54,651 bases of DNA from Phenylobacterium sp. (GTDB lineage Bacteria > Pseudomonadota > Alphaproteobacteria > Caulobacterales > Caulobacteraceae), in assembly GCF_016793225.1 (NCBI RefSeq), contig NZ_JAEUMN010000080.1, positions 1 through 54,651 on the forward strand. The letters run 5' to 3'. Below the pieces are notes generated by a model. That model did not search any database. It saw only the letters and a program-made list of their open reading frames with translations, and was not told the origin of the DNA. The position numbers were made by a program, and so were the translations under genes. Below, piece after piece: positions 1 through 54,651 of the stretch (its first letter is position 1; each line of letters begins with the position of its first letter).

Positions 1-13
1 CTAGCGTTCGGCC

Positions 14-382
14 ATGTCCGCACCCGGCCACCGGATCTATCGCGCCAGCTTCGCGAGCATCTATCCGCTCTACGTCGCCAAGGCCGAGCGGAAGGGCCGC
101 ACCAGGGCGGAGCTGGACGAGATCCTGCGCTGGCTCACCGGCTACGGCCAGGCCGGCCTCGAGGCGCAGATCGCGTCGAACTGCGACCTCGAGGCCTTCT
201 TCGCCCAGGCGCCCCGGATGAACCCGGCGCGGACCGAGATCCGGGGCGTGGTCTGCGGCGTCCGGGTCGAAGCCATCGAAGAGCCGCTGATGCGTGAGAT
301 CCGCTACATGGACAAGCTCGTGGACGAGCTCGCCAAGGGGCGGGCGATGGCGAAGATCCTGCGAAGCCCGGTCGGGGCCTGA
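14..382 (+). CDS. DUF2200 family protein
   Basis: A 122-residue cytoplasmic protein of the DUF2200 family. The family is recognisable from the N-terminal [20 protein letters not shown] block, the central [12 protein letters not shown] block and the C-terminal [16 protein letters not shown] block. Its length is about the family norm. No signal peptide or membrane segment is visible and the function of the family is unknown. The ATG at 14 is the first good start, but the window begins only 13 bases upstream, so its promoter and any upstream partner are not visible. A short intergenic stretch separates it from the 29-residue membrane peptide at 485. Confidence 0.85.
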
Positions 383-484
383 GGCGCCGCCCGGCGCGGA
401 ATTCGGCAGAACCGGTCTGCGAAATCGGGCAGTGCGGCGGAACGCGGGACCGGCCACCCTGGCGGCGGAAGAAAGGAGCCCGCC

Positions 485-574
485 ATGACCCTCGGCCTCA
501 GCCTGATGACCCTCGGTTTCGCCGTCGTCATGGCGATCCCGCTGTTCGGCCCGATGCTGATCGCGGCGCTGTAG
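485..574 (+). CDS. 29-residue hydrophobic membrane peptide
   Basis: A short frame beginning MTLGLSLMTLGF and ending LFGPMLIAAL. It has no charged residue and forms essentially one transmembrane helix. The start is supported by a strong Shine-Dalgarno sequence, AAAGGAG, about 8 bases upstream (around 470-476). That is unusual for a chance frame of this size. It sits alone between the DUF2200 gene and the CoA transferase, both on the same strand. I do not recognise it. It resembles the class of single-helix stress or regulatory membrane peptides only in size and hydrophobicity. A GGAAC at 440-444 lies upstream but lacks a matching CGTT. Confidence 0.55.
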   Translation: MTLGLSLMTLGFAVVMAIPLFGPMLIAAL

Positions 575-669
575 GGCGGCTCGCGCCGGCGGCCTGCAAT
601 TCCGTTTGCGGCCGCCGCAAACCAGAACGGGCTTCACGGCGGCGCGGGCGGACCGCTAAACGCTGCGCC

Positions 670-1878
670 ATGACAGACGCGCAGCCTTCCGGCCCCCTGG
701 CCGACCTCGTCGTGATCGAAATGGGGACGCTGATCGCGGGCCCCTTCTGCGGCCAGATCCTGGGCGACTTCGGCGCCGAGGTGATCAAGATCGAAGATCC
801 CAAGACCGGCGACCCCATGCGCCAGTGGGGCCGCAGCCTGCCGAAGGGTCTCTCGCCCTGGTGGCCGGTCATCGGGCGCAACAAGAAGTCCGTGGGCCTC
901 GACCTGCGCAAGCCCGAGGGCCAGGCGCTGGCCAAGGAGCTCATCGCCGGGGCGGACGTGGTGATCGAGAACTTCCGCCCGGGCGCCATGGAGAAGTGGG
1001 GCCTCTCGTACGAGGCGCTTTCGGCCGTCAATCCGCGGCTCATCATGGCCCGCATCTCGGGGTTCGGGCAGACCGGCCCCTATTCGCAGCGGGCCGGATA
1101 CGGCCTGATCGGCGAGGCGATGGGCGGCCTGCGGCACGTGACCGGCGAACCGGATCGTCCGCCCGCCCGCGCCGGCATCTCGATCGGCGACAGCCTGGCG
1201 GCCATGCATGCGGTGATGGGGATCACCATGGCGCTGCATCACCGCGAGCGGTCCGGGAAGGGCCAGGTGATCGACGCGGCGCTCTACGAGAGCGTGCTGG
1301 GCGTGATGGAGAACCTGATCACCGAGTACGACATCACGGGCTACGTGCGCGAGCGCTCGGGCTCGATCCTCCCGGGGATCGCGCCGTCCAACGCCTATCC
1401 CTGCCGGAACGGCGAGATGATCCTGATCGGCGGCAACGGCGACAACGTCTATGCGCGCCTCACCGAGGCCATGGGCCGGCCCGACCTGAAGACCGATCCG
1501 AAGTTCGTCGACCACGCCAGCCGCGGCGTGAACCAGGCCGAGCTGGACGGCGTCATCGCCGCGTGGACCGCGACGTTCGATCTGCCGGCGCTGCTCGCGC
1601 TGCTGGAGGAGAAGGGCGTGCCGGCCAGCCGCGTCTACCGCGCCCCCGACATGCTGGAGGACCCGCAGTTCGCCGCGCGCGAGGCCGTGGTCACCGTGGA
1701 CCATCCGGTCTTCGGGCCGGTGCGGATGCAGAACGCCTTCCCGAAGCTGTCGGCGACGCCGGGCCGGGTGCGCTGGCCGGGGCCGGCGCTGGGCCAGCAC
1801 ACGGACGAGGTCCTGGCCGCGCGCGCGGCGTGCTCGCCGCAGAAGCTGGCCGAACTGCGCGCCGCCGGCGTGATCTGA
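670..1878 (+). CDS. CaiB/BaiF family CoA transferase
   Basis: A 402-residue class III CoA transferase, which moves CoA between carboxylic acids. The full-length fold is seen: N-terminal LADLVVIEMGTLIAGPFCGQ, the VIKIEDPKTGDPMR nucleotide-binding stretch, and GISIGDSLAAMH, whose Asp174 aligns with the catalytic Asp of formyl-CoA transferase (which forms the mixed anhydride). The start ATG at 670 fits the usual family length. It is monocistronic and convergent with the sensor kinase downstream. The substrate cannot be read from sequence. The glutaryl-CoA dehydrogenase at 20991 makes succinyl/glutaryl-CoA transfer one possibility, but the two genes are 19 kb apart. Confidence 0.9.
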   Translation: MTDAQPSGPLADLVVIEMGTLIAGPFCGQILGDFGAEVIKIEDPKTGDPMRQWGRSLPKGLSPWWPVIGRNKKSVGLDLRKPEGQALAKELIAGADVVIENFRPGAMEKWGLSYEALSAVNPRLIMARISGFGQTGPYSQRAGYGLIGEAMGGLRHVTGEPDRPPARAGISIGDSLAAMHAVMGITMALHHRERSGKGQVIDAALYESVLGVMENLITEYDITGYVRERSGSILPGIAPSNAYPCRNGEMILIGGNGDNVYARLTEAMGRPDLKTDPKFVDHASRGVNQAELDGVIAAWTATFDLPALLALLEEKGVPASRVYRAPDMLEDPQFAAREAVVTVDHPVFGPVRMQNAFPKLSATPGRVRWPGPALGQHTDEVLAARAACSPQKLAELRAAGVI

Positions 1879-2092
1879 CCGAGGGCGCGAGCCGGCCCGC
1901 GACCTTTGCCGCGGACCGATCGCCGAAGTCCGGGTCGCCTGCTTCCGGGCGAGGTCCCTTGGCCGCCGGTCCGGCCCCCGCGGTGTCCGCGAGCCTTCGT
2001 GGCGCGACGGATAGGCCCGGTGCGCGCCAAAGCAGAGGTGACGGGTTGTCCCAGCGCGCTCCCGCCGCGCGGCGTTCCGACGCAGGGGCCGG

Positions 2093-3505
2093 CTAGTCCT
2101 TGCCGAGGAGCTCCGCAACGGCGGCCGCCACCTGGGTGACGTCGTAGGGCTTGCGGATGACCGGCGCCTCGAAGCCGCCGGGCGCGCCGCCCACCTCGCC
2201 GTAGCCGGTGGCGAAGACGAACGGAACGCCGCGCTGGCGCAGCACCTCGGCCACCGGCGTCACCGAGCGGCCGTTGAGGTTGGCGTCGAGGACGGCGGCG
2301 TCGATCTGGCGGTCGAGCAGCGCCATCGCCTCCTCGAGCTCGTAGGCGGGCCCGACGACCTCCGCGCCCGCCTCGGACAGTCCGGTCTCCAGTTCGAGCG
2401 CCAGGAGCACGGCGTCCTCCACGATCAGCACCCGCGCGCCCTTCAGGCTGGCCGGGCCCCGCGAGGTCGGCACTGTTTCGGTGACGCGCTGGGACGGCGA
2501 CTCAGGGACGACCTCCGGCCGCTCGGCCACCGCCTGCGGGCCGGCCTGCAGCCTGACCTTGACGCCGGCCGGGGGATACTCGACCGCCACATTCCCGTTG
2601 AGCTCGCGCCCGGTGACCTGCTCCAGCAGCGTGGATCCGAAGCCGCGGCGGGCGGGCGGCTGGACGGTCGGCCCCCCGGTCTCGGTCCAGGTCAGCTCGA
2701 ACCCGCCCGCCCGCCGCTCCCGCCACGCCAGGTGGACGTGGCCGGTCTCGGTCGACAGCGCGCCGTACTTCACCGCATTGGTGGCCAGCTCGTGCAGCGC
2801 CAGGGAGAGCGCGTTCGCCGCCCGGGGCGTCAGGAAGAGCTCGGGACCGGCCCAGCTGGTCTGGCCGGGCGCGATCGCGCCCAGTTCGGCGGCCGCCAGG
2901 TGGTCGATGGCGGCGCCCCGCCAGCGGGCGGCCGTGAGCAGCTCGTTGGCGCTCGCCATGGCCTTGAGACGGCCGGAGAAGGTCGTGACGAAGGCGTCCA
3001 GCGAGGTCGTGCGCTTGGCGGTCTGCTGGGCCAGCGCCTGGACCGCCGCCAGGACGTTCTTCACGCGATGGTCCAGCTCGGCCATGAGCTGGAGGCGCTG
3101 GTCCTCCTCCAGCCGCCACTGGGTGACGTCCTCCACCACGCCGGTCACGCAGCGGATCCGGCCCTCCTCGCGGACGACCACGCCGGCCATGTGGAGCCAG
3201 ATGATCCGCCCGTCGTCGGGCCGGATGAACCGGTAGCGGGAATCGAAGTGGTCGCCGGCCTGGAACGCCGCGTCGCGCGTGGCGCGGAAGGCCGCCAGGT
3301 CCTCCGGGTGGACATGGGGCTCGACGAAGATCCCGATGCGGCTCGCCTCGCTTTCACCGGCGGGCAGGCCGGTGATCGCGGCCATGCGCGGGCTCACCAC
3401 GACGCGGCCGCCGGCGATGTCCCATTCGAACTCCCCGAGACCGGCGGCCTGGAGCGCGAGCTCGAGGCGCTCCCGATCGGCGCTGCGTGCCGCATCACGA
3501 GTCAT
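2093..3505 (-). CDS. PAS-HWE histidine kinase with C-terminal FATGUY-type receiver
   Basis: A 470-residue soluble sensor kinase. Order: a PAS/PAC domain (about 15-130); an HWE-type dimerisation/phosphoacceptor box ELDHRVKNVLAAVQ with His146; an ATPase domain with N-box ALHELATNAVKYG and the WTETGGP signature (the WxE of HWE kinases); then a receiver (about 355-470) with phosphoacceptor Asp407 in VLDANLNG. The receiver contains PFVFATGY (about 428-435), the FATGUY motif of single-domain regulators that act in the alphaproteobacterial general stress response. No membrane segment is present. I chose ATG 3505 because PAS begins right after it; an in-frame extension to 3631 has no homology-like content. 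It may feed PhyR, encoded 6 kb away (inference). Confidence 0.85.
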   Translation of the reverse strand: MTRDAARSADRERLELALQAAGLGEFEWDIAGGRVVVSPRMAAITGLPAGESEASRIGIFVEPHVHPEDLAAFRATRDAAFQAGDHFDSRYRFIRPDDGRIIWLHMAGVVVREEGRIRCVTGVVEDVTQWRLEEDQRLQLMAELDHRVKNVLAAVQALAQQTAKRTTSLDAFVTTFSGRLKAMASANELLTAARWRGAAIDHLAAAELGAIAPGQTSWAGPELFLTPRAANALSLALHELATNAVKYGALSTETGHVHLAWRERRAGGFELTWTETGGPTVQPPARRGFGSTLLEQVTGRELNGNVAVEYPPAGVKVRLQAGPQAVAERPEVVPESPSQRVTETVPTSRGPASLKGARVLIVEDAVLLALELETGLSEAGAEVVGPAYELEEAMALLDRQIDAAVLDANLNGRSVTPVAEVLRQRGVPFVFATGYGEVGGAPGGFEAPVIRKPYDVTQVAAAVAELLGKD

Positions 3506-3654
3506 CGCGCCAAGATAGGTAAATGTCGTCCACCGCTCCACCCAGAGGCGCAATCTTTCGCGTGCTCTGAACCTTTGCGAGCAGGCGCCTTTGCGGCGGG
3601 GGCCGGACGTCCTATGTTGCAGCGCAGCCAAGGCTCAGCTTCCGGAGACGAAAC

Positions 3655-3969
3655 ATGCCCCCCAAGGCCGGCCAACTGACGACCGACGAGGCCTCCGCGG
3701 CCGCCAACGACACCGCCGCCCGCATCAGCGCCGACGCCCAGAAGGCGATCGCCGACGCCGTGAAGCGGATCGAGGGCGCCGTCCAGCAGGGCCTGGAGCA
3801 GCTGCGGGCGCAGAGCCGCGTCTACGCCGACGTCGCCGGCGAGCAGCTCGACGAGGCGGCGCGCGCCGCCAGCGAGCAGATCCGCGCCCGGCCGCTGGCC
3901 GCCACGGGCGCCGCCCTGGGCGTCGGCGTGCTGATCGGCCTCCTGCTGGCGTCCGCCTCGCGGCGTTGA
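3655..3969 (+). CDS. DUF883/YqjD-like membrane-anchored protein
   Basis: A 104-residue protein built of an Ala-rich amphipathic helical region (about 10-80: repeated heptad-like AADAQKAIADAVKRIE and DEAARAASEQIRA stretches) followed by a glycine-rich C-terminal transmembrane helix (GAALGVGVLIGLLLASA) and an RR end. This is the architecture of the DUF883 (YqjD/ElaB) family, whose Escherichia coli members sit at the inner membrane and bind ribosomes in stationary phase. The start ATG at 3655 follows CGGAGACGAA. Its stop codon overlaps the TTG start of the next gene (TTGA), so the two are probably translationally coupled, as in yqjD-yqjE. Confidence 0.8.
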   Translation: MPPKAGQLTTDEASAAANDTAARISADAQKAIADAVKRIEGAVQQGLEQLRAQSRVYADVAGEQLDEAARAASEQIRARPLAATGAALGVGVLIGLLLASASRR

Positions 3970-4391
3970 ACAAGCTCTTCGAACTCCTGGACCTGCGGCG
4001 GGTGCTGGCGCTCGCCGCCGCCGTCTCCGCCGTGGCCGTCGCGGCCGGCGTGGTCGTCGTCGCCGCCGCCTATGGCGTGTTCGCCCTGGCGCGGATCTGG
4101 CTGATCCCGGCGGGCGCGGCGGCGGTCACCGCCGCCCTGTTCGCCGCCGTCGCCGTGACGGTCGCCTGGATCGCGGCGAGACCGGTGACGCCTCCCAAGC
4201 GCAAGGCCGTCGCCGCGGAGGACGAGCAGGCCGGCCTCGTGGACCGCGTGATCCTGCTGGCGCGCGAGCGGCCGCTCATCGCGCTGGGCGCCGCCGCGGC
4301 TGCGGCCGTGGTCCTGGTGCGAAATCCCGCGGTGGTCAGCGCCATCGTCACCGCCTTCATGGCGGGCGGGGCGACCCGGCCCGAGAAGTAG
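3966..4391 (+). CDS. YqjE/phage-holin-III-like small membrane protein
   Basis: About 141 residues. There are two long hydrophobic hairpins: one near residues 12-58 (LALAAAVSAVAVAAGVVVVAA and a second helix), then a second group (AVTAALFAAVAVTVAWIAA). A cationic linker (PPKRKAV) and a final hydrophobic segment before GATRPEK follow. The layout matches the holin-superfamily-III proteins (YqjE) that typically follow DUF883 genes. I propose the TTG at 3966, which overlaps the TGA of the upstream gene by the TTGA tetramer. No ATG exists early in the frame, so the start is an inference from coupling. Function is unknown beyond association with YqjD-type proteins. Confidence 0.65.
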   Translation: MNKLFELLDLRRVLALAAAVSAVAVAAGVVVVAAAYGVFALARIWLIPAGAAAVTAALFAAVAVTVAWIAARPVTPPKRKAVAAEDEQAGLVDRVILLARERPLIALGAAAAAAVVLVRNPAVVSAIVTAFMAGGATRPEK

Positions 4392-4416
4392 CCGCCGCGC
4401 GCGCCCGCGCCGCGAG

Positions 4417-4441
4417 GGAACGGCGCCGCTCCAGACACGTT
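4417..4441 (+). promoter_or_regulatory. EcfG (general stress sigma) promoter for the DUF1328 gene
   Basis: GGAAC at 4417-4421, a 16-nt spacer, then CGTT at 4438-4441. This is an exact match to the known alphaproteobacterial EcfG/SigT consensus (GGAAC-N16/17-CGTT). It lies about 45 bases before the ATG at 4485. Confidence 0.75.
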
Positions 4442-4484
4442 GCCTCCGCCGCAGGCCCAAGATGGCCTGAGGAGGAGAAACGAC

Positions 4485-4670
4485 ATGCTCGGTTGGGCTC
4501 TGACCTTCCTGGTGGTCGCGCTCATCGCCGGCGTGCTGGGCTTCACTTCGGTGGCCGGCGCGGCGATGGGGATCGCCAAGATCCTGTTCTTCGTCTTCCT
4601 GGTCCTGTTCGTGGTCTCGCTGGTCCTGCACCTCGTGCGTGGACGCGGCGTCGGCCCGGGACCGCTCTAA
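4485..4670 (+). CDS. DUF1328 small membrane protein (YtjA-like)
   Basis: A 61-residue protein with two transmembrane helices ([17 protein letters not shown] and [18 protein letters not shown]) joined by the family's [11 protein letters not shown] glycine/alanine turn. It is typical of DUF1328/UPF0391 in length and pattern. The start at 4485 is set by an excellent ribosome site, GGAGGAGAAA (4471-4480), five bases before the ATG; an upstream in-frame codon at 4440 lies inside the promoter. An EcfG promoter directly precedes it, so it is very likely a general stress gene. Function is unknown; homologues are induced by stress in many proteobacteria. Confidence 0.88.
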
Positions 4671-4684
4671 CGACGTCCTTGCGG

Positions 4685-4721
4685 CTTCCGGCCGGATCGC
4701 AGCCTGCGGTCCCGCCGGAAG
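4685..4721. terminator. Hairpin between convergent genes
   Basis: CTTCCGGC (4685-4692) pairs with GCCGGAAG (4714-4721), and the interior can extend with GATCGCAG/CTGCGGTC. It lies between the end of the DUF1328 gene and the end of the minus-strand metallophosphoesterase gene. No clear U-run follows on either strand, so terminator function is uncertain. Confidence 0.4.
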
Positions 4722-4730
4722 GCGTGGGGT

Positions 4731-5519
4731 CTAGGACTGGGCGCGGCGGTCGAGCGCCCAGGTCCGGTAGGGCTCGTAGCGCGAACCCGTCCAGGCCAGC
4801 GCCGTCACCTTGATGCAGGCGCCTTCGACCTCGATCTCGTTGTACCCCGGCGGGACGCCACGTTCGCGGACCGACAGCGTGCCGGCCCCCACCGCATAGG
4901 TGCGGCCGTCGCCATGCGGGTAGGGCCAGGTGAAGGGCGCGTGGATGTGGCCCGACAGCACCAGGTCCACCCGGGCGCGGGCAAAGACCTCGGCCGCCCG
5001 CTCGCCGCCCCAGACCTTGGCCGTCATCGGCCCCCCGAGCATCTCGATCAGCGGATGGTGCACCACCACGATCCGCAGCGCGTCGCCCGGCGCGAACCAG
5101 TCCGCCGCCGCGCGCGCCTGGCGGACCGAGATCTGGCCCTTCGACCAGTTCAGCCGCGGCTGGGCGCCCCGCGCGGTGTTGAGGCCGCGAACCGCCACCC
5201 CATCGGCGCGCCAGCACTGCGCCTGGGCCGGCCCCACGTGCCGCTCGAACCGCGCGAAGGGCGTGAAGACCCGCTCGAGGGGCGCGAGGTAGGGGGCGTC
5301 GTGGTTGCCGGGGGTGACGAACTTCGGCTCGGGCAGCCCGCGCAGCCATGCGCCGGCCGCCTCGAACTCGGGGTGCTCGGCGAAGCGCGTGAGGTCGCCC
5401 GAGACGATGGTCAGGTCGAAGCCTCCGCCGCGGATCCGTTCGCCCGCCGCCTCGACGGCCGCGGGGTTCTCGCCGCCGAAGTGGATGTCCGACAGATGCG
5501 CGAAGCGGATCGTCTTCAC
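4731..5519 (-). CDS. Calcineurin-like metallophosphoesterase (YfcE/CpdA-type)
   Basis: A 262-residue metallophosphoesterase. All family motifs are present: DIHFGG (D-x-H) near residue 11, SGDLTRF (GDxx), TPGNHDAPY (GNHD), VVHHPLI and SGHIHAPF (GHxH). The metal site therefore looks intact. No signal peptide is seen. The GTG start at 5519 overlaps the TGA of the preceding lipid-kinase gene (GTGA), indicating translational coupling. It is the last gene of a three-gene operon (97-residue membrane protein, lipid kinase, this gene) led by an EcfG promoter. A role in removing phosphate from a lipid or nucleotide product is plausible, but the substrate cannot be assigned. Confidence 0.88.
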   Translation of the reverse strand: MKTIRFAHLSDIHFGGENPAAVEAAGERIRGGGFDLTIVSGDLTRFAEHPEFEAAGAWLRGLPEPKFVTPGNHDAPYLAPLERVFTPFARFERHVGPAQAQCWRADGVAVRGLNTARGAQPRLNWSKGQISVRQARAAADWFAPGDALRIVVVHHPLIEMLGGPMTAKVWGGERAAEVFARARVDLVLSGHIHAPFTWPYPHGDGRTYAVGAGTLSVRERGVPPGYNEIEVEGACIKVTALAWTGSRYEPYRTWALDRRAQS

Positions 5520-6403
5520 CGCTCTTCCACGGGCAGGGCCAGGACCCGGCAGATCCGCGGGTCGAAGTAGACCTCGCTGGCGGGGGGCAGCATCGTGCTT
5601 TCGCCGTCGAGCAGGGCGGGGATCGCGTGCGCGCCCCAGATGCGCGCGCGGCGGCACGGCTGGTTCTCCACCGCCGGATCGACGCGCCAGTCGCGGACGA
5701 TGGCGTTGATCCCCAGGCGCACGACCTCGCCCGCGCCGCGCGGGTTCAGCGCGGCCGCCTCGAGCGCGGGCGCCTCGTCGTTCATGATCTTGGACGCGAT
5801 GGGACACATCAGCACGAGGGCCTCGGCCTTGGCCCGGGGGCCGCCGTCGATGCTGTAGCGCAGGCGGCCCGTGAACGCCCGCTGGAACGCCTTGCGGGCT
5901 TTCTGCACCGCCCCGGCGATGTCGCCCTCGCGCGCGGCCTCGCGGGCGGCCCCCAGCCGGGCGGGGGATCCGAGGATCGCGGCGCAGAGGAACCGGTGCC
6001 CGCCGATGCAGCCGCCGCCGATGTCGCGCTCGACGCCATCCTCCAGCAGTTCGCGCAGCGCCTCCTGCCAAGGCCGGCGCCCGTAGACGGCATGCGGCAG
6101 CATGTTCATCGTCCCGCCGGCCAGCGGCGCGATGAGGGGGCCGTCCGGTCCTGCGAGTTCGGCCGCCGCCCGCGCCGTGCCGTCGCCGGCCAGCACGATC
6201 AGGAGGTCCGGCCCGGTGTCGAGGCCCGCGCGCAGGCTGTCCACGAGGCCGCCCGGCTCAGGCAGTCGGATGTTCGGGGAAATTCCGGCCTCGCCGAGGA
6301 TGCGCTCGAGCTCTTCGCGCGCGTCGGCTCCGACCCCGCCCGAGGCGAGGTTCGCCACCACCTCCACCTTGGCCAGGCGGGGACGGGTCGTGGTGTCTGG
6401 CAA
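5516..6403 (-). CDS. Diacylglycerol/sphingosine-kinase family lipid kinase
   Basis: A 295-residue DAGK_cat family protein. Visible: the N-terminal NLASGGVG loop (NPxSG-like); LAGDGTARAAAE, the ATP-binding GGDGT motif with the first Gly replaced by Ala; and PLAGGTMNMLPH (the GTxN loop). The C-terminal beta domain has typical length. I chose the TTG at 6403 because GAGGGGG precedes it by about 5 bases and it leaves 17 bases after the upstream stop; longer in-frame versions would overlap the upstream gene. It probably phosphorylates a membrane lipid such as diacylglycerol. It is the second gene of an operon with an EcfG promoter, which suggests lipid remodelling under stress (inference). Confidence 0.8.
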   Translation of the reverse strand: MPDTTTRPRLAKVEVVANLASGGVGADAREELERILGEAGISPNIRLPEPGGLVDSLRAGLDTGPDLLIVLAGDGTARAAAELAGPDGPLIAPLAGGTMNMLPHAVYGRRPWQEALRELLEDGVERDIGGGCIGGHRFLCAAILGSPARLGAAREAAREGDIAGAVQKARKAFQRAFTGRLRYSIDGGPRAKAEALVLMCPIASKIMNDEAPALEAAALNPRGAGEVVRLGINAIVRDWRVDPAVENQPCRRARIWGAHAIPALLDGESTMLPPASEVYFDPRICRVLALPVEER

Positions 6404-6420
6404 CGGCCCCCCTCGCCGGA

Positions 6421-6714
6421 TCAGTTCGTGACGTCGCGCACGGCCTCGCCGGCGTTCGCGGCTGCGCCCTGCACGGCAGGGGCCGCCTGGTCGGCGGCGG
6501 TCGCGAGGTTCTGGTCGACCACCTGGCCGGCAGTGCCGAACGAACCGTTCACGGCGGCGAGCGCCATGACGATCAACCCGACCGCAGCGGCCACGATCAG
6601 GAAGGTCATGAGCACCGGATGGCGCCGGCGGGCGCGCCGTGCGTCGCGGCGGCCCATCTCGTAGGCCTGGCGGACGTCGCTGCGATTGTCGTCTCGATCG
6701 CTGTAGGAGGTCAC
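6421..6714 (-). CDS. 97-residue single-helix membrane protein
   Basis: I do not recognise this as a named family. It has an acidic and arginine-rich cytoplasmic start (SYSDRDDNRSD, then MGRRDARRARRRH), one transmembrane helix at about 34-54 (VLMTFLIVAAAVGLIVMALAA), and an Ala/Val-rich tail ending AGEAVRDVTN that would lie in the periplasm. The GTG start at 6714 follows GGGAGA at the right spacing. The longer open frame up to 7260 is antisense to the lipoprotein gene and is a G+C artefact. An EcfG promoter at 6749-6773 reads into it. It heads the operon with the lipid kinase and phosphoesterase. Confidence 0.7.
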   Translation of the reverse strand: MTSYSDRDDNRSDVRQAYEMGRRDARRARRRHPVLMTFLIVAAAVGLIVMALAAVNGSFGTAGQVVDQNLATAADQAAPAVQGAAANAGEAVRDVTN

Positions 6715-6748
6715 GGCACGTCTCCCGGTCAAAGTGTTCCCGCGATGC

Positions 6749-6773
6749 AACGGCAGGCGTCGCCCTTGGTTCC
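6749..6773 (-). promoter_or_regulatory. EcfG promoter for the membrane protein-lipid kinase-phosphoesterase operon
   Basis: On the minus strand GGAAC (6773-6769), 16 nt, CGTT (6752-6749). It lies about 35 bases upstream of the GTG at 6714. Its -35 element is only 5 bases from the -35 of the divergent plus-strand promoter. Confidence 0.75.
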
Positions 6774-6778
6774 GGAAA

Positions 6779-6804
6779 GGAACTGCGCCTTGGACGACGC
6801 GTTT
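6779..6804 (+). promoter_or_regulatory. EcfG promoter for the glycine-zipper lipoprotein gene
   Basis: GGAAC (6779-6783), 16 nt, CGTTT (6800-6804). It is exact to the consensus and about 37 bases before the ATG at 6841. It forms a back-to-back pair with the promoter at 6749-6773. Confidence 0.78.
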
Positions 6805-6840
6805 GGGGCGCCAGGGACACCCCATAGGAGAGACATCGGC

Positions 6841-7182
6841 ATGTTGAAGCCTGTTATCGCGATCGCCGGCGCCGGCCTTCTCGCCGCCGCCTGCACTACC
6901 ACCGGCCATACGGAACGCAGCGCCGTCGGCGGCGCGGCCCTCGGGGCCCTCGGCGGCGCCGCCATCGGCGCCATCTCCGGCGACGTCGGCGTCGGCACCG
7001 GTGCGGCGGTCGGCGCCGCCGTCGGCGGCACGGTCGGCGCCGTCAAGGGCTGCAGGGACGAGGGCGGCTGCGGCGCGACCAACAACAACCGTCGCCAGTA
7101 TTACGACGAGCGCGCCGGCCGCTATTACTACTACGACCCCGCGAGCGGGCGGTACTACTGGGAAAACGGCGCGCCCCGCTGA
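6841..7182 (+). CDS. Glycine-zipper lipoprotein
   Basis: A 113-residue precursor. The signal peptide MLKPVIAIAGAGLLAAAC gives a lipobox LAAAC with lipidated Cys18. A glycine-zipper segment follows (GGAALGALGGAAIGAISG and GTGAAVGAAVGGTVGAVKG), as in the YMGG/OmpA-like 17-kDa surface lipoprotein group. Two further cysteines (KGCRDEGGC) and a Tyr-rich tail (RYYYYDPASGRYYW) complete it. It is probably a periplasmic or outer-membrane envelope protein. GGAG (6827 region) serves as ribosome site. An EcfG promoter precedes it and a strong terminator follows, so it looks like a monocistronic general stress gene. Confidence 0.85.
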   Translation: MLKPVIAIAGAGLLAAACTTTGHTERSAVGGAALGALGGAAIGAISGDVGVGTGAAVGAAVGGTVGAVKGCRDEGGCGATNNNRRQYYDERAGRYYYYDPASGRYYWENGAPR

Positions 7183-7209
7183 GGCGCGGCCGCAGGATGA
7201 TCTGGAAAC

Positions 7210-7238
7210 GGGCGGCCGGACTGATCCGGCCGCCCTTT
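7210..7238 (+). terminator. Rho-independent terminator
   Basis: A perfect 11-bp stem, GGGCGGCCGGA (7210-7220) with TCCGGCCGCCC (7225-7235), loop CTGA, followed by TTT. It ends the glycine-zipper lipoprotein transcript. Confidence 0.85.
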
Positions 7239-7258
7239 CGCCATGAGCGGAGGGCGTC

Positions 7259-7711
7259 ATGAAGACGGCGGCGACGATGGCCGGAATGCTGAGCCTGGCC
7301 GTGGTGGTCTCGGGTTGTCAGACGGTGCGGGACGCACGCGCCCGCCTGGTGCGCGAGCCGAAGGCGTGTCGCGACATGACCATCCCGGTCTACTTCGAAC
7401 CCAACGTCGCGCAGCTGACCGTCGAAGGTCGCCGCGTGATCTCGGCCGCCGCGCGCCAGGCCAGGCCCTGCCGGGTCGAGGCGGTGCGCGTGCTGGGCCT
7501 GGCCGACGCCGCCGGATCCGCGGACGCGAACCTGGACCTCTCCCGCCGGCGCGCCGACGCGGTGGCCCGGGCGATCCTGGCGGCCGGGCTTCCCGCCGCG
7601 ACCTTCGAGGTCGACGCGGCCGGGCAGGCGGGCGCGGTGGCCGCCGACGGCAGCGTAGCCCCCGTCCGCCGCCGCGCCGACATCACCCTGAAGCTGGGCG
7701 ACCCCAGCTAA
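7259..7711 (+). CDS. OmpA-family lipoprotein
   Basis: A 150-residue precursor. The signal peptide ends in a VVSGC lipobox (lipidated Cys20). The rest is a compact OmpA C-terminal-like domain: PVYFEPNVAQLTVEGRRVI, where OmpA/Pal proteins have their YFD...L strand, LGLADAAGS in place of GHTDxxG, and LSRRRADAVARAIL (the NxxLSxxRA helix). The peptidoglycan-binding Asp/Arg pair appears as the Asp in LGLAD and the Arg in LSRRRA. The ATG at 7259 follows CGGAGGGC. No EcfG promoter lies between the terminator at 7210-7238 and this start, so expression may rely on read-through or an unseen promoter. Confidence 0.8.
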   Translation: MKTAATMAGMLSLAVVVSGCQTVRDARARLVREPKACRDMTIPVYFEPNVAQLTVEGRRVISAAARQARPCRVEAVRVLGLADAAGSADANLDLSRRRADAVARAILAAGLPAATFEVDAAGQAGAVAADGSVAPVRRRADITLKLGDPS

Positions 7712-7738
7712 GCCGGGTCGATCCCCACCTCGCCGTCA

Positions 7739-7795
7739 GCTATCGTTCCGGCTTCGGCAGAGCCGAAGGCCGGGACCCATACGCGCCCGATGGCT
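7739..7795. repeat. Degenerate copy of the dispersed palindromic element
   Basis: Positions 7770-7793 match, base for base on the reverse strand, the inner core of the tandem array at the end of the window (CCATCGGGCGCG then TATGGGTCCCGG). The flank 7746-7772 folds as a small hairpin (CCGGCTTCGG with CCGAAGGCCGG). Only one half of the element is left here. The rest of 7712-8140 holds the sRNA candidate and two stress promoters and no protein gene. Confidence 0.6.
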
Positions 7796-7850
7796 GGGAT
7801 CGCCCGCGGGCGCCGCCGCTCGGCCCGCAGTAACCACCCTGAGCCCGGCG

Positions 7851-7882
7851 CAAAGAAGAAGGGGCCGGCGGAAGCCGGCCCC
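7851..7882 (-). terminator. Rho-independent terminator of the sRNA
   Basis: On the minus strand, GGGGCCGGC (7882-7874), loop TTCC, GCCGGCCCC (7869-7861), then TTCTTCTTT (7860-7852). A perfect 9-bp GC stem with a U-rich tail is present only in this direction. Confidence 0.8.
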
Positions 7883-7972
7883 AGTTTGCATCATCGAGAA
7901 AAGGGGTGCGGAGACGGCAGACTGGCAAGCTCGCCAGTCTCAAGTCGGGGGGGGCGTCGCCGCCTCCGCACG
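7852..7972 (-). ncRNA. gsrN: Structured C-rich sRNA, GsrN-like
   Basis: Read on the minus strand. The transcript would open with GUGCGGAGGCGGC (7971-7959), which pairs along 13 bp (one G-U) with GCCGUCUCCGCAC (7918-7906). Inside are an unpaired run of eight C and a nested hairpin AGACUGGC/GCCAGUCU (7940-7933 with 7926-7919). After a pyrimidine-rich linker comes a terminator (stem 7882-7861) and UUCUUCUUU. A near-consensus EcfG promoter ends 7 bases before the transcript. The size (about 120 nt), C-rich target loop, promoter class and closeness to phyR/nepR/ecfG fit GsrN, the SigT-dependent sRNA of Caulobacter. Identity with GsrN is inferred; the fold is read directly. Confidence 0.7.
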
Positions 7973-7978
7973 GTTAAG

Positions 7979-8003
7979 AACACACTCCGCGGAGAAGCGT
8001 TCC
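7979..8003 (-). promoter_or_regulatory. EcfG-type promoter for the sRNA
   Basis: Minus strand GGAAC (8003-7999), 16 nt, TGTT (7982-7979). The first base of the -10 differs from CGTT. The predicted start at about 7972 coincides with the first paired base of the sRNA stem. Confidence 0.6.
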
Positions 8004-8064
8004 GCGCGTTCATCACTTTTTTGCCCGATTTGATTCCGGCCGCCCGAGCGCCCCTCCCGGCGGT

Positions 8065-8090
8065 GGAACACCGCCTTGACCGTCGCGTTT
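8065..8090 (+). promoter_or_regulatory. EcfG promoter for the two tiny membrane protein genes
   Basis: GGAAC (8065-8069), 16 nt, CGTTT (8086-8090), an exact consensus match. It lies about 50 bases before the ATG at 8141. Confidence 0.78.
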
Positions 8091-8140
8091 AGACCGCGCC
8101 GGACGAAGCCCTCCGGCGCCAGGAGCAGAGGCGGCCTCCC

Positions 8141-8350
8141 ATGCGCAGTTCCTTCGTCGCCACCACCGGGCTGAAGCTGGTGCGGACGCCGAGCGCGCGC
8201 CGCCAGGCCGTCCGCCGGCGCATGGTCATCGCAGGCGCTGTCGCGGTCTTCGCGCTGGCGTCCGGAGCCATCGGCTACCTGACCGCGCCCCAGGGCGCCC
8301 CGGACGAAGCGGCCCGCACCGGACCGTTCAGCTACTTCCCGTCGGAGTAA
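8141..8350 (+). CDS. 69-residue single-helix membrane protein, stress-induced
   Basis: Unrecognised family. The N-terminus is basic (residues 11-28, KLVRTPSARRQAVRRRM). One transmembrane helix spans about 29-48 (VIAGAVAVFALASGAIGYLT), and a short acidic, proline-containing tail (APQGAPDEAARTGPFSYFPSE) would be periplasmic. The ATG at 8141 follows a purine-rich AGGAGCAGAGG. An exact EcfG promoter lies just upstream. The next gene begins 11 bases after the stop and encodes a similar small protein, so the two form a bicistronic stress unit. Confidence 0.7.
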   Translation: MRSSFVATTGLKLVRTPSARRQAVRRRMVIAGAVAVFALASGAIGYLTAPQGAPDEAARTGPFSYFPSE

Positions 8351-8361
8351 GGAAACCCATC

Positions 8362-8637
8362 ATGAGCCTTCCGTCACAAGAGTCCGACGACCACGCCCCG
8401 GTCACGAACGCCACGCGCGCCCGGCAGAGCCGCGGGGGGCGTCACATCTTCTGGGTGCTGGTGTTCGGCACTCTGCTGTCGGCCCTGGGCATGTTCGCCG
8501 CATGGACGTGGCGGACCGCCGAAGAACCGGTCCCCGTCGGCCAGGGCATGGAGCGCGTCGACGGCCGGACGACCACCGACACGCCGGCGCCGCCGCCGGC
8601 GGACCGCAGCTACCCGAACGGTCCCGCGCCCAACTGA
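8362..8637 (+). CDS. 91-residue single-helix membrane protein
   Basis: Unrecognised family. A polar, Arg-rich cytoplasmic part (about 1-27, including RARQSRGGRH) is followed by a transmembrane helix at about 28-48 (IFWVLVFGTLLSALGMFAAW). A Pro-rich periplasmic tail ends ADRSYPNGPAPN. Start ATG 8362 follows AAGGAAA. It is co-transcribed with the 69-residue protein from the EcfG promoter at 8065, and a strong hairpin terminator follows. The pair has no enzymatic motif; a structural or signalling role at the inner membrane is possible. Confidence 0.7.
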   Translation: MSLPSQESDDHAPVTNATRARQSRGGRHIFWVLVFGTLLSALGMFAAWTWRTAEEPVPVGQGMERVDGRTTTDTPAPPPADRSYPNGPAPN

Positions 8638-8660
8638 GGCGATCGTCGCCGACCAACGAA

Positions 8661-8688
8661 AAGGGCGCCGCAGAGCTGCGGCGCCCTT
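8661..8688. terminator. Bidirectional terminator
   Basis: AAGGGCGCCGCA (8661-8672) pairs with TGCGGCGCCCTT (8677-8688), loop GAGC. TTTC follows nearby on the plus strand, and TTTTCG follows on the minus strand. It separates the convergent small-protein operon and phyR. Confidence 0.8.
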
Positions 8689-8712
8689 CGCATTTCGGGG
8701 TCGGAGTCCGCG

Positions 8713-9513
8713 TCAGGCCGCCTGGCGGGACGCCTTGCGCGGGTGGAAGAACAGCGCCTGCCCGATCGCCGCCTTCACCGTTTCCGGCTGGAACGGCTTG
8801 GTGATCAGGAAGGTGGGCTCGGGCCGCTCGCCGGTGAGCAGGCGCTCGGGGAAGGCGGTGATGAAGATCACGGGCACGTCGAAGCGCTGCAGGATGTCCT
8901 TCACCGCGTCGATGCCCGAAGACCCGTCGGCCAGCTGGATGTCGGCCAGCACGAGCCCGGGGGTCTGGCGGGCCACGGCGTCGACCGCCTCGGTGCGCGT
9001 GGCGGCGATGTCGACCACCGTGTGGCCGAGCTCGGTCACCAGCGCCTCGATGTCGGCCGCGATCACCGGCTCGTCCTCGATGATCAGGACCTCGGTGGCC
9101 AGCTCGGCGTCGATCTCGGCCTGGGCGTCGGCGATCAGCCGCTCGACCTCGGGGAAATCGGCGCCCAGGATCTCCGCGGCCTCGCTGGGTGTGAAACCCT
9201 CGAGGGCGGTGAGCAGGAAGGCCTGCCGCGAGCGCGGCGCGATCCGCATCAGGCGGCGGGTGGCGTCGTCGACGGCCACGTCGTCTTCCGCGGGGGCCTC
9301 GAGCTGGGCGCCCGACGTGAGCCAGATCGCATGGAACACGTGATAGAGCGCGACGCGCGGGGTCATGTTGTCGGCGAGCGTCCGCTCACCGGCGGCGAGC
9401 GCCTCGAGCGCCACGCGGACGTAGTGGTCGCCGGTCGTCTGGTCGCCGGTAAGCGCACGCGCGTAGCGGCGCACGTACGGTAGATGCGGCGCCAGTCGGG
9501 CTAGAAGACTCAA
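8713..9513 (-). CDS. phyR: General stress response anti-anti-sigma regulator PhyR
   Basis: A 266-residue two-domain regulator. Residues 1-135 form a sigma-like output domain (MSLLARLAPHLPYVRRYARAL ... TPSEAAEILG). Residues 140-260 form a receiver: EVLIIEDEPVIAADIE, phosphoacceptor Asp191 in LADIQLADG, FITAFPERLL and LITKPFQ. Phosphorylated PhyR binds NepR through the sigma-like domain and releases EcfG. The start is the TTG at 9513, preceded by GGGAGGGG; it gives the canonical N-terminus and length. The gene is divergent from nepR-ecfG-phyK and has its own EcfG promoter (9598-9622), so it is under positive feedback. Confidence 0.97.
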   Translation of the reverse strand: MSLLARLAPHLPYVRRYARALTGDQTTGDHYVRVALEALAAGERTLADNMTPRVALYHVFHAIWLTSGAQLEAPAEDDVAVDDATRRLMRIAPRSRQAFLLTALEGFTPSEAAEILGADFPEVERLIADAQAEIDAELATEVLIIEDEPVIAADIEALVTELGHTVVDIAATRTEAVDAVARQTPGLVLADIQLADGSSGIDAVKDILQRFDVPVIFITAFPERLLTGERPEPTFLITKPFQPETVKAAIGQALFFHPRKASRQAA

Positions 9514-9597
9514 AGGGGTACCCCTCCCGTTTTCGAAGTTCGAGCGTGGGCGCCGGACGCAGGCGAGCTTCCCTGGCCGGACCCCATCATGGGCGAA

Positions 9598-9622
9598 AAC
9601 GTGAATACGTGGAACCGGTTCC
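9598..9622 (-). promoter_or_regulatory. EcfG promoter of phyR
   Basis: Minus strand GGAAC (9622-9618), 16 nt, CGTTTT (9601-9596). Its -35 is half of the 12-bp perfect palindrome GGAACCGGTTCC (9611-9622). The other half is a plus-strand GGAAC followed 17 nt later by GGTTTT, a weaker possible second promoter for nepR. Confidence 0.8.
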
Positions 9623-9662
9623 CATCGGACGAGGTTTTCCGCATCTTGTTCTGCGAAGAGCG

Positions 9663-9688
9663 GGAACCCGTCGCGGGGGCAGGACGTT
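9663..9688 (+). promoter_or_regulatory. EcfG promoter of nepR-ecfG(-phyK)
   Basis: GGAAC (9663-9667), 17 nt, CGTT (9685-9688), an exact match. The transcript would begin near 9695, so the TTG at 9687 cannot be the nepR start on this mRNA; the ATG at 9747 can. Confidence 0.75.
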
Positions 9689-9746
9689 GAGCGGTCGCAA
9701 GACAGACGAGAGGGGGCGGGCTCCGCGCGAGCGGGTCGCCGACGAA

Positions 9747-9935
9747 ATGATAGAACAACGTCCACTCCCCGAGCGCAGGAGGGCGGCCGCCGCCCTGGAC
9801 GAAGCGCGCCTGCGCCAGCAGGCGATCGGCGTGCGCCTGCGCCAGATGTTCGACGAAGTGGTGAACGAGGCTGTTCCGGACGAGTTCCTGGAGATCCTCC
9901 GCCGCGCCGACGAGCGTGGATCGGGAAAGTCCTGA
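9747..9935 (+). CDS. nepR: Anti-sigma factor NepR
   Basis: A 62-residue NepR. The family core RLRQMFDEVVNEAVPDEFLEIL (two short helices around VPDEF) lies at about 30-51 and is flanked by charged, disordered ends. NepR binds EcfG in unstressed cells and is captured by phosphorylated PhyR. I chose ATG 9747 over the TTG at 9687 because the TTG overlaps the -10 of the EcfG promoter and 62 residues is the usual size. Its ribosome site is weak. The stop overlaps the ecfG start (ATGA), giving coupled, near-stoichiometric synthesis of sigma and anti-sigma factor. Confidence 0.9.
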   Translation: MIEQRPLPERRRAAAALDEARLRQQAIGVRLRQMFDEVVNEAVPDEFLEILRRADERGSGKS

Positions 9936-10546
9936 TGGAACCCGCAACCGAACAGAAGGCGCGCCCGCCGCGCACGCCCGAGGACGACGCCGCCTTCAAG
10001 CGCGAACTCGTGCAGCTCATCCCGCACCTCCGGGCGTTCGCGCGCACGCTCTGCGGCGATCCGACCGCGGCCGACGACCTGGCGCAGGACGCCATGATGA
10101 AGGCGTGGGACGCCCGGGCCAGCTTCCAGATGGGCACGAACATGAAGGCCTGGACCTTCATGATCCTGCGCAACCAGTTCTATTCCGAGAAGCGCCGGTC
10201 CTGGCGGCAGAGCCAGCTGGACCAGGAGGCGGCCGAGCGGACCCTGGTGGCCGTGGACGACCCCGAGGCCCCGGTGGCCCTGGACGAACTGCGCCAGGGG
10301 CTGGCGATGCTGCCGGCCGAGCAGCGCGAGGCCCTGATCCTGGTGGGCGCGGGCGGCTTCGCCTACGAAGAGGCGGCCGAGATCTGCAACTGCGCGGTGG
10401 GCACGGTGAAGAGCCGGGTGAGCCGCGCGCGCCGGGCGCTCCACGCGATCCTCGAGCAGGGCGAGTACGACCGCGACGGAGCCTCCGCCGGCGACGCGAT
10501 GCGTTCTATCCTGGCCGACGCGGAGCGGCTAAGCAGCGTCCGGTAA
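9935..10546 (+). CDS. ecfG: ECF sigma factor EcfG (SigT), general stress sigma
   Basis: A 203-residue ECF15-type sigma factor. Region 2 (about 20-95) includes LIPHLRAFARTLCGDPTAADD, LAQDAMMKAWDARASFQMG and MKAWTFMILRNQFYSEKRRS. Region 4 (about 125-185) includes LRQGLAMLPAEQREALILVGAGGFAYEEAAEI and the recognition-helix segment CAVGTVKSRVSRARRALH. It directs RNA polymerase to GGAAC-N16/17-CGTT promoters, of which this window contains many. It is translated by ATGA overlap from nepR and followed by phyK after 9 bases. The phyR/nepR/ecfG arrangement is the classical GSR core. Confidence 0.97.
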   Translation: MEPATEQKARPPRTPEDDAAFKRELVQLIPHLRAFARTLCGDPTAADDLAQDAMMKAWDARASFQMGTNMKAWTFMILRNQFYSEKRRSWRQSQLDQEAAERTLVAVDDPEAPVALDELRQGLAMLPAEQREALILVGAGGFAYEEAAEICNCAVGTVKSRVSRARRALHAILEQGEYDRDGASAGDAMRSILADAERLSSVR

Positions 10547-10555
10547 GGACGTCGC

Positions 10556-12265
10556 ATGGCCCCGTGGAGTTCGCTGAGCACGATCCGGGTGCGTCTGATC
10601 GCGGCGCTCGCCGCGGCGTTGCTCCCGGTTCTCATCCTGGGCGCGCTGCAGTCCGCGATCGGCTTCCAGCGCGAAGGGCGCACGCTGCGCGAGAATCTGG
10701 GCTTCGCCGCCGAGCGCAGCGCCGCCACGGCGCGGGCGCGGCTGGAGAGCGCGGAAGTCCTGCTGCAGACGCTCGCCCCGGGCGCCGTGGGCTTCCAGTG
10801 CCAGGAACGCCTGGCGCAGGTGACCACGCGCATCCCGGGATACCTGAACCTCATCCGCTTCGACCGGCAGGGCCGCGTGGTGTGCGCCGCCGGCGGCGTG
10901 CCCGCCGACCCGCAGCGCGCCGGACGCGCCTGGTTCCGTGAGCTGGCGGGCGGCCGGAACGTCGCCTTCACGCAGGAGCCGGGCCTGCCGCTGGCGCGGG
11001 AGCCGGCCGTGCTGGCGGCGGCGCGGGCCACGACCGTGGACGGCGCCTTCGACGGCGCGTTCGCGGCGGTGATCTCGCTGGCCACCCTGCAGCCCCGGAC
11101 CACCGACCCTTCCTTGCCGCGCGGCGCCGAGGTGGGCCTGGTGGAGAAGGACGGCCATTACATCAGCGTCACGGACGCCGGCGCCTTCCCGCAGCTGCCC
11201 GCGGACTGGCGCGCCAAGGTGGACGCCACCGGCACGCTCGTCTGGTACGGCCGCGACGGCCTGGGCCGCCGCAGGGTCTATTCCGCCGCCCCGGTGGTGG
11301 GCGACGAGGTCTATGTGGTGCTCTCGGCGCAGTCGCCCGGGCTGCTCTCGTGGGCGCGGCTGAACCCGCTTTCCGGCATCCTCTTCCCGCTGCTGACCTT
11401 CCTGTTCGCCCTCGTGGCCGTCTCAGCGGTCACGGGTCGGGTGGTGGTGCGCTGGATCGAGTACCTGCAGCGGATCGCGGCGCTCTACGCCCGTGGCCGC
11501 CTGTCGGTGCGCCCGGTGCAGGCCGAGCAGATGCCGCCCGAGATCCGCGAACTGGCCGAGACCCTGGAGGACATGGCCGACGCCATCGTCGGCCGCGACG
11601 CGTCCCTGCGCGACAGCCTGGCGCAGAAGGACGAGCTGATGCGCGAGATCCACCATCGGGTGAAGAACAACCTGCAGGTCATCTCGAGCCTGCTCAACAT
11701 GCAGCAGCGCGCCCTCACCGATCCGGCGGCGCGGTCGGCCATGAGCGACACCCGCCAGCGGATCACCGCCCTGGCCCTGATCTACCGCGCCCTCTACCAG
11801 GGCCCGGACCTGAAGCGGGTCGACCTGCGCCCGTTCCTCGAAGAGCTCACGGCGCAGCTGGTGAACGGCGAGCTGGTCCACGGGCAGACGGTGCGCACCG
11901 AGCTGTCGGTCGACACCCTGGTCATCGATCCCGACCGCCTGGCGCCGCTGGCGCTATTCGCCGTCGAAGCCATCACCAATGCGCAGAAGCACGCCTTCGC
12001 CAACCGCGGCGGCGTGCTGAAGCTCGAGTTCACGGTGCGCGGCGAAGAGGCCGAGCTGGCCATATCGGACGACGGGGCGGCCACGGACGCGGCGCTGGCC
12101 ACCTCGGGGGTCGGACGCACGCTGATGAACGCCTTCGCGCGGCAGCTCCGTGGCCGCGCCGAGCTGGCGCGTAATCCGGCGGGCGGCGTGACGGCGCGGC
12201 TGCTCTTCCCGACCCCGTCGGCGGACATCTCGGCGCCCGTCCGGGGGAACCAGGCCGCCGCCTGA
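10556..12265 (+). CDS. phyK: Membrane sensor histidine kinase PhyK (HisKA_2)
   Basis: A 569-residue kinase. TM1 is at about 13-32. An extracytoplasmic sensor domain of about 240 residues (35-270) contains Cys82 and Cys110, TM2 lies at about 272-298, then a HAMP-like linker. The HisKA_2 phosphoacceptor box is MREIHHRVKNNLQVISS (His366/367), and the ATPase domain has AVEAITNAQKHAFANRGG (N-box) and ISDDGAA. In Caulobacter PhyK is the kinase/phosphatase for PhyR and is encoded beside sigT, as here. ATG 10556 follows TAAGGAC. The gene is probably co-transcribed with nepR-ecfG. Its last bases carry the EcfG promoter for the next gene. Confidence 0.93.
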   Translation: MAPWSSLSTIRVRLIAALAAALLPVLILGALQSAIGFQREGRTLRENLGFAAERSAATARARLESAEVLLQTLAPGAVGFQCQERLAQVTTRIPGYLNLIRFDRQGRVVCAAGGVPADPQRAGRAWFRELAGGRNVAFTQEPGLPLAREPAVLAAARATTVDGAFDGAFAAVISLATLQPRTTDPSLPRGAEVGLVEKDGHYISVTDAGAFPQLPADWRAKVDATGTLVWYGRDGLGRRRVYSAAPVVGDEVYVVLSAQSPGLLSWARLNPLSGILFPLLTFLFALVAVSAVTGRVVVRWIEYLQRIAALYARGRLSVRPVQAEQMPPEIRELAETLEDMADAIVGRDASLRDSLAQKDELMREIHHRVKNNLQVISSLLNMQQRALTDPAARSAMSDTRQRITALALIYRALYQGPDLKRVDLRPFLEELTAQLVNGELVHGQTVRTELSVDTLVIDPDRLAPLALFAVEAITNAQKHAFANRGGVLKLEFTVRGEEAELAISDDGAATDAALATSGVGRTLMNAFARQLRGRAELARNPAGGVTARLLFPTPSADISAPVRGNQAAA

Positions 12266-12271
12266 AGCGTT
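12246..12271 (+). promoter_or_regulatory. EcfG promoter inside the 3' end of phyK
   Basis: GGAAC (12246-12250), 17 nt, CGTT (12268-12271). It starts within the last phyK codons and lies about 45 bases before the entericidin-like gene. Confidence 0.72.
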
Positions 12272-12315
12272 GCCGCCGGGCCTACAGAATGACCCACCCC
12301 CCGGGAGACTGCCAC

Positions 12316-12453
12316 ATGCGCAAAGTGATCCTCATGGCCGTCATGGCCGCCAGCATGGCGACCGCCGCCTGCAACACCGTGGCCGGCGCCGGCCGCGACG
12401 TCGAGTCCGCCGGCGAGGCGGTGACGAGCACCGCGGAAGACGCCAAGAACTAG
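12316..12453 (+). CDS. Entericidin A/B-family small lipoprotein
   Basis: A 45-residue precursor. The signal peptide MRKVILMAVMAASMATAAC ends in a TAAC lipobox (lipidated Cys19). The mature peptide has the entericidin signature NTVAGAGRDVESAGEAV followed by an acidic end (STAEDAKN). Family members are small envelope lipoproteins produced in stationary phase or stress. The start ATG at 12316 follows GGGAGACTG. An EcfG promoter overlaps the end of phyK and a strong terminator follows, so this tail-end gene of the GSR locus can be transcribed independently under stress. Confidence 0.85.
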   Translation: MRKVILMAVMAASMATAACNTVAGAGRDVESAGEAVTSTAEDAKN

Positions 12454-12473
12454 CCGAGCGAAATGCGAAGCTG

Positions 12474-12508
12474 ACGGCCCCGCCCGGCCCTGCCGGCGGG
12501 GCCGTTTT
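12474..12508 (+). terminator. Rho-independent terminator
   Basis: ACGGCCCCGCC (12474-12484) pairs with GGCGGGGCCGT (12495-12505), followed by TTT. It ends the entericidin transcript and separates it from the convergent cheR gene. Confidence 0.85.
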
Positions 12509-12522
12509 GCGTCCGGGCCGGA

Positions 12523-13341
12523 TCAGGCGGCCGTGCGGACCGCGTCGCCCGGAAGCGCGAACAGGCCCAGGCCGCCGCCCATGGGCGTGAGCTCGCCGCC
12601 GGCCTCCTCGCGCAATCCCAGCACCAGCCGCCCGCCCGGGGCGAGCGCCCGCTTGAGGCGGCCCACCACCGCGGCCTGCGCCTCGGGCGCGAGCTGGGTC
12701 AGCAGGTTGCGGCAGATCAGGACGTCGAACTGGCCGAAGCGGGCCAGGTCGTCCATCAGGTTCACGCGGCGCCACCGCACCATCTGGCGGATACGCGGCG
12801 ACAAGGCGAAGGACTCGCCGGCCTTCTCGAAGTGCCGCACGAGCGTGCGCGCCGGCAGGCCCCGCTGCACCTCGAACTGGGAGAACAGCCCGGCCTGCGC
12901 CTTCTCGAGGCTCCGCTCCGAGAGATCCGAGGCGAACAGCTCCACCTGGCCCGCCAGCGTCGGGTCCTCGGCCACGAGCATGGCGAGGGAGTAGATCTCC
13001 TGTCCCGCCCCGCAGGCGGCGCTCCAGACCCGTACCGGCTGGCCCGCGCGGGCGCGCGCCAGGGCGGGAAGGACGTCGCGCGCCAGGGCGTCGAACACCT
13101 GGCGATCGCGGAAGAACTCGGTCTCGGGCAGCACCATGGCCTCGACCAGGCTCCAGGCCAAGCGGGCGTCGCCGTCCGCCCGCACGGCGGCGATGAACGC
13201 CTCGGGCGAGGCGAAGCCCTCGCGGCGCGCCACGGGGGCCACCCGGCTCTCGACGAGGTAGCCCTTCTCGGGGTCCACCCGCAGGCCCGCGCGCGCCCGG
13301 CAGAGCGCCGCGACGAAGTCGAGGTCGGCGACCGGGATCAT
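12523..13341 (-). CDS. cheR: CheR-type protein-glutamate methyltransferase
   Basis: A 272-residue chemotaxis methyltransferase that would methylate receptor glutamates using S-adenosylmethionine. Seen: an N-terminal alpha domain with the family segment LPETEFFRDRQVFDAL (about 68-83; the usual TxFFR is EFFR), SAM-binding VWSAACGAGQEIYSLAM (about 106-122), ASDLSERSLEKA, and NLMDDLARFGQFDVLICRNLLTQL (the conserved CRNxLxxF motif). ATG 13341 overlaps the stop of the cheY-like gene (ATGA). No receptor, cheA or cheB gene lies in the window, so it may serve a scattered chemotaxis system or another two-component output. Confidence 0.9.
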   Translation of the reverse strand: MIPVADLDFVAALCRARAGLRVDPEKGYLVESRVAPVARREGFASPEAFIAAVRADGDARLAWSLVEAMVLPETEFFRDRQVFDALARDVLPALARARAGQPVRVWSAACGAGQEIYSLAMLVAEDPTLAGQVELFASDLSERSLEKAQAGLFSQFEVQRGLPARTLVRHFEKAGESFALSPRIRQMVRWRRVNLMDDLARFGQFDVLICRNLLTQLAPEAQAAVVGRLKRALAPGGRLVLGLREEAGGELTPMGGGLGLFALPGDAVRTAA

Positions 13342-13706
13342 GCCGCCAGCCCCAGGCTCGCCAGCTTGCCCGCCACGATGCCGCCGTCGAACGGCTTCAT
13401 GATGTATTCGTCGGCCCCGGCCTCGAGGGCTTCGCGGATGCGCGCCAGGTCGGTCTCGCCCGAACAGAACACGACCTTCGGACGCTGGCCCCCGGGCTCG
13501 GCGCGCAGGCGCTTCAGGAACTCCATCCCGTCCATCGCGGGCATCACCCAGTCGAGCAGCACCACGTCGGGCATGACGGCGCTGCACCAGGCCATGGCCT
13601 CGACGCCGTCGGCCGCCTCGGCGACCTCGAAGCCCAGGTCCTCGAGGATGCGGCGCGACACCTTGCGGATCACGCGGCTGTCGTCGACGACAAGGCAGGT
13701 CTTCAC
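13338..13706 (-). CDS. CheY-like single-domain response regulator
   Basis: A 122-residue receiver with no output domain: acidic pocket VVDDS (Asp8, Asp9), phosphoacceptor Asp52 in LLDWVMPAMDG, Ser82 in FCSGE at the switch Thr/Ser position and Lys104 in IMKPF. The GTG start at 13706 gives the canonical MKTCLVVDDSRVIRK opening. It is coupled to the CheR gene (4-base overlap). Single-domain regulators of this type occur beside cheR in Caulobacterales, where several CheY-like proteins act on motor or holdfast. The specific partner kinase is not visible. Confidence 0.9.
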   Translation of the reverse strand: MKTCLVVDDSRVIRKVSRRILEDLGFEVAEAADGVEAMAWCSAVMPDVVLLDWVMPAMDGMEFLKRLRAEPGGQRPKVVFCSGETDLARIREALEAGADEYIMKPFDGGIVAGKLASLGLAA

Positions 13707-13781
13707 GAGCGCGGGCTCCGGGTTCGGTCCGCTATCTCGCGCCTCGTTGGTTAACGCCGGGCTGACGCGCGCCGGGGAATT

Positions 13782-15854
13782 TCAGCGGCCCGTGGGCGCG
13801 CCAGCGGGGGCCGGCAGCCAGCGGCGCATCCAGTCCTCGACCTGGCGGTACCACTCCACCGAGTTCTGGGGCTTGAGCACCCAGTGGTTCTCGTCGGGGT
13901 AGTAGACGAGCTTCGAGGGCACGCCCTTTCGCTGGGCGGCCGTGAAGGCGGCCAGCCCCTGGCCCAGCGGCACGCGGAAGTCCCGCCCGCCATGGATCAC
14001 AAGCATCGGGGTGCGCCACGCGCCGACGCGGTCCAGGGGGTTGAACCGGGCGTAGGCCTCGGGCTGCTCCCACGGAAGGCCGCTGGTCTGGTACTCGGAG
14101 AAGCCGGGGATGTCGGTGGTCAGCGCCATGCTGCGGGTGTCGAGGATGCCGGCGTGGTTCACCAGGCACTTCCAGGGCGCGTTCCAGACGCCGGCGATCC
14201 AGGCGACCATGTAGCCGCCGTAGCTCCCGCCCAGGGCGCAGGCGCGTTCGCCGTCGAGGTAGGCGTAGCGGGCCAGCGCGGCCGCCCAGCCCTTCTGCAG
14301 GTCCTCGAGCGGCCGGTCGCCCCAGTGGTTGACCACCGCATTGGCGAAGGCCTCGCCGTAGCCGGCGGACCCGTGGAAGTCGATCATCACCACCGCGAAG
14401 CCCATGCCGGCCCACACCTGCGGGTTCCAGCGGTAGCTCCAGGCGTCGCCGAAGCTGCCGTGCGGCCCGCCGTGGATCAGGAAGGCCACCGGATACTTCC
14501 GGCCGGGCTGGTGGCCGTGGGGCGGGACGACCCAGCCGTAGACCGTTCCGCCGTTCCAGCCGGCGAAGCTGAACTGCTCGGCCCGGCTGAGCTCGACGCC
14601 CCGCAGCGCCGCGCCGTTGTGGCCCGTGAGCGGCGTCTCGCCTGCAGAGCCGAGCTCGTACAGCTGCCCGGGGCGCGCGAGGTCGTCACGGACCACCACC
14701 AGCCGGTCGGCCGCCGCGGCGAAGGCGGTCACCGTGCCGTCGCGGGTCAGGGCCCGGGCCGTCCGCGCCGCCGGATCGATGGCGTAGAGCCGGGTGCGGC
14801 CCAGGTCGGGCATGGCGGCGTAGAGCGTGCGGCCGTCGCCGGACCAGCGGATCGCCTCGGCGGACCGGTCGAGCCCGGGGTTCGCCTCGCGGACGGCGCC
14901 GGTGGCCAGATCGCGCACCATCACCCGCGCATGGACGTCCCAGCGCCCGGCCTTGGCCTGGAGGAAGGCGAGCCGCTTCCCATCGGGCGAGAGGGTCGGC
15001 TTGGCGTAGGAGCCGGCGGGATCCAGCGGCAGGGCGCGGGGAGGGGCCGAACCGTCGAGCGGCGCCGAGAACAGCCGGTAGCGCTGGCTGTCGACGCCCC
15101 AGGCGCTGCCCGGCTCGAGCGCGGAGAAGATCACCTCGCGGCCCGTCACCGCATAGTCGGCGTCGTCGCCGAAGGGCCGGTCCGGAGCCTCGGCGTCGAA
15201 GTCCCTGAAGAGCCGGATCGGTTCCTGGGCGGCCACCCCGTCCCCGTCGAGGCGCAGGGCGAACAGCTGGGTCCGCTCTCCGGCGCGCCAGTCGTCCCAG
15301 ATGACCGCGGGGAGGCTGTCGAAGGCGGCCGCGGAAACCTGGCCCGTCCGGCGCGCCTCGATCCGGGCCTTCGTACAGGCAAGCGTGTCGCAATCGGGGA
15401 ACACGTTCAGCGCGGCGATGAGGGTGCGCCCGTCGGGGCTCAGACGATAGCTGGCGACGTTCACGGGCAGGTTGGTGATCTGGGTCGCGACCGCGCCGTC
15501 GGCATCGGTGCGCCAGACCTGCTGCACGCCGGTGCGGGCCGACAGGAAGTACAGGTGTCGACCGTCGGGCGACCAGCGGGGATGCGTGGCGATCTTGTCG
15601 GAGACGGCGAGCATGCGCGGCCCCAGGCCTGGGCTGCGCCGGTCGAGCATCCACACCGAGCCGGCGCCGCGGTTGTTGGCCCAGTCGGTGGAGCGCACCG
15701 AATAGGCGACATAGCGCCCGTCGGGCGACACCTGCGGGTCGCTGACGCGATCCAGCATGGCCAGGTCCCTGGCGGTCAGGGGCCGGGCCTCCGCCGCGAA
15801 GACGCAGGCCAGGGCGCAGGCGAGGCCCGCGGCGACAGAACGGAGACGCTGCAA
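13782..15854 (-). CDS. Secreted S9 family prolyl oligopeptidase-type peptidase
   Basis: A 690-residue serine peptidase of the dipeptidyl/acylaminoacyl-peptidase type. The signal peptide is at 1-23 (LACALACVFAAEARP), so it is periplasmic or exported. A beta-propeller of PD40-like blades fills about 30-400 (repeated DPQVSPDGRYVAY, HPRWSPDGRHLYF, KPTLSPDGKRLAF, AIRWSGDGRTLY). The alpha/beta-hydrolase domain has LGGSYGGYM (Ser544), GGRDFRVP (Asp625) and DENHWV (His657). The start is a TTG at 15854 with GGGGGA upstream; it gives a complete signal peptide. It probably trims peptides for nutrition. It is 31 bases upstream of the end of chpT on the same strand. Confidence 0.9.
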   Translation of the reverse strand: MQRLRSVAAGLACALACVFAAEARPLTARDLAMLDRVSDPQVSPDGRYVAYSVRSTDWANNRGAGSVWMLDRRSPGLGPRMLAVSDKIATHPRWSPDGRHLYFLSARTGVQQVWRTDADGAVATQITNLPVNVASYRLSPDGRTLIAALNVFPDCDTLACTKARIEARRTGQVSAAAFDSLPAVIWDDWRAGERTQLFALRLDGDGVAAQEPIRLFRDFDAEAPDRPFGDDADYAVTGREVIFSALEPGSAWGVDSQRYRLFSAPLDGSAPPRALPLDPAGSYAKPTLSPDGKRLAFLQAKAGRWDVHARVMVRDLATGAVREANPGLDRSAEAIRWSGDGRTLYAAMPDLGRTRLYAIDPAARTARALTRDGTVTAFAAAADRLVVVRDDLARPGQLYELGSAGETPLTGHNGAALRGVELSRAEQFSFAGWNGGTVYGWVVPPHGHQPGRKYPVAFLIHGGPHGSFGDAWSYRWNPQVWAGMGFAVVMIDFHGSAGYGEAFANAVVNHWGDRPLEDLQKGWAAALARYAYLDGERACALGGSYGGYMVAWIAGVWNAPWKCLVNHAGILDTRSMALTTDIPGFSEYQTSGLPWEQPEAYARFNPLDRVGAWRTPMLVIHGGRDFRVPLGQGLAAFTAAQRKGVPSKLVYYPDENHWVLKPQNSVEWYRQVEDWMRRWLPAPAGAPTGR

Positions 15855-15885
15855 GATGTGATCCCCCGGGGCCGACGGGCGGAGC

Positions 15886-16536
15886 CTAGGCCGGGAGGGT
15901 GGCGGCGAAAACCACCCGCTCCTCGCTCACGTCCGCGAAGACCCGGCCCCCCGCGTCGGCCACGAAGAGGTGGACGTAGTAGGCCTGGACCCAGTGGCCG
16001 TGCAGGCCTTCGCCCAGCGGCAGGCCCTGGAGGCCGGCGAGGACCTCGGGGCGCAGCCGGGCGCGGGCGCCGGTCGCCTCGATGGCGATCGCCACCGAGC
16101 TCGCTTCCTGGACCGCCTGCACCTTGGCCACGCCGCCTGTGGGAAGCGCGGCGCCCGCCATCTGGGCGAGGTTGAGCAGGGTGCGCGCCGCGGGCTTGTT
16201 CACCGCCGGCGTCTCCACGGCCCAGACCAGGTCGGCGCGCATGTGGTTGAACACGCCCGCGGCCAGCTTCTCGAGCTCGCGCGCGTCGAAGGTCTCGGCC
16301 GAGGCCGACGCGCCGAACGCCACGCGGCAGAAGGAGAGCAGGTCGGCCAGCTTCTTGGACGAGGAGACGATGAGGCCCATCGCCTCCTCGCGCATGTCCT
16401 GCGCCGACGGGTCTTCCAGCAGGTCGAGGCCCGAGGCGATGGCGCTCGCGGGACTGATGAAGTCGTGGCACATCCGCGCCGCCAGGTAGGCGGCGACTTC
16501 TGCGGTGCGGGCGGGGGCGGCGGTCGGCTCGGTCAT
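15886..16536 (-). CDS. chpT: Histidine phosphotransferase ChpT
   Basis: A 216-residue ChpT. The first helix carries the phosphorylated histidine: AARMCHDFISPASAIASGLDLLED (His24). The ATPase-like C-terminal half is degenerate, with no G-box for ATP, as expected for ChpT, which passes phosphate from the hybrid kinase CckA to CtrA and CpdR. It is essential for cell-cycle control in Caulobacter and widely kept in alphaproteobacteria. ATG 16536 gives the normal length. It is divergent from cysQ with 88 bases between them; neither cckA nor ctrA is in the window. Confidence 0.92.
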   Translation of the reverse strand: MTEPTAAPARTAEVAAYLAARMCHDFISPASAIASGLDLLEDPSAQDMREEAMGLIVSSSKKLADLLSFCRVAFGASASAETFDARELEKLAAGVFNHMRADLVWAVETPAVNKPAARTLLNLAQMAGAALPTGGVAKVQAVQEASSVAIAIEATGARARLRPEVLAGLQGLPLGEGLHGHWVQAYYVHLFVADAGGRVFADVSEERVVFAATLPA

Positions 16537-16624
16537 GGAGACGAGTGTTGCCGCGATTTGCGCCTTGGGGAAACGCGCTCGCGCCTCTAAGACGTCGCGC
16601 CGACAGGCCAGACCCGAGGGCGAA

Positions 16625-17392
16625 TTGAGCGACCAGAACGACTGCGGCGAATCCCTGGCCGAAATCTGCGAAGCCGCCGCGGCCCTGATCCTGCCGCTGT
16701 GGAAGTCGGGCGTCGAGGTTCTGACCAAGGCCGACGAGAGCCCTGTCACCGAGGCCGACCAGCGCGGCGAGAAGCTCATCCTGGAGCACCTGGCCCGGCG
16801 GTTCCCCGGCGTGCCGGTGATCTCGGAGGAGGACGCCAGCGAGTTCGGGACGCCGGACGCCATCGGGCCGCGCTTCTTCCTCGTCGACCCGCTCGACGGA
16901 ACGAAGGCGTTCGTCCGCGGCGATCCGAACTTCACCGTGAACGTGGCGCTGGTGGTGGACGGCCGTGCGGTGGCGGGCGCGGTGACGGCTCCGCCCACGG
17001 GCGAGACCTGGTTCACGCAAGGCGGCGCGGCCATGAAGCGCGTCAACGGCGGCCCCGCCGTCCCGGTGCGCGTGCGTCCATGGCCCCAGGGCAAGGCGGT
17101 GGCCCTGGTCAGCCACACCATGAAGGAAGAGACCGCGGTGAAGCTGGCGAACGAGTACGGGTTCGACCTGCGCGAGCCGATGGATTCCTCGATCAAGTTC
17201 TGCCGCATCGCCGAGGGTTCGGCCGACGTGTACCCCCGTCATGGACCGACGATGGAGTGGGACATCGCGGCGGGGCATGCGGTGCTGGAGGCGGCCGGCG
17301 GCACGGTGCTCACGCCCGAGGGCCAGCCCGTGCGCTACGGCAAGGCCGGCGACGGCTTCCGCAACGGCTGGTTCGTGGCCCGCGGCGGCTGA
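16625..17392 (+). CDS. cysQ: 3'(2'),5'-bisphosphate nucleotidase CysQ
   Basis: A 255-residue inositol-monophosphatase fold enzyme that hydrolyses PAP to AMP in sulfur assimilation. The metal-binding motifs are complete: VISEEDAS, LVDPLDGTKAF and EWDIAAGHAVLEAAGG. The PNFTVNVALV and AEGSADVYPRHGPTMEWD stretches favour CysQ over inositol monophosphatase. I used the TTG at 16625 (preceded by GAGGG) because longer in-frame versions would run into the divergent chpT gene. The gene stands alone and is convergent with the small membrane protein gene 13 bases downstream. Confidence 0.9.
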   Translation: MSDQNDCGESLAEICEAAAALILPLWKSGVEVLTKADESPVTEADQRGEKLILEHLARRFPGVPVISEEDASEFGTPDAIGPRFFLVDPLDGTKAFVRGDPNFTVNVALVVDGRAVAGAVTAPPTGETWFTQGGAAMKRVNGGPAVPVRVRPWPQGKAVALVSHTMKEETAVKLANEYGFDLREPMDSSIKFCRIAEGSADVYPRHGPTMEWDIAAGHAVLEAAGGTVLTPEGQPVRYGKAGDGFRNGWFVARGG

Positions 17393-17405
17393 CGCCGGCG
17401 GTTAT

Positions 17406-17585
17406 TCAGATGTGCTTGCCCGGGTTGGCGTCGAACGCCGGCGCCGTGGCCGCGGGCGCCTGCTGAACCGGCGCGACGACGGGCTCCTGCGACGGGCGGA
17501 CCTGCGCCGCCAGGACCAGATAGCTCATGAAGCCGACCACGAACGCCACGCAGGCCAGCATGACGTAGGGCTTCAGGGCATCCAT
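17406..17585 (-). CDS. 59-residue small membrane protein
   Basis: Unrecognised. It has a short polar start (MDALKPY), one transmembrane helix at about 8-27 (VMLACVAFVVGFMSYLVLAA), then a Pro/Ala/Gln-rich periplasmic tail ending FDANPGKHI. ATG 17585 follows GAGAGA. A near-consensus EcfG promoter (AGAAC-N16-CGTT, 17622-17646) lies about 35 bases upstream, and the protein resembles in plan the tiny membrane proteins of the GSR island, so it may belong to the same regulon. It is convergent with cysQ. Confidence 0.6.
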   Translation of the reverse strand: MDALKPYVMLACVAFVVGFMSYLVLAAQVRPSQEPVVAPVQQAPAATAPAFDANPGKHI

Positions 17586-17621
17586 GGCGGTCTCTCTCGG
17601 CGCGGGGCTCACACCAGACCC

Positions 17622-17646
17622 AACGGGCAGATCGCGAAGCGGTTCT
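17622..17646 (-). promoter_or_regulatory. Possible EcfG-type promoter
   Basis: Minus strand AGAAC (17646-17642), 16 nt, CGTT (17625-17622). One mismatch in the -35 box. The distance to ATG 17585 is typical for the other sites. Confidence 0.4.
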
Positions 17647-17856
17647 GGCGCCGCTCGACGCGGCGCGTGCTGCGGGCGCCGAGGCCCGCCATCTCCACAT
17701 GCGCTCCGGGGAACCACGGCCTCCAGAGCTGTTCCGCGCATCGCGCCCGACGTCACCCGCCCGTTCCTCGCCTGAGGCGGCTCCAGCGGCCGCCGTCTTC
17801 GAAGACAGGTACGGATCGCGGCGGCCGGAGGCTTCAACCGGCGGGCGCGGCGAATC

Positions 17857-17871
17857 TGCAAATCATTCGCA
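17857..17871 (+). promoter_or_regulatory. Fur-like operator
   Basis: TGCAAAT-C-ATTCGCA is a 7-1-7 inverted repeat with a single mismatch between arms, the shape of alphaproteobacterial Fur sites. It lies 60 bases before the TonB receptor start. The other sequence in 17586-17931 (346 bases) shows only the possible stress promoter; I see no other gene or riboswitch. Confidence 0.55.
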
Positions 17872-17931
17872 TTGCCAAACTCCGCCCGAGTTTTTAAGAA
17901 CGCCTCGCAGTTGCAGTCCTTGAGGTCCTTC

Positions 17932-20067
17932 GTGAACGTCCATCGAACCGCCGCCGCCCTGGCGCCGCTGCTGCTGGCCCTGGCGGCCTCCGCGGCCCGC
18001 GCCGAGGAAGCGGCCGAGGCCGCCGAGGTCTCGGGCGTGACCGTCATCGCCCCGCGCGACGACGCCTATCGCGTCGAGCGGACCGCGACCGCGACGAAGA
18101 CCGACACGGCGCTCCGCGACGTGCCGCAGGCCGTCACCGTGATCACCGACGAACTGATCCGCGACCAGGCCATGCGCGGCATCGCCGACGTCATCCGCTA
18201 CGTCCCCGGCGTGACCATGGGCCAGGGCGAGGGCCATCGCGACGCGCCCACCCTGCGCGGCAACGCCTCGACGGCCGACTTCTTCATCGATGGCGTCCGC
18301 GACGACGTGCAGTACTTCCGCGACCTCTACAACGTCGAGCGCGTGGAGGTGCTGAAGGGGCCCAACGCCATGATCTTCGGCCGCGGCGGCGGCGGCGGCG
18401 TGATCAACCGCGTCACCAAGAAGGCGGACTGGTCGTCCGAGCGCGCGGTCACCGCAGAGCTTGGCTCGTGGGATCATCGCCGGCTGACGGCGGACCTGGC
18501 CGCGCCGTTCAGCGACGCGGCGTCGGCGCGGGTGATCGGGCTCTACGAGCGCTCGGAGAGCTTCCGCGACTTCGTGAACGTCGAGCGCTGGGGCGTGAAC
18601 CCTTCGATCGCCTGGCGGAACGGCGCCGGCCTGACGGTGTCGCTGGCCTACGAGCACTTCGAGGACGACCGGACCACCGACCGGGGGATTCCCTCGTTCT
18701 CGGGTCGGCCCTCGCCCGCGGGCCGGGGCGACTTCTTCGGCGATCCCGAGCGCAGCTACGCCGTCACCAACGTCGACCTGGTGAACCTGGGCGTCCAGTA
18801 CGAGGTGTCGGAGACCCTCACCCTGCGCAACCGCACGCTCTACGGCGACTACGACAAGTTCTACGGCAACGTCTTCCCGGGCGGGGCGGCCGTCCCGGGC
18901 GTCACCGGGGCCCCGGCGACCTACCCGCTGCAGGCCTATCAGAACGACAGCCCGCGCGAGAACCTCTTCACCCAGACCGACCTCGTCTGGAAGACGGAGC
19001 TGGGCGGGATGCGCCACACCGTGCTGGCCGGGGTCGAGCTCGGACGGCAGACCACCCGGAACCTGCGGCTCACGGGACATTTCAACACCGCCGCCGGCCC
19101 CACGACGCTCGCCGGCAACCCGTTCATCGACCCGACCCGGCGGGGTCTGCCCATCTTCTTCACCAACACCGGGAGCGACGCGAACAACCGGGTCAAGGCG
19201 CGGGTCGCGGCCGGCTACGTGCAGGATCAGATCGAGATCACCCCGCAGATCCAGCTGTTGGCCGGGCTGCGCTACGACAGCTTCGAGGTGGAGTTCTCCG
19301 ACCGCCGCGCCGCGGTAACGGGCCGGCGTGAATTCGAGCGGCGCGACGACCTCTGGTCGCCCCGCCTGGGCCTGGTGTTCAAGCCCGCGGAGCCGGTCTC
19401 GCTCTACGCCAGCTACAGCGTCTCGTACCTGCCGAGCTCGGGGGACCAGTTCTCCTCCCTGACCGCCACCAGCGAGACCCTCGAGCCCGAAGAGTTCGAG
19501 AACCTCGAGGTCGGCCTGAAATGGTCGATCAACCCGGATGTCCTGTTCACCGCGGCCCTCTACCGGCTCGATCGCGAGAACACGACCGCGCCCGACCCGG
19601 CGCGTCCCGGCCAGGTGCTGCTGACCGGCGCCCAGCGCACCGAAGGCTTCGAGGCGGGCCTCTCGGGTCGCCTGACGCCGCGCTGGGAAGTCGCCGGCGG
19701 CTACGCCTGGCAGGACGCCGAGATCACGCGCACGACCGCCGCCGCGCCCGCGGGACGCAAGGTTCCGCTCGTCCCGGATCACACGTTCTCGCTGTGGAAC
19801 CGGTACGACGTGACCGACCGCCTCGGCGTCGGCCTGGGCGTGGTCCACCAGTCGCGGATGTTCACGTCGATCTCCAACACCGTGACCCTGCCGGGATTCA
19901 CGCGTGTGGACGCCGCCCTGTTCTTCGACGTCACCGACGAGTTGCGCGCGCAGGTGAACGTCGAGAACCTGCTCGACAAGCGCTACTTCCCCACCAGCCA
20001 CGGCGACAACAACATCCTGCCGGGCGCGCCGCGGAACGTGCGGGTCTCGCTGACCGCGCGGTTCTGA
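17932..20067 (+). CDS. TonB-dependent siderophore receptor
   Basis: A 711-residue outer-membrane receptor. The signal peptide (about 1-24) ends in SAARA and is followed by a TonB-box-like VSGVTVIA. A plug domain spans about 50-165 (LRDVPQAVTVITDELIRDQ, YVPGVTMGQGEGHRDAPTLRG, VERVEVLKGPNAMIFGRGGGGG). A 22-stranded barrel ends in the final aromatic SLTARF. The sequence is of the Fiu/FhuE-like siderophore receptor type (TIGR01783-like); the exact siderophore is unknown. I chose the GTG at 17932, which has GAGGT five bases upstream and yields a clean signal peptide. A Fur-like operator is centred 68 bases upstream, so iron repression is likely. No siderophore biosynthesis genes are nearby. Confidence 0.92.
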   Translation: MNVHRTAAALAPLLLALAASAARAEEAAEAAEVSGVTVIAPRDDAYRVERTATATKTDTALRDVPQAVTVITDELIRDQAMRGIADVIRYVPGVTMGQGEGHRDAPTLRGNASTADFFIDGVRDDVQYFRDLYNVERVEVLKGPNAMIFGRGGGGGVINRVTKKADWSSERAVTAELGSWDHRRLTADLAAPFSDAASARVIGLYERSESFRDFVNVERWGVNPSIAWRNGAGLTVSLAYEHFEDDRTTDRGIPSFSGRPSPAGRGDFFGDPERSYAVTNVDLVNLGVQYEVSETLTLRNRTLYGDYDKFYGNVFPGGAAVPGVTGAPATYPLQAYQNDSPRENLFTQTDLVWKTELGGMRHTVLAGVELGRQTTRNLRLTGHFNTAAGPTTLAGNPFIDPTRRGLPIFFTNTGSDANNRVKARVAAGYVQDQIEITPQIQLLAGLRYDSFEVEFSDRRAAVTGRREFERRDDLWSPRLGLVFKPAEPVSLYASYSVSYLPSSGDQFSSLTATSETLEPEEFENLEVGLKWSINPDVLFTAALYRLDRENTTAPDPARPGQVLLTGAQRTEGFEAGLSGRLTPRWEVAGGYAWQDAEITRTTAAAPAGRKVPLVPDHTFSLWNRYDVTDRLGVGLGVVHQSRMFTSISNTVTLPGFTRVDAALFFDVTDELRAQVNVENLLDKRYFPTSHGDNNILPGAPRNVRVSLTARF

Positions 20068-20132
20068 GCTTTCCCGCCGGCGCGATCGGCGCGACTGTAG
20101 GCCCGCGACGACAAGAACGCGGGAGGACGGCG

Positions 20133-20954
20133 ATGGCGGACGGGAGCCACGTGCACGAGGCGATCACCTACGAACGGCGCGGCCAGGTGGCCGTGCTCAC
20201 CCTGAACAGCCCCGACCGGCTGAACGCCCTGTCCGCGCGCATGCGCGACGAGACCGCCGCCGTGCTCGCCGAGGCGCGCGCCGACGACGGGGTGCGCTGC
20301 CTGGTCCTGACCGGCGCGGGCCGCGGCTTCTGCGCCGGCGTCGACCTGACCGGCGCGGCGCTGATGCAGGAGGGCGCGGGCGAGACGCCGCCGCAGAACG
20401 AACGCATCGACGAGATGGGCTGGGTAGGCCGGTGGGCCACCATGTGGGCGACCTTCGACAAGCCGGTGATCGGCGCCATCAACGGCGTCGCGGCCGGCGC
20501 GGGGCTCTCGACGGCGCTCGCCTGCGATGTCCGGATCGGCTCCGAGCACGCGCGGTTCAAGAGCGTGTTCATCGAGCGCAACCTGTCCCCCGACAGCGGC
20601 CTGTCCTACTTCCTGCCCCGGGTGGTCGGCTACGCCGCGGCGGCCGACATGATCTTCACCAGCCGGGCCGTGGGCGCCGACGAGGCGCTTCGCCTGGGGC
20701 TGCTCAACCGGGTCGTCCCGGCGGCGGAACTGCTCGACGCCGCCGTCGCCTATGCCGGCGAGATGGCCCAGTGGCCGCCGCTGGCCCTGCGGGTGTCCAA
20801 GCGGGTGCTGCAGCAGAACCAGGACGCCGAGCTTTCCGACGCGCTGAAGTACGAGAGCTACGGCCTCAGCCTCGCGCGCCGCGCGCCCAACGACGCCCGG
20901 GAATCGCGCCAGGCGTTCCTGGAGAAGCGCAAAGGCGTCTACACGGGGACCTGA
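20133..20954 (+). CDS. Enoyl-CoA hydratase/isomerase family protein
   Basis: A 273-residue crotonase. Seen: RRGQVAVLTLNSPDRLNAL, the oxyanion-hole segments GRGFCAGVDLTG and INGVAAGAGLSTALACDVRIG, and ERNLSPDSGLSYFLPRVVG. In that last segment the second catalytic Glu position of true hydratases reads Asp (PDSGLSYFLPR), similar to PaaG-type isomerases. ATG 20133 follows GGGAGGAC. It is followed after 36 bases by glutaryl-CoA dehydrogenase, and the two are probably one operon acting in lysine/tryptophan or aromatic-acid catabolism. Whether it hydrates crotonyl-CoA made by its neighbour or isomerises another enoyl-CoA is open. Confidence 0.88.
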   Translation: MADGSHVHEAITYERRGQVAVLTLNSPDRLNALSARMRDETAAVLAEARADDGVRCLVLTGAGRGFCAGVDLTGAALMQEGAGETPPQNERIDEMGWVGRWATMWATFDKPVIGAINGVAAGAGLSTALACDVRIGSEHARFKSVFIERNLSPDSGLSYFLPRVVGYAAAADMIFTSRAVGADEALRLGLLNRVVPAAELLDAAVAYAGEMAQWPPLALRVSKRVLQQNQDAELSDALKYESYGLSLARRAPNDARESRQAFLEKRKGVYTGT

Positions 20955-20990
20955 AAACCCGGTATCGCCGCTCCGACAAGGAGACCGCAC

Positions 20991-22181
20991 ATGCCTCTCG
21001 ACGCCGGCGCCCCCCAGAAGACCTACCGCTGGGACGACCCCCTCGATCTTTCGTCGCGCCTTTCCGAGGACGAGCGGATGGTCTGGGAGGCCGCGCGCCA
21101 GTACGCCCGCGAGAAGCTGCTGCCCCGCGTGGTCTCGGCCTTCGCCGAAGAGCGGTTCGACCGCGAGATCATGACCGAGATGGGCGAGCTGGGCTTCCTG
21201 GGGCCGACGCTGCCCGAGGAGTACGGCTGCGCCGGCGTGAACCACGTGGCCTATGGCCTGATCGCCCGCGAGATCGAGGCGATCGACTCCGGCTACCGCT
21301 CGGCGATGAGCGTGCAGTCCTCGCTGGTGATGTACCCGATCTACGCCTTCGGCTCCGAGGAGCAGCGGCGGAAGTTCCTGCCCGGCATGGCCGCGGGCAA
21401 GATCGTCGGCTGCTTCGGCCTCACCGAACCTGACGGCGGCTCGGACCCCGCCTCGATGCGCACCAACGCGAAGAAGGTCGACGGCGGCTACGTGCTCAAC
21501 GGCGCGAAGATGTGGATCACCAATTCGCCGATCAGCGACGTCTGCCTGGTGTGGGCCAAGCTGGATGGCAAGATTCGCGGGTTCCTCGTGGAGCGCGGAT
21601 CGAAGGGCCTGGAGACCCCGAAGATCGAGGGGAAGCTGTCCCTGCGCTCGTCGGTGACCGGCGAGATCTCGCTGACCGACGTGTTCGTGCCCGAGGACAT
21701 GATGCTGCCGGGCGTGGAAGGCCTGCGCGGGCCGTTCTCGTGCCTGAACAAGGCCCGCTACGGCATCGCCTGGGGCGCCATGGGCGCGGCCGAGTTCTGC
21801 CTGCACGCCGCGCGCGACTACACGTCCAGCCGCACCCTGTTCGGCCGCACCCTGGCCTCCCGCCAGCTGGTTCAGAAGAAGCTGGCCGACATGTCGACCG
21901 AGATCGCGCTGGGCTTCGAAGGCGCCCTGGCGCTCGGCCGGCTGATCGACGAGGGCGCCTGGGTCCCCGAGGCCATCTCGATGCTGAAGCGCAACAACTG
22001 CGGCAAGGCGCTGGCGATCGCGCGCGAGGCCCGCGACATGCACGGCGGCAACGGCATCTCGGGCGAGTACCACGTGATGCGCCACGCCATGAACCTCGAG
22101 ACGGTGAACACCTACGAGGGCGCCCACGACGTCCATGCCCTGATCCTGGGGCGGGCGATCACCGGCGAGAGCGCCTTCTGA
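20991..22181 (+). CDS. gcdH: Glutaryl-CoA dehydrogenase
   Basis: A 396-residue acyl-CoA dehydrogenase. The specific glutaryl-CoA type is indicated by the N-terminal [41 protein letters not shown] (FAD and substrate loop), [34 protein letters not shown], and catalytic-base Glu in [20 protein letters not shown]. It oxidatively decarboxylates glutaryl-CoA to crotonyl-CoA in lysine and tryptophan degradation, using electron-transferring flavoprotein. The start at 20991 is set by AAGGAGA. The enoyl-CoA hydratase upstream could process the crotonyl-CoA product. Confidence 0.95.
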
Positions 22182-22300
22182 GGATCCGTGGCGAAGCGCC
22201 GTTCACCGAGCGGAGTGCGTCTCCACAACCTTAAATTTACACATGGGGGATAACGCTCCGCGCCGCAGGCCGTGAACCGACGGCCGCAGGGGGAAGCGGA

Positions 22301-24658
22301 ATGGCCCGGACGCGCGCACAGGGCGCCGCCGACAAGGCCGAAATGGCGCGCTGGCTGTTCGACAACAGCCGCGACCTCATGCAGGTCTGTTCGCCCGAGG
22401 GCGTGCTGCTGCAGGTGAACAAGGCCTGGGTGCTGTTCACCGGCCTGAGCGAGGCCGAGCTGATCGGCCGGTCCGTCCTGGATTTCTGCCATCCCGACGA
22501 CGTCGCCGGCATCCGCGCCCGCGCCCAGAAGGCTCATCCCGGGGACGTCAGCGAGGCCGAGGTGCGCCTGCGGGCCGCCGATGGCTCCTGGGTCTGGGTC
22601 GCCGCGCGCCGCCAGGTCATGGAGGACGGCTGCCACATCGGCAACATGCGCGACGTGACCGCCGAGCGCTCGTTCCGCGAGCAGGCCGAGGACGCGCGGC
22701 GCACGCGCAAGATGCTCGGCGCCTCCGCCGGCATCGGCATCTGGGAGTTCGATCCGCACACGCTGTCCATCTGGTGGTCCGACGAGCTCGCCGAACTGGT
22801 GGGTCTGGACCGCGAGGTGGTCTGGACCCCCGACCGCTTCTACGCCCTGGTCCATCCGAGCGACCGGGGACCCATGCAGGAGACCATGGGGCAGGCCGTC
22901 GCCACCGGCGAGCCGGTCAAGGTGGAGCATCGCATCTGGGCCCGCGACCGCTGGCTGACCATGCGGGTCACGGTGCGCACCGAGCCCACCGAGGCCGGCG
23001 CGTTCCGCCTGAAGGGCATCTCCGAGGACATCACCGAGCTCGCGGAGGCGCGCGACGCGGCGCGGCGCGGCGAGCAGCGGGCGCGCCGGGCGCGCCGCGA
23101 GGTGTCGGCGAACGCGGCGCGGCTGAACCTCGCGCTGGGCGCGGCCGAGGCCGGGGTCTACGAGATCGACCACGTCCGCAAGACGTTCTGGTGCTCGCCC
23201 GAGTTCGAGCGCATCACCGGCCAGAAGAACTCCAGCTACCAAGAGGCCACCGAGCTCCGCTATCCCGGCTTCCATCCCGACGACCTGCCGCACGTGCGCG
23301 CCTCGTTCCGCGCGCTGCACCGGGGCGACAAGCGCTCGGGCGAGAGCTTCGAGGCCCGGATCATCCGCCCCGATGGCAGCGAGCGCTGGGTGCGCGTCTT
23401 CCACCACCTGCTGGTGAACAAGAACGGCCGCTGGCTCAGGGCCGTCGGCCTGGTTCAGGACTGCGACGTGCTCAAGCGCCAGGAGCTGGCGCTGAAGGAG
23501 GCCCGGCAGGCGGCGGAGGCGGCCGCCGAGGCGAAGGCCGCCTTCCTCGCCAACATGAGCCATGAGATCCGGACGCCGCTGAACGGCGTCATGGGCGTGC
23601 TCCACCTGCTGAAGAGCGAGACCCTGTCGACGGACGGCCGCGCGCTCCTGGACGAGGCCCTCTCGTGCGGCCGGATGCTCTCGGAGCTGCTGAACGACGT
23701 GATCGACTTCTCGAAGATCGAGGCCGGGCGGCTGGAGCTGGCCTGCGAACCCGTGGACCCGGCCAGCCTCGTGCACGGGGTGGTGCGGCTGCTCGAGCCG
23801 CAGGCCCGCGCAAAGGGTCTCTCGATGATCGTCGACGCCGATCCGAAGCTCGGCTGGGTGCGCTCCGACCCCGTGCGGCTGCGGCAGGCGCTGTTCAACC
23901 TCGTGGGCAATGCGGTGAAGTTCACGGAAGCCGGCCGGGTGGTGGTGCGCTGCCGCCGTGCGGACGCCGGCGTCCTGCGCTTCGAGGTGGAGGACACCGG
24001 GGTCGGCATCCCGCTCGCCGCCCAGCCGCGCCTGTTCGAGCGCTTCAACCAGGCCGACGCCTCGACGACCCGGAAGTTCGGAGGCTCCGGACTGGGGCTC
24101 GCGATCACGAGGCGCCTTGCCGAGATGATGCACGGCCAGGTCGGGTTTACCTCCGCGGAGGGCGAGGGCTCCACGTTCTGGTTCGAGGTCCAGGCCGAGG
24201 CGGCCCAGGCCCAGGCGGCCGAGGCGGAGACGAGCGCGACCGTGCTGGGCGGCGTCCGCATCCTGGTGGTCGAGGACAACGCCACGAACCGCCTCATCGC
24301 CACGAAGCTGCTCGAGGGCCTGGGCGCGTCGGTCGACACCGCCGCGGACGGCTACGCCGGCGTGGACGCCGCGGCCCGGGGCGCCTTCGACGTCATCCTC
24401 ATGGACATCCAGATGCCGGGGATCGACGGCGTCGAGGCGGCCCGCCGCATCCGCGCCCTGGGCGGCCGGGCGGCCCGGACGCCGATCGTGGCGCTGACCG
24501 CCAACGTGCTCGCGCACCAGCGCCAGATCTACCTCGACGCCGGCATGGACGGCGTGGTCGGCAAGCCGATCTCCCCGGGCGCGCTGGTCGCCGAGATCGC
24601 GGCCGTCGCGGCGGACTGGGCGCAGCAGCCCGCGGAGTCCGAGAGCGACGCCGCCTGA
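22301..24658 (+). CDS. Hybrid sensor kinase: three PAS domains, HisKA, HATPase, receiver
   Basis: A 785-residue cytoplasmic hybrid kinase. Order: PAS1 (about 15-125), PAS2 (140-250), a short charged helix, PAS3 (275-390), a coiled linker rich in Ala/Glu, HisKA with FLANMSHEIRTPLNGV (His421), HATPase_c with NLVGNAVKFTEAG, DTGVGIP and GGSGLGLAI, then a receiver with VVEDN, Asp702 in LMDIQMPG and Lys755 in VGKP. No membrane segments are seen. ATG 22301 follows GGGGGAAG. It is an orphan kinase; a downstream phosphotransferase such as ChpT could accept its phosphate, but this is not shown by sequence. The upstream AT-rich stretch (22230-22245) may hold the promoter. Confidence 0.92.
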   Translation: MARTRAQGAADKAEMARWLFDNSRDLMQVCSPEGVLLQVNKAWVLFTGLSEAELIGRSVLDFCHPDDVAGIRARAQKAHPGDVSEAEVRLRAADGSWVWVAARRQVMEDGCHIGNMRDVTAERSFREQAEDARRTRKMLGASAGIGIWEFDPHTLSIWWSDELAELVGLDREVVWTPDRFYALVHPSDRGPMQETMGQAVATGEPVKVEHRIWARDRWLTMRVTVRTEPTEAGAFRLKGISEDITELAEARDAARRGEQRARRARREVSANAARLNLALGAAEAGVYEIDHVRKTFWCSPEFERITGQKNSSYQEATELRYPGFHPDDLPHVRASFRALHRGDKRSGESFEARIIRPDGSERWVRVFHHLLVNKNGRWLRAVGLVQDCDVLKRQELALKEARQAAEAAAEAKAAFLANMSHEIRTPLNGVMGVLHLLKSETLSTDGRALLDEALSCGRMLSELLNDVIDFSKIEAGRLELACEPVDPASLVHGVVRLLEPQARAKGLSMIVDADPKLGWVRSDPVRLRQALFNLVGNAVKFTEAGRVVVRCRRADAGVLRFEVEDTGVGIPLAAQPRLFERFNQADASTTRKFGGSGLGLAITRRLAEMMHGQVGFTSAEGEGSTFWFEVQAEAAQAQAAEAETSATVLGGVRILVVEDNATNRLIATKLLEGLGASVDTAADGYAGVDAAARGAFDVILMDIQMPGIDGVEAARRIRALGGRAARTPIVALTANVLAHQRQIYLDAGMDGVVGKPISPGALVAEIAAVAADWAQQPAESESDAA

Positions 24659-24720
24659 CGCCTTTGCGCGGCGCGGGGCGCATGGTTGATTGCGCCCGGT
24701 GAGACTGTGCGGAGGGTGGC

Positions 24721-26127
24721 ATGCGCGGCATCGCGGCGGGACTCGGGGCCCTGTCCCTGCTGGCGGCGGGCGGCGCCTTCGCGCAGGCGGCCCGGCCCGA
24801 CCAGGCGGCCTTCCGGGAAATCTACAAGGAGCTGGTCGAGACCGACACCACCCTGTCCGCGGGTGACTGCACCCTGGCGGCCCGGAAGATGGCGGCGCGG
24901 CTCAGGGCGGCGGGGTTCGCCGAGACCGACCTCCACGTCCTGGCCGAACCTGAGAAGCCGAGGGAGGGCAGCCTCGTCGCGATCCTGAAGGGCTCCGACC
25001 CCAAGGCCGGCGCCGTACTGCTCCTGGGCCACCTCGACGTGGTGGAAGCCCGACGCGAGGACTGGACGCGCGATCCCTTCACCCTGATCGAGGAGGGCGG
25101 GTACTTCTACGGGCGGGGAACGGCCGACATGAAGGGCCTGAACGCCATCTGGGTGGACACCCTGATCCGCCTGAAGCAGGCGAAGACGCCGCCGCGCCGG
25201 ACCCTGAAGATGGCGCTGACCTGCGGCGAGGAGACGGCCGAGGCGTTCAACGGCGCCGACTGGCTGGTGAAGAACCGGGCCGAGCTCATCGCGGCGGACT
25301 TCGTTCTGAACGAGGGCGGCGGCGGCCGGCTGTCGGCCGACGGCAGGCGCGAGACCCTGTCGATCCAGGTCGGCGAGAAGGCGGCCCAGAGCTATCGGCT
25401 CACCGTGACGAACCCGGGCGGGCATTCCTCCCGGCCCCGGCCGGACAACGCCATCTACCAGCTCGCCGAAGCGCTGCTGAAGGTCCGCGCGCACGTCTTC
25501 CCGGCCAGGTTCACCGAGACGACCCGCATCGGCTTCGGGCTTCGGGCGCAGCGCGGCGACGCCGCGGGGGCGGCCCTGAAGCGGCTTCTGGCCGACCCGA
25601 ACGACGCCGAGGCGGCCCGGGTGGCGGCCACCGACGTGAACGTGAACTCGATCCTCCACACCAACTGCGTCACGACCCGCCTGGACGCGGGGCACGCGAA
25701 CAACGCCCTGCCGCAGCGGGCCACGGCGGTGGTGAACTGCCGCATCTTCCCCGGCGAGACGGTGGAGGAGACGCGCGCCACGCTGGAGCGCGTCATCGGC
25801 GACCCGGAGGTCAAGGTCGAGACCATCCCGCCGGTCCGGCCCATCGCCGCCAATCCCCCGCTGGACCCCAAGGTCGTGGGGCCGATGAAGGCGCTGGCCG
25901 CGAAGCACTTCCCGGGGACGCCGGTGATCCCCGCGATGTCGTCGGGCGCCACGGACGGCCGCTACTTCGGCCCTGCGAAGACTCCGGTCTACGGCGTGCC
26001 CGGCATCTTCGGCGACCCGGACGGCAACGGCGCCCACGGCCTGAACGAGCGGATCCGGGTGCGGTCGCTGTACGAGGGCCGCGACTACCTGTTCGACCTG
26101 GTGAAGGCCTACGTCGGGGCGAAGTAG
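24721..26127 (+). CDS. Secreted M20 family metallopeptidase
   Basis: A 468-residue M20/M25/M40 zinc peptidase. The signal peptide at 1-22 ends in GGAFAQA, so it is periplasmic. Metal and catalytic motifs: LLLGHLDVV (His), YGRGTADMKG (Asp), TCGEETAEA (Glu-Glu), and SSGATDGRYF; the dimerisation-domain His lies in NPGGHSSRP. It most likely acts as a carboxypeptidase or dipeptidase supplying amino acids. It is convergent with tilS, whose stop is 11 bases downstream. In Caulobacter the gene beyond tilS is usually ftsH; here this peptidase occupies that place. Confidence 0.92.
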   Translation: MRGIAAGLGALSLLAAGGAFAQAARPDQAAFREIYKELVETDTTLSAGDCTLAARKMAARLRAAGFAETDLHVLAEPEKPREGSLVAILKGSDPKAGAVLLLGHLDVVEARREDWTRDPFTLIEEGGYFYGRGTADMKGLNAIWVDTLIRLKQAKTPPRRTLKMALTCGEETAEAFNGADWLVKNRAELIAADFVLNEGGGGRLSADGRRETLSIQVGEKAAQSYRLTVTNPGGHSSRPRPDNAIYQLAEALLKVRAHVFPARFTETTRIGFGLRAQRGDAAGAALKRLLADPNDAEAARVAATDVNVNSILHTNCVTTRLDAGHANNALPQRATAVVNCRIFPGETVEETRATLERVIGDPEVKVETIPPVRPIAANPPLDPKVVGPMKALAAKHFPGTPVIPAMSSGATDGRYFGPAKTPVYGVPGIFGDPDGNGAHGLNERIRVRSLYEGRDYLFDLVKAYVGAK

Positions 26128-26138
26128 CCCGCAGAGCT

Positions 26139-27368
26139 CTAGTCCGGCTCGCGCGTCACCAATCCGGCCGCCGCGCGGAAGCGTTCGCCCACGAGGCTTG
26201 GGACCCCCTCCAGGACGGGGCAGGTGACCTGGCCGTCGTGGATCACCGCCGGCAGCCCGCCGCGCGTGGCGGCGGGCGCCTCGCGCAGCGCCGCCCGCTG
26301 GCCGGGCGGAAGCTGGCGGGCGAGGCCGGCCAGGCGTCGCGCCTCCCCGGGTCCCTGAAGCTCGAAGCGCCCGTCCCACACGGCCGGCAGGACCACCGGC
26401 GCAAGTCCGCCGCGCGCGGCCTCTCCCGCCTCGCGGAAGGCGCGGATCTCCCGGGCGTCGGCCTCGATCCGCGCGCCCGCCAGGGTCGCGGCGAACGCCG
26501 CCTCCCCGCAGGCGGCCGCCGCCAGGCGCATGAGGCGGACGCCGGCCGGCGTCCGCTCGCCGCCGCCCGCGCACACGGCGGCCAGGGCCAATACGCGGCG
26601 CGCGGCGTCGGGCGGGGCGTCCCGCAGCGCCGCGCGCGGCAGGCGGATGACGCCCGCGCGCTCGTCGGCGACGGCGGCCAGGTCCAGCGGGGCGGGCTCC
26701 CGGCGGGCCTCGGGCTCGGGCGCGGTGCGGCGGGCGCGGCTGCGGGCGAAGCGGAGGTCCGCGTTGGCAGGGTCCTCGATCCAGGTTTCGCCGCGGGCCT
26801 CCAGGGCCCTGCGCAGGTCCTCGCGGCGCGCGTCGAGCAGGGGCCGCAGGAGGAACACGCCGCGGCCCTCGGGCCATACCGGCGACGGCGACCACTCCCG
26901 GGGGTCGGGCAGGGTCGAGCCGGCGGCGCGCATGGCCGCGGCCTCGGCCAGGTCGTCGGCCGTGTGGCCCATCAGGACCACGCGCGCGCCGTCCGCGCGG
27001 GCCGCGTCGGCGAGGCGCGCGTGGCGGGCGCGGCGGGCGGCGGCGGGCAGCCCGGTCGCCGGCTTGTCGCCCTCCCACGAGAGCGCGCGGAAGGGGCGCT
27101 CCAGCCGCTCCGCCACGGCGGCGCAGGCGCGGGTCCAGGCGGCGCTCTCCGCCTGCAGGCCATGGTCCACGGTCAGGATGAGCATCGGCCGCCCGTTCGC
27201 CCGCGCCCAGGCGTCCGCGATCAGGGTCAGCGCGAGCGAGTCGCCGCCGCCTGACAAAGCCACCGCGAACGGCCGGTCGGTGTTCCGCGAAAGCCGGCGG
27301 TCGAGCACGTCGCGCGCGACGGCCTCTGCCGTCCGACCGGTCGAACAGGCTCCGTCTCTTTGAATCAG
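26139..27368 (-). CDS. tilS: tRNA(Ile)-lysidine synthase TilS
   Basis: About 409 residues. The PP-loop motif VALSGGGDSLALTLI (about 36-50) and the downstream LTVDHGLQ and MGHTADDLAE blocks identify TilS, which converts C34 of the CAU anticodon of tRNA-Ile to lysidine and is essential. A weakly conserved C-terminal tRNA-binding domain follows. The start is uncertain: no ATG fits. CTG 27368 has a good GAGGA seven bases upstream and gives the usual N-terminal helix; GTG 27308 and GTG 27428 (overlapping the cpoB stop) are alternatives. It is the last gene of the tol-pal gene string. Confidence 0.85.
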   Translation of the reverse strand: MIQRDGACSTGRTAEAVARDVLDRRLSRNTDRPFAVALSGGGDSLALTLIADAWARANGRPMLILTVDHGLQAESAAWTRACAAVAERLERPFRALSWEGDKPATGLPAAARRARHARLADAARADGARVVLMGHTADDLAEAAAMRAAGSTLPDPREWSPSPVWPEGRGVFLLRPLLDARREDLRRALEARGETWIEDPANADLRFARSRARRTAPEPEARREPAPLDLAAVADERAGVIRLPRAALRDAPPDAARRVLALAAVCAGGGERTPAGVRLMRLAAAACGEAAFAATLAGARIEADAREIRAFREAGEAARGGLAPVVLPAVWDGRFELQGPGEARRLAGLARQLPPGQRAALREAPAATRGGLPAVIHDGQVTCPVLEGVPSLVGERFRAAAGLVTREPD

Positions 27369-27415
27369 ACCGCGTCCTCGCGGCGAAACCGGCTTCCGCT
27401 GTCGCCGAACGCGCT

Positions 27416-28258
27416 CTAGGCGGCGCACTTGGCCTGGGTGCGGGTCGCGGCGGCGCGGCCGGCGACGGCGGCGGGGGCCTTGGGATAGCGGCGCGTCAGC
27501 TCGGCGAGCGTCTGGCAGGCGTCGGCGGGCTTCTTCAGCGCCACCAGCGAGCGCGAGAGCTCGACCACCGCGTCCGGCGCCCAGCCGGTCTGCGGCCAGC
27601 CGCGGATCGCGCCGATGTAGGCCTTGGCCGCGTCCGCATGGGCGCCACGCACGCTGAGCGTCTTGCCCCACCAGTAGCTCGCCTCGGCCGCGCGGGGGGC
27701 GTCCGGATAGTTGGCCACATAGGCCGAGAAGGCGCCTTCCGCGGCGTCGTAGTCGCCGGACAGCATCAGCTGCCGGGCCGCGGTGAAGTCCTTGGCGGGA
27801 TCGCCTGGGGGCGGCGGCGGGGCCGCCACGGTCTCTTCGGGCGGCGGGGCCGCCGACGCGAGCCGCGTCTCGGCCGCGTTCAGCCGCTCGGTCAGGGTCG
27901 CGACGCCGCGCTTCAGCTCGGCGTTTTCGCGGCGCGCCTGGTCGAGGTCGCGCGTGACGGTCTCGAAATTGCCGTTCACGCCGCGCAGCGTCTGCTCCAT
28001 GTCGCGCAGCCGGTCGGTCATCTCGGCGATCCGCGCGTCGGTGTCGGCCGGCTGCACGACCACCGGCTTGCCGGTGTCGCGCAGCTGGAAGACGATCGCC
28101 CGCAGTTCGCGCACCACCTTCTCCATCCGGTCCACCCGCTTGGCGTCGCGCGCGTCGAGCGGGTCGGGAACCGGGAGGGGCGTCTGCGACAGCGCCGGGC
28201 CGGCCGCCACCAGGGCGGCCAGGAGGGCGGTGGTGACGAACGCGCGGCCCTTACGCAT
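27416..28258 (-). CDS. cpoB: Tol-Pal coordination protein CpoB (YbgF)
   Basis: A 280-residue periplasmic protein. The signal peptide is at about 1-24 (ending GPALSQT). A trimerising coiled coil fills about 35-125 (RMEKVVRELRAIVFQL, IAEMTDRLRDMEQTLRG, ENAELKRGVATLTERL), followed by a Pro-rich hinge (APPPPPGD) and TPR-like repeats at about 150-275 (DFTAARQLMLSGDYDAAEGAF, AEASYWWGKTLSVRG, AVVELSRSLVALKKP). It links outer-membrane constriction with peptidoglycan synthesis at division. It starts six bases after the pal stop codon; the gene order tolQ-tolR-tolA-tolB-pal-cpoB is canonical. Confidence 0.93.
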   Translation of the reverse strand: MRKGRAFVTTALLAALVAAGPALSQTPLPVPDPLDARDAKRVDRMEKVVRELRAIVFQLRDTGKPVVVQPADTDARIAEMTDRLRDMEQTLRGVNGNFETVTRDLDQARRENAELKRGVATLTERLNAAETRLASAAPPPEETVAAPPPPPGDPAKDFTAARQLMLSGDYDAAEGAFSAYVANYPDAPRAAEASYWWGKTLSVRGAHADAAKAYIGAIRGWPQTGWAPDAVVELSRSLVALKKPADACQTLAELTRRYPKAPAAVAGRAAATRTQAKCAA

Positions 28259-28264
28259 GGACGG

Positions 28265-28831
28265 TCAGCGCGCGCCCGAGACGATGGCGGTGCGGGCGTT
28301 GCGGTTCCTCTGCCACGCATCCTCGCCGCTGCCGGGGTCGATCGGCTGCTCCTTGCCGAACGAGATCGTCGCGATGCGGCTCGACTCGAGGCCCTGGCCG
28401 ACCAGGAAGTCGCGCACGGCGTTGGCGCGGCGGGCGCCGAGCGCCAGGTTGTACTCCCGGGTACCGCGCTCGTCGGCATTGCCCTCGATGCGCACGTTCA
28501 CCGACGGATAGCGGCGCAGCCAGGCCGCCTGGGCGGCCAGGATCGGCTCGGCGTCGGCGCGGACGTCGTGCTGGTCGGTGTCGAAGTAGACGCGGTCGCC
28601 GACGTTGACCACGAAGTCCTGCTGAGAGCCGGGCAGGGCGCCCGTCTGGGCCGTGCCCACATCCCCCGGCCCGCTGGGCGGCAGCGGAGTCTGCGGCTGC
28701 TGCGCCACCGGCGGCGTCGTGGTGGTCGGATAGGCCGGCTGGGCCTTCTTGGCGCACGCGCCGAGCGACGCGGCGGCCACGCCCACCAGAGCAAGCCGGA
28801 CAATCGTGCGGCCGTTCAAGCTACGAACCAT
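28265..28831 (-). CDS. pal: Peptidoglycan-associated lipoprotein Pal
   Basis: A 188-residue precursor. The signal peptide ends in a LGAC lipobox (lipidated Cys26), followed by a Pro/Thr-rich linker (PAYPTTTTPPVAQQPQ) and an OmpA-type domain. The OmpA domain has VYFDTDQHDVRADA, VRIEGNADERGTREYN (Asp and Arg for diaminopimelate binding) and LALGARRANAVRDFL. It anchors the outer membrane to peptidoglycan and binds TolB. ATG 28831 is chosen over 28864 because GGAGA sits 8 bases upstream. A 67-base gap after tolB may carry an additional promoter. Confidence 0.95.
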   Translation of the reverse strand: MVRSLNGRTIVRLALVGVAAASLGACAKKAQPAYPTTTTPPVAQQPQTPLPPSGPGDVGTAQTGALPGSQQDFVVNVGDRVYFDTDQHDVRADAEPILAAQAAWLRRYPSVNVRIEGNADERGTREYNLALGARRANAVRDFLVGQGLESSRIATISFGKEQPIDPGSGEDAWQRNRNARTAIVSGAR

Positions 28832-28898
28832 CAGCGTCTCCTGCAGTCGAGGTTGTCGAATCACTGTCGCGCTCTATCCGGCGGGATTGAGGCGAAGA

Positions 28899-30197
28899 CT
28901 AGTTAAGCAATGGCGACCAGGCCGGGTCCGACCCGGCGCCGGGATAAGGCATCGGCTGAAGGATTCGCCCAGTGACATCCACCATCCATAACTTGGGCGC
29001 GCCGCCCGGGGTTTCACGGGAGAACATAAGAACGCGACCATTGGGCGCCCAGGTGGGGCCCTCGTCCAGGTAGCTGGTGGTCAGCAGGCGCTCGTCCGAG
29101 CCGTCGGGCTTCATCACGCCGATGTGGAACTGGCCGCCCGTCTGCTTTGTGAAAGCGATGAATTCCCCCGTGGGGCTCCACACCGGCGTGGTGTACGAGC
29201 CGCCGCCGGACGAGATCCGGCGCGCGCCCGAGCCGTCCGCGCCCATCACGTAGACTTGAGGGGATCCGGCGCGGTCCGAGGTGAACGCGATGCGCGAGCC
29301 GTCGGGCGAGAACGAGCCCGAGACGTCGATGCCCGGGTCGGTGGTGAGCCGCGTCGAGGTGCGGCTGGACAGGTTCATCACATAGAGGTCCGAGTTGCCG
29401 CCGCGCTCCACCGAGAAGATGACTTTGCCGCCGTCGGGCGAGAACCGCGGCGCGAAGACCATGCCCTGGAAGCTGCCCAGGCTTTCGCGCCGGCCGCTCT
29501 GCAGGTTGTAGAGATAGACCGTGGCGCTGTCGGGCCGCAGCGCCATGTAGGTGATCTCCTGGCTGGTGGGCGAGAAGCGCGGCGTCATCACGATCGACTC
29601 GCCGCCCGTGAGGTAGCTGGGGTTGGCGCCGTCCTGATCCATGATCGCCAGGCGCTTGACGGTCTTGCCGCGTCCGCCGCTCTCGGCGACGAACACCACG
29701 CGGGTGTCGAAGTAGCCCTTCTCGCCGCTCAGCCGCTCGTACACCGCGTCCGAGATCTTGTGCGCCACGCGCCGCCAGTTCTCGGGGCTGGAGGTGAACT
29801 GCAGGCCGAGCAGCTGCTGCTCGCGGTAGACGTCCCACAGGCGGAAATCCACGCGCAGGCGGTTGCCGTCGACGGTCACCTGCCCGTTGACCAGCGCCTG
29901 GGCGTTGATCGTCTTCCAGTCGGCGAACCGCGGCTGGACGGCCGCCGACAGGTCCTTCTCGATGAAGCTCGCGGGGTCGAGCGGCCGGAAGAGGCCCGAG
30001 CGCTGCAGGTTCGCCGCGATCACCTGGCTGATGTCCGCGCCCACCTGGCCGCCGGCGAAGGACGGCACGGCCACGGCCATGGGGTTCACGTCGCCGCGGG
30101 TGACGCTGAGCTGCGCCGCCGCCGGCGAGGGCAGGACCGCCGCGAGGGCGCCGAGCGCCGCCGCCAGCGCCGCCACGAAGGCTTTGATCCGCATCAT
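28899..30197 (-). CDS. tolB: Tol-Pal translocation protein TolB
   Basis: A 432-residue periplasmic protein. The signal peptide is at about 1-28 (ending SPAAAQ). The N-terminal domain (30-160) contains [23 protein letters not shown] six-bladed beta-propeller (170-430) has repeated blades such as [47 protein letters not shown] and [14 protein letters not shown]. TolB links TolA to Pal. The start ATG 30197 (or 30194) overlaps the tolA stop, with AGGAG upstream. Confidence 0.96.
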
Positions 30198-31006
30198 CAG
30201 GCTCCTGGTCTGCCGCAGTAGTCGCGGGCGCTGAAATCGGCATAGACGCGCCGGCCCCAGTTCTGGCGGGGCTCCCGGCTGAAGGGCTGGGACCGCAGGA
30301 CGGCCCGGCTGGCCCGTTCCTCCGCGACGGCCTTCACCGCGGGGCTCGCCGCGCCGATGGACTCCACGTCGAGGTCGCCGGCCAGCCGTCCGCCGGCCCC
30401 GATGGTGAAGTGCACCCGCACGGAAACGTCGCGGCTGGCCGAGAGGCTGCAGTCGATGTTCCAGTTGCGCTCGAGCTCGCCCTGCATGGTGGACGAGACC
30501 GCCACGCCGGTCGTGGCCGCGAAGCCGTCGGTGTTGCGCGCCACGGGGGCCGTGGACGGACGGGTCGGCCCGCGCGGCGCGGAGGAGGGCCGCTGGGGCG
30601 CGTTGCGGGCCGGCCGCGTGAGGCTGGCGGCCAGGGCGTCCAGGTCGAGGCTGGGCTCCGCCGGGCGGGACTTCGCGGGCGGCGCGGCGGCCTTGGGCGT
30701 GGGGGCTGCGGCCTTCGGCGCGGGCGTCGGCGGCGGGGGGGCCGGCTGCGGCGGGGGCGGCGCGGGCTCGGGCGGCGCGTCCGGCGTCTGCTGTTCGGTC
30801 TGCGCCTCGAGCTCCTGGGGGCCCTGCTCGGCGGGGCGCGCCTCGGCGGGGCCGCTGGCCACGACGGTGACCGGCACCACCGAGCCCATCTTCAGCTCGC
30901 GGCTGCCCCAGCTGATCATGAAGGCGGCCGCCACCACCCCGTGCAGCGCCAGCGACCCGAGGGCCGCCGGCGAGCGCTCGAAGCTGAGGCCGCGCGCCCG
31001 GCTCAT
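30197..31006 (-). CDS. tolA: Cell envelope protein TolA
   Basis: A 269-residue TolA. The N-terminal cytoplasmic part precedes one transmembrane helix at about 17-35 ([19 protein letters not shown]). A long Pro/Ala/Glu/Lys-rich periplasmic arm follows (about 55-165, [18 protein letters not shown]), and then a TonB/TolA-like C-terminal domain (about 170-269) with [21 protein letters not shown]. It transmits proton-motive energy from TolQ/TolR to TolB-Pal. Its start overlaps the tolR stop and its stop overlaps tolB, so the three are coupled. Confidence 0.9.
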
Positions 31007-31497
31007 CCGCCCGCCTCGTCGGTGTCGTCGCCTCCGGAGGAGGGACCGCCGGTGTCGGTGATCAGGTTGATGGAGGTGAAGCCCGAGGTCGACAGCGACG
31101 CCATGACCCGGGCCACGACCTCATAGCTCGCCTTGCCGTCGGCGCGCACGTAGATCGGCCGCGTCCGGTCCGTGGCCATGGCGGTGAGGCGGGGCGAGAG
31201 GCTGGAGAACGGGACCGGCTGGTCGCCGACGTAGAGCGCCCCGTCCGGGCGGATCGAGATGGTGATCGGGTCGGGCACGTCCTGCATGGCGCCGGCCTCG
31301 GTCTTCGGCAGCTCGACGGGCACCCCGGCGGTGAGCAGCGGCGCCGAGACCATGAAGATGATCAGCAGCACCAGCATCACGTCCACCAGGGGGGTGACGT
31401 TGATCTCGCTGAGCGCGCCGCGGCGGCCGCGGCCGTAGCGCCGCCGCCGCTTGGCGCCGCCCGTGGCGGCGAAGGCGTCGTTGGCCGAGAGCGCCAT
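31003..31497 (-). CDS. tolR: Biopolymer transport protein TolR
   Basis: A 164-residue ExbD/TolR protein. It has an Arg-rich N-terminus, one transmembrane helix with the conserved Asp ([23 protein letters not shown]), then a periplasmic domain ([13 protein letters not shown] ... [18 protein letters not shown]). The Asp in PLVDVM is the proton-relay residue of the TolQR motor. There are 3 bases between the tolQ stop and this start. Confidence 0.95.
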
Positions 31498-31500
31498 GGG

Positions 31501-32202
31501 TCAGGCCCGCTCCGCCAGCCGGCGCTGGATGGCCGTCGAGAGGTCGTCGGCGAAGCCTTCCAGCCGGGCCGCGTACTTGCCAGCGGCGGTCGAGAAGCTG
31601 TTGTAGAACACATAGGCCGGGATCGCGGCGGCCAGGCCGATGGCGGTGGCCAGCAGGGCCTCGGCGATCGAGGGGGCCACCACGGCGAGCGAGGTGTTCT
31701 TCTGCACCGCGATCGCCTGGAACGCCTTCATGATCCCCCAGACGGTGCCGAACAGGCCGACGAAGGGCGAGGCGGTGGCGACGATGGCCAGGGAGCCCAG
31801 GCCGGCCTCCACGCGGGCGCTCTCGCGGGCGATGGTGGCGTCGAGGTGGCGGTCGATCCGCTGGATCAGGAAGGCGACCTGGCCCTCCGAGACCGCGCCC
31901 TTGGCGCGGGCGTCGCGCCATTCCTTGAGCGCGCCCTGGAGCATCCGCGGCAGGGCGTGCGCGGGCCGCTCGCCGGCCTCCTGGGCGACGTCCTCGAGGC
32001 TGCGGCCCGAGGCGACGGCGTCCTCGAACTGGTCGGCCTCGCGCCCCAGCGCCCGGAAGCGGAACATCTTGTCGAGGATGATGGTCCACGACCAGAGCGA
32101 GGCGGCGGCCAGGCCGATCATGACCAGCTTCACCACCCAGTCGGCGCGCAGGAAGATCGAAAGCAGGTCGAAGCTCTCGGGCGTTACGGCGGCCGGGTCC
32201 AT
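31501..32202 (-). CDS. tolQ: Tol-Pal motor protein TolQ
   Basis: A 233-residue ExbB/TolQ/MotA-family protein with three transmembrane helices: about 20-40 ([19 protein letters not shown]), 130-150 ([21 protein letters not shown]) and 170-195 ([23 protein letters not shown]). The [13 protein letters not shown] and [10 protein letters not shown] stretches are family hallmarks. It is the first gene of tolQRAB. ATG 32202 follows AGGAGAG, and ybgC lies 51 bases upstream. Confidence 0.96.
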
Positions 32203-32253
32203 CGTCTCTCCTGTCTCGTATCGGCTCGTGGTTGGGGGGCTTGCGTGGCGAAC

Positions 32254-32703
32254 TTATGGCGCGAAGTACGGGCGTAGCTTTTCGACCATTTCGCGCGGCG
32301 GACGTTTGGCGCGGCCCTTCAGGTCGATGCACACGGCCTGGACCTTCGCCTCGGCGATCAGCTCGTCGCCGCGCACGACCCGCTGGCTGACGAGCAGGCG
32401 CGCGCCCTGCACCGCGTCGTAGCCGGTGCGCACCAGCAGCGCGTCGTCGACCCGGGCGGCCTTGCGGTAGTCGACCTCGATCCGCACCAGCGTGAAGGCG
32501 GTGGGCTCGGCCATCTGCAGCAGCTCGGTGTGGCTGATCCCGGCGATGCGGAAGAAGTCGCTCCGCCCGCGCTCGAAATAGCGCAGGTAGTTGGCGTGGT
32601 AGACCATGCCGGTGAAGTCGGTGTCCTCGTAGTAGATGCGCACCGGCAGCACATGCTCGCGGCCGTCCAGCCAGCCGGCGGAGGGGGCGGCGTCCAGGGT
32701 CAT
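32254..32703 (-). CDS. ybgC: Acyl-CoA thioesterase YbgC (tol-pal associated)
   Basis: A 149-residue hotdog-fold thioesterase. The catalytic segment [27 protein letters not shown] (about 22-48) includes the active-site Asp in EDTDFTG, and [11 protein letters not shown] follows. YbgC genes lead tol-pal clusters in most proteobacteria and act on short-chain or phospholipid-related acyl thioesters. The ATG at 32703 is the start nearest the hotdog domain; a longer frame to 32826 runs into the dispersed palindromic element and is rejected. Confidence 0.93.
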
Positions 32704-32786
32704 GCGAAACGCCCCGCGGCCTGCGCTTCGCGGCTCGCTCCGCCGCTGGGCGCTCGGGAAGCGCGTCTCGCCATGCCCAACACCCC

Positions 32787-32931
32787 TGTCATCCCGGTTT
32801 CCGCGCAGCGGAACACCGGGACCCATAGACTCCGCCTGTCCGCATGAGGCGCGGCGGCCGCCCGCGGGCCGTCTCGCGCATCGGGCGCGTATGGGTCCCG
32901 GTCTTCGCCTCCGGCGAAACCGGGATGACAG
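32787..32931. repeat. Complete dispersed palindromic element with 14-bp terminal inverted repeats
   Basis: It begins TGTCATCCCGGTTT and ends AAACCGGGATGACA, perfect 14-bp inverted ends. Inside are CCGGGACCCATAGACTCC and, towards the other end, GGGCGCGTATGGGTCCCGG. The same blocks make up the tandem array at 53932-54520. No coding capacity. The rest of 32704-33013, between ruvB and ybgC (310 bases), holds no gene that I can see. Confidence 0.85.
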
Positions 32932-33013
32932 CCGTGGGCGTGAGCCGTTCCCATCCGGCTCCCGGCGTTTCGCAGGAGGAGGCGGAGGGCGCCGGAGCCG
33001 GAGCGGGGCGCGC

Positions 33014-34042
33014 TCATTCGAACAGGTCCCCCGAGGCGGCCGGCGGGGTCGTCCTGGGGGCGGCCAGGCCCAGGTGGTCGTAGGCCTTGGCGCAGGCCAT
33101 GCGGCCGCGCGGCGTGCGCTGGATGAAGCCCTGCTGCAGCAGGAAGGGCTCGATGACGTCCTCCACGGCGTCGCGGGCCTCGGCGATGGCGTAGGCCAGC
33201 GTCTCCACCCCCGCCGGGCCGCCGGCGTAGTTCTCGATCAGGGCGCGCAGGTAGCGGCGGTCCAGGGCGTCCAGTCCCTGCTCGTCCACGTCCAGGCGGG
33301 CCAGCGCGCTGGCGGCGTGCCTGCGGTCGATCACCGTCGCGCCGTCGGCGGCGGCGAAGTCGCGCACCCGCCGCAGCAGGCGGCCGGCGACGCGGGGCGT
33401 CCCGCGGGCGCGGCGGGCGATCTCCAGCGCCCCGTCCTCGCTGAGCGGCGCGCCCATCTTGGCGGCGGCGCCCAGCAGCACCCGGGTCAGCTCGTCGTGG
33501 GTGTAGAACTCGAGCCGGATCGGGATGCCGAAACGGTCGCGCAGCGGCGTGGCCAGGAGCCCGGCGCGCGTGGTCGCCGCCACCAGGGTGAAGGGCGCGA
33601 GGTCGATGCGGATCGACCGCGCCGAGGGCCCCTCGCCGATGACGAGGTCCAGCACGTGGTCCTCCATCGCCGGGTAGAGGATCTCCTCCACGTTCGCGGC
33701 CAGGCGGTGGATCTCGTCGATAAAGAGGACGTCGCGCGGCTCGAGGTTGGTGAGGATGGCGGCGAGGTCGCCGGCCTTGGCCAGGACCGGGCCCGAGGTG
33801 GCGCGGAAGTTCACGCCCAGCTCGCGGGCGACGATCTGGGCCAGGGTCGTCTTGCCCAGGCCCGGGGGGCCGAACAGCAGCACGTGGTCCAGCGCCTCGG
33901 CGCGGTTGCGGGCCGCCTCGATGAAGACGCGCAGGTTCGCCTTGGCCTGCTCCTGGCCGACGAACTCGCCCAGCGTCTGCGGCCGCAGCGCCTTGTCCGC
34001 GCCCTCGAAGGGCTGGGGCTCGCCCGAGACGATGCGGGTCAT
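33014..34042 (-). CDS. ruvB: Holliday junction branch migration helicase RuvB
   Basis: A 342-residue AAA+ motor. Seen: [16 protein letters not shown], Walker [15 protein letters not shown], Walker [11 protein letters not shown], sensor [10 protein letters not shown] (sensor I Thr/Arg), arginine-finger LRDRFGI, and the C-terminal winged-helix segment ending [21 protein letters not shown]. It drives branch migration with RuvA. ATG 34042 gives the canonical MTRIVSGEP opening. It lies 121 bases downstream of ruvA, an interval filled with a hairpin-forming repeat. Confidence 0.97.
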
Positions 34043-34060
34043 GGTCGAAGCCCGGCGAAT

Positions 34061-34125
34061 GCACCACCAAGCTCGCCAAGAGCACAAGGACGCCACGGCC
34101 TGACATGGCGGGCTTGGTGTTCCTG
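34061..34125. repeat. Hairpin-forming intergenic repeat between ruvA and ruvB
   Basis: CACCAAGCTCGCC (34065-34077) pairs with GGCGGGCTTGGTG (34107-34119) with one mismatch, loop about 29 nt. The left arm continues as an ACCACCAAG...CACAAGGACGCC string, of the CACCAAG-type repeats seen in many genomes. It interrupts what is usually a tight ruvAB pair. Confidence 0.45.
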
Positions 34126-34163
34126 GTGGTTGGAATCGGGGCGCCTGCGGCGCTCTAGCGTGC

Positions 34164-34778
34164 TCAACGCCCCAGCTCCTGCAGGGCGGCCTTGATGAGG
34201 GCCGGCGGCTCGGCGTCCTCGCCCAGCCGGAGCGCGGCGGCTTCCACGACGCGGCGGGCGGCGGGCTCGGCGACGCCCAGGCCCATCAGGGCGGCGACCG
34301 CCTCGCCGGACGCGCTGGGCCGGGACGGCGCCACGGGCTGGATCTGGGCGTGGAAGGCGGCGACGGTTCCGTCGCCCAGCGGCTTGCCCTTCAGCTCGGT
34401 CACGATCCGCAGCGCCAGCTTGGGGCCCACCCCCTGGGCGCGGGCGACCAGCGCCTTGTCCTCGCGCGCCACGGCGGCGGCGAGTTCGGCGGGCGGCAGG
34501 ACGTCGAGCACCGCCAGGGCCGCCTTCGGCCCCACGCCCTGGATGGTCCGCAGCTGGACGAAGGCCCCCCGTTCGGCGCGGTCCAGGAAGCCGTAGAGGA
34601 CCAGTCCGGTCTGCTCGCCCCAGGCGCTCTCCACGTGCAGCAGCGTCTCGGCCCCGATCTCGGGCAGGCGCGAGAGCGTGCGCGCGCCGCAGCGCACGAC
34701 ATAGCCCACGCCCATCACGTCGATCAGGGCGTCTTCCTCGCCGACCTCGGCGACGGCGCCGCGCAGGCGGCCGATCAT
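34164..34778 (-). CDS. ruvA: Holliday junction DNA-binding protein RuvA
   Basis: A 204-residue RuvA. Domain I is [28 protein letters not shown]. The helix-hairpin-helix domain II includes [24 protein letters not shown] and [21 protein letters not shown]. The flexible domain III (about 155-204) binds Ruv[24 protein letters not shown]. It binds four-way junctions as a tetramer. ATG 34778 is the family start; it is 78 bases downstream of the epimerase gene. Confidence 0.96.
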
Positions 34779-34856
34779 GTGCGAATCACCGGGGACATCT
34801 GCCGCCCAGAGGTACCGCAGGCGGGACTCCGGGGGAACGACCGGTGAACGGCCGAG

Positions 34857-35990
34857 CTATCCTCGCGCCTTCAGCTTCGCCAGCAGCGCCGCCTCGCGCT
34901 CGGGGGTGAGGCCCGCGCGGAGCCTGGCCTGCCGCTCGGCCGGCTGCTCCCGGAACCAGGCCAGGGTGTCGGCGGCGGTCCCAGCCAGCGGGCGGAAGGT
35001 GAGGCCGGCGGCCTCGGCGCGCGCGATGCTGCGCCGGTGGAACCCGGCGGAGTCGCCGCCGCGCGACGGGATCCAGACGGGCATGTCGCTCCAGGCCTGC
35101 ACGTTCTCGGCCGCCAGGAAGTCGTCGGGCGCCCACACCAGCTTCGCGTTCGACTGCACGGCGCCGCCGACGGTCGCCAGCATCCGGCGCATCGGCATGG
35201 GCCGCCCCGTGGCGTTGAAGGTCCCCGCCGCCCGCCGCTCGGCCACCCGGACGGTCCACTCCGCGAGGTCGCGCGCGTCGATCACCTGAACCGGGTCTTC
35301 GCCGCCGCCCGGCGCCAGCGCCTCGGGCCCCCAGCGGCCGCCGTCGTTGGCGAGCCGCACCGGCCAGTAGCTGAACCGGTCGGTCTGGTCGCCCGGGCCG
35401 ACGATGAGGCCGGGTCGGATCACCGTGGTCGCGGCCTCTCCGAACCGGCGGCGCGCCTCCTGCTCGCTGGCGGCCTTCAGCGGTCCGTAGAGCCGCCCCT
35501 GGCTGGCGCGCAGCGTCTCCGCCGTCTCGGCCATCACGTCGGCCCCTTCGTAGGGCAGCACCGCCGCGGTCTCGTCCGCGGGCCGGTCGGCGGCGGCGTA
35601 GACCGAGATCGTCGAGATGAAGATGTACTGCTTCACCCGGCCCTCGAGGACGCGGGCCGCGTCGCGCACCCAGAACGGCAGCGTGGTGGGATTGTCGATC
35701 GCCGCGTCCCAGCTGCGCCCCTCCAGCGCCTTCAGGTCGCCGGTGTTGCGGTCGCCCAGGAGCTGCTCGACCTCTCCGGGCCATTCCTTGGCCTGCCGGC
35801 CGCGGTTGAAGATCGTCACCCTGTGGCCGCGGGCGAGCGCATAGCGCACCTGGTGCGGGCCGATGAAGCCGGTGCCGCCCAGGATCAGCAGGTTCAGGGG
35901 GCGAGCGGCGCGCGGGGCCGACCGCGCGGCCGGCGCGGCGAGGGTGATGGCGGCGGCTGCGCCCAGGGCGGTCCTGCGATCGATGCTCAT
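34857..35990 (-). CDS. NAD-dependent epimerase/dehydratase-family protein with Tat-like signal
   Basis: A 377-residue Rossmann-fold protein of the extended SDR type: NLLILGGTGFIGPHQVRYAL (NAD loop) at about 33-52, FISTISVYA and YGPLKAASE (YxxxK, Tyr-Lys catalytic pair). The N-terminus MSIDRRTALGAAAAITLAAPAARSAP carries a twin-arginine motif and hydrophobic stretch, suggesting Tat export of the folded, cofactor-bearing protein. Similar Tat-SDR proteins are annotated in Caulobacterales, but their substrate is unknown. It sits between ruvC and ruvA, separating genes that are usually adjacent. Confidence 0.82.
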   Translation of the reverse strand: MSIDRRTALGAAAAITLAAPAARSAPRAARPLNLLILGGTGFIGPHQVRYALARGHRVTIFNRGRQAKEWPGEVEQLLGDRNTGDLKALEGRSWDAAIDNPTTLPFWVRDAARVLEGRVKQYIFISTISVYAAADRPADETAAVLPYEGADVMAETAETLRASQGRLYGPLKAASEQEARRRFGEAATTVIRPGLIVGPGDQTDRFSYWPVRLANDGGRWGPEALAPGGGEDPVQVIDARDLAEWTVRVAERRAAGTFNATGRPMPMRRMLATVGGAVQSNAKLVWAPDDFLAAENVQAWSDMPVWIPSRGGDSAGFHRRSIARAEAAGLTFRPLAGTAADTLAWFREQPAERQARLRAGLTPEREAALLAKLKARG

Positions 35991-36065
35991 CGCCGCATCT
36001 TGCGCGCCGGCGCCGGCCGCTCAAGGGCCCCCGCGACGAGCGGTCGGACGGGCCTGCGCGGCGGC

Positions 36066-36569
36066 CTACGCCACCCGCCGGGCCGTGCGGGCGTGGGCGT
36101 GGGCGATGGCGACGGCCAGGGCGTCGGCGGCGTCGGCGGTGGTCTTGCCGGCGGACGGCAGCAGGCGCGCGATCATCCAGCCCACCTGCGCCTTGTCGGC
36201 CCCGCCGGTCCCCACGACCGCCTTCTTGACCACGGTGGCGGCGTACTCGGCCACGGGCAGGCCGGCGCGGGCCGGGACGACCAGGGCCATGGCCCGCGCA
36301 TGGCCCAGCTTCAGCGCCGACTGGGCGTTGGCGTTGACGAAGGTCTCCTCGACCGCCGCCTCGTCAGGCGCGTGCGCGGCGATGATCGCCTCGATCTCGA
36401 CGAACAGCGTGTGGAGGCGCTCCGCGAAGGGCAGGGTGTCCTTGGGCGCGATGACGCCGTGGGCCACGTGGCTCAGGCGCGCGCCCTCGCAGGCGATGAC
36501 GCCCCAGCCGGTGCGGCGCAGGCCCGGGTCCAGGCCCAGGATGCGGATGGGGCGAATCGGCGGGGTCAT
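36066..36569 (-). CDS. ruvC: Holliday junction resolvase RuvC
   Basis: A 167-residue RNase H-fold endonuclease. Catalytic acidic residues are in ILGLDPGLRRTGWGV (Asp), VEETFVNANAQSALKLGHARAM (Glu), and KTTADAADALAVAIAHAH (Asp-Asp). It resolves Holliday junctions delivered by RuvAB. ATG 36569 gives the usual length. It is separated from ruvA by the Tat-SDR gene. Confidence 0.96.
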   Translation of the reverse strand: MTPPIRPIRILGLDPGLRRTGWGVIACEGARLSHVAHGVIAPKDTLPFAERLHTLFVEIEAIIAAHAPDEAAVEETFVNANAQSALKLGHARAMALVVPARAGLPVAEYAATVVKKAVVGTGGADKAQVGWMIARLLPSAGKTTADAADALAVAIAHAHARTARRVA

Positions 36570-36619
36570 GGCGCGGGAGGCAGGATGCCCCAATCCGCGC
36601 CGTGACTGAAATCCCGCGC

Positions 36620-37318
36620 TCAGGCCGTGACGGCGCGCCGCCGGCGCAGGACCATGCCCGCGCCCATGAAGCCCATGATCATCAGCGCCCAGGTCGACGG
36701 CTCGGGCACGATGGTCGGCGGCGGGTCGGGCGGCGGCGGCAGGCCGCCGAGGACCTTGTCGGAACCCCCGCCCGCGTTGACCTGCTGGAAGCGAACGGCC
36801 GCATCGAAGGTCCCGTTCGCGAGATAACCCGCCGCGAACGCGCTCTCGAAGGCCGCGGCGTCCAGGATGGTGTCCACGGTGAAGCGGACCATCCCAAGCG
36901 AATTGCCGGCCGTCACGCCGCCGCCCGGATTGCCGCCGCCGAAGCTGTTGCGGTTCAGGCTGATGCCGCGGTCGAACGTGCCCAGGGGCGGGAGCGACGG
37001 ATTGGTCCACAGCTTGGTGAAGGTCGTGCCGTTCGAGCTGTAGGTCAGGCCGGTGAACGTCGGCAGGTCGAAGGCGAACGCCACCAGGGTCGCCGCCGTG
37101 GCGCCCAGGCCGTCCGTGCCGTCCGTGGTGTTCGCGAGCACCAGGTCCATCTGCACGTTCGAGCCGACGTCGGTGAACGTGAATGTCGCCGTCGCGGTGG
37201 CGCCGGTGTTCTCCGTGGACCCCCACGAGGGATTGAACTCGAGCGTCACGGCCGCCGCGGCCGGAGTGGCCGCCACGATCGCAGCCGCTACGGCGAGCCC
37301 GCCGAAAACATTACGCAT
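36620..37318 (-). CDS. PEPxxWA-CTERM sorting-domain protein
   Basis: A 232-residue exported protein. The signal peptide is at about 1-23 (VAAAIVAATPAAAA). A beta-rich, Thr/Gly-rich body follows (TLEFNPSWGSTENTG ...; GGGNPGGGVTAGNSLG). The C-terminus has the tripartite sorting signal: VPEPSTWA, a hydrophobic helix (LMIMGFMGAGMVL) and RRRR. Such proteins are processed at the C-terminus by an exosortase-like enzyme and are often linked to extracellular polymer. The ATG at 37318 has GGGG about 8 bases upstream. Another PEPxxWA protein is encoded 1.3 kb away on the other strand. No exosortase gene is in the window. Confidence 0.85.
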   Translation of the reverse strand: MRNVFGGLAVAAAIVAATPAAAAVTLEFNPSWGSTENTGATATATFTFTDVGSNVQMDLVLANTTDGTDGLGATAATLVAFAFDLPTFTGLTYSSNGTTFTKLWTNPSLPPLGTFDRGISLNRNSFGGGNPGGGVTAGNSLGMVRFTVDTILDAAAFESAFAAGYLANGTFDAAVRFQQVNAGGGSDKVLGGLPPPPDPPPTIVPEPSTWALMIMGFMGAGMVLRRRRAVTA

Positions 37319-37529
37319 CACCGTTGCCCCATACATAAGCGTGGCTTCATTGAGTTCACCGCAATATCTCAAGCCTCGCGCTAAAGATTGAAGATTCTCC
37401 CCCCGGGCGAGTGTGCGGCGGGCGGCATCGGGCGTCGCCGCCTGCAACCTGGAGCCGCTCGACAGCCCGCCGTCGCCACTGGCAGTCTTGCCGGGCGCGG
37501 AATTGATTGGCCCACCAGGGGACGCAGGC

Positions 37530-38489
37530 ATGCGGGCCACGGCGAAGGACGCCTTCGAAAAAATGGCCGCGACAGGCGGCGGCGATGCCGGCGCGGTGGC
37601 GGTGGGCCTTCGGCGGGGCGTGACGACGGTGGGGCTGCGCGCCCTGGCGGCCAAGGCCGTGCACGTGGCGGCCGCCTCGCCCGAGCGGCTGATGGACGTC
37701 TACGACAACGCCGCCGCCGGCTGGCTGTCGCAGCCGGTTTTCCCGCCCCGGTTGCGGCTTGAGGAGCCGCTGCCGATCTCCGACCGCTTCTGGGACGCCT
37801 TCTGGGACCTCGTGCACTTGCCGACGGACGCGACCCACCAGGCCCTGGCCGCGGCCACGCTGCGCGCGGCCGGCGAGCTGGACCCGCGCATCAACGCGCG
37901 CATGGCTGTCGCGGCGATGGACTATCCCGGCGTCGTGGAAGCGGCCGCCGGCGGCATTCCGGAGCCCTACGATCCCGCCGTGATGGAGGGCGCTCCGCCG
38001 GCATCCCTAGGATTCCTGCTGCGCCAGGACCGGCTGGCCGGCGGCGACGGCTTCGCCGCGCCGTTCGGCGGCGGACTGGTCGCGCTGCTTCGGCACATGC
38101 CGGCGCCGCTCGCCTACATCAACGTGCACACGATCCAGTCCCTGGCGGTGCTGGGCGTGGTCGCGGGGTACGGACCGGCGCGCCTGGACCGCGTGGCCTT
38201 CGGCGCCTTCCTGATGGGACAGACGGGCCACCACTACTCGGCGCTCTCCACGGCGGCGACGCTGACGGCGCTTAGCCTCGCCCGACCCGACAGCGTCGAC
38301 CTGCGGCTCGACTGCATCTTCAGGGCATGGGCGCACGGACGCGAGACGCCGCTGCTGCTCGGTGCGCCGTGGCCGGAGCTGTGGAACCTCCGCCTGGACG
38401 AGGTCCGCCAGACGCTCGGGGTGCATCCCTTCGCATCCCCGTACGCGGAAGCGCGGCGACGCATGAACGAGGACCCGGCGGACCGCTGA
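37530..38489 (+). CDS. Unknown protein between two PEPxxWA-CTERM genes
   Basis: 319 residues. I do not recognise a family. It is Ala/Leu-rich and predicted mostly helical, with no clear signal peptide or transmembrane helix. Notable segments: a cluster of aromatic and acidic residues (SDRFWDAFWDLVHLP, about 88-102), LLRHMPAPLAYINVHTIQSLAVLGVVAGYGPARLDR, and GQTGHHYSALSTAATLTAL with a His pair. The HTIQ and GHHYS histidines could bind a metal or haem, but no known motif fits. I chose ATG 37530 (AGGGGACGCAGG upstream); a frame from 37413 is possible. It lies alone between two divergently placed PEP-CTERM genes. Confidence 0.7.
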   Translation: MRATAKDAFEKMAATGGGDAGAVAVGLRRGVTTVGLRALAAKAVHVAAASPERLMDVYDNAAAGWLSQPVFPPRLRLEEPLPISDRFWDAFWDLVHLPTDATHQALAAATLRAAGELDPRINARMAVAAMDYPGVVEAAAGGIPEPYDPAVMEGAPPASLGFLLRQDRLAGGDGFAAPFGGGLVALLRHMPAPLAYINVHTIQSLAVLGVVAGYGPARLDRVAFGAFLMGQTGHHYSALSTAATLTALSLARPDSVDLRLDCIFRAWAHGRETPLLLGAPWPELWNLRLDEVRQTLGVHPFASPYAEARRRMNEDPADR

Positions 38490-38561
38490 GCCGCTCCTGA
38501 AAGGGCCACACGCTTTAGGCGGCGGATTCTCCTTTCAGGCGTTCGAGTCTCAAACCTCCGG

Positions 38562-38576
38562 TTAAGATGTCATTAC
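38562..38576 (+). promoter_or_regulatory. Possible CtrA-type binding site
   Basis: TTAA-N7-TTAC (TTAA 38562-38565, TTAC 38573-38576), one mismatch from the CtrA consensus TTAA-N7-TTAA, 44 bases before the PEPxxWA-CTERM gene at 38620. A single such site can arise by chance. Confidence 0.3.
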
Positions 38577-38619
38577 CCCTGCAGTGTGATTGGGGGCCCC
38601 GATCCGGGGATAGAACAAA

Positions 38620-39327
38620 ATGAAGCTGAAACTCTTGGCGGCAGTGGCCGCAGGCGCGCTGGGCATGGCGGCGTCGTCCGCCTCGGCGGCCACTTACCTG
38701 TCGATCATCGACCACTGGGACGTGAACGGCCCGACGCTGGGCGGCCCGTTCGGCGAAATCGTGATCGAGGAGGTCGGCGACGGCAAGACCCTCAACATCA
38801 CCGCGACGATCTACGACGGCGTGTGGCAGCAGTCGGGCGTGAACAACATCTTCGCGTTCAACCTTTTGGACGACGGCGCCACCCAGATCACCGAGAACCA
38901 CAACAGCCCGAACGTGGTGTACAGCCCGACGTCGTACACCCACTCGCCGTGGGGCACGTTCACGGATCACTTCTACATCAATGCGAGCGGCAAGAACGCG
39001 CGCGTGAATCCGCTGCAGTTCACGGCCTACAACGCCAACGGCCTGACGTTCGCGGGCACGGGCGTGGTCCCGGGGCCGGGCGGCCTGGTGGACTCTCTGG
39101 GCGACGGCAACCGCTTCAATTCGAACGCGGGCGGCTGGTGGTTCCTCGGCCACATCCAGCCGGATGCCGGTGAATCCATCAACGTTGCGGCGCGTGACGC
39201 CCGCTGCATCGCCAACTGCCCGGTGACGGGGGTGCCCGAGCCGAGCACCTGGGGCCTGATGATCCTGGGCTTCGGTGGCGCGGGGTACGCCCTGCGGCAG
39301 CGGCGCCGGTGGGTCTCCGCCATCTGA
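38620..39327 (+). CDS. PEPxxWA-CTERM sorting-domain protein
   Basis: A 235-residue exported protein. The signal peptide is at about 1-24 (LAAVAAGALGMAASSASAA). The body has beta strands rich in Asn, Thr and Gly (GDGKTLNITATIYDGVW, NNIFAFNLLDDGATQITEN). A disulfide pair is possible in ARCIANCPVTG. The C-terminal signal is VPEPSTWG, hydrophobic LMILGFGGAGYAL, then RQRRR. Secretion and C-terminal processing by an exosortase-type system are expected. ATG 38620 follows CGGGGA. A terminator follows at 39356. Confidence 0.85.
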   Translation: MKLKLLAAVAAGALGMAASSASAATYLSIIDHWDVNGPTLGGPFGEIVIEEVGDGKTLNITATIYDGVWQQSGVNNIFAFNLLDDGATQITENHNSPNVVYSPTSYTHSPWGTFTDHFYINASGKNARVNPLQFTAYNANGLTFAGTGVVPGPGGLVDSLGDGNRFNSNAGGWWFLGHIQPDAGESINVAARDARCIANCPVTGVPEPSTWGLMILGFGGAGYALRQRRRWVSAI

Positions 39328-39355
39328 GCCGCCGCTCAGTCTGAGCCTTTTCGGG

Positions 39356-39385
39356 GGTCCCCGGCCTTGCGCCGGGGACCTTCTT
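39356..39385 (+). terminator. Rho-independent terminator
   Basis: GGTCCCCGGC (39356-39365), loop CTTGC, GCCGGGGACC (39371-39380), then TTCTT. A perfect 10-bp stem after the PEPxxWA-CTERM gene. Confidence 0.85.
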
Positions 39386-39398
39386 GTATGTGGACGCC

Positions 39399-39941
39399 CT
39401 AAGCCTCCGCGGGCCGACCGGACTGGCTCGAGTCCTCCACCAGCCTGGCGACCGGCCGGCCGTCGGGGCCCGGCTCGATCCGGAAGCGCTTGCGGCCCCC
39501 CGCCTCGCCGAGGTCGAGGTCCGCATCATGGGTCACGAGCCAGTAGCGTGGTCCCACCCGCACGATCACCGTGCGCGGACGCCCATCGGGCCGCCGGGTC
39601 TGGCGCTTCAGGAAGCCATAGATCGCCCCCCGCCGCCACGCTCCGGGGTCGGCCGGATCGCAGTAGGCGACGAGCTGGTCGTCCCCTGCACCCTGGACAC
39701 CCGTGAGGATCACCTTGCACTTGCTGGGCTTCAGCTCTTCAGGGACATCCGGACTGACGATCCACTGGCAGTGGAAGCCGCGGCAGATCGGATAGCGCGT
39801 CTCGTGGATCGAGCAGGCCCCGCCGGGGCGCCCAGGCCGCGCGTGCTCGCACCAGACGCCCGCGGGTTTCTTCAGTTCCTCGATGCCCATCGCCTTGCAG
39901 CAGAGGCTGCAGGTTCCGCACGTGCGGACGGTGTGGTTCAT
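39399..39941 (-). CDS. Cysteine-cluster protein (YkgJ-like)
   Basis: A 180-residue protein with an N-terminal Cys cluster: CGTCSLCC (C-x2-C-x2-CC, residues 8-15), then VWCEHA, GGACSIHE, YPICRGFHC. This is the pattern of the YkgJ/CxxCxxCC zinc- or iron-chelating family. The remainder (about 95-180) has a beta-rich RTVIVRVGPRYWLVTHDADLDLGEAG stretch. No signal peptide is visible. Cofactor and role are unknown; the likely ligand is zinc or an Fe-S centre. ATG 39941 is used, and no neighbour overlaps it. Confidence 0.75.
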   Translation of the reverse strand: MNHTVRTCGTCSLCCKAMGIEELKKPAGVWCEHARPGRPGGACSIHETRYPICRGFHCQWIVSPDVPEELKPSKCKVILTGVQGAGDDQLVAYCDPADPGAWRRGAIYGFLKRQTRRPDGRPRTVIVRVGPRYWLVTHDADLDLGEAGGRKRFRIEPGPDGRPVARLVEDSSQSGRPAEA

Positions 39942-40112
39942 GGCGATCTCATGCCGGGAAACGCAGTCGCGGATCGCGCGCGGGCTGGGAAGGGGCGGTA
40001 TCCGGTGCTGACCTCGGAGCCCGCCCCACTGGCTGCTCCCGTTGAGTTGCCTCCAGCAAGCGTGACCTTAGTCCGCAGGCTGCTTCGTGGCAAACGCGGT
40101 TGTTCCGCTGCG

Positions 40113-40298
40113 TCAGTTTGGCAGCCGCTCCACGTCGCGGACGAAACGCCCGTCGGTGAAGATCTCCACGGCTTCGCAGGTCGGATATCGCTCGAGCATC
40201 GCCTCGGCCGCCCGCACCGCGTCGTCGAACGCGCCCAGGACGCCCGCGTCGACAGGCAACGCCAGATCCTGTCCCACCCCGCTCAGGACAAAGAGCAT
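40113..40298 (-). CDS. 61-residue unknown small protein
   Basis: Begins MLFVLSGVGQDLALPVDAG and ends FTDGRFVRDVERLPN. It is mixed alpha/beta, with a helix AFDDAVRAAEAMLERYPTC. The start at 40298 has a very strong GGGGGGA seven bases upstream. I do not recognise a family. No partner gene or promoter stands out. The upstream frame to 40355 lacks a ribosome site. Positions 39942-40112 show no gene. Confidence 0.6.
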   Translation of the reverse strand: MLFVLSGVGQDLALPVDAGVLGAFDDAVRAAEAMLERYPTCEAVEIFTDGRFVRDVERLPN

Positions 40299-40407
40299 GT
40301 CGGTCCCCCCAGAACCAAGCAACCCTATCGTGCACGGATTGTTTCGCGCCAGCAACTGAGGCGCGCACGGAACACTTGCGGGGGGAAAACCGCCGGAATC
40401 CCGGCGG

Positions 40408-41136
40408 TCAGGCGCGGCCCAGGATCTTGGCCTTCATCTCCTGGAACTCGGCGTCGCTGACGGCGCCGGAGTCCAGCAGCTCCTTGGCCTTGCGGATCTC
40501 GTCGACCATGCGCTCGGTCGCCGGGGCCCCGGCCTCGCCGCCGTGTCCGCCGATGGTCACGCCGCCCGAGGCCGCGCGGGTCTCCTCGAGGCTCCGGATG
40601 CGCCGCTTCTCCTCCCAGGCCTGCTCCTCGTACTGGGCCTTGGCGTACATCTCCGTGGCCGGCCCGCTGGGCACGCCGGGGACCGCGATGCCGGCATAGC
40701 CTGCGACCAGGGTGTCGAACGCCAGGTTCGCCCCGCACAGACCCTCCAGCATGTTCGCTTCGATGCGGACGTCCTTCAGGTCCTTCCACTGCATGTCGGC
40801 CATCCGGAACCCGCCCAGCAGCCCGCGATGCACCGCGACGACCCGGCTCGACGTGATGGCCAGCGACGTGCGGCGGCGGAAGAGGGCGAAGACGCGATGC
40901 TGGATCGCCTGGGCGGTGACCGTCTCGCCGGTCATCAGCGTGCGCGCCAGGATGGCCTCGGCCTTGGCCGCCCGCGCAGGCGCGCCCACGAAGACGAGCC
41001 CGATCCAGGCGGCCAGCGGCGCGATCAGGATCAGCCAGGCCCAGCCGCCCAGGGGACTCAGGCTGGCCCCGTAGGCGGCGAGCGCCACGAGCGCCCACAG
41101 CCCGAGCGCCTTCATGATCTCGGTGACGCCCAGCAT
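40408..41136 (-). CDS. Membrane PH-like domain protein with C-terminal SHOCT motif
   Basis: A 242-residue protein. Two transmembrane helices (about 9-25 and 30-50) are followed by a cytoplasmic PH-like (bPH) domain (about 55-160: VFALFRRRTSLAITSSRVVAVHRGLLGGFR, MQWKDLKDVRIE). A charged helix follows (YEEQAWEEKRRIRSLEETRA), then a C-terminal SHOCT motif (MVDEIRKAKELLDSGAVSDAEFQEMKAKILG). SHOCT motifs are small oligomerisation modules. ATG 41136 follows GGAGGG. It is followed on the same strand by no close gene. The function is unknown. Confidence 0.8.
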   Translation of the reverse strand: MLGVTEIMKALGLWALVALAAYGASLSPLGGWAWLILIAPLAAWIGLVFVGAPARAAKAEAILARTLMTGETVTAQAIQHRVFALFRRRTSLAITSSRVVAVHRGLLGGFRMADMQWKDLKDVRIEANMLEGLCGANLAFDTLVAGYAGIAVPGVPSGPATEMYAKAQYEEQAWEEKRRIRSLEETRAASGGVTIGGHGGEAGAPATERMVDEIRKAKELLDSGAVSDAEFQEMKAKILGRA

Positions 41137-41214
41137 GCCGCCCTCCGCTCGCGGACCCGACGGACGGACGGTATCGGGGCGCCGGGCGGCGCTCAAGCGC
41201 GGATCAGGCGCCCG

Positions 41215-42000
41215 TCATCGCCAGAAGTGGAAGGCCGCCCAGCCTTCCGCGATGGCCGGGCCCGGCACGCCGAGGGCGCGGGCCAGGTCGGCGGCCGCGC
41301 CGAACAGCACCGCGCCGAACCCGGGGACCAGCAGCAGCAGGCCCAGCAGCGCGATGAGCGCGAGGCCCTCGTAGCGCGCCACCCGCGCGGCGAGCCCCGG
41401 CGGCAGGAAGGGCCGGATGGCGTTGAAGCCGTCCAGGCCCGGGACCGGCAGCAGGTTCAGGATGAGGGCCGTGGCCTGGAGGAACGCCAGCATCGCGAGG
41501 CCCGCGAAGAGCCCGCTCGGCAGCGCCGTGCGGCTCCACAGGGCCAGCACGCCGGCGAGGCCGAGCAGCACGACCAGGGTCGCGGCGGGCCCGGCCAGCG
41601 AGGCGGCGGCGCGCCACGTGGGGCCGCGCATCAGGTCGTTGCGCAGGTACACGGCCCCGCCCGGGAAGCCGATCCCGCCCAGCGCGAGGGCGATGAGCGG
41701 GATCACGAGGCTGGTCCCGATGTCGCCGTAGCGGCGCGGGTCGAAGCTCAGGTAGCCCTTCTCCCGGACGGTGTGGTCGCCGGCGAGGAACGCCGTGCCC
41801 GCGTGGGCGAACTCGTGGGCCATCACCGCGAGCACCCAGCCCACCATCACGAAGGCGAAGGTCAGCGGCGTGCGGCCGGCCGGATCGAGCGTCAGGCCCC
41901 AGCCCAGCGCGACGAACGCCGCCAGGAGGACGAGGCCCACCAGGTTGTTCGGCGGGGCGGCGGCCTTCGCCGGCGCGGGATCCAGGGCGTCGTCCGTCAT
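41215..42000 (-). CDS. Site-2 protease family (M50-type) membrane metalloprotease
   Basis: A 261-residue integral membrane protease with about six transmembrane helices. The zinc-binding motif AHEFAHAG (HExxH, His62-Glu63-x-x-His66) lies in the second helix. The second conserved motif LNLLPVPGLDGF (NxxPxxxLDG) lies further on. Regulated intramembrane proteolysis, for example of an anti-sigma factor or envelope protein, is the family role. No PDZ domain is present. The start ATG 42000 is the first in frame after the upstream divergent region. It is divergent from the cyclase gene 105 bases away. Confidence 0.88.
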   Translation of the reverse strand: MTDDALDPAPAKAAAPPNNLVGLVLLAAFVALGWGLTLDPAGRTPLTFAFVMVGWVLAVMAHEFAHAGTAFLAGDHTVREKGYLSFDPRRYGDIGTSLVIPLIALALGGIGFPGGAVYLRNDLMRGPTWRAAASLAGPAATLVVLLGLAGVLALWSRTALPSGLFAGLAMLAFLQATALILNLLPVPGLDGFNAIRPFLPPGLAARVARYEGLALIALLGLLLLVPGFGAVLFGAAADLARALGVPGPAIAEGWAAFHFWR

Positions 42001-42105
42001 CCCGCAGAGGGGTGGGGCTTTCCGCGACCTTCCGCAAGGGGTCGCCTTGACAGGTCGGGGCCGGGGCGGTGGCATCGCGCCCATGCCGCGAGGGAGAGCG
42101 AACGG

Positions 42106-42729
42106 ATGACCAGCGCCGCGTCCGAGGCCGCATCGCCGCAGAACCCGCACGACCGCCTCTACGCCCTCCTGTCGCAGATCATCGAGGAGCCCGAGCGCCG
42201 GGGCGAGATCTCGGCCCAGATCGAGGCCGAGTTCACCAAGCGCCGCGCGGTGCTGGTGCTCGACATGAGCGGCTTCTCGCGCACCACCCAGGTGCACGGC
42301 GTGGTCTCGTTCCTGGTGATGATCCATCAGATGCGGCTGCTGGCGGTGCCGACGATCGAGGGGCTGGGCGGCATACTGGTGAAGGCCGAGGCCGACAACC
42401 TCTACTGCCTGTTCGACGAGGTGGCGCCGGCGGTGAAGGCCGCGCGCGAGATCATGCGCCAGCTCTCCACCGTCAACGTCCTGCTGCCCGCCAGCCGGCG
42501 CCTCTACGCGGCGATCGGCATCGGCTACGGCGACATCCTGGCGCCCGGCGACGAGGACCTGTTCGGCGACGAGGTGAACCTCGCCTCCAAGCTGGGCGAG
42601 GACGTGGCCCAGGGCGGCATGGTCCTGCTCACCGACGCCGCCCGCCGCCAGCTCGACCCCGCCGTCGCCTCCACCGAGGAGCGCGCCAGCATTTCGGGCC
42701 TCGCCCTGACCTACCACGCGGTGACCTGA
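42106..42729 (+). CDS. Class III adenylate/guanylate cyclase catalytic-domain protein
   Basis: A 207-residue protein containing a cyclase homology domain (about 45-200) and no receptor domain. Seen: VLVLDMSGFSRTTQVHG (metal-binding Asp53), GILVKAEADNLYCLFDE (Lys93 and Asp97, corresponding to the KxxGD region), IGIGYGDILAPG, and GDEVNLASKLGED with the Asn of the transition-state site. It is short, so it may be a stand-alone cyclase or a regulator that has lost activity; the GDG loop is replaced by EAD. ATG 42106 follows AGGGAGAG. It is divergent from the membrane protease. Confidence 0.82.
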   Translation: MTSAASEAASPQNPHDRLYALLSQIIEEPERRGEISAQIEAEFTKRRAVLVLDMSGFSRTTQVHGVVSFLVMIHQMRLLAVPTIEGLGGILVKAEADNLYCLFDEVAPAVKAAREIMRQLSTVNVLLPASRRLYAAIGIGYGDILAPGDEDLFGDEVNLASKLGEDVAQGGMVLLTDAARRQLDPAVASTEERASISGLALTYHAVT

Positions 42730-42760
42730 GGTCGCGCCGGCGTCTCCGGCCCGCCCGCGT

Positions 42761-43798
42761 TCAGCGGTTGCGCCGCATCCGAGCCACCAGGCGGCCAAGG
42801 GCGGGGATGAGTTCGGGCTCCTCCGCGCGGCGATAGTCGTGGTCGGCCGGCAGGGCGTCGACCAGGCGCCGGTGGGCGATCCCGAGGTTGTGGTAGGGCA
42901 GGCGCGGCATCAGGTGGTGCAGGGCGTGGTAGCGCAGGCCCACCGGGGCCCAGAGGAACGGCAGCAGCGCGGGCGGCGGCACGTTCACCGAGTCCAGGAA
43001 CTGGTCCAGGGGCGCCATGACCTCGCCGTCGTTGTCCCAGCGGTGCGCCACCGCGGTGCGCAGCTGGTTCAGGAAGGTCATCAGCGAGAAGATCAGCGCC
43101 GCCGTGGCCACCACCCGCCAGGGGATCAGGCCGGCGATCGCGAGTCCCGCCACGGACCAGCTCCAGAGCCACGCCCCGACCTCCTGCGCCAGCCAGGCGG
43201 GCGAGCGCGCGCGGTCGAAGTCCTCGCGGGCGAAGCCGGGGTTGATGACCATGCCCGAGGCGCGCGCGACCGCGAACCGCCGCACCGGCGGGATCAGGAA
43301 GCCCAGCGGCGCCAGCACGCCGAACCGGAGCAGGGTCCCGACCGGCGCCAGCAGGGCGATGCCCAGGAACACCAGGAGCTCGCCCACCGGCCGCCGGGCG
43401 AGCGGATGGTACTCCGGATCCCGCGCGGTCCCGTAGCGGTCCTTGGCGTGGTGCAGGATGTGCACGCCCTCGTACAGCAGCGAGGGCGTGAGCCAGGGCA
43501 CGCCGATCAGCACGTTCCACGCGAAGTGGAAGCCGGGGAGGTCGTCGCGCCGCAGGTGGGTCAGCTCGTGGATGAAGCTGATGCCGCGATAGAGGGCCAG
43601 CACGCAGACCGCGCCGGCGGCCAGCGCCCAGCCGGGCGAGGCGGCCGTGGCGGCCACGAGGAAGCTCAGCCAGGTGACCAGCGCCGTCACCGCCAGGTCC
43701 GTCCAGTAGACGCGCGGGTTCGCCCGCGTCAGGTCGCGGGCGATCTCGTTCGCCTGGCGCGCCAGGCTCTGCTCGGCGGTGGTGGTCGCGGTGCTCAA
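42761..43798 (-). CDS. Membrane fatty acid desaturase-type protein
   Basis: A 345-residue di-iron membrane desaturase/hydroxylase. Histidine boxes: HELTH (77-81), HILHH (113-117) and HALHH (291-295), with further His in LPYHNLGIAH. Four to five membrane helices lie around 35-70, 95-115, 150-175 and 215-245. The start is taken as the TTG at 43798, which gives MSTATTTAEQS; no ATG is available and the ribosome site is poor, so the exact start is uncertain. It could desaturate acyl lipids or hydroxylate a related substrate. The next gene upstream on this strand is a serine hydrolase. Confidence 0.82.
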   Translation of the reverse strand: MSTATTTAEQSLARQANEIARDLTRANPRVYWTDLAVTALVTWLSFLVAATAASPGWALAAGAVCVLALYRGISFIHELTHLRRDDLPGFHFAWNVLIGVPWLTPSLLYEGVHILHHAKDRYGTARDPEYHPLARRPVGELLVFLGIALLAPVGTLLRFGVLAPLGFLIPPVRRFAVARASGMVINPGFAREDFDRARSPAWLAQEVGAWLWSWSVAGLAIAGLIPWRVVATAALIFSLMTFLNQLRTAVAHRWDNDGEVMAPLDQFLDSVNVPPPALLPFLWAPVGLRYHALHHLMPRLPYHNLGIAHRRLVDALPADHDYRRAEEPELIPALGRLVARMRRNR

Positions 43799-43857
43799 GG
43801 CGCCCGATGTAAGCCCGGCGCGCGGATCGCCCAAGCCCCTTCGCGCGGCCTGCGTCC

Positions 43858-44991
43858 TCAGGCCTCGTAGGCGGCCCGCTCGACCGCCTCGAACGTGGCC
43901 AGCATGCCGGGGTCGGCGAAGGGCAGGAACTGGCCGAAGAGGACCCCCGCCACGCCGCTCGCCGGGTCCGCCCAGTAGTAGCAGTTGGCCAGCCCGCCCC
44001 AGGCCAGGCTGCCCGCCCGCCGCGCGCCCGGCACGTCGGCGTCGTTGCGCAGGAACCCCAGGGTCCAGGACAGCGGCGTCCCGGGCATCGGCCGGAAGTC
44101 GTGGCTGAGCGGCGGCATGGTGGTCGCCAGGCAGCCTGCCTGTCCCGCCTGGGCCGCCGGCTCGCGCAGCCCCCGCAGCGCCGCCGGTCCCAGCACGCCG
44201 CCGCCGTCGTCCGCGATCACGGCGGCCAGGAACCTGAGGTAGTCGCCCGCCGTGGAGTTCAGCCCGCCGCCGCCGTGCAGGACCGGCGCGGAGGGGAAGC
44301 GTTCGGCCGGCTCGAAGCCGCCGTCGGCGCCGCGGCGATGCATGCCGGCCATGCGCGACGTCAGGTCCGGCCCCGGTTCGAAGCTGGACGAGGTCATGCC
44401 CAGCGGGCGGAAGAACGCCTCGTCCAGGTGCGCCGCCAGGGTCTGGCCCGTGGCGTGCTCGATCAGCCACCCGGCCACGTCGATGCCGATGCCGTACTGC
44501 CAGCCCTCGCCCGGCTCGAACACCAGGGGCGGCCCCGACGCCAGCGATCCGGCGAGGCTTCCGCCCGTGGCCGCGAAGTAGCCGGCGAGCTCGGCGCTGA
44601 AGAAGTCGTACGCCAGCCCCGACGTGTGGCTCAGCAGGGACCGCAGCGTCAGCGGCCGCCGCGCCGCGCGCAGCCGCGGCCGTCCGTCGGGGCCCGTCCC
44701 GTCCAGCACCTGGGGCTCGGCGAGGGCGGGTATGCGCACGCCCACCGGCTCGTCCAGGTCCAGCGCGCCCTGTTCGACCAGCCGCAGCGCCGCCGCCGAG
44801 GTGATCGCCTTGGTGCACGAGGCGATCCAGAAGACCGCGTCGGGGTCCATCGGCGTGGGATCGGCCACGCCGCGCGCCCCGGCCGCCCAGAACCGGGCTT
44901 CGCCGTCGCGCAGCACCCCCGCCACCAGCCCGGGCGCCGCGCCCCGGGTCACGGCCTCGTCCAGCAGGGCCTGCATGCGCTCGGATGTCAT
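43858..44991 (-). CDS. Beta-lactamase-family serine hydrolase
   Basis: A 377-residue penicillin-binding-protein-like hydrolase (class C/EstB type). The catalytic SxxK motif is ASCTK (Ser58, Lys61). The Tyr of the second motif is in GWQYGIGID and a third-motif equivalent is MPGTPLSW. No signal peptide is visible, so an esterase or cytoplasmic peptidase role is more likely than a lactamase. ATG 44991 follows GGGGACGG. It ends 60 bases from the desaturase start, and the two may be co-transcribed. Confidence 0.85.
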   Translation of the reverse strand: MTSERMQALLDEAVTRGAAPGLVAGVLRDGEARFWAAGARGVADPTPMDPDAVFWIASCTKAITSAAALRLVEQGALDLDEPVGVRIPALAEPQVLDGTGPDGRPRLRAARRPLTLRSLLSHTSGLAYDFFSAELAGYFAATGGSLAGSLASGPPLVFEPGEGWQYGIGIDVAGWLIEHATGQTLAAHLDEAFFRPLGMTSSSFEPGPDLTSRMAGMHRRGADGGFEPAERFPSAPVLHGGGGLNSTAGDYLRFLAAVIADDGGGVLGPAALRGLREPAAQAGQAGCLATTMPPLSHDFRPMPGTPLSWTLGFLRNDADVPGARRAGSLAWGGLANCYYWADPASGVAGVLFGQFLPFADPGMLATFEAVERAAYEA

Positions 44992-45105
44992 TCCGTCCCC
45001 CGGCGACGCTTGAGCCCCGGGGCCCGGCGTCCTACGTTACGCCTCGGCGGGTCTTGCTGCGGCTCGCGTCGAAGGCAACCAAATTCCAGCGACCTTAATT
45101 CACTC

Positions 45106-45268
45106 AACGGGAGCTGTCCCTGCCCGGGATCGTGGTCTCAGGCACACGGCGCCCACCTGGTCTATCCAGGTCGAGGGAATTGAACAGTCCTTCACGGCTC
45201 CCGCGGCGCCGCCACCCATCCTCCCCGAGCCTCCGCACGCCCTGCGGCGGGATCCGGCCGGCTCCGCC
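45106..45268 (+). ncRNA. ssrS: 6S RNA
   Basis: About 160 nt directly upstream of the 5-formyltetrahydrofolate cyclo-ligase gene, the usual home of 6S RNA. The ends pair: GGAGC (45110-45114) with GCTCC (45261-45265). Inside, the strand CCTGCCCGGGATCG faces a G-rich arm near 45243-45258, and ACGGCGCCCACCTGG ... CCAGGTCGAGGG forms the apical hairpin (CACCTGG with CCAGGTC). A -10-like TTAATT (45095-45100) precedes it. 6S RNA mimics an open promoter and binds the housekeeping RNA polymerase. The exact ends are estimates. Confidence 0.8.
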
Positions 45269-45331
45269 GCGCCTCGCGCCGCCGGGACCTTCGCAGGCGA
45301 TAGGACGCGGCATCTGCGCTAGAAGCGGGGG

Positions 45332-45889
45332 GTGACGTCCAAGACCGACCTCCGCGCCCGCATGCGGGTCCTGCGCCGCCGCCTCGCCGCCGAGGCGCCG
45401 GACGCGGCCGGGCGGCTCGCGTCCCATGTTCCCCCCGACCTGCCGCAGGCCGGCGTCGTGGGCCTCTACCATCCGGTGGGCTCCGAGATCGACCCGGGCG
45501 GGATCCGCATCGCCGGCGCCGCCGTCGCCCTGCCGGTCGCGGTCGCCAGGAACGCGCCGCTGGAATTCCGCCGCCATGCGCCGGGCGACCCCCTGGTCTC
45601 CGACGCGTTCGGCATCCTCGCGCCCACGCCGGCCGCGCCGCGGGTCTCGCCGGACATCGTGTTCACGCCGGTCCTGGCCTTCGACCGCAGGGGCGGGCGG
45701 CTGGGGCAGGGGGCGGGGTGCTACGACCGGACCATCGCCGAACTGCGCGCCGCCCGGCCCGTTCTGGTGATCGGCGTGGCCTACGCCGGACAGGAACTGC
45801 CGCAGGTGCCCATGGAGCCGCACGACGAACCCCTCGACGCCATTCTGACGGAGACGGGCTTCCTTCGCGTCGCTAGAGAGAGGCGATGA
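45332..45889 (+). CDS. 5-formyltetrahydrofolate cyclo-ligase
   Basis: A 185-residue 5,10-methenyl-THF synthetase (YgfA type) that recycles 5-formyl-THF with ATP. Seen: basic N-terminus LRARMRVLRRRLAAE, VVGLYHPVGSEIDPG, DIVFTPVLAFDRRGGRLGQGAGCYDRTIAEL (ATP and folate site) and VAYAGQELPQVPMEPHDEPLDAILTETG. The GTG at 45332 has a G-rich upstream site. 6S RNA lies just upstream. Its stop overlaps the start of the next gene (ATGA). Confidence 0.92.
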   Translation: MTSKTDLRARMRVLRRRLAAEAPDAAGRLASHVPPDLPQAGVVGLYHPVGSEIDPGGIRIAGAAVALPVAVARNAPLEFRRHAPGDPLVSDAFGILAPTPAAPRVSPDIVFTPVLAFDRRGGRLGQGAGCYDRTIAELRAARPVLVIGVAYAGQELPQVPMEPHDEPLDAILTETGFLRVARERR

Positions 45890-46722
45890 GGTTCGCCTTT
45901 TTCGGAGACGTGGTCGGCCGGTCGGGCCGCGAGGGCCTGGCCGAGCACCTGCCGGGGCTGCGCCGCCAGCTCGAGCTCGAGTTCGTGATCGTCAACGCCG
46001 AGAACGCCGCCGCCGGCTTCGGCATCACCGAGAGCACCGCCAAGGAGCTGTTCGAGGCGGGCGCCGACTGCCTGACGCTGGGCAATCATTCCTGGGACCA
46101 GAAGGAGGCGCTGACCTACATCGTCCGCGAGCCCCGCCTGATCCGGCCCCTGAACTACCCCGCCCTCGCCGCGGCCCCGGGCCGTGGGGCCCAGCTCTTC
46201 GAGACCGACGCGGGGCGCCGCATCCTGGTGGTGAACCTGCTGGGCCGCGTCTTCATGGACGCGCTCGACGATCCCTTCGCCGCCGTCGACAAGGAGCTCG
46301 AGGCCTGTCCGCTGGGCGCCGTCGCCGACGCGGTGGTGGTGGACATCCACGCCGAGGCCACGTCCGAGAAGATGGCCATGGGCCACTTCTGCGACGGCCG
46401 CGCCAGCCTGGTGGTGGGGACCCACAGCCACGTGCCGACCGCCGACGCCCAGGTGCTGCCGGGCGGCACCGCCTACCAGACCGACGCGGGCGCCTGCGCC
46501 GACTACGACAGCGTGATCGGCAACCAGAAGGAAGAGCCGCTGCGGCGCTTCACCACCCGCATCTCCGGCGGGCGCTACAAGCCGGCCGAGGGGCCGGCCA
46601 CGGTCTGCGGCGTCTTCGTCGAGACGGACCCCGCCACCGGCCTCGCGCGCCGGATCGAACCCATCCGCCTCGGCGGCCGCCTGAAGCAGACCGTCCCGGC
46701 CCCGGAACCCGCAAGAGCCTAG
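45886..46722 (+). CDS. YmdB/TIGR00282-type metallophosphoesterase
   Basis: A 278-residue two-metal phosphodiesterase. Motifs: FFGDVVGRSGREGL (Asp), VNAENAAAGFGIT (Asn, Glu), LGNHSWDQKE (Asn-His), DIHAEATSEKMAMGH and GTHSHVPTAD (His). Bacillus YmdB hydrolyses 2',3'-cyclic nucleotides and influences biofilm choice. The gene is translationally coupled to the cyclo-ligase (4-base overlap), an arrangement common in alphaproteobacteria. Confidence 0.92.
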   Translation: MRFAFFGDVVGRSGREGLAEHLPGLRRQLELEFVIVNAENAAAGFGITESTAKELFEAGADCLTLGNHSWDQKEALTYIVREPRLIRPLNYPALAAAPGRGAQLFETDAGRRILVVNLLGRVFMDALDDPFAAVDKELEACPLGAVADAVVVDIHAEATSEKMAMGHFCDGRASLVVGTHSHVPTADAQVLPGGTAYQTDAGACADYDSVIGNQKEEPLRRFTTRISGGRYKPAEGPATVCGVFVETDPATGLARRIEPIRLGGRLKQTVPAPEPARA

Positions 46723-46734
46723 TCCCGCGGGCGC

Positions 46735-46857
46735 GGCGCTAGTCGCCCCCTCTCGCTTCGCGAGCTCCCCCAGGGGGGGAGCATCACCCCGAGGTCCTCC
46801 CCCCTTGGGGGAGGTCCGGCGGCGCGGCGCGCCGGCGGGGAGGGGGTAGCCGGCAGG
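46735..46857. repeat. C/G-run palindromic intergenic element
   Basis: Two internal palindromes: GCTCCCCCAGGGGGGGAGC (46764-46782) and CCTCCCCCCTTGGGGGAGG (about 46796-46814). An outer pair brackets both (GCCCCCTCTC at 46745 with GGGAGGGGGTAGC near 46850). It lies between the convergent YmdB-like and hybrid kinase genes and can fold on either strand. The pattern is of the CTCCCCC...GGGGGAG repeats common in high-GC alphaproteobacteria. Confidence 0.65.
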
Positions 46858-46867
46858 ACCCCGCCCG

Positions 46868-48607
46868 CTACGCCACCGCCTCGGCGTCGGCGGCGGCGCT
46901 GGCGAGGCGGGCCTCGATGACCTCGCCGATCGCGACGATCAGGGCGGCCGGCTGGACCGGCTTGTGCTGCAGGGCGTCGAAGCCCAGCGCCTTCAGGCGG
47001 CCTTCCTCGCCCGACGTGGCGTCGGCCGTGAGGGCGATCACCGGGACGTCCGCGCGCCCGGCCTGGCCGCTGCGCAGGCGGCCCACCGCCTCGACGCCGT
47101 CCATGACCGGCATGTGCACGTCCATCAGGACGACGTCGAAGGTCTCCACCCTCAGCCGCTCGAGCGCCTGGGCCCCGTCGGGCGCGACCTCCACCGTGGC
47201 GCCGGCCGCCTCGAGGATGGCGCGCGCCACGGCCTGGTTGATGGGGTTGTCCTCGGCCACGAGGATGCGCAGCGTCGGCAGGTCGGCGGGGGCCGCCTCC
47301 TCGGGCATGGGCGAACGGGACGGCGGAAGCGGCAGGAACACCCGGAAGGTCGAGCCGGCGCCCGGCGCGGTCTCGACGGCGATCTCGCCGCCCATCATCG
47401 ACGCCAGCTTGCGGCAGATGGCCAGGCCCAGTCCGGTGCCGCCGTACCGGCGCGCCGTGGAGGCGTCGGCCTGCGCGTAGGGGCGGAAGAGCGCCGCCAC
47501 CTGGTCGGCGGACATGCCGATGCCGGTGTCGCGCACCAGGATCTCGACGCCGCCGTCGCCGTCGGCCGAGGGCGCGGCGCGCAGCGTCAGCACGACCTCC
47601 CCGGCCTCGGTGAACTTCAGCGCGTTGGAGATCAGGTTCAGCACGATCTGGCGGACCCGCGTCTCGTCGCCGGTGACGAGCGGCGGCACGTCGGGTCCCA
47701 CCTCGCACCGCAGGACGAGGCCCTTCGCCCGGGCGGTCTCGGACCACAGCTCGATCGACTGCTCGGCCAGCGCGCGGAGGTCGAAGCCCGCCACCTCGAG
47801 GTCCATCCGGCCGGCCTCGATCTTGGAGATGTCCAGCACGTCGTTAAGGATCGCGAGCAGCCCGTCGCCGGACCGCAGGATGGTGTCGACGTAGCCCTGC
47901 TGGCGATGGTCGAGCGGGGTCCGCTGGAGCGCGCGCGCCATGCCGAGGACGCCGTTCAGGGGCGTGCGCAGCTCATGGCTCATCATGGCGAGGAAGGCGG
48001 ACTTGGCCTCGTTGGCGGCCTCCGCGGACCGCTGGGCCGACGCCAGCTCCGCGGCGCACCGGATGTTGGCGCGGGCGCTCGCCACCACGTACGACAGCAG
48101 CATCAGGAGCCCGACGCCGAGCGTGGCGATCGACTCCCCGGCATAGCCGCCGAAGCCAACGGGGAGCAGGAACCAGAGGACGGCGGGCACCAGGCCGAGG
48201 GCGCCAAGCGCCACCGGGGACCGGAACGAGAAGCCCTGGGCGTGGACCATCAGGCCGGCCAGCACCGCCATGGCGGCCAGGCGATAGGGCTCGATGCCGG
48301 TGGACCAGTAGAGCACGGCGAGCGTCGACCAGACGCTGCTCGAGGCCACCATCGACAGCGCGTAGACGGCCCGGTCCCGCCGCGACAGGGCCGCGCCGAC
48401 GTTGAGCGGGCGGGTGGCGACGCGGGTGATGAGTTCGGCGGCCAGGAAGCCCGCCAGCCAGAACGACGCCGTGGTCAGGCCGAACAGCCAGGCGGTGAGC
48501 GCCGCGGCGCCGGCCCCCATGGCCATGCGGACGCCGAAGATCCGGCGCGCGGTGACGGCCACCGCGTCCAGACGCTCGTCCAACAGCCTTGCGGCGACGC
48601 CGACCAC
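46868..48607 (-). CDS. Membrane hybrid sensor kinase (MHYT-less, HisKA-HATPase-receiver)
   Basis: A 579-residue hybrid kinase. About six transmembrane helices fill residues 25-175 and leave little periplasmic sequence, so the sensor may be within the membrane. Next come a short coiled linker, His[18 protein letters not shown] (His211), HATPase_c ([29 protein letters not shown]), and a receiver with VAEDN, Asp496 in [11 protein letters not shown] and Lys549 in QHKPVQ. The GTG at 48607 follows GGGGAAGG. It is an orphan kinase, divergent from the holin-like gene. Confidence 0.9.
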
Positions 48608-48802
48608 GCTGCGCCTTCCCCTGCTTGCGCCCGCCGATCACCCCCCAGTGCGACAGGCCGCCGCACATTGCCGGTGAATGATGAACGGACCCTTGTTCTC
48701 CGAGCCCTCCGGGTCCCCGGTCGCGGCGACGGTTCAATCCGTCCCGAACTGTTCTAGGCTCGGCCCAAGGCCAAGGTCGGCCGGAGGAGAGGAGACGCCC
48801 GG

Positions 48803-49162
48803 ATGCTGGCGAGGTTTGTGCTGCGGGCCGTGTTCGCGGCCCTGGGGCTGTGGGTGGCGTCCAGGATCGTTCCCGGGGTGGTGGTGACCAGCACGGGAAG
48901 CCTGATCGCGGCGGCGCTGCTGCTCGGGATCGTCAACGCCCTGGTCCGGCCTATCGTGGTCATCCTGACGCTGCCGCTGACGCTCCTCACGCTGGGCCTG
49001 TTCCTGCTGGTCGTGAACGCGATGATGATCGGGCTCGTGGCGGTGCTGCTGCAGGGCTTCCAGGTGCACGGGCTGGTGCCGGGCGTGCTCGCGGCGATCG
49101 TCACCGGCTTCGCGAGCTGGATCGGCAACGCCGCGATCAAGGACGGCCGGCGGGAGGGCTAG
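48803..49162 (+). CDS. Phage-holin-family IV/DUF360-like membrane protein (YvlD-type)
   Basis: A 119-residue protein with four transmembrane helices (FVLRAVFAALGLWVAS; SLIAAALLLGIVNALVRPIVVI; LTLPLTLLTLGLFLLVVNAMMIGL; GVLAAIVTGFASWI). The NALVRPI and LPLTLLTLGLFLLVVNA segments are diagnostic of the PF04020 family. Bacillus YvlD belongs to the family and is induced by envelope stress. ATG 48803 follows GGAGGAGAGGAGA. Its stop shares the CTAG tetramer with the stop of the convergent gene at 49159. The 195 bases upstream show no EcfG consensus. Confidence 0.88.
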   Translation: MLARFVLRAVFAALGLWVASRIVPGVVVTSTGSLIAAALLLGIVNALVRPIVVILTLPLTLLTLGLFLLVVNAMMIGLVAVLLQGFQVHGLVPGVLAAIVTGFASWIGNAAIKDGRREG

Positions 49163-49821
49163 GGCGCCGGCTTGGCCGCCCGCGCGGCGGGACCGCACGG
49201 GACCTTCACCTTCGACAGGTTCGCAAGCTGCTCGGCGTAGGTGAAGGGCATGCCCGCCTCGCGTCGCCAGGCTTCCACCCGTGAGGCGTCCTCCAGCGGG
49301 AACGGCGCCAGCTTGCCGTCGACGCATCGGAGCTGCGAGCCGTAGCGCTGCGGGCGGCCCTCGGTGGTGGCCAGGCGGTCGTACATCAGGGCGTAGTCGG
49401 CGCCCGACGCCTCGCCCTGGGCGACGAACCGCTCGATGACCGGCAGGAAGCGGCGCCAGTTCTCGACGCTGCTGTGCTGGATGATCATGAAGGCGGCTCG
49501 CGAGGCCTCTTCGCCGTACTTGCTCCGGGAGAACCAGCCCTCGGGCGGGACCATCGCGAGCACCTGGGCCTCCACGGTCCGATCGACGTTCTGCATCGCG
49601 GCGCCCATCGCCTTGAAGGCCAGCTCTCGTTCGGCCTCGGGAGCCCTTCCGAGGTCGACGTCCTTCAGCGCCATGCGCGGCGCCTGGTCGAGCCGTCCCA
49701 GGCGCTCCAGCCGCTCGCGGTCTTCCCGCGGCGGCGGAAGTCGCGCCTGCGCCGCACGCTCGGCGGCGATGGCGTCGATGACGGGCGCGATCGCGGCCGC
49801 GAGCAGCAGTGCGGTGAACAT
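49159..49821 (-). CDS. DUF6624-type protein with signal peptide
   Basis: A 220-residue protein. A short hydrophobic leader (MFTALLLAAAIAPVIDAIAAE) could act as a signal peptide. The body holds the family stretch SRAAFMIIQHSSVENWRRFLPVIERFVAQGEASGADYALMYDRLATTEGRPQRYGSQLRC; the GADYALxYDR...GxPQRYG motif marks DUF6624. The function of the family is not known. ATG 49821 follows GGGGGAGG. It is convergent with the holin-like gene (shared CTAG stops), and on the same strand as groESL but separated from it by a terminator. Confidence 0.8.
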   Translation of the reverse strand: MFTALLLAAAIAPVIDAIAAERAAQARLPPPREDRERLERLGRLDQAPRMALKDVDLGRAPEAERELAFKAMGAAMQNVDRTVEAQVLAMVPPEGWFSRSKYGEEASRAAFMIIQHSSVENWRRFLPVIERFVAQGEASGADYALMYDRLATTEGRPQRYGSQLRCVDGKLAPFPLEDASRVEAWRREAGMPFTYAEQLANLSKVKVPCGPAARAAKPAP

Positions 49822-49882
49822 CGAAACCTCCCCCGGGAGACCGCGAAGGCTGCCGCGCCCTGGGGGCAGGATTTGGGCGAAC

Positions 49883-49913
49883 GAAAAAGGGCGGGACCCT
49901 GCGGTCCCGCCCT
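49883..49913 (-). terminator. groESL terminator
   Basis: On the minus strand AGGGCGGGACC, loop GCAG, GGTCCCGCCCT (49913-49888), then TTTTT (49887-49883). A perfect 11-bp stem with a U-run, 52 bases after the groEL stop. Confidence 0.92.
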
Positions 49914-49964
49914 CTCCAACGCGTTCAGCTGAGCGCAGTCCCCGGGTCAAGCCCGGGGCAGGAC

Positions 49965-51653
<1,689 letters not shown>

Positions 51654-51965
51654 TTAGGCGGCCTTCGCGACCTTGTCGGACTCGAGCACGCCCAGGATGT
51701 CGCTTTCCTTCATGATCAGCAGGTCCTGGCCGTCGAGCTTGACCTCGGTGCCGGACCACTTGCCGAACAGGATGCGGTCGCCAACCTTCACGTCCAGCGC
51801 GATGTAGTCGCCGTCCTCATCGCGGTTGCCGGGGCCGACGGCGATCACTTCGCCTTCCTGCGGCTTTTCCTTCGCGGTGTCGGGAATGATGATCCCGCCC
51901 TTGGTCTTCTCTTCTTCCTCGACGCGCTTGACGAGGACGCGATCTCCCAGGGGACGAAACGCCAT
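51654..51965 (-). CDS. groES: 10-kDa co-chaperonin GroES
   Basis: A 103-residue lid protein. N-terminal [40 protein letters not shown] (mobile loop GGIIIPDTA), then [37 protein letters not shown]. The protein is slightly longer than the Escherichia coli one because of the C-terminal SDKVAKAA. It is the first gene of groESL. The leader of about 100 bases carries a CIRCE element. Confidence 0.98.
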
Positions 51966-52033
51966 GTCTGTTCTCTCTCTTCCGTACGGAACGGGTTCAA
52001 ATCTGCGACGTCGGACCGGGCAGGACGTGGCTG

Positions 52034-52060
52034 TTAGCAGTCCCAGCCCCTGAGTGCCAA
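52034..52060 (-). promoter_or_regulatory. CIRCE operator for HrcA
   Basis: TTAGCAGTC (52034-52042), 9 nt, GAGTGCCAA (52052-52060). Compared with TTAGCACTC-N9-GAGTGCTAA there is one mismatch per arm. It lies just downstream of the predicted groESL start. Confidence 0.88.
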
Positions 52061-52070
52061 CGTCGGGGGG

Positions 52071-52099
52071 CAGTTAGGAACCTCGCCGCCGCGAGTCAA
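52071..52099 (-). promoter_or_regulatory. Housekeeping-type promoter of groESL
   Basis: Minus strand TTGACT (52099-52094), 17 nt, TAACTG (52076-52071). The transcript would start near 52064, immediately before CIRCE. Part of the spacer and downstream C-run (CCCCCC) could also serve a heat-shock sigma factor. Confidence 0.55.
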
Positions 52100-52182
52100 G
52101 ACGGGGCCCCGGATTCGCAAGCGGTCTTGGCTTTCGCGGAGGCCGACCTACTCTCGCCGCAAAGTGACGCGGGGAGGCGTAG

Positions 52183-53397
52183 ATGGGACTGCAGGCCATG
52201 CTCGAGAAGGTCGTCCGCACCGGCGACCTGACCCTCAAGCTGCCCGGCGGGCGCACGCTGAAGCTGGGCGACGGCTCCGGGCCGCCGCTGACGGCGCGGA
52301 TCACCACCGCCGCGTGGGCCGCCCGCATCGCCGCCAAGCCGGGCCTCGGCGTGGGCGAGGCCTACATGGACGGCGGCCTGGTGCTCGAGCAGGGGTCCAT
52401 CGACGACTTCATCGACCTCATCGGGGCGAACGCCGAGAACCGCAAGAAGAAGGGCCGCAACCCCTTCCGCCGGTGGCTGAAGCGGACGCTGCGCGAGGCC
52501 AACGACCGCGTCGCGGCGCGCCGGAACGTCGCCCACCACTACGACCTCTCCTACGACCTCTATCGGCGCTTCCTCGACGAGGACATGCAGTACAGCTGCG
52601 CCTACTTCGAGCGGCCCGACATGACGCTGGAGGAGGCCCAGCTCGCCAAGAAGCGGCACATCGCCGCCAAGCTGCAGGCCCAGCCCGGCATGAGCGTCGT
52701 CGAGATCGGCTGCGGCTGGGGCGGCCTCGCCCTGCAGCTCGTCGAGGACTGCGACGTCGAGGTGGACGCGATCACGCTCTCGGTCGAGCAGCTCAAGGTC
52801 GCCAAGGAACGCGCCGAGGCGCTCGGCCTGGCGCACAAGGCCCGCTTCTCGCTCACCGACTACCGCGACCTGAAGGGGACCTACGACCGGGTGCTGTCGG
52901 TCGCCATGTTCGAGGCCGTCGGCCGGCCGAACTACCAGGAGTACTTCGACGGCGTGGCGCGGCTGATGAAGGACGACGGCGTCGGCCTGGTGCACGCCAT
53001 CGGCCGGCCCGAGCCCGGCACCACCAACGCCTGGATCGACAAGTACATCTTCCCCGGCGGCTATTCCCCGGCCCTGTCCGAGGTGCTGCCGGCGATCGAG
53101 CGGGCGGGCCTCATCGTCACCGACGTCGAGATCCTGCGGCTGCACTACGCCGAGACGATCCGCCACTGGCGCGAGCGCTTCGCGGCGGCGCGCGCCGACA
53201 TCGCCCAGCTCTACGACGAGCGCTTCTGCCGGATGTTCGAGTTCTACCTGGGGATCGCCGAGCAGAGCTTCCGGGCGCGGCGGCAGTTCATCTGGCAGAT
53301 CCAGCTGGCCAAGCGGGTCGACGTGCTGCCCATCACCCGCGACTACATCGGCGAGACCGAGAAGGCCTACGCCGTGGCCAAGCGGAAGGCGGCCTGA
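52183..53397 (+). CDS. cfa: Cyclopropane-fatty-acyl-phospholipid synthase
   Basis: A 404-residue SAM-dependent methyltransferase. The N-terminal domain (about 1-100) has the ITTAAWAARIAAKPGLGVGEAYMDGGL pattern. The catalytic half follows: HHYDLSYDLYRRFLDEDMQYSCAYFE, SAM-binding VVEIGCGWGGLALQL, ITLSVEQLKVAKERA, VLSVAMFEAVG and YIFPGGYSPALSE. It adds a methylene bridge to unsaturated phospholipid acyl chains and raises acid and stress tolerance. ATG 52183 follows GGGGAGG. It is divergent from groESL. No EcfG motif is seen in the 217-base gap: a GGAAC at 52077 lacks CGTT. Confidence 0.94.
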   Translation: MGLQAMLEKVVRTGDLTLKLPGGRTLKLGDGSGPPLTARITTAAWAARIAAKPGLGVGEAYMDGGLVLEQGSIDDFIDLIGANAENRKKKGRNPFRRWLKRTLREANDRVAARRNVAHHYDLSYDLYRRFLDEDMQYSCAYFERPDMTLEEAQLAKKRHIAAKLQAQPGMSVVEIGCGWGGLALQLVEDCDVEVDAITLSVEQLKVAKERAEALGLAHKARFSLTDYRDLKGTYDRVLSVAMFEAVGRPNYQEYFDGVARLMKDDGVGLVHAIGRPEPGTTNAWIDKYIFPGGYSPALSEVLPAIERAGLIVTDVEILRLHYAETIRHWRERFAAARADIAQLYDERFCRMFEFYLGIAEQSFRARRQFIWQIQLAKRVDVLPITRDYIGETEKAYAVAKRKAA

Positions 53398-53501
53398 ACG
53401 CCTGCGGCAGACCGCGCCGCCCGCGTGAAATGTGTGGAGGCGCCCAAAATCCGCCGCTAGGGTCGGGCTGAACCGCTCGAACGACCGTTTGGAGAGACAG
53501 A

Positions 53502-53927
53502 ATGCGCCGCGCCCTTGCGCTCGCCACCGCCCTGGGCCTCGTCGCCCCCCTGGCCATCGCCGGCGCCGCTTCGGCCGAGAAGTGGACCAAGTACGTGGAC
53601 GCCGCGAACGGCATCCAGTGGTCCTATGACGGCGACTACTCGTACAAGGACCGCGAGACCGGCCGCATCGTCGTGATGCAGGCGATCTCCAAGCCCGACG
53701 CCAAGATCGGCCCCTCCGGCCCCGGCAAGCCCGACGGCGTCGGCAGCGTGGTCGCCATCGACTGCGCGAAGAAGAACATGATCACCCTGGGCGCGTACAA
53801 GCCGAACCAGCCGCTCGACATCAAGTCGACCTGGCGCAAGGACACGCCGAAGAAGGCCGAAGGCGCCGACAACGCCGCCCTCCTCGCCGCCGTCTGCCCC
53901 CACGTCGACCACGTCCCGGTGAAATAG
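53502..53927 (+). CDS. Small secreted protein of unknown function
   Basis: A 141-residue precursor. The signal peptide is at about 1-26 (LALATALGLVAPLAIAGAASAEKW). The mature part starts TKYVDAANGIQWSYDGDYSYKDRETGRIVVMQAI and includes two Cys (IDCAKKN, AAVCPHVD) that may form a disulfide. It is likely a periplasmic, beta-rich protein; no family is recognised. ATG 53502 follows TTGGAGAGAC. It is on the same strand as cfa, 104 bases away, and the repeat array begins five bases after its stop codon. Confidence 0.75.
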   Translation: MRRALALATALGLVAPLAIAGAASAEKWTKYVDAANGIQWSYDGDYSYKDRETGRIVVMQAISKPDAKIGPSGPGKPDGVGSVVAIDCAKKNMITLGAYKPNQPLDIKSTWRKDTPKKAEGADNAALLAAVCPHVDHVPVK

Positions 53928-53931
53928 CGGC

Positions 53932-54520
53932 TGTCATCCCGGTTTCGCCGCAGGCGAAGACCGGGACCCATAGACTCCGCGTTTCAGAACCCACCCGAAC
54001 ACCACCGCCGCGCTACGACGCCGGCCATCGGGCGCGTATGGGTCCCGGCTCTCCCCCCGGCTTAGGCCGGGGTCCGGCCGGGATGACCGGTCTCTTTTCC
54101 AGTTCCCACGCCTGTCATCCCGGTTTCGCCGCAGGCGAAGACCGGGATCCATAGACTCCGCATTTCAGAACCACCCGAACACCACCGCCGCGCCACGACG
54201 CCGGCCATCGGGCGCGTATGGGTCCCGGCTCTCCCCCCGGCTTGGGCCGGGGTCCGGCCGGGATGACAGGTCTCTTTTCCAGTTCCCACGGCTGTCATCC
54301 CGGTTTCGCCGCAGGCGAAGACCGGGATCCATAGACTCCGCGTTTCAGAACCACCCGAACACCACCGCCGCGCCACGACGCCGGCCATCCGGCGCGTATG
54401 GGTCCCGGCTCTCCCCCCGGCTTGGGCCGGGGCCCGGCCGGGATGACAGGTCTCTTTTCCAGTTCCCACGCCTGTCATCCCGGTTTCTCATCCCGGTTTC
54501 GCCGCAGGCAAAGACCGGGA
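53932..54520. repeat. Tandem array of a 180-bp palindromic element (three copies and a partial fourth)
   Basis: Copies begin with TGTCATCCCGG at 53932, 54113, 54293 and 54473 (spacing 181, 180, 180). Each contains GCCGCAGGCGAAGACCGGGA, an ATAGACTCCGC block and a second half with GCGCGTATGGGTCCCGGCTC, then GGCCGGGATGAC. The complementary halves CCGGGACCCATA and TATGGGTCCCGG make each unit able to fold on itself. The copies differ at only a few bases (for example AGAACCC/AGAACC, CGGGACC/CGGGATC), so the duplication is recent. The fourth copy is truncated after about 45 bases and has a short internal duplication. No gene is seen in 53928-54626. Confidence 0.9.
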
Positions 54521-54556
54521 CGGATCAGGCGCCGCGCGCCGCCGCGCCTATCCCTA

Positions 54557-54568
54557 AAACAGTTGTTT
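54557..54568. promoter_or_regulatory. Inverted repeat upstream of the terminal gene
   Basis: AAACA-GT-TGTTT, an inverted repeat in an AT-richer patch, 60 bases before the start at 54627. AACTGTT recurs in direct orientation at 54609-54615. This looks like an operator of a small repressor (TetR-like, for example), but the regulator is unknown. Confidence 0.35.
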
Positions 54569-54626
54569 GAATTCTCCCGAAAGTGCGCGACAAAGGACGC
54601 CAGAGAAAAACTGTTGGGAGCGACCC

Positions 54627-54651
54627 ATGACCATGACCGCCGACCGGCCCG
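54627..54651 (+). CDS. Start of a gene cut by the window edge
   Basis: ATG at 54627 with GGGAG about 7 bases upstream, encoding MTMTADRP before the window ends. Eight residues are too few for identification. The upstream inverted repeat and AT-richer stretch suggest a regulated promoter. An alternative in-frame ATG lies at 54633. Confidence 0.5.

Follow-up and report, generated by a model that had tools for sequence, protein, structure and literature searches.

Two questions are raised by a structured stretch on the minus strand of the DNA examined here, a window of 54,651 nt from Phenylobacterium sp. (assembly GCF_016793225.1, contig NZ_JAEUMN010000080.1): does its general stress response (GSR) locus carry a gene for a small RNA (sRNA) of the GsrN type, and which messages would such an RNA act on? 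In the established pathway, PhyR frees the sigma factor EcfG from NepR under stress. GsrN (ccna_R0081), an sRNA cited to Landt et al. 2008 in the account of Tien, Fiebig and Crosson (2018, PMC5869019), is described there for C. crescentus as stabilised by Hfq, processed to a stable 5′ isoform of 51-54 nt and pairing with katG mRNA through seven nucleotides, including four of the six C of its loop. This mRNA is the best-studied C. crescentus target, and the authors' description of the homologues does not make it a defining criterion. In the same account, BLASTn detects homologues only in Caulobacter, Brevundimonas and Phenylobacterium; they share a conserved C-rich loop at the 5′ end and, except in C. 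crescentus, are usually found close to ecfG, nepR and phyR.

The RNA structure at 7851-7975 behind an EcfG-type promoter is real, and its elements are collected with the neighbouring genes in the table below. Folding 7856-7975 gives a minimum free energy of -62.7 kcal/mol, where shuffled sequences average -41.1 (z -5.9); none of 200 dinucleotide shuffles is as stable, and folding 7851-7975 yields the identical structure. A sequence-only reading of the window had claimed a 13-bp closing stem and an eight-C loop, both of which are seen in this fold, together with a GC terminator, which is indeed an all-GC stem followed by a U-rich tail, and a nested hairpin of 8 bp, a fair description of a helix with nine pairs, one of them G-U. 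The eight-C run occupies 7947-7954. The 5′ end of the RNA would lie at approximately 7974-7970, a few nucleotides past the -10 element, and the 3′ end within the U-rich tail. The linker stretch UCGAUGAUGC, which by eye recurs in the majority of the Phenylobacterium and Brevundimonas sequences aligned, is a possible second seed or contact, or an Hfq site.

Features of the gsrN region and the adjoining GSR locus (positions in the window)
Feature	Position	Strand	Basis or remark
gsrN homologue (very probable), sRNA gene of ~120 nt	7851..7975	minus	RF01529 match 7863-7967; alignment of relatives
EcfG/sigma-T-type promoter GGAAC-N17-GTT, GGAACGCTTCTCCGCGGAGTGTGTT	7979..8003	minus	motif search
Closing stem, 13 bp	7971-7959 paired with 7918-7906	minus	fold prediction
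Closing-stem 5′ arm	7959..7971	minus	fold; covariation
Closing-stem 3′ arm	7906..7918	minus	fold; covariation
C-rich recognition loop, 18 nt, GACGCCCCCCCCGACUUG (GACG-C8-GACUUG)	7941..7958	minus	fold
Nested hairpin, 9 pairs including one G-U	7919..7940	minus	fold
Unpaired linker, 23 nt, contains UCGAUGAUGC	7883..7905	minus	fold
Intrinsic terminator stem-loop, 9-bp all-GC stem	7861..7882	minus	fold and separate terminator scan
U-rich tail UUCUUCUUUG after terminator	7851-7860	minus	
OmpA-family gene, convergent with gsrN	7259..7711	plus	Pfam OmpA
Small ORF between gsrN and phyR	8141..8350	plus	EcfG-type site 8065-8089; no Pfam family above cut-off
Second small membrane-protein-like ORF	8362..8637	plus	sub-threshold DUF6463
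phyR	8713..9516	minus	Pfam PhyR_sigma2, PhyR_sigma-like, Response_reg; start codon approximate
Open frame containing nepR	9546..9935	plus	Pfam NepR, residues 91-124
ecfG (sigT-type) ECF sigma factor	9935..10546	plus	Pfam Sigma70_r2 and Sigma70_r4_2
HWE/HisKA_2 histidine kinase, GSR locus	10556..12265	plus	Pfam HisKA_2, HWE_HK

An Rfam scan of the whole window gave two matches above cut-off, RF01529 and RF00013. The first of these families (CC3552, Caulobacter sRNA), whose name presumably stems from the Landt 2008 survey, matches 7863-7967 on the minus strand with 82.5 bits (cut-off 50), which answers the covariance-model search that the sequence-only reading had suggested as a check; the match spans model positions 1-106 of 106, and no structural difference from the family was seen. 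It is the single match in the Phenylobacterium sp. genome, and the control genome, that of Caulobacter vibrioides, was also positive. The second match is a 6S/SsrS RNA at 45051-45213 on the plus strand, whose 47.8 bits lie slightly above the cut-off of 46.4. SorY (RF02651) and AniS (RF02274), which resemble the Phenylobacterium RNA in being short sRNAs with a GC-rich terminator, were rejected as families for it, the scores of 24.2 bits (cut-off 111) and 24.6 bits (cut-off 50), respectively, being far below what membership requires.

Among 398 sampled Caulobacterales genomes, RF01529 was found in 73 (70 with a match over the cut-off), all of them Caulobacteraceae, and at least 20 genomes of that family were without a match; all counts out of 73 leave aside weak second matches (35-37 bits, lacking a promoter) in four Brevundimonas genomes, G368, G290, G295 and G285. 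After removal of one duplicate (G285, identical to G338), 72 copies were aligned and used to build a covariance model, R1, with which the window's copy scores 101.5 bits by construction, as one of the model's own rows. At E 1e-5 or better, R1 gave matches in five of 20 Caulobacteraceae genomes missed by RF01529, all from a Brevundimonas-like genus, and in six Phenylobacterium genomes without an RF01529 match it gave E 0.058 or worse. Across 385 sampled alphaproteobacterial genomes (E 0.001, strict filters), five matched, of which three are Caulobacteraceae and two are weak and unconfirmed. We strongly infer that RF01529 is the same RNA as GsrN, because its distribution and placement agree with those of the homologues described in PMC5869019, and because the katG leaders of two genomes with a six-C loop (G116 and G270) fit the seven-nucleotide pairing given there.

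The 72-copy alignment bears directly on whether the stems are under selection as RNA. Standard pairs make up 95.3% of its pair cells, and changes on both sides, the compensatory signal whose comparison across relatives had also been proposed at the outset, occur in 19 of 25 pairs: in six of the 12 alignment pairs of the closing helix, in all six modelled pairs of the nested hairpin among relatives and in all seven of the terminator. The covariation score of 0.323 exceeds the 0.197 of shuffled alignments, with none of 500 shuffles as high, and slid-pairing controls reach at most 0.078. The high GC content of the region and its only slight excess of terminator-like sites (three against 1.0 expected at 7000-9000, a scan that is weak alone) might point to a repeat or to a fold that arose by chance, but the probability of this reading is close to nil: the stability relative to dinucleotide shuffles and the single genome match speak against it, and the covariation refutes it. 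As to the claim that nothing protein-coding explains the paired blocks, open reading frames do overlap the gsrN stretch, yet the homologues vary like RNA stems.

The near-consensus stress promoter that had been read at the right distance from the RNA is present as GGAAC-N17-GTT at 8003-7979, and its placement is conserved. In 65 of the 73 homologues, among them every one of the 11 from Phenylobacterium, the model start is preceded at 9-12 nt by GGAAC-N16..18-GTT, a motif that chance would place there at about 0.001 per locus; the remaining eight retain GGAAC and have, by eye, a -10 element of ATT type. phyR is similarly fixed, lying on the same strand and on the upstream side at 1,155 nt or less (median 571) in 65 of the 73 copies, and eight copies have no phyR within the fetched stretch; in the window, the gap between gsrN and phyR is 746 nt, in line with the distance of less than 1 kb first reported. 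A location 3′ of phyR in the same orientation is also what would be expected if the structure were a terminator and 3′-UTR element of a minus-strand transcript, for example phyR readthrough, with no independent sRNA gene. That reading is extremely unlikely in the face of a promoter sequence kept at a fixed distance in those 65 relatives, of a promoter and loop retained where the fetched locus has no phyR (for example in G270 and G116), and of the C. crescentus RNA, for which PMC5869019 maps a separate start and describes a promoter that depends on sigT. The interval 7851-7975 is thus very probably the gsrN homologue of this Phenylobacterium, adjacent to the GSR locus and provided with an EcfG-type promoter of its own, as the sequence-only reading had proposed, an identification favoured by the RF01529 match, the placement of promoter and phyR, the covariation and the complementarity of the katG leaders in G116 and G270.

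EcfG-type sites are enriched in the window, where the motif search gave 12 sites although 2.45 would be expected, and none of 100 shuffles had as many. Two of them, at 9598-9622 on the minus strand and 9611-9636 on the plus strand, overlap divergently between phyR and nepR-ecfG, a pair that suggests shared autoregulation of both arms, and one more plus-strand match lies at 9663-9688. A further divergent site at 8065-8089 on the plus strand, ~60 nt from the gsrN promoter, precedes the two small ORFs (8141-8637), the first of which has relatives at three of 10 other Phenylobacterium loci and the second in some Phenylobacterium and many Caulobacter loci. Other matches are found at 4417-4441, 6749-6773, 6779-6803, 9864-9888, 12246-12271 and 17710-17735. 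The OmpA-family gene adjoins gsrN in many relatives as well, and the start of nepR is probably situated well inside its open frame, because the NepR domain covers only residues 91-124.

In favour of the identification, the window's PhyR found no counterpart at E 1e-30, a threshold that a divergent PhyR could escape, in 10 of 12 Caulobacteraceae genomes probed that are without an sRNA match. Of the six Phenylobacterium listed without the sRNA, four are among these 10; against the identification, the remaining two (G315 and G341) carry phyR, and neither R1 nor a view of the 1.5-kb flanks revealed a recognisable gsrN in them. At the G315 locus (L311), an EcfG-type site stands directly 3′ of phyR, from 2273, and is followed by a different small ORF; the one TAA within the phyR match probably represents the stop codon of phyR itself, given that an ORF ends at 2256.

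Compared with the C. crescentus GsrN of PMC5869019, the Phenylobacterium RNA (~120 nt) is alike in its short length (~100 nt in C. crescentus), in its sigma-T/EcfG-type promoter and in a C-rich loop near the 5′ end, closed by a stem to which that end belongs. The two differ in the C-run of the loop (eight against six), in placement, the gene being beside phyR in Phenylobacterium sp. and distal in C. crescentus, and in katG, a target in C. crescentus that was not found in Phenylobacterium sp. Across the 73 copies, the C-run is 5-9 nt long, plus one of 14, and across 78 pure-C loop matches, a set that overlaps the 73 copies in species, it is 6-8 nt. Four of its C (C25-C28, as counted along the first sequence) are invariant in the 72 aligned copies. 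The run of 14 occurs in the copy of genome G335 (L064, 6213-6324), where it reflects either homopolymer expansion or an assembly error; eight of the 11 Phenylobacterium copies have eight C. A phase-variable run was considered and is not favoured, because the lengths are largely stable by genus. The legend of Figure 9 in PMC5869019 also describes Rhizobiaceae GsrN-like RNAs with an EcfG site, a position near the GSR locus and an exposed C-rich 5′ loop; R1 found no sequence homology to them in the 385 sampled alphaproteobacterial genomes.

By analogy with C. crescentus, the gene would work as follows. Under stress, PhyR would release EcfG from NepR, and EcfG would then transcribe an RNA of ~120 nt from the promoter at 7979-8003; the promoter sequence is present, and the dependence on EcfG is taken from C. 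crescentus. Fold and covariation show the C-rich loop (GACG-C8-GACUUG) held open by the long stem that includes the 5′ end of the RNA, and the loop could pair with G-rich stretches of mRNAs, altering their translation or stability as C. crescentus GsrN does. Stabilisation by Hfq and processing may likewise apply to the Phenylobacterium RNA. A predicted GsrN contact listed in Table 1 of PMC5869019, UCAAGUCGGGGC, is complementary to the Phenylobacterium loop over 11 of 12 nt.

The katG example, carried over from Caulobacter in the sequence-only reading, did not hold for this genome, in which neither TIGR00198 nor PF00141 found a match in the draft assembly. The search covered 50 of the 73 GsrN-bearing genomes (all 35 non-Brevundimonas and 15 of 38 Brevundimonas) and detected katG with TIGR00198 in 38; besides Phenylobacterium sp., 11 of the other 49 were without a match, and PF00141 agrees in all 12 negatives, which include four of 10 other Phenylobacterium. 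Ten of the 12 katG-less genomes keep the loop GACGCC..CGACTTGAG, the exceptions being G225, one base off, and G383, which departs further. katG alone cannot explain the conservation of GsrN, because 12 of 50 genomes are without detectable katG and 10 of these 12 keep the loop, whose constraint must stem at least in part from other targets.

Where katG is present, its leader (the 100 nt before a start placed by a simple rule) was searched in the 38 genomes for the longest complement to the loop, each longest match being compared with shuffles. A p of 0.05 was reached by none of 18 Caulobacter and none of six Phenylobacterium leaders, and by one of 14 Brevundimonas leaders (p 0.045), whose match, TCTCAAG, is not G-rich. 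In eight of the 18 Caulobacter leaders, the longest complement is G-rich, 6-8 nt long and located at -39 to -47, a pattern seen in none of the 14 Brevundimonas or six Phenylobacterium leaders. These Caulobacter matches are individually non-significant (best p 0.055), and the eight are not independent, because four leaders are near-identical and those of G116 and G270 are near-identical to each other. The latter two genomes, C. crescentus-like, with a six-C loop and no phyR in the fetched locus, carry GTCGGGG in the katG leader, complementary to the loop and fitting the seven paired nucleotides, including four of six C, given in PMC5869019. A wider scan for TCGGGG in the 250 nt before katG found 10 of 38 against 5.2 expected: three of 18 Caulobacter at -8 to -44 (with the G116 start placed differently), five of 14 Brevundimonas at -164 to -210 and two of six Phenylobacterium at -137 (G086) and -172 (G335). 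Some of these distant sites could be real if katG transcripts start that far away.

These data also bear on the reading that the homologue acts mainly through katG activation and that katG is missing here only through the draft assembly. The assembly has 197 contigs and 97.5% completeness, most GsrN-bearing genomes searched do have katG, and TCGGGG occurs far upstream in the two katG-bearing Phenylobacterium just mentioned; against this, neither model detects the gene in a further 11 GsrN-bearing genomes, of which some are assembled in one or two contigs, and within 100 nt of the start the six Phenylobacterium katG leaders offer best loop complements of only 4-6 nt (p 0.255 or more). We therefore regard this reading as highly improbable, and the link to katG is probably a Caulobacter feature.

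Candidates for a replacement target in Phenylobacterium sp. were also considered. Its genome encodes a KatE-type catalase, which was rejected in this role, as its own leader has no matching G-tract. Matches of the TCGGGG or CGGGGG type occur at scattered positions within ~800 nt upstream in seven of 12 catalase leaders from nine genomes, counted with no shuffle control. Genome-wide, loop complements with up to one mismatch number 24, gsrN included, against 30 in a reversed control, and the single perfect 12-nt complement outside gsrN was discarded, as it lies antisense to what by eye resembles a coding frame (L266, plus strand, 4601-5284).

The gene itself is less novel than first implied, because Phenylobacterium homologues were published in 2018 (PMC5869019): it is an ordinary, well-conserved copy of a kind already reported there and in Rfam. 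The missing katG with a retained loop is the sole part that goes beyond the published work found in a literature search. With no katG found in Phenylobacterium sp., the mRNAs bound there should be other ones, and its GsrN probably acts on messages other than katG. Whether this extends to the family, in that the ancestral or main job of GsrN is not katG activation, the katG-less Caulobacteraceae keeping the loop for other G-rich mRNAs and katG having been recruited only within Caulobacter, is a proposition that we consider evenly balanced. The homologue indicates that Phenylobacterium has kept, at the stress locus itself, a branch of the general stress response that acts post-transcriptionally, and the GsrN-bearing genomes with no detectable katG make the core targets of GsrN a directly testable question.
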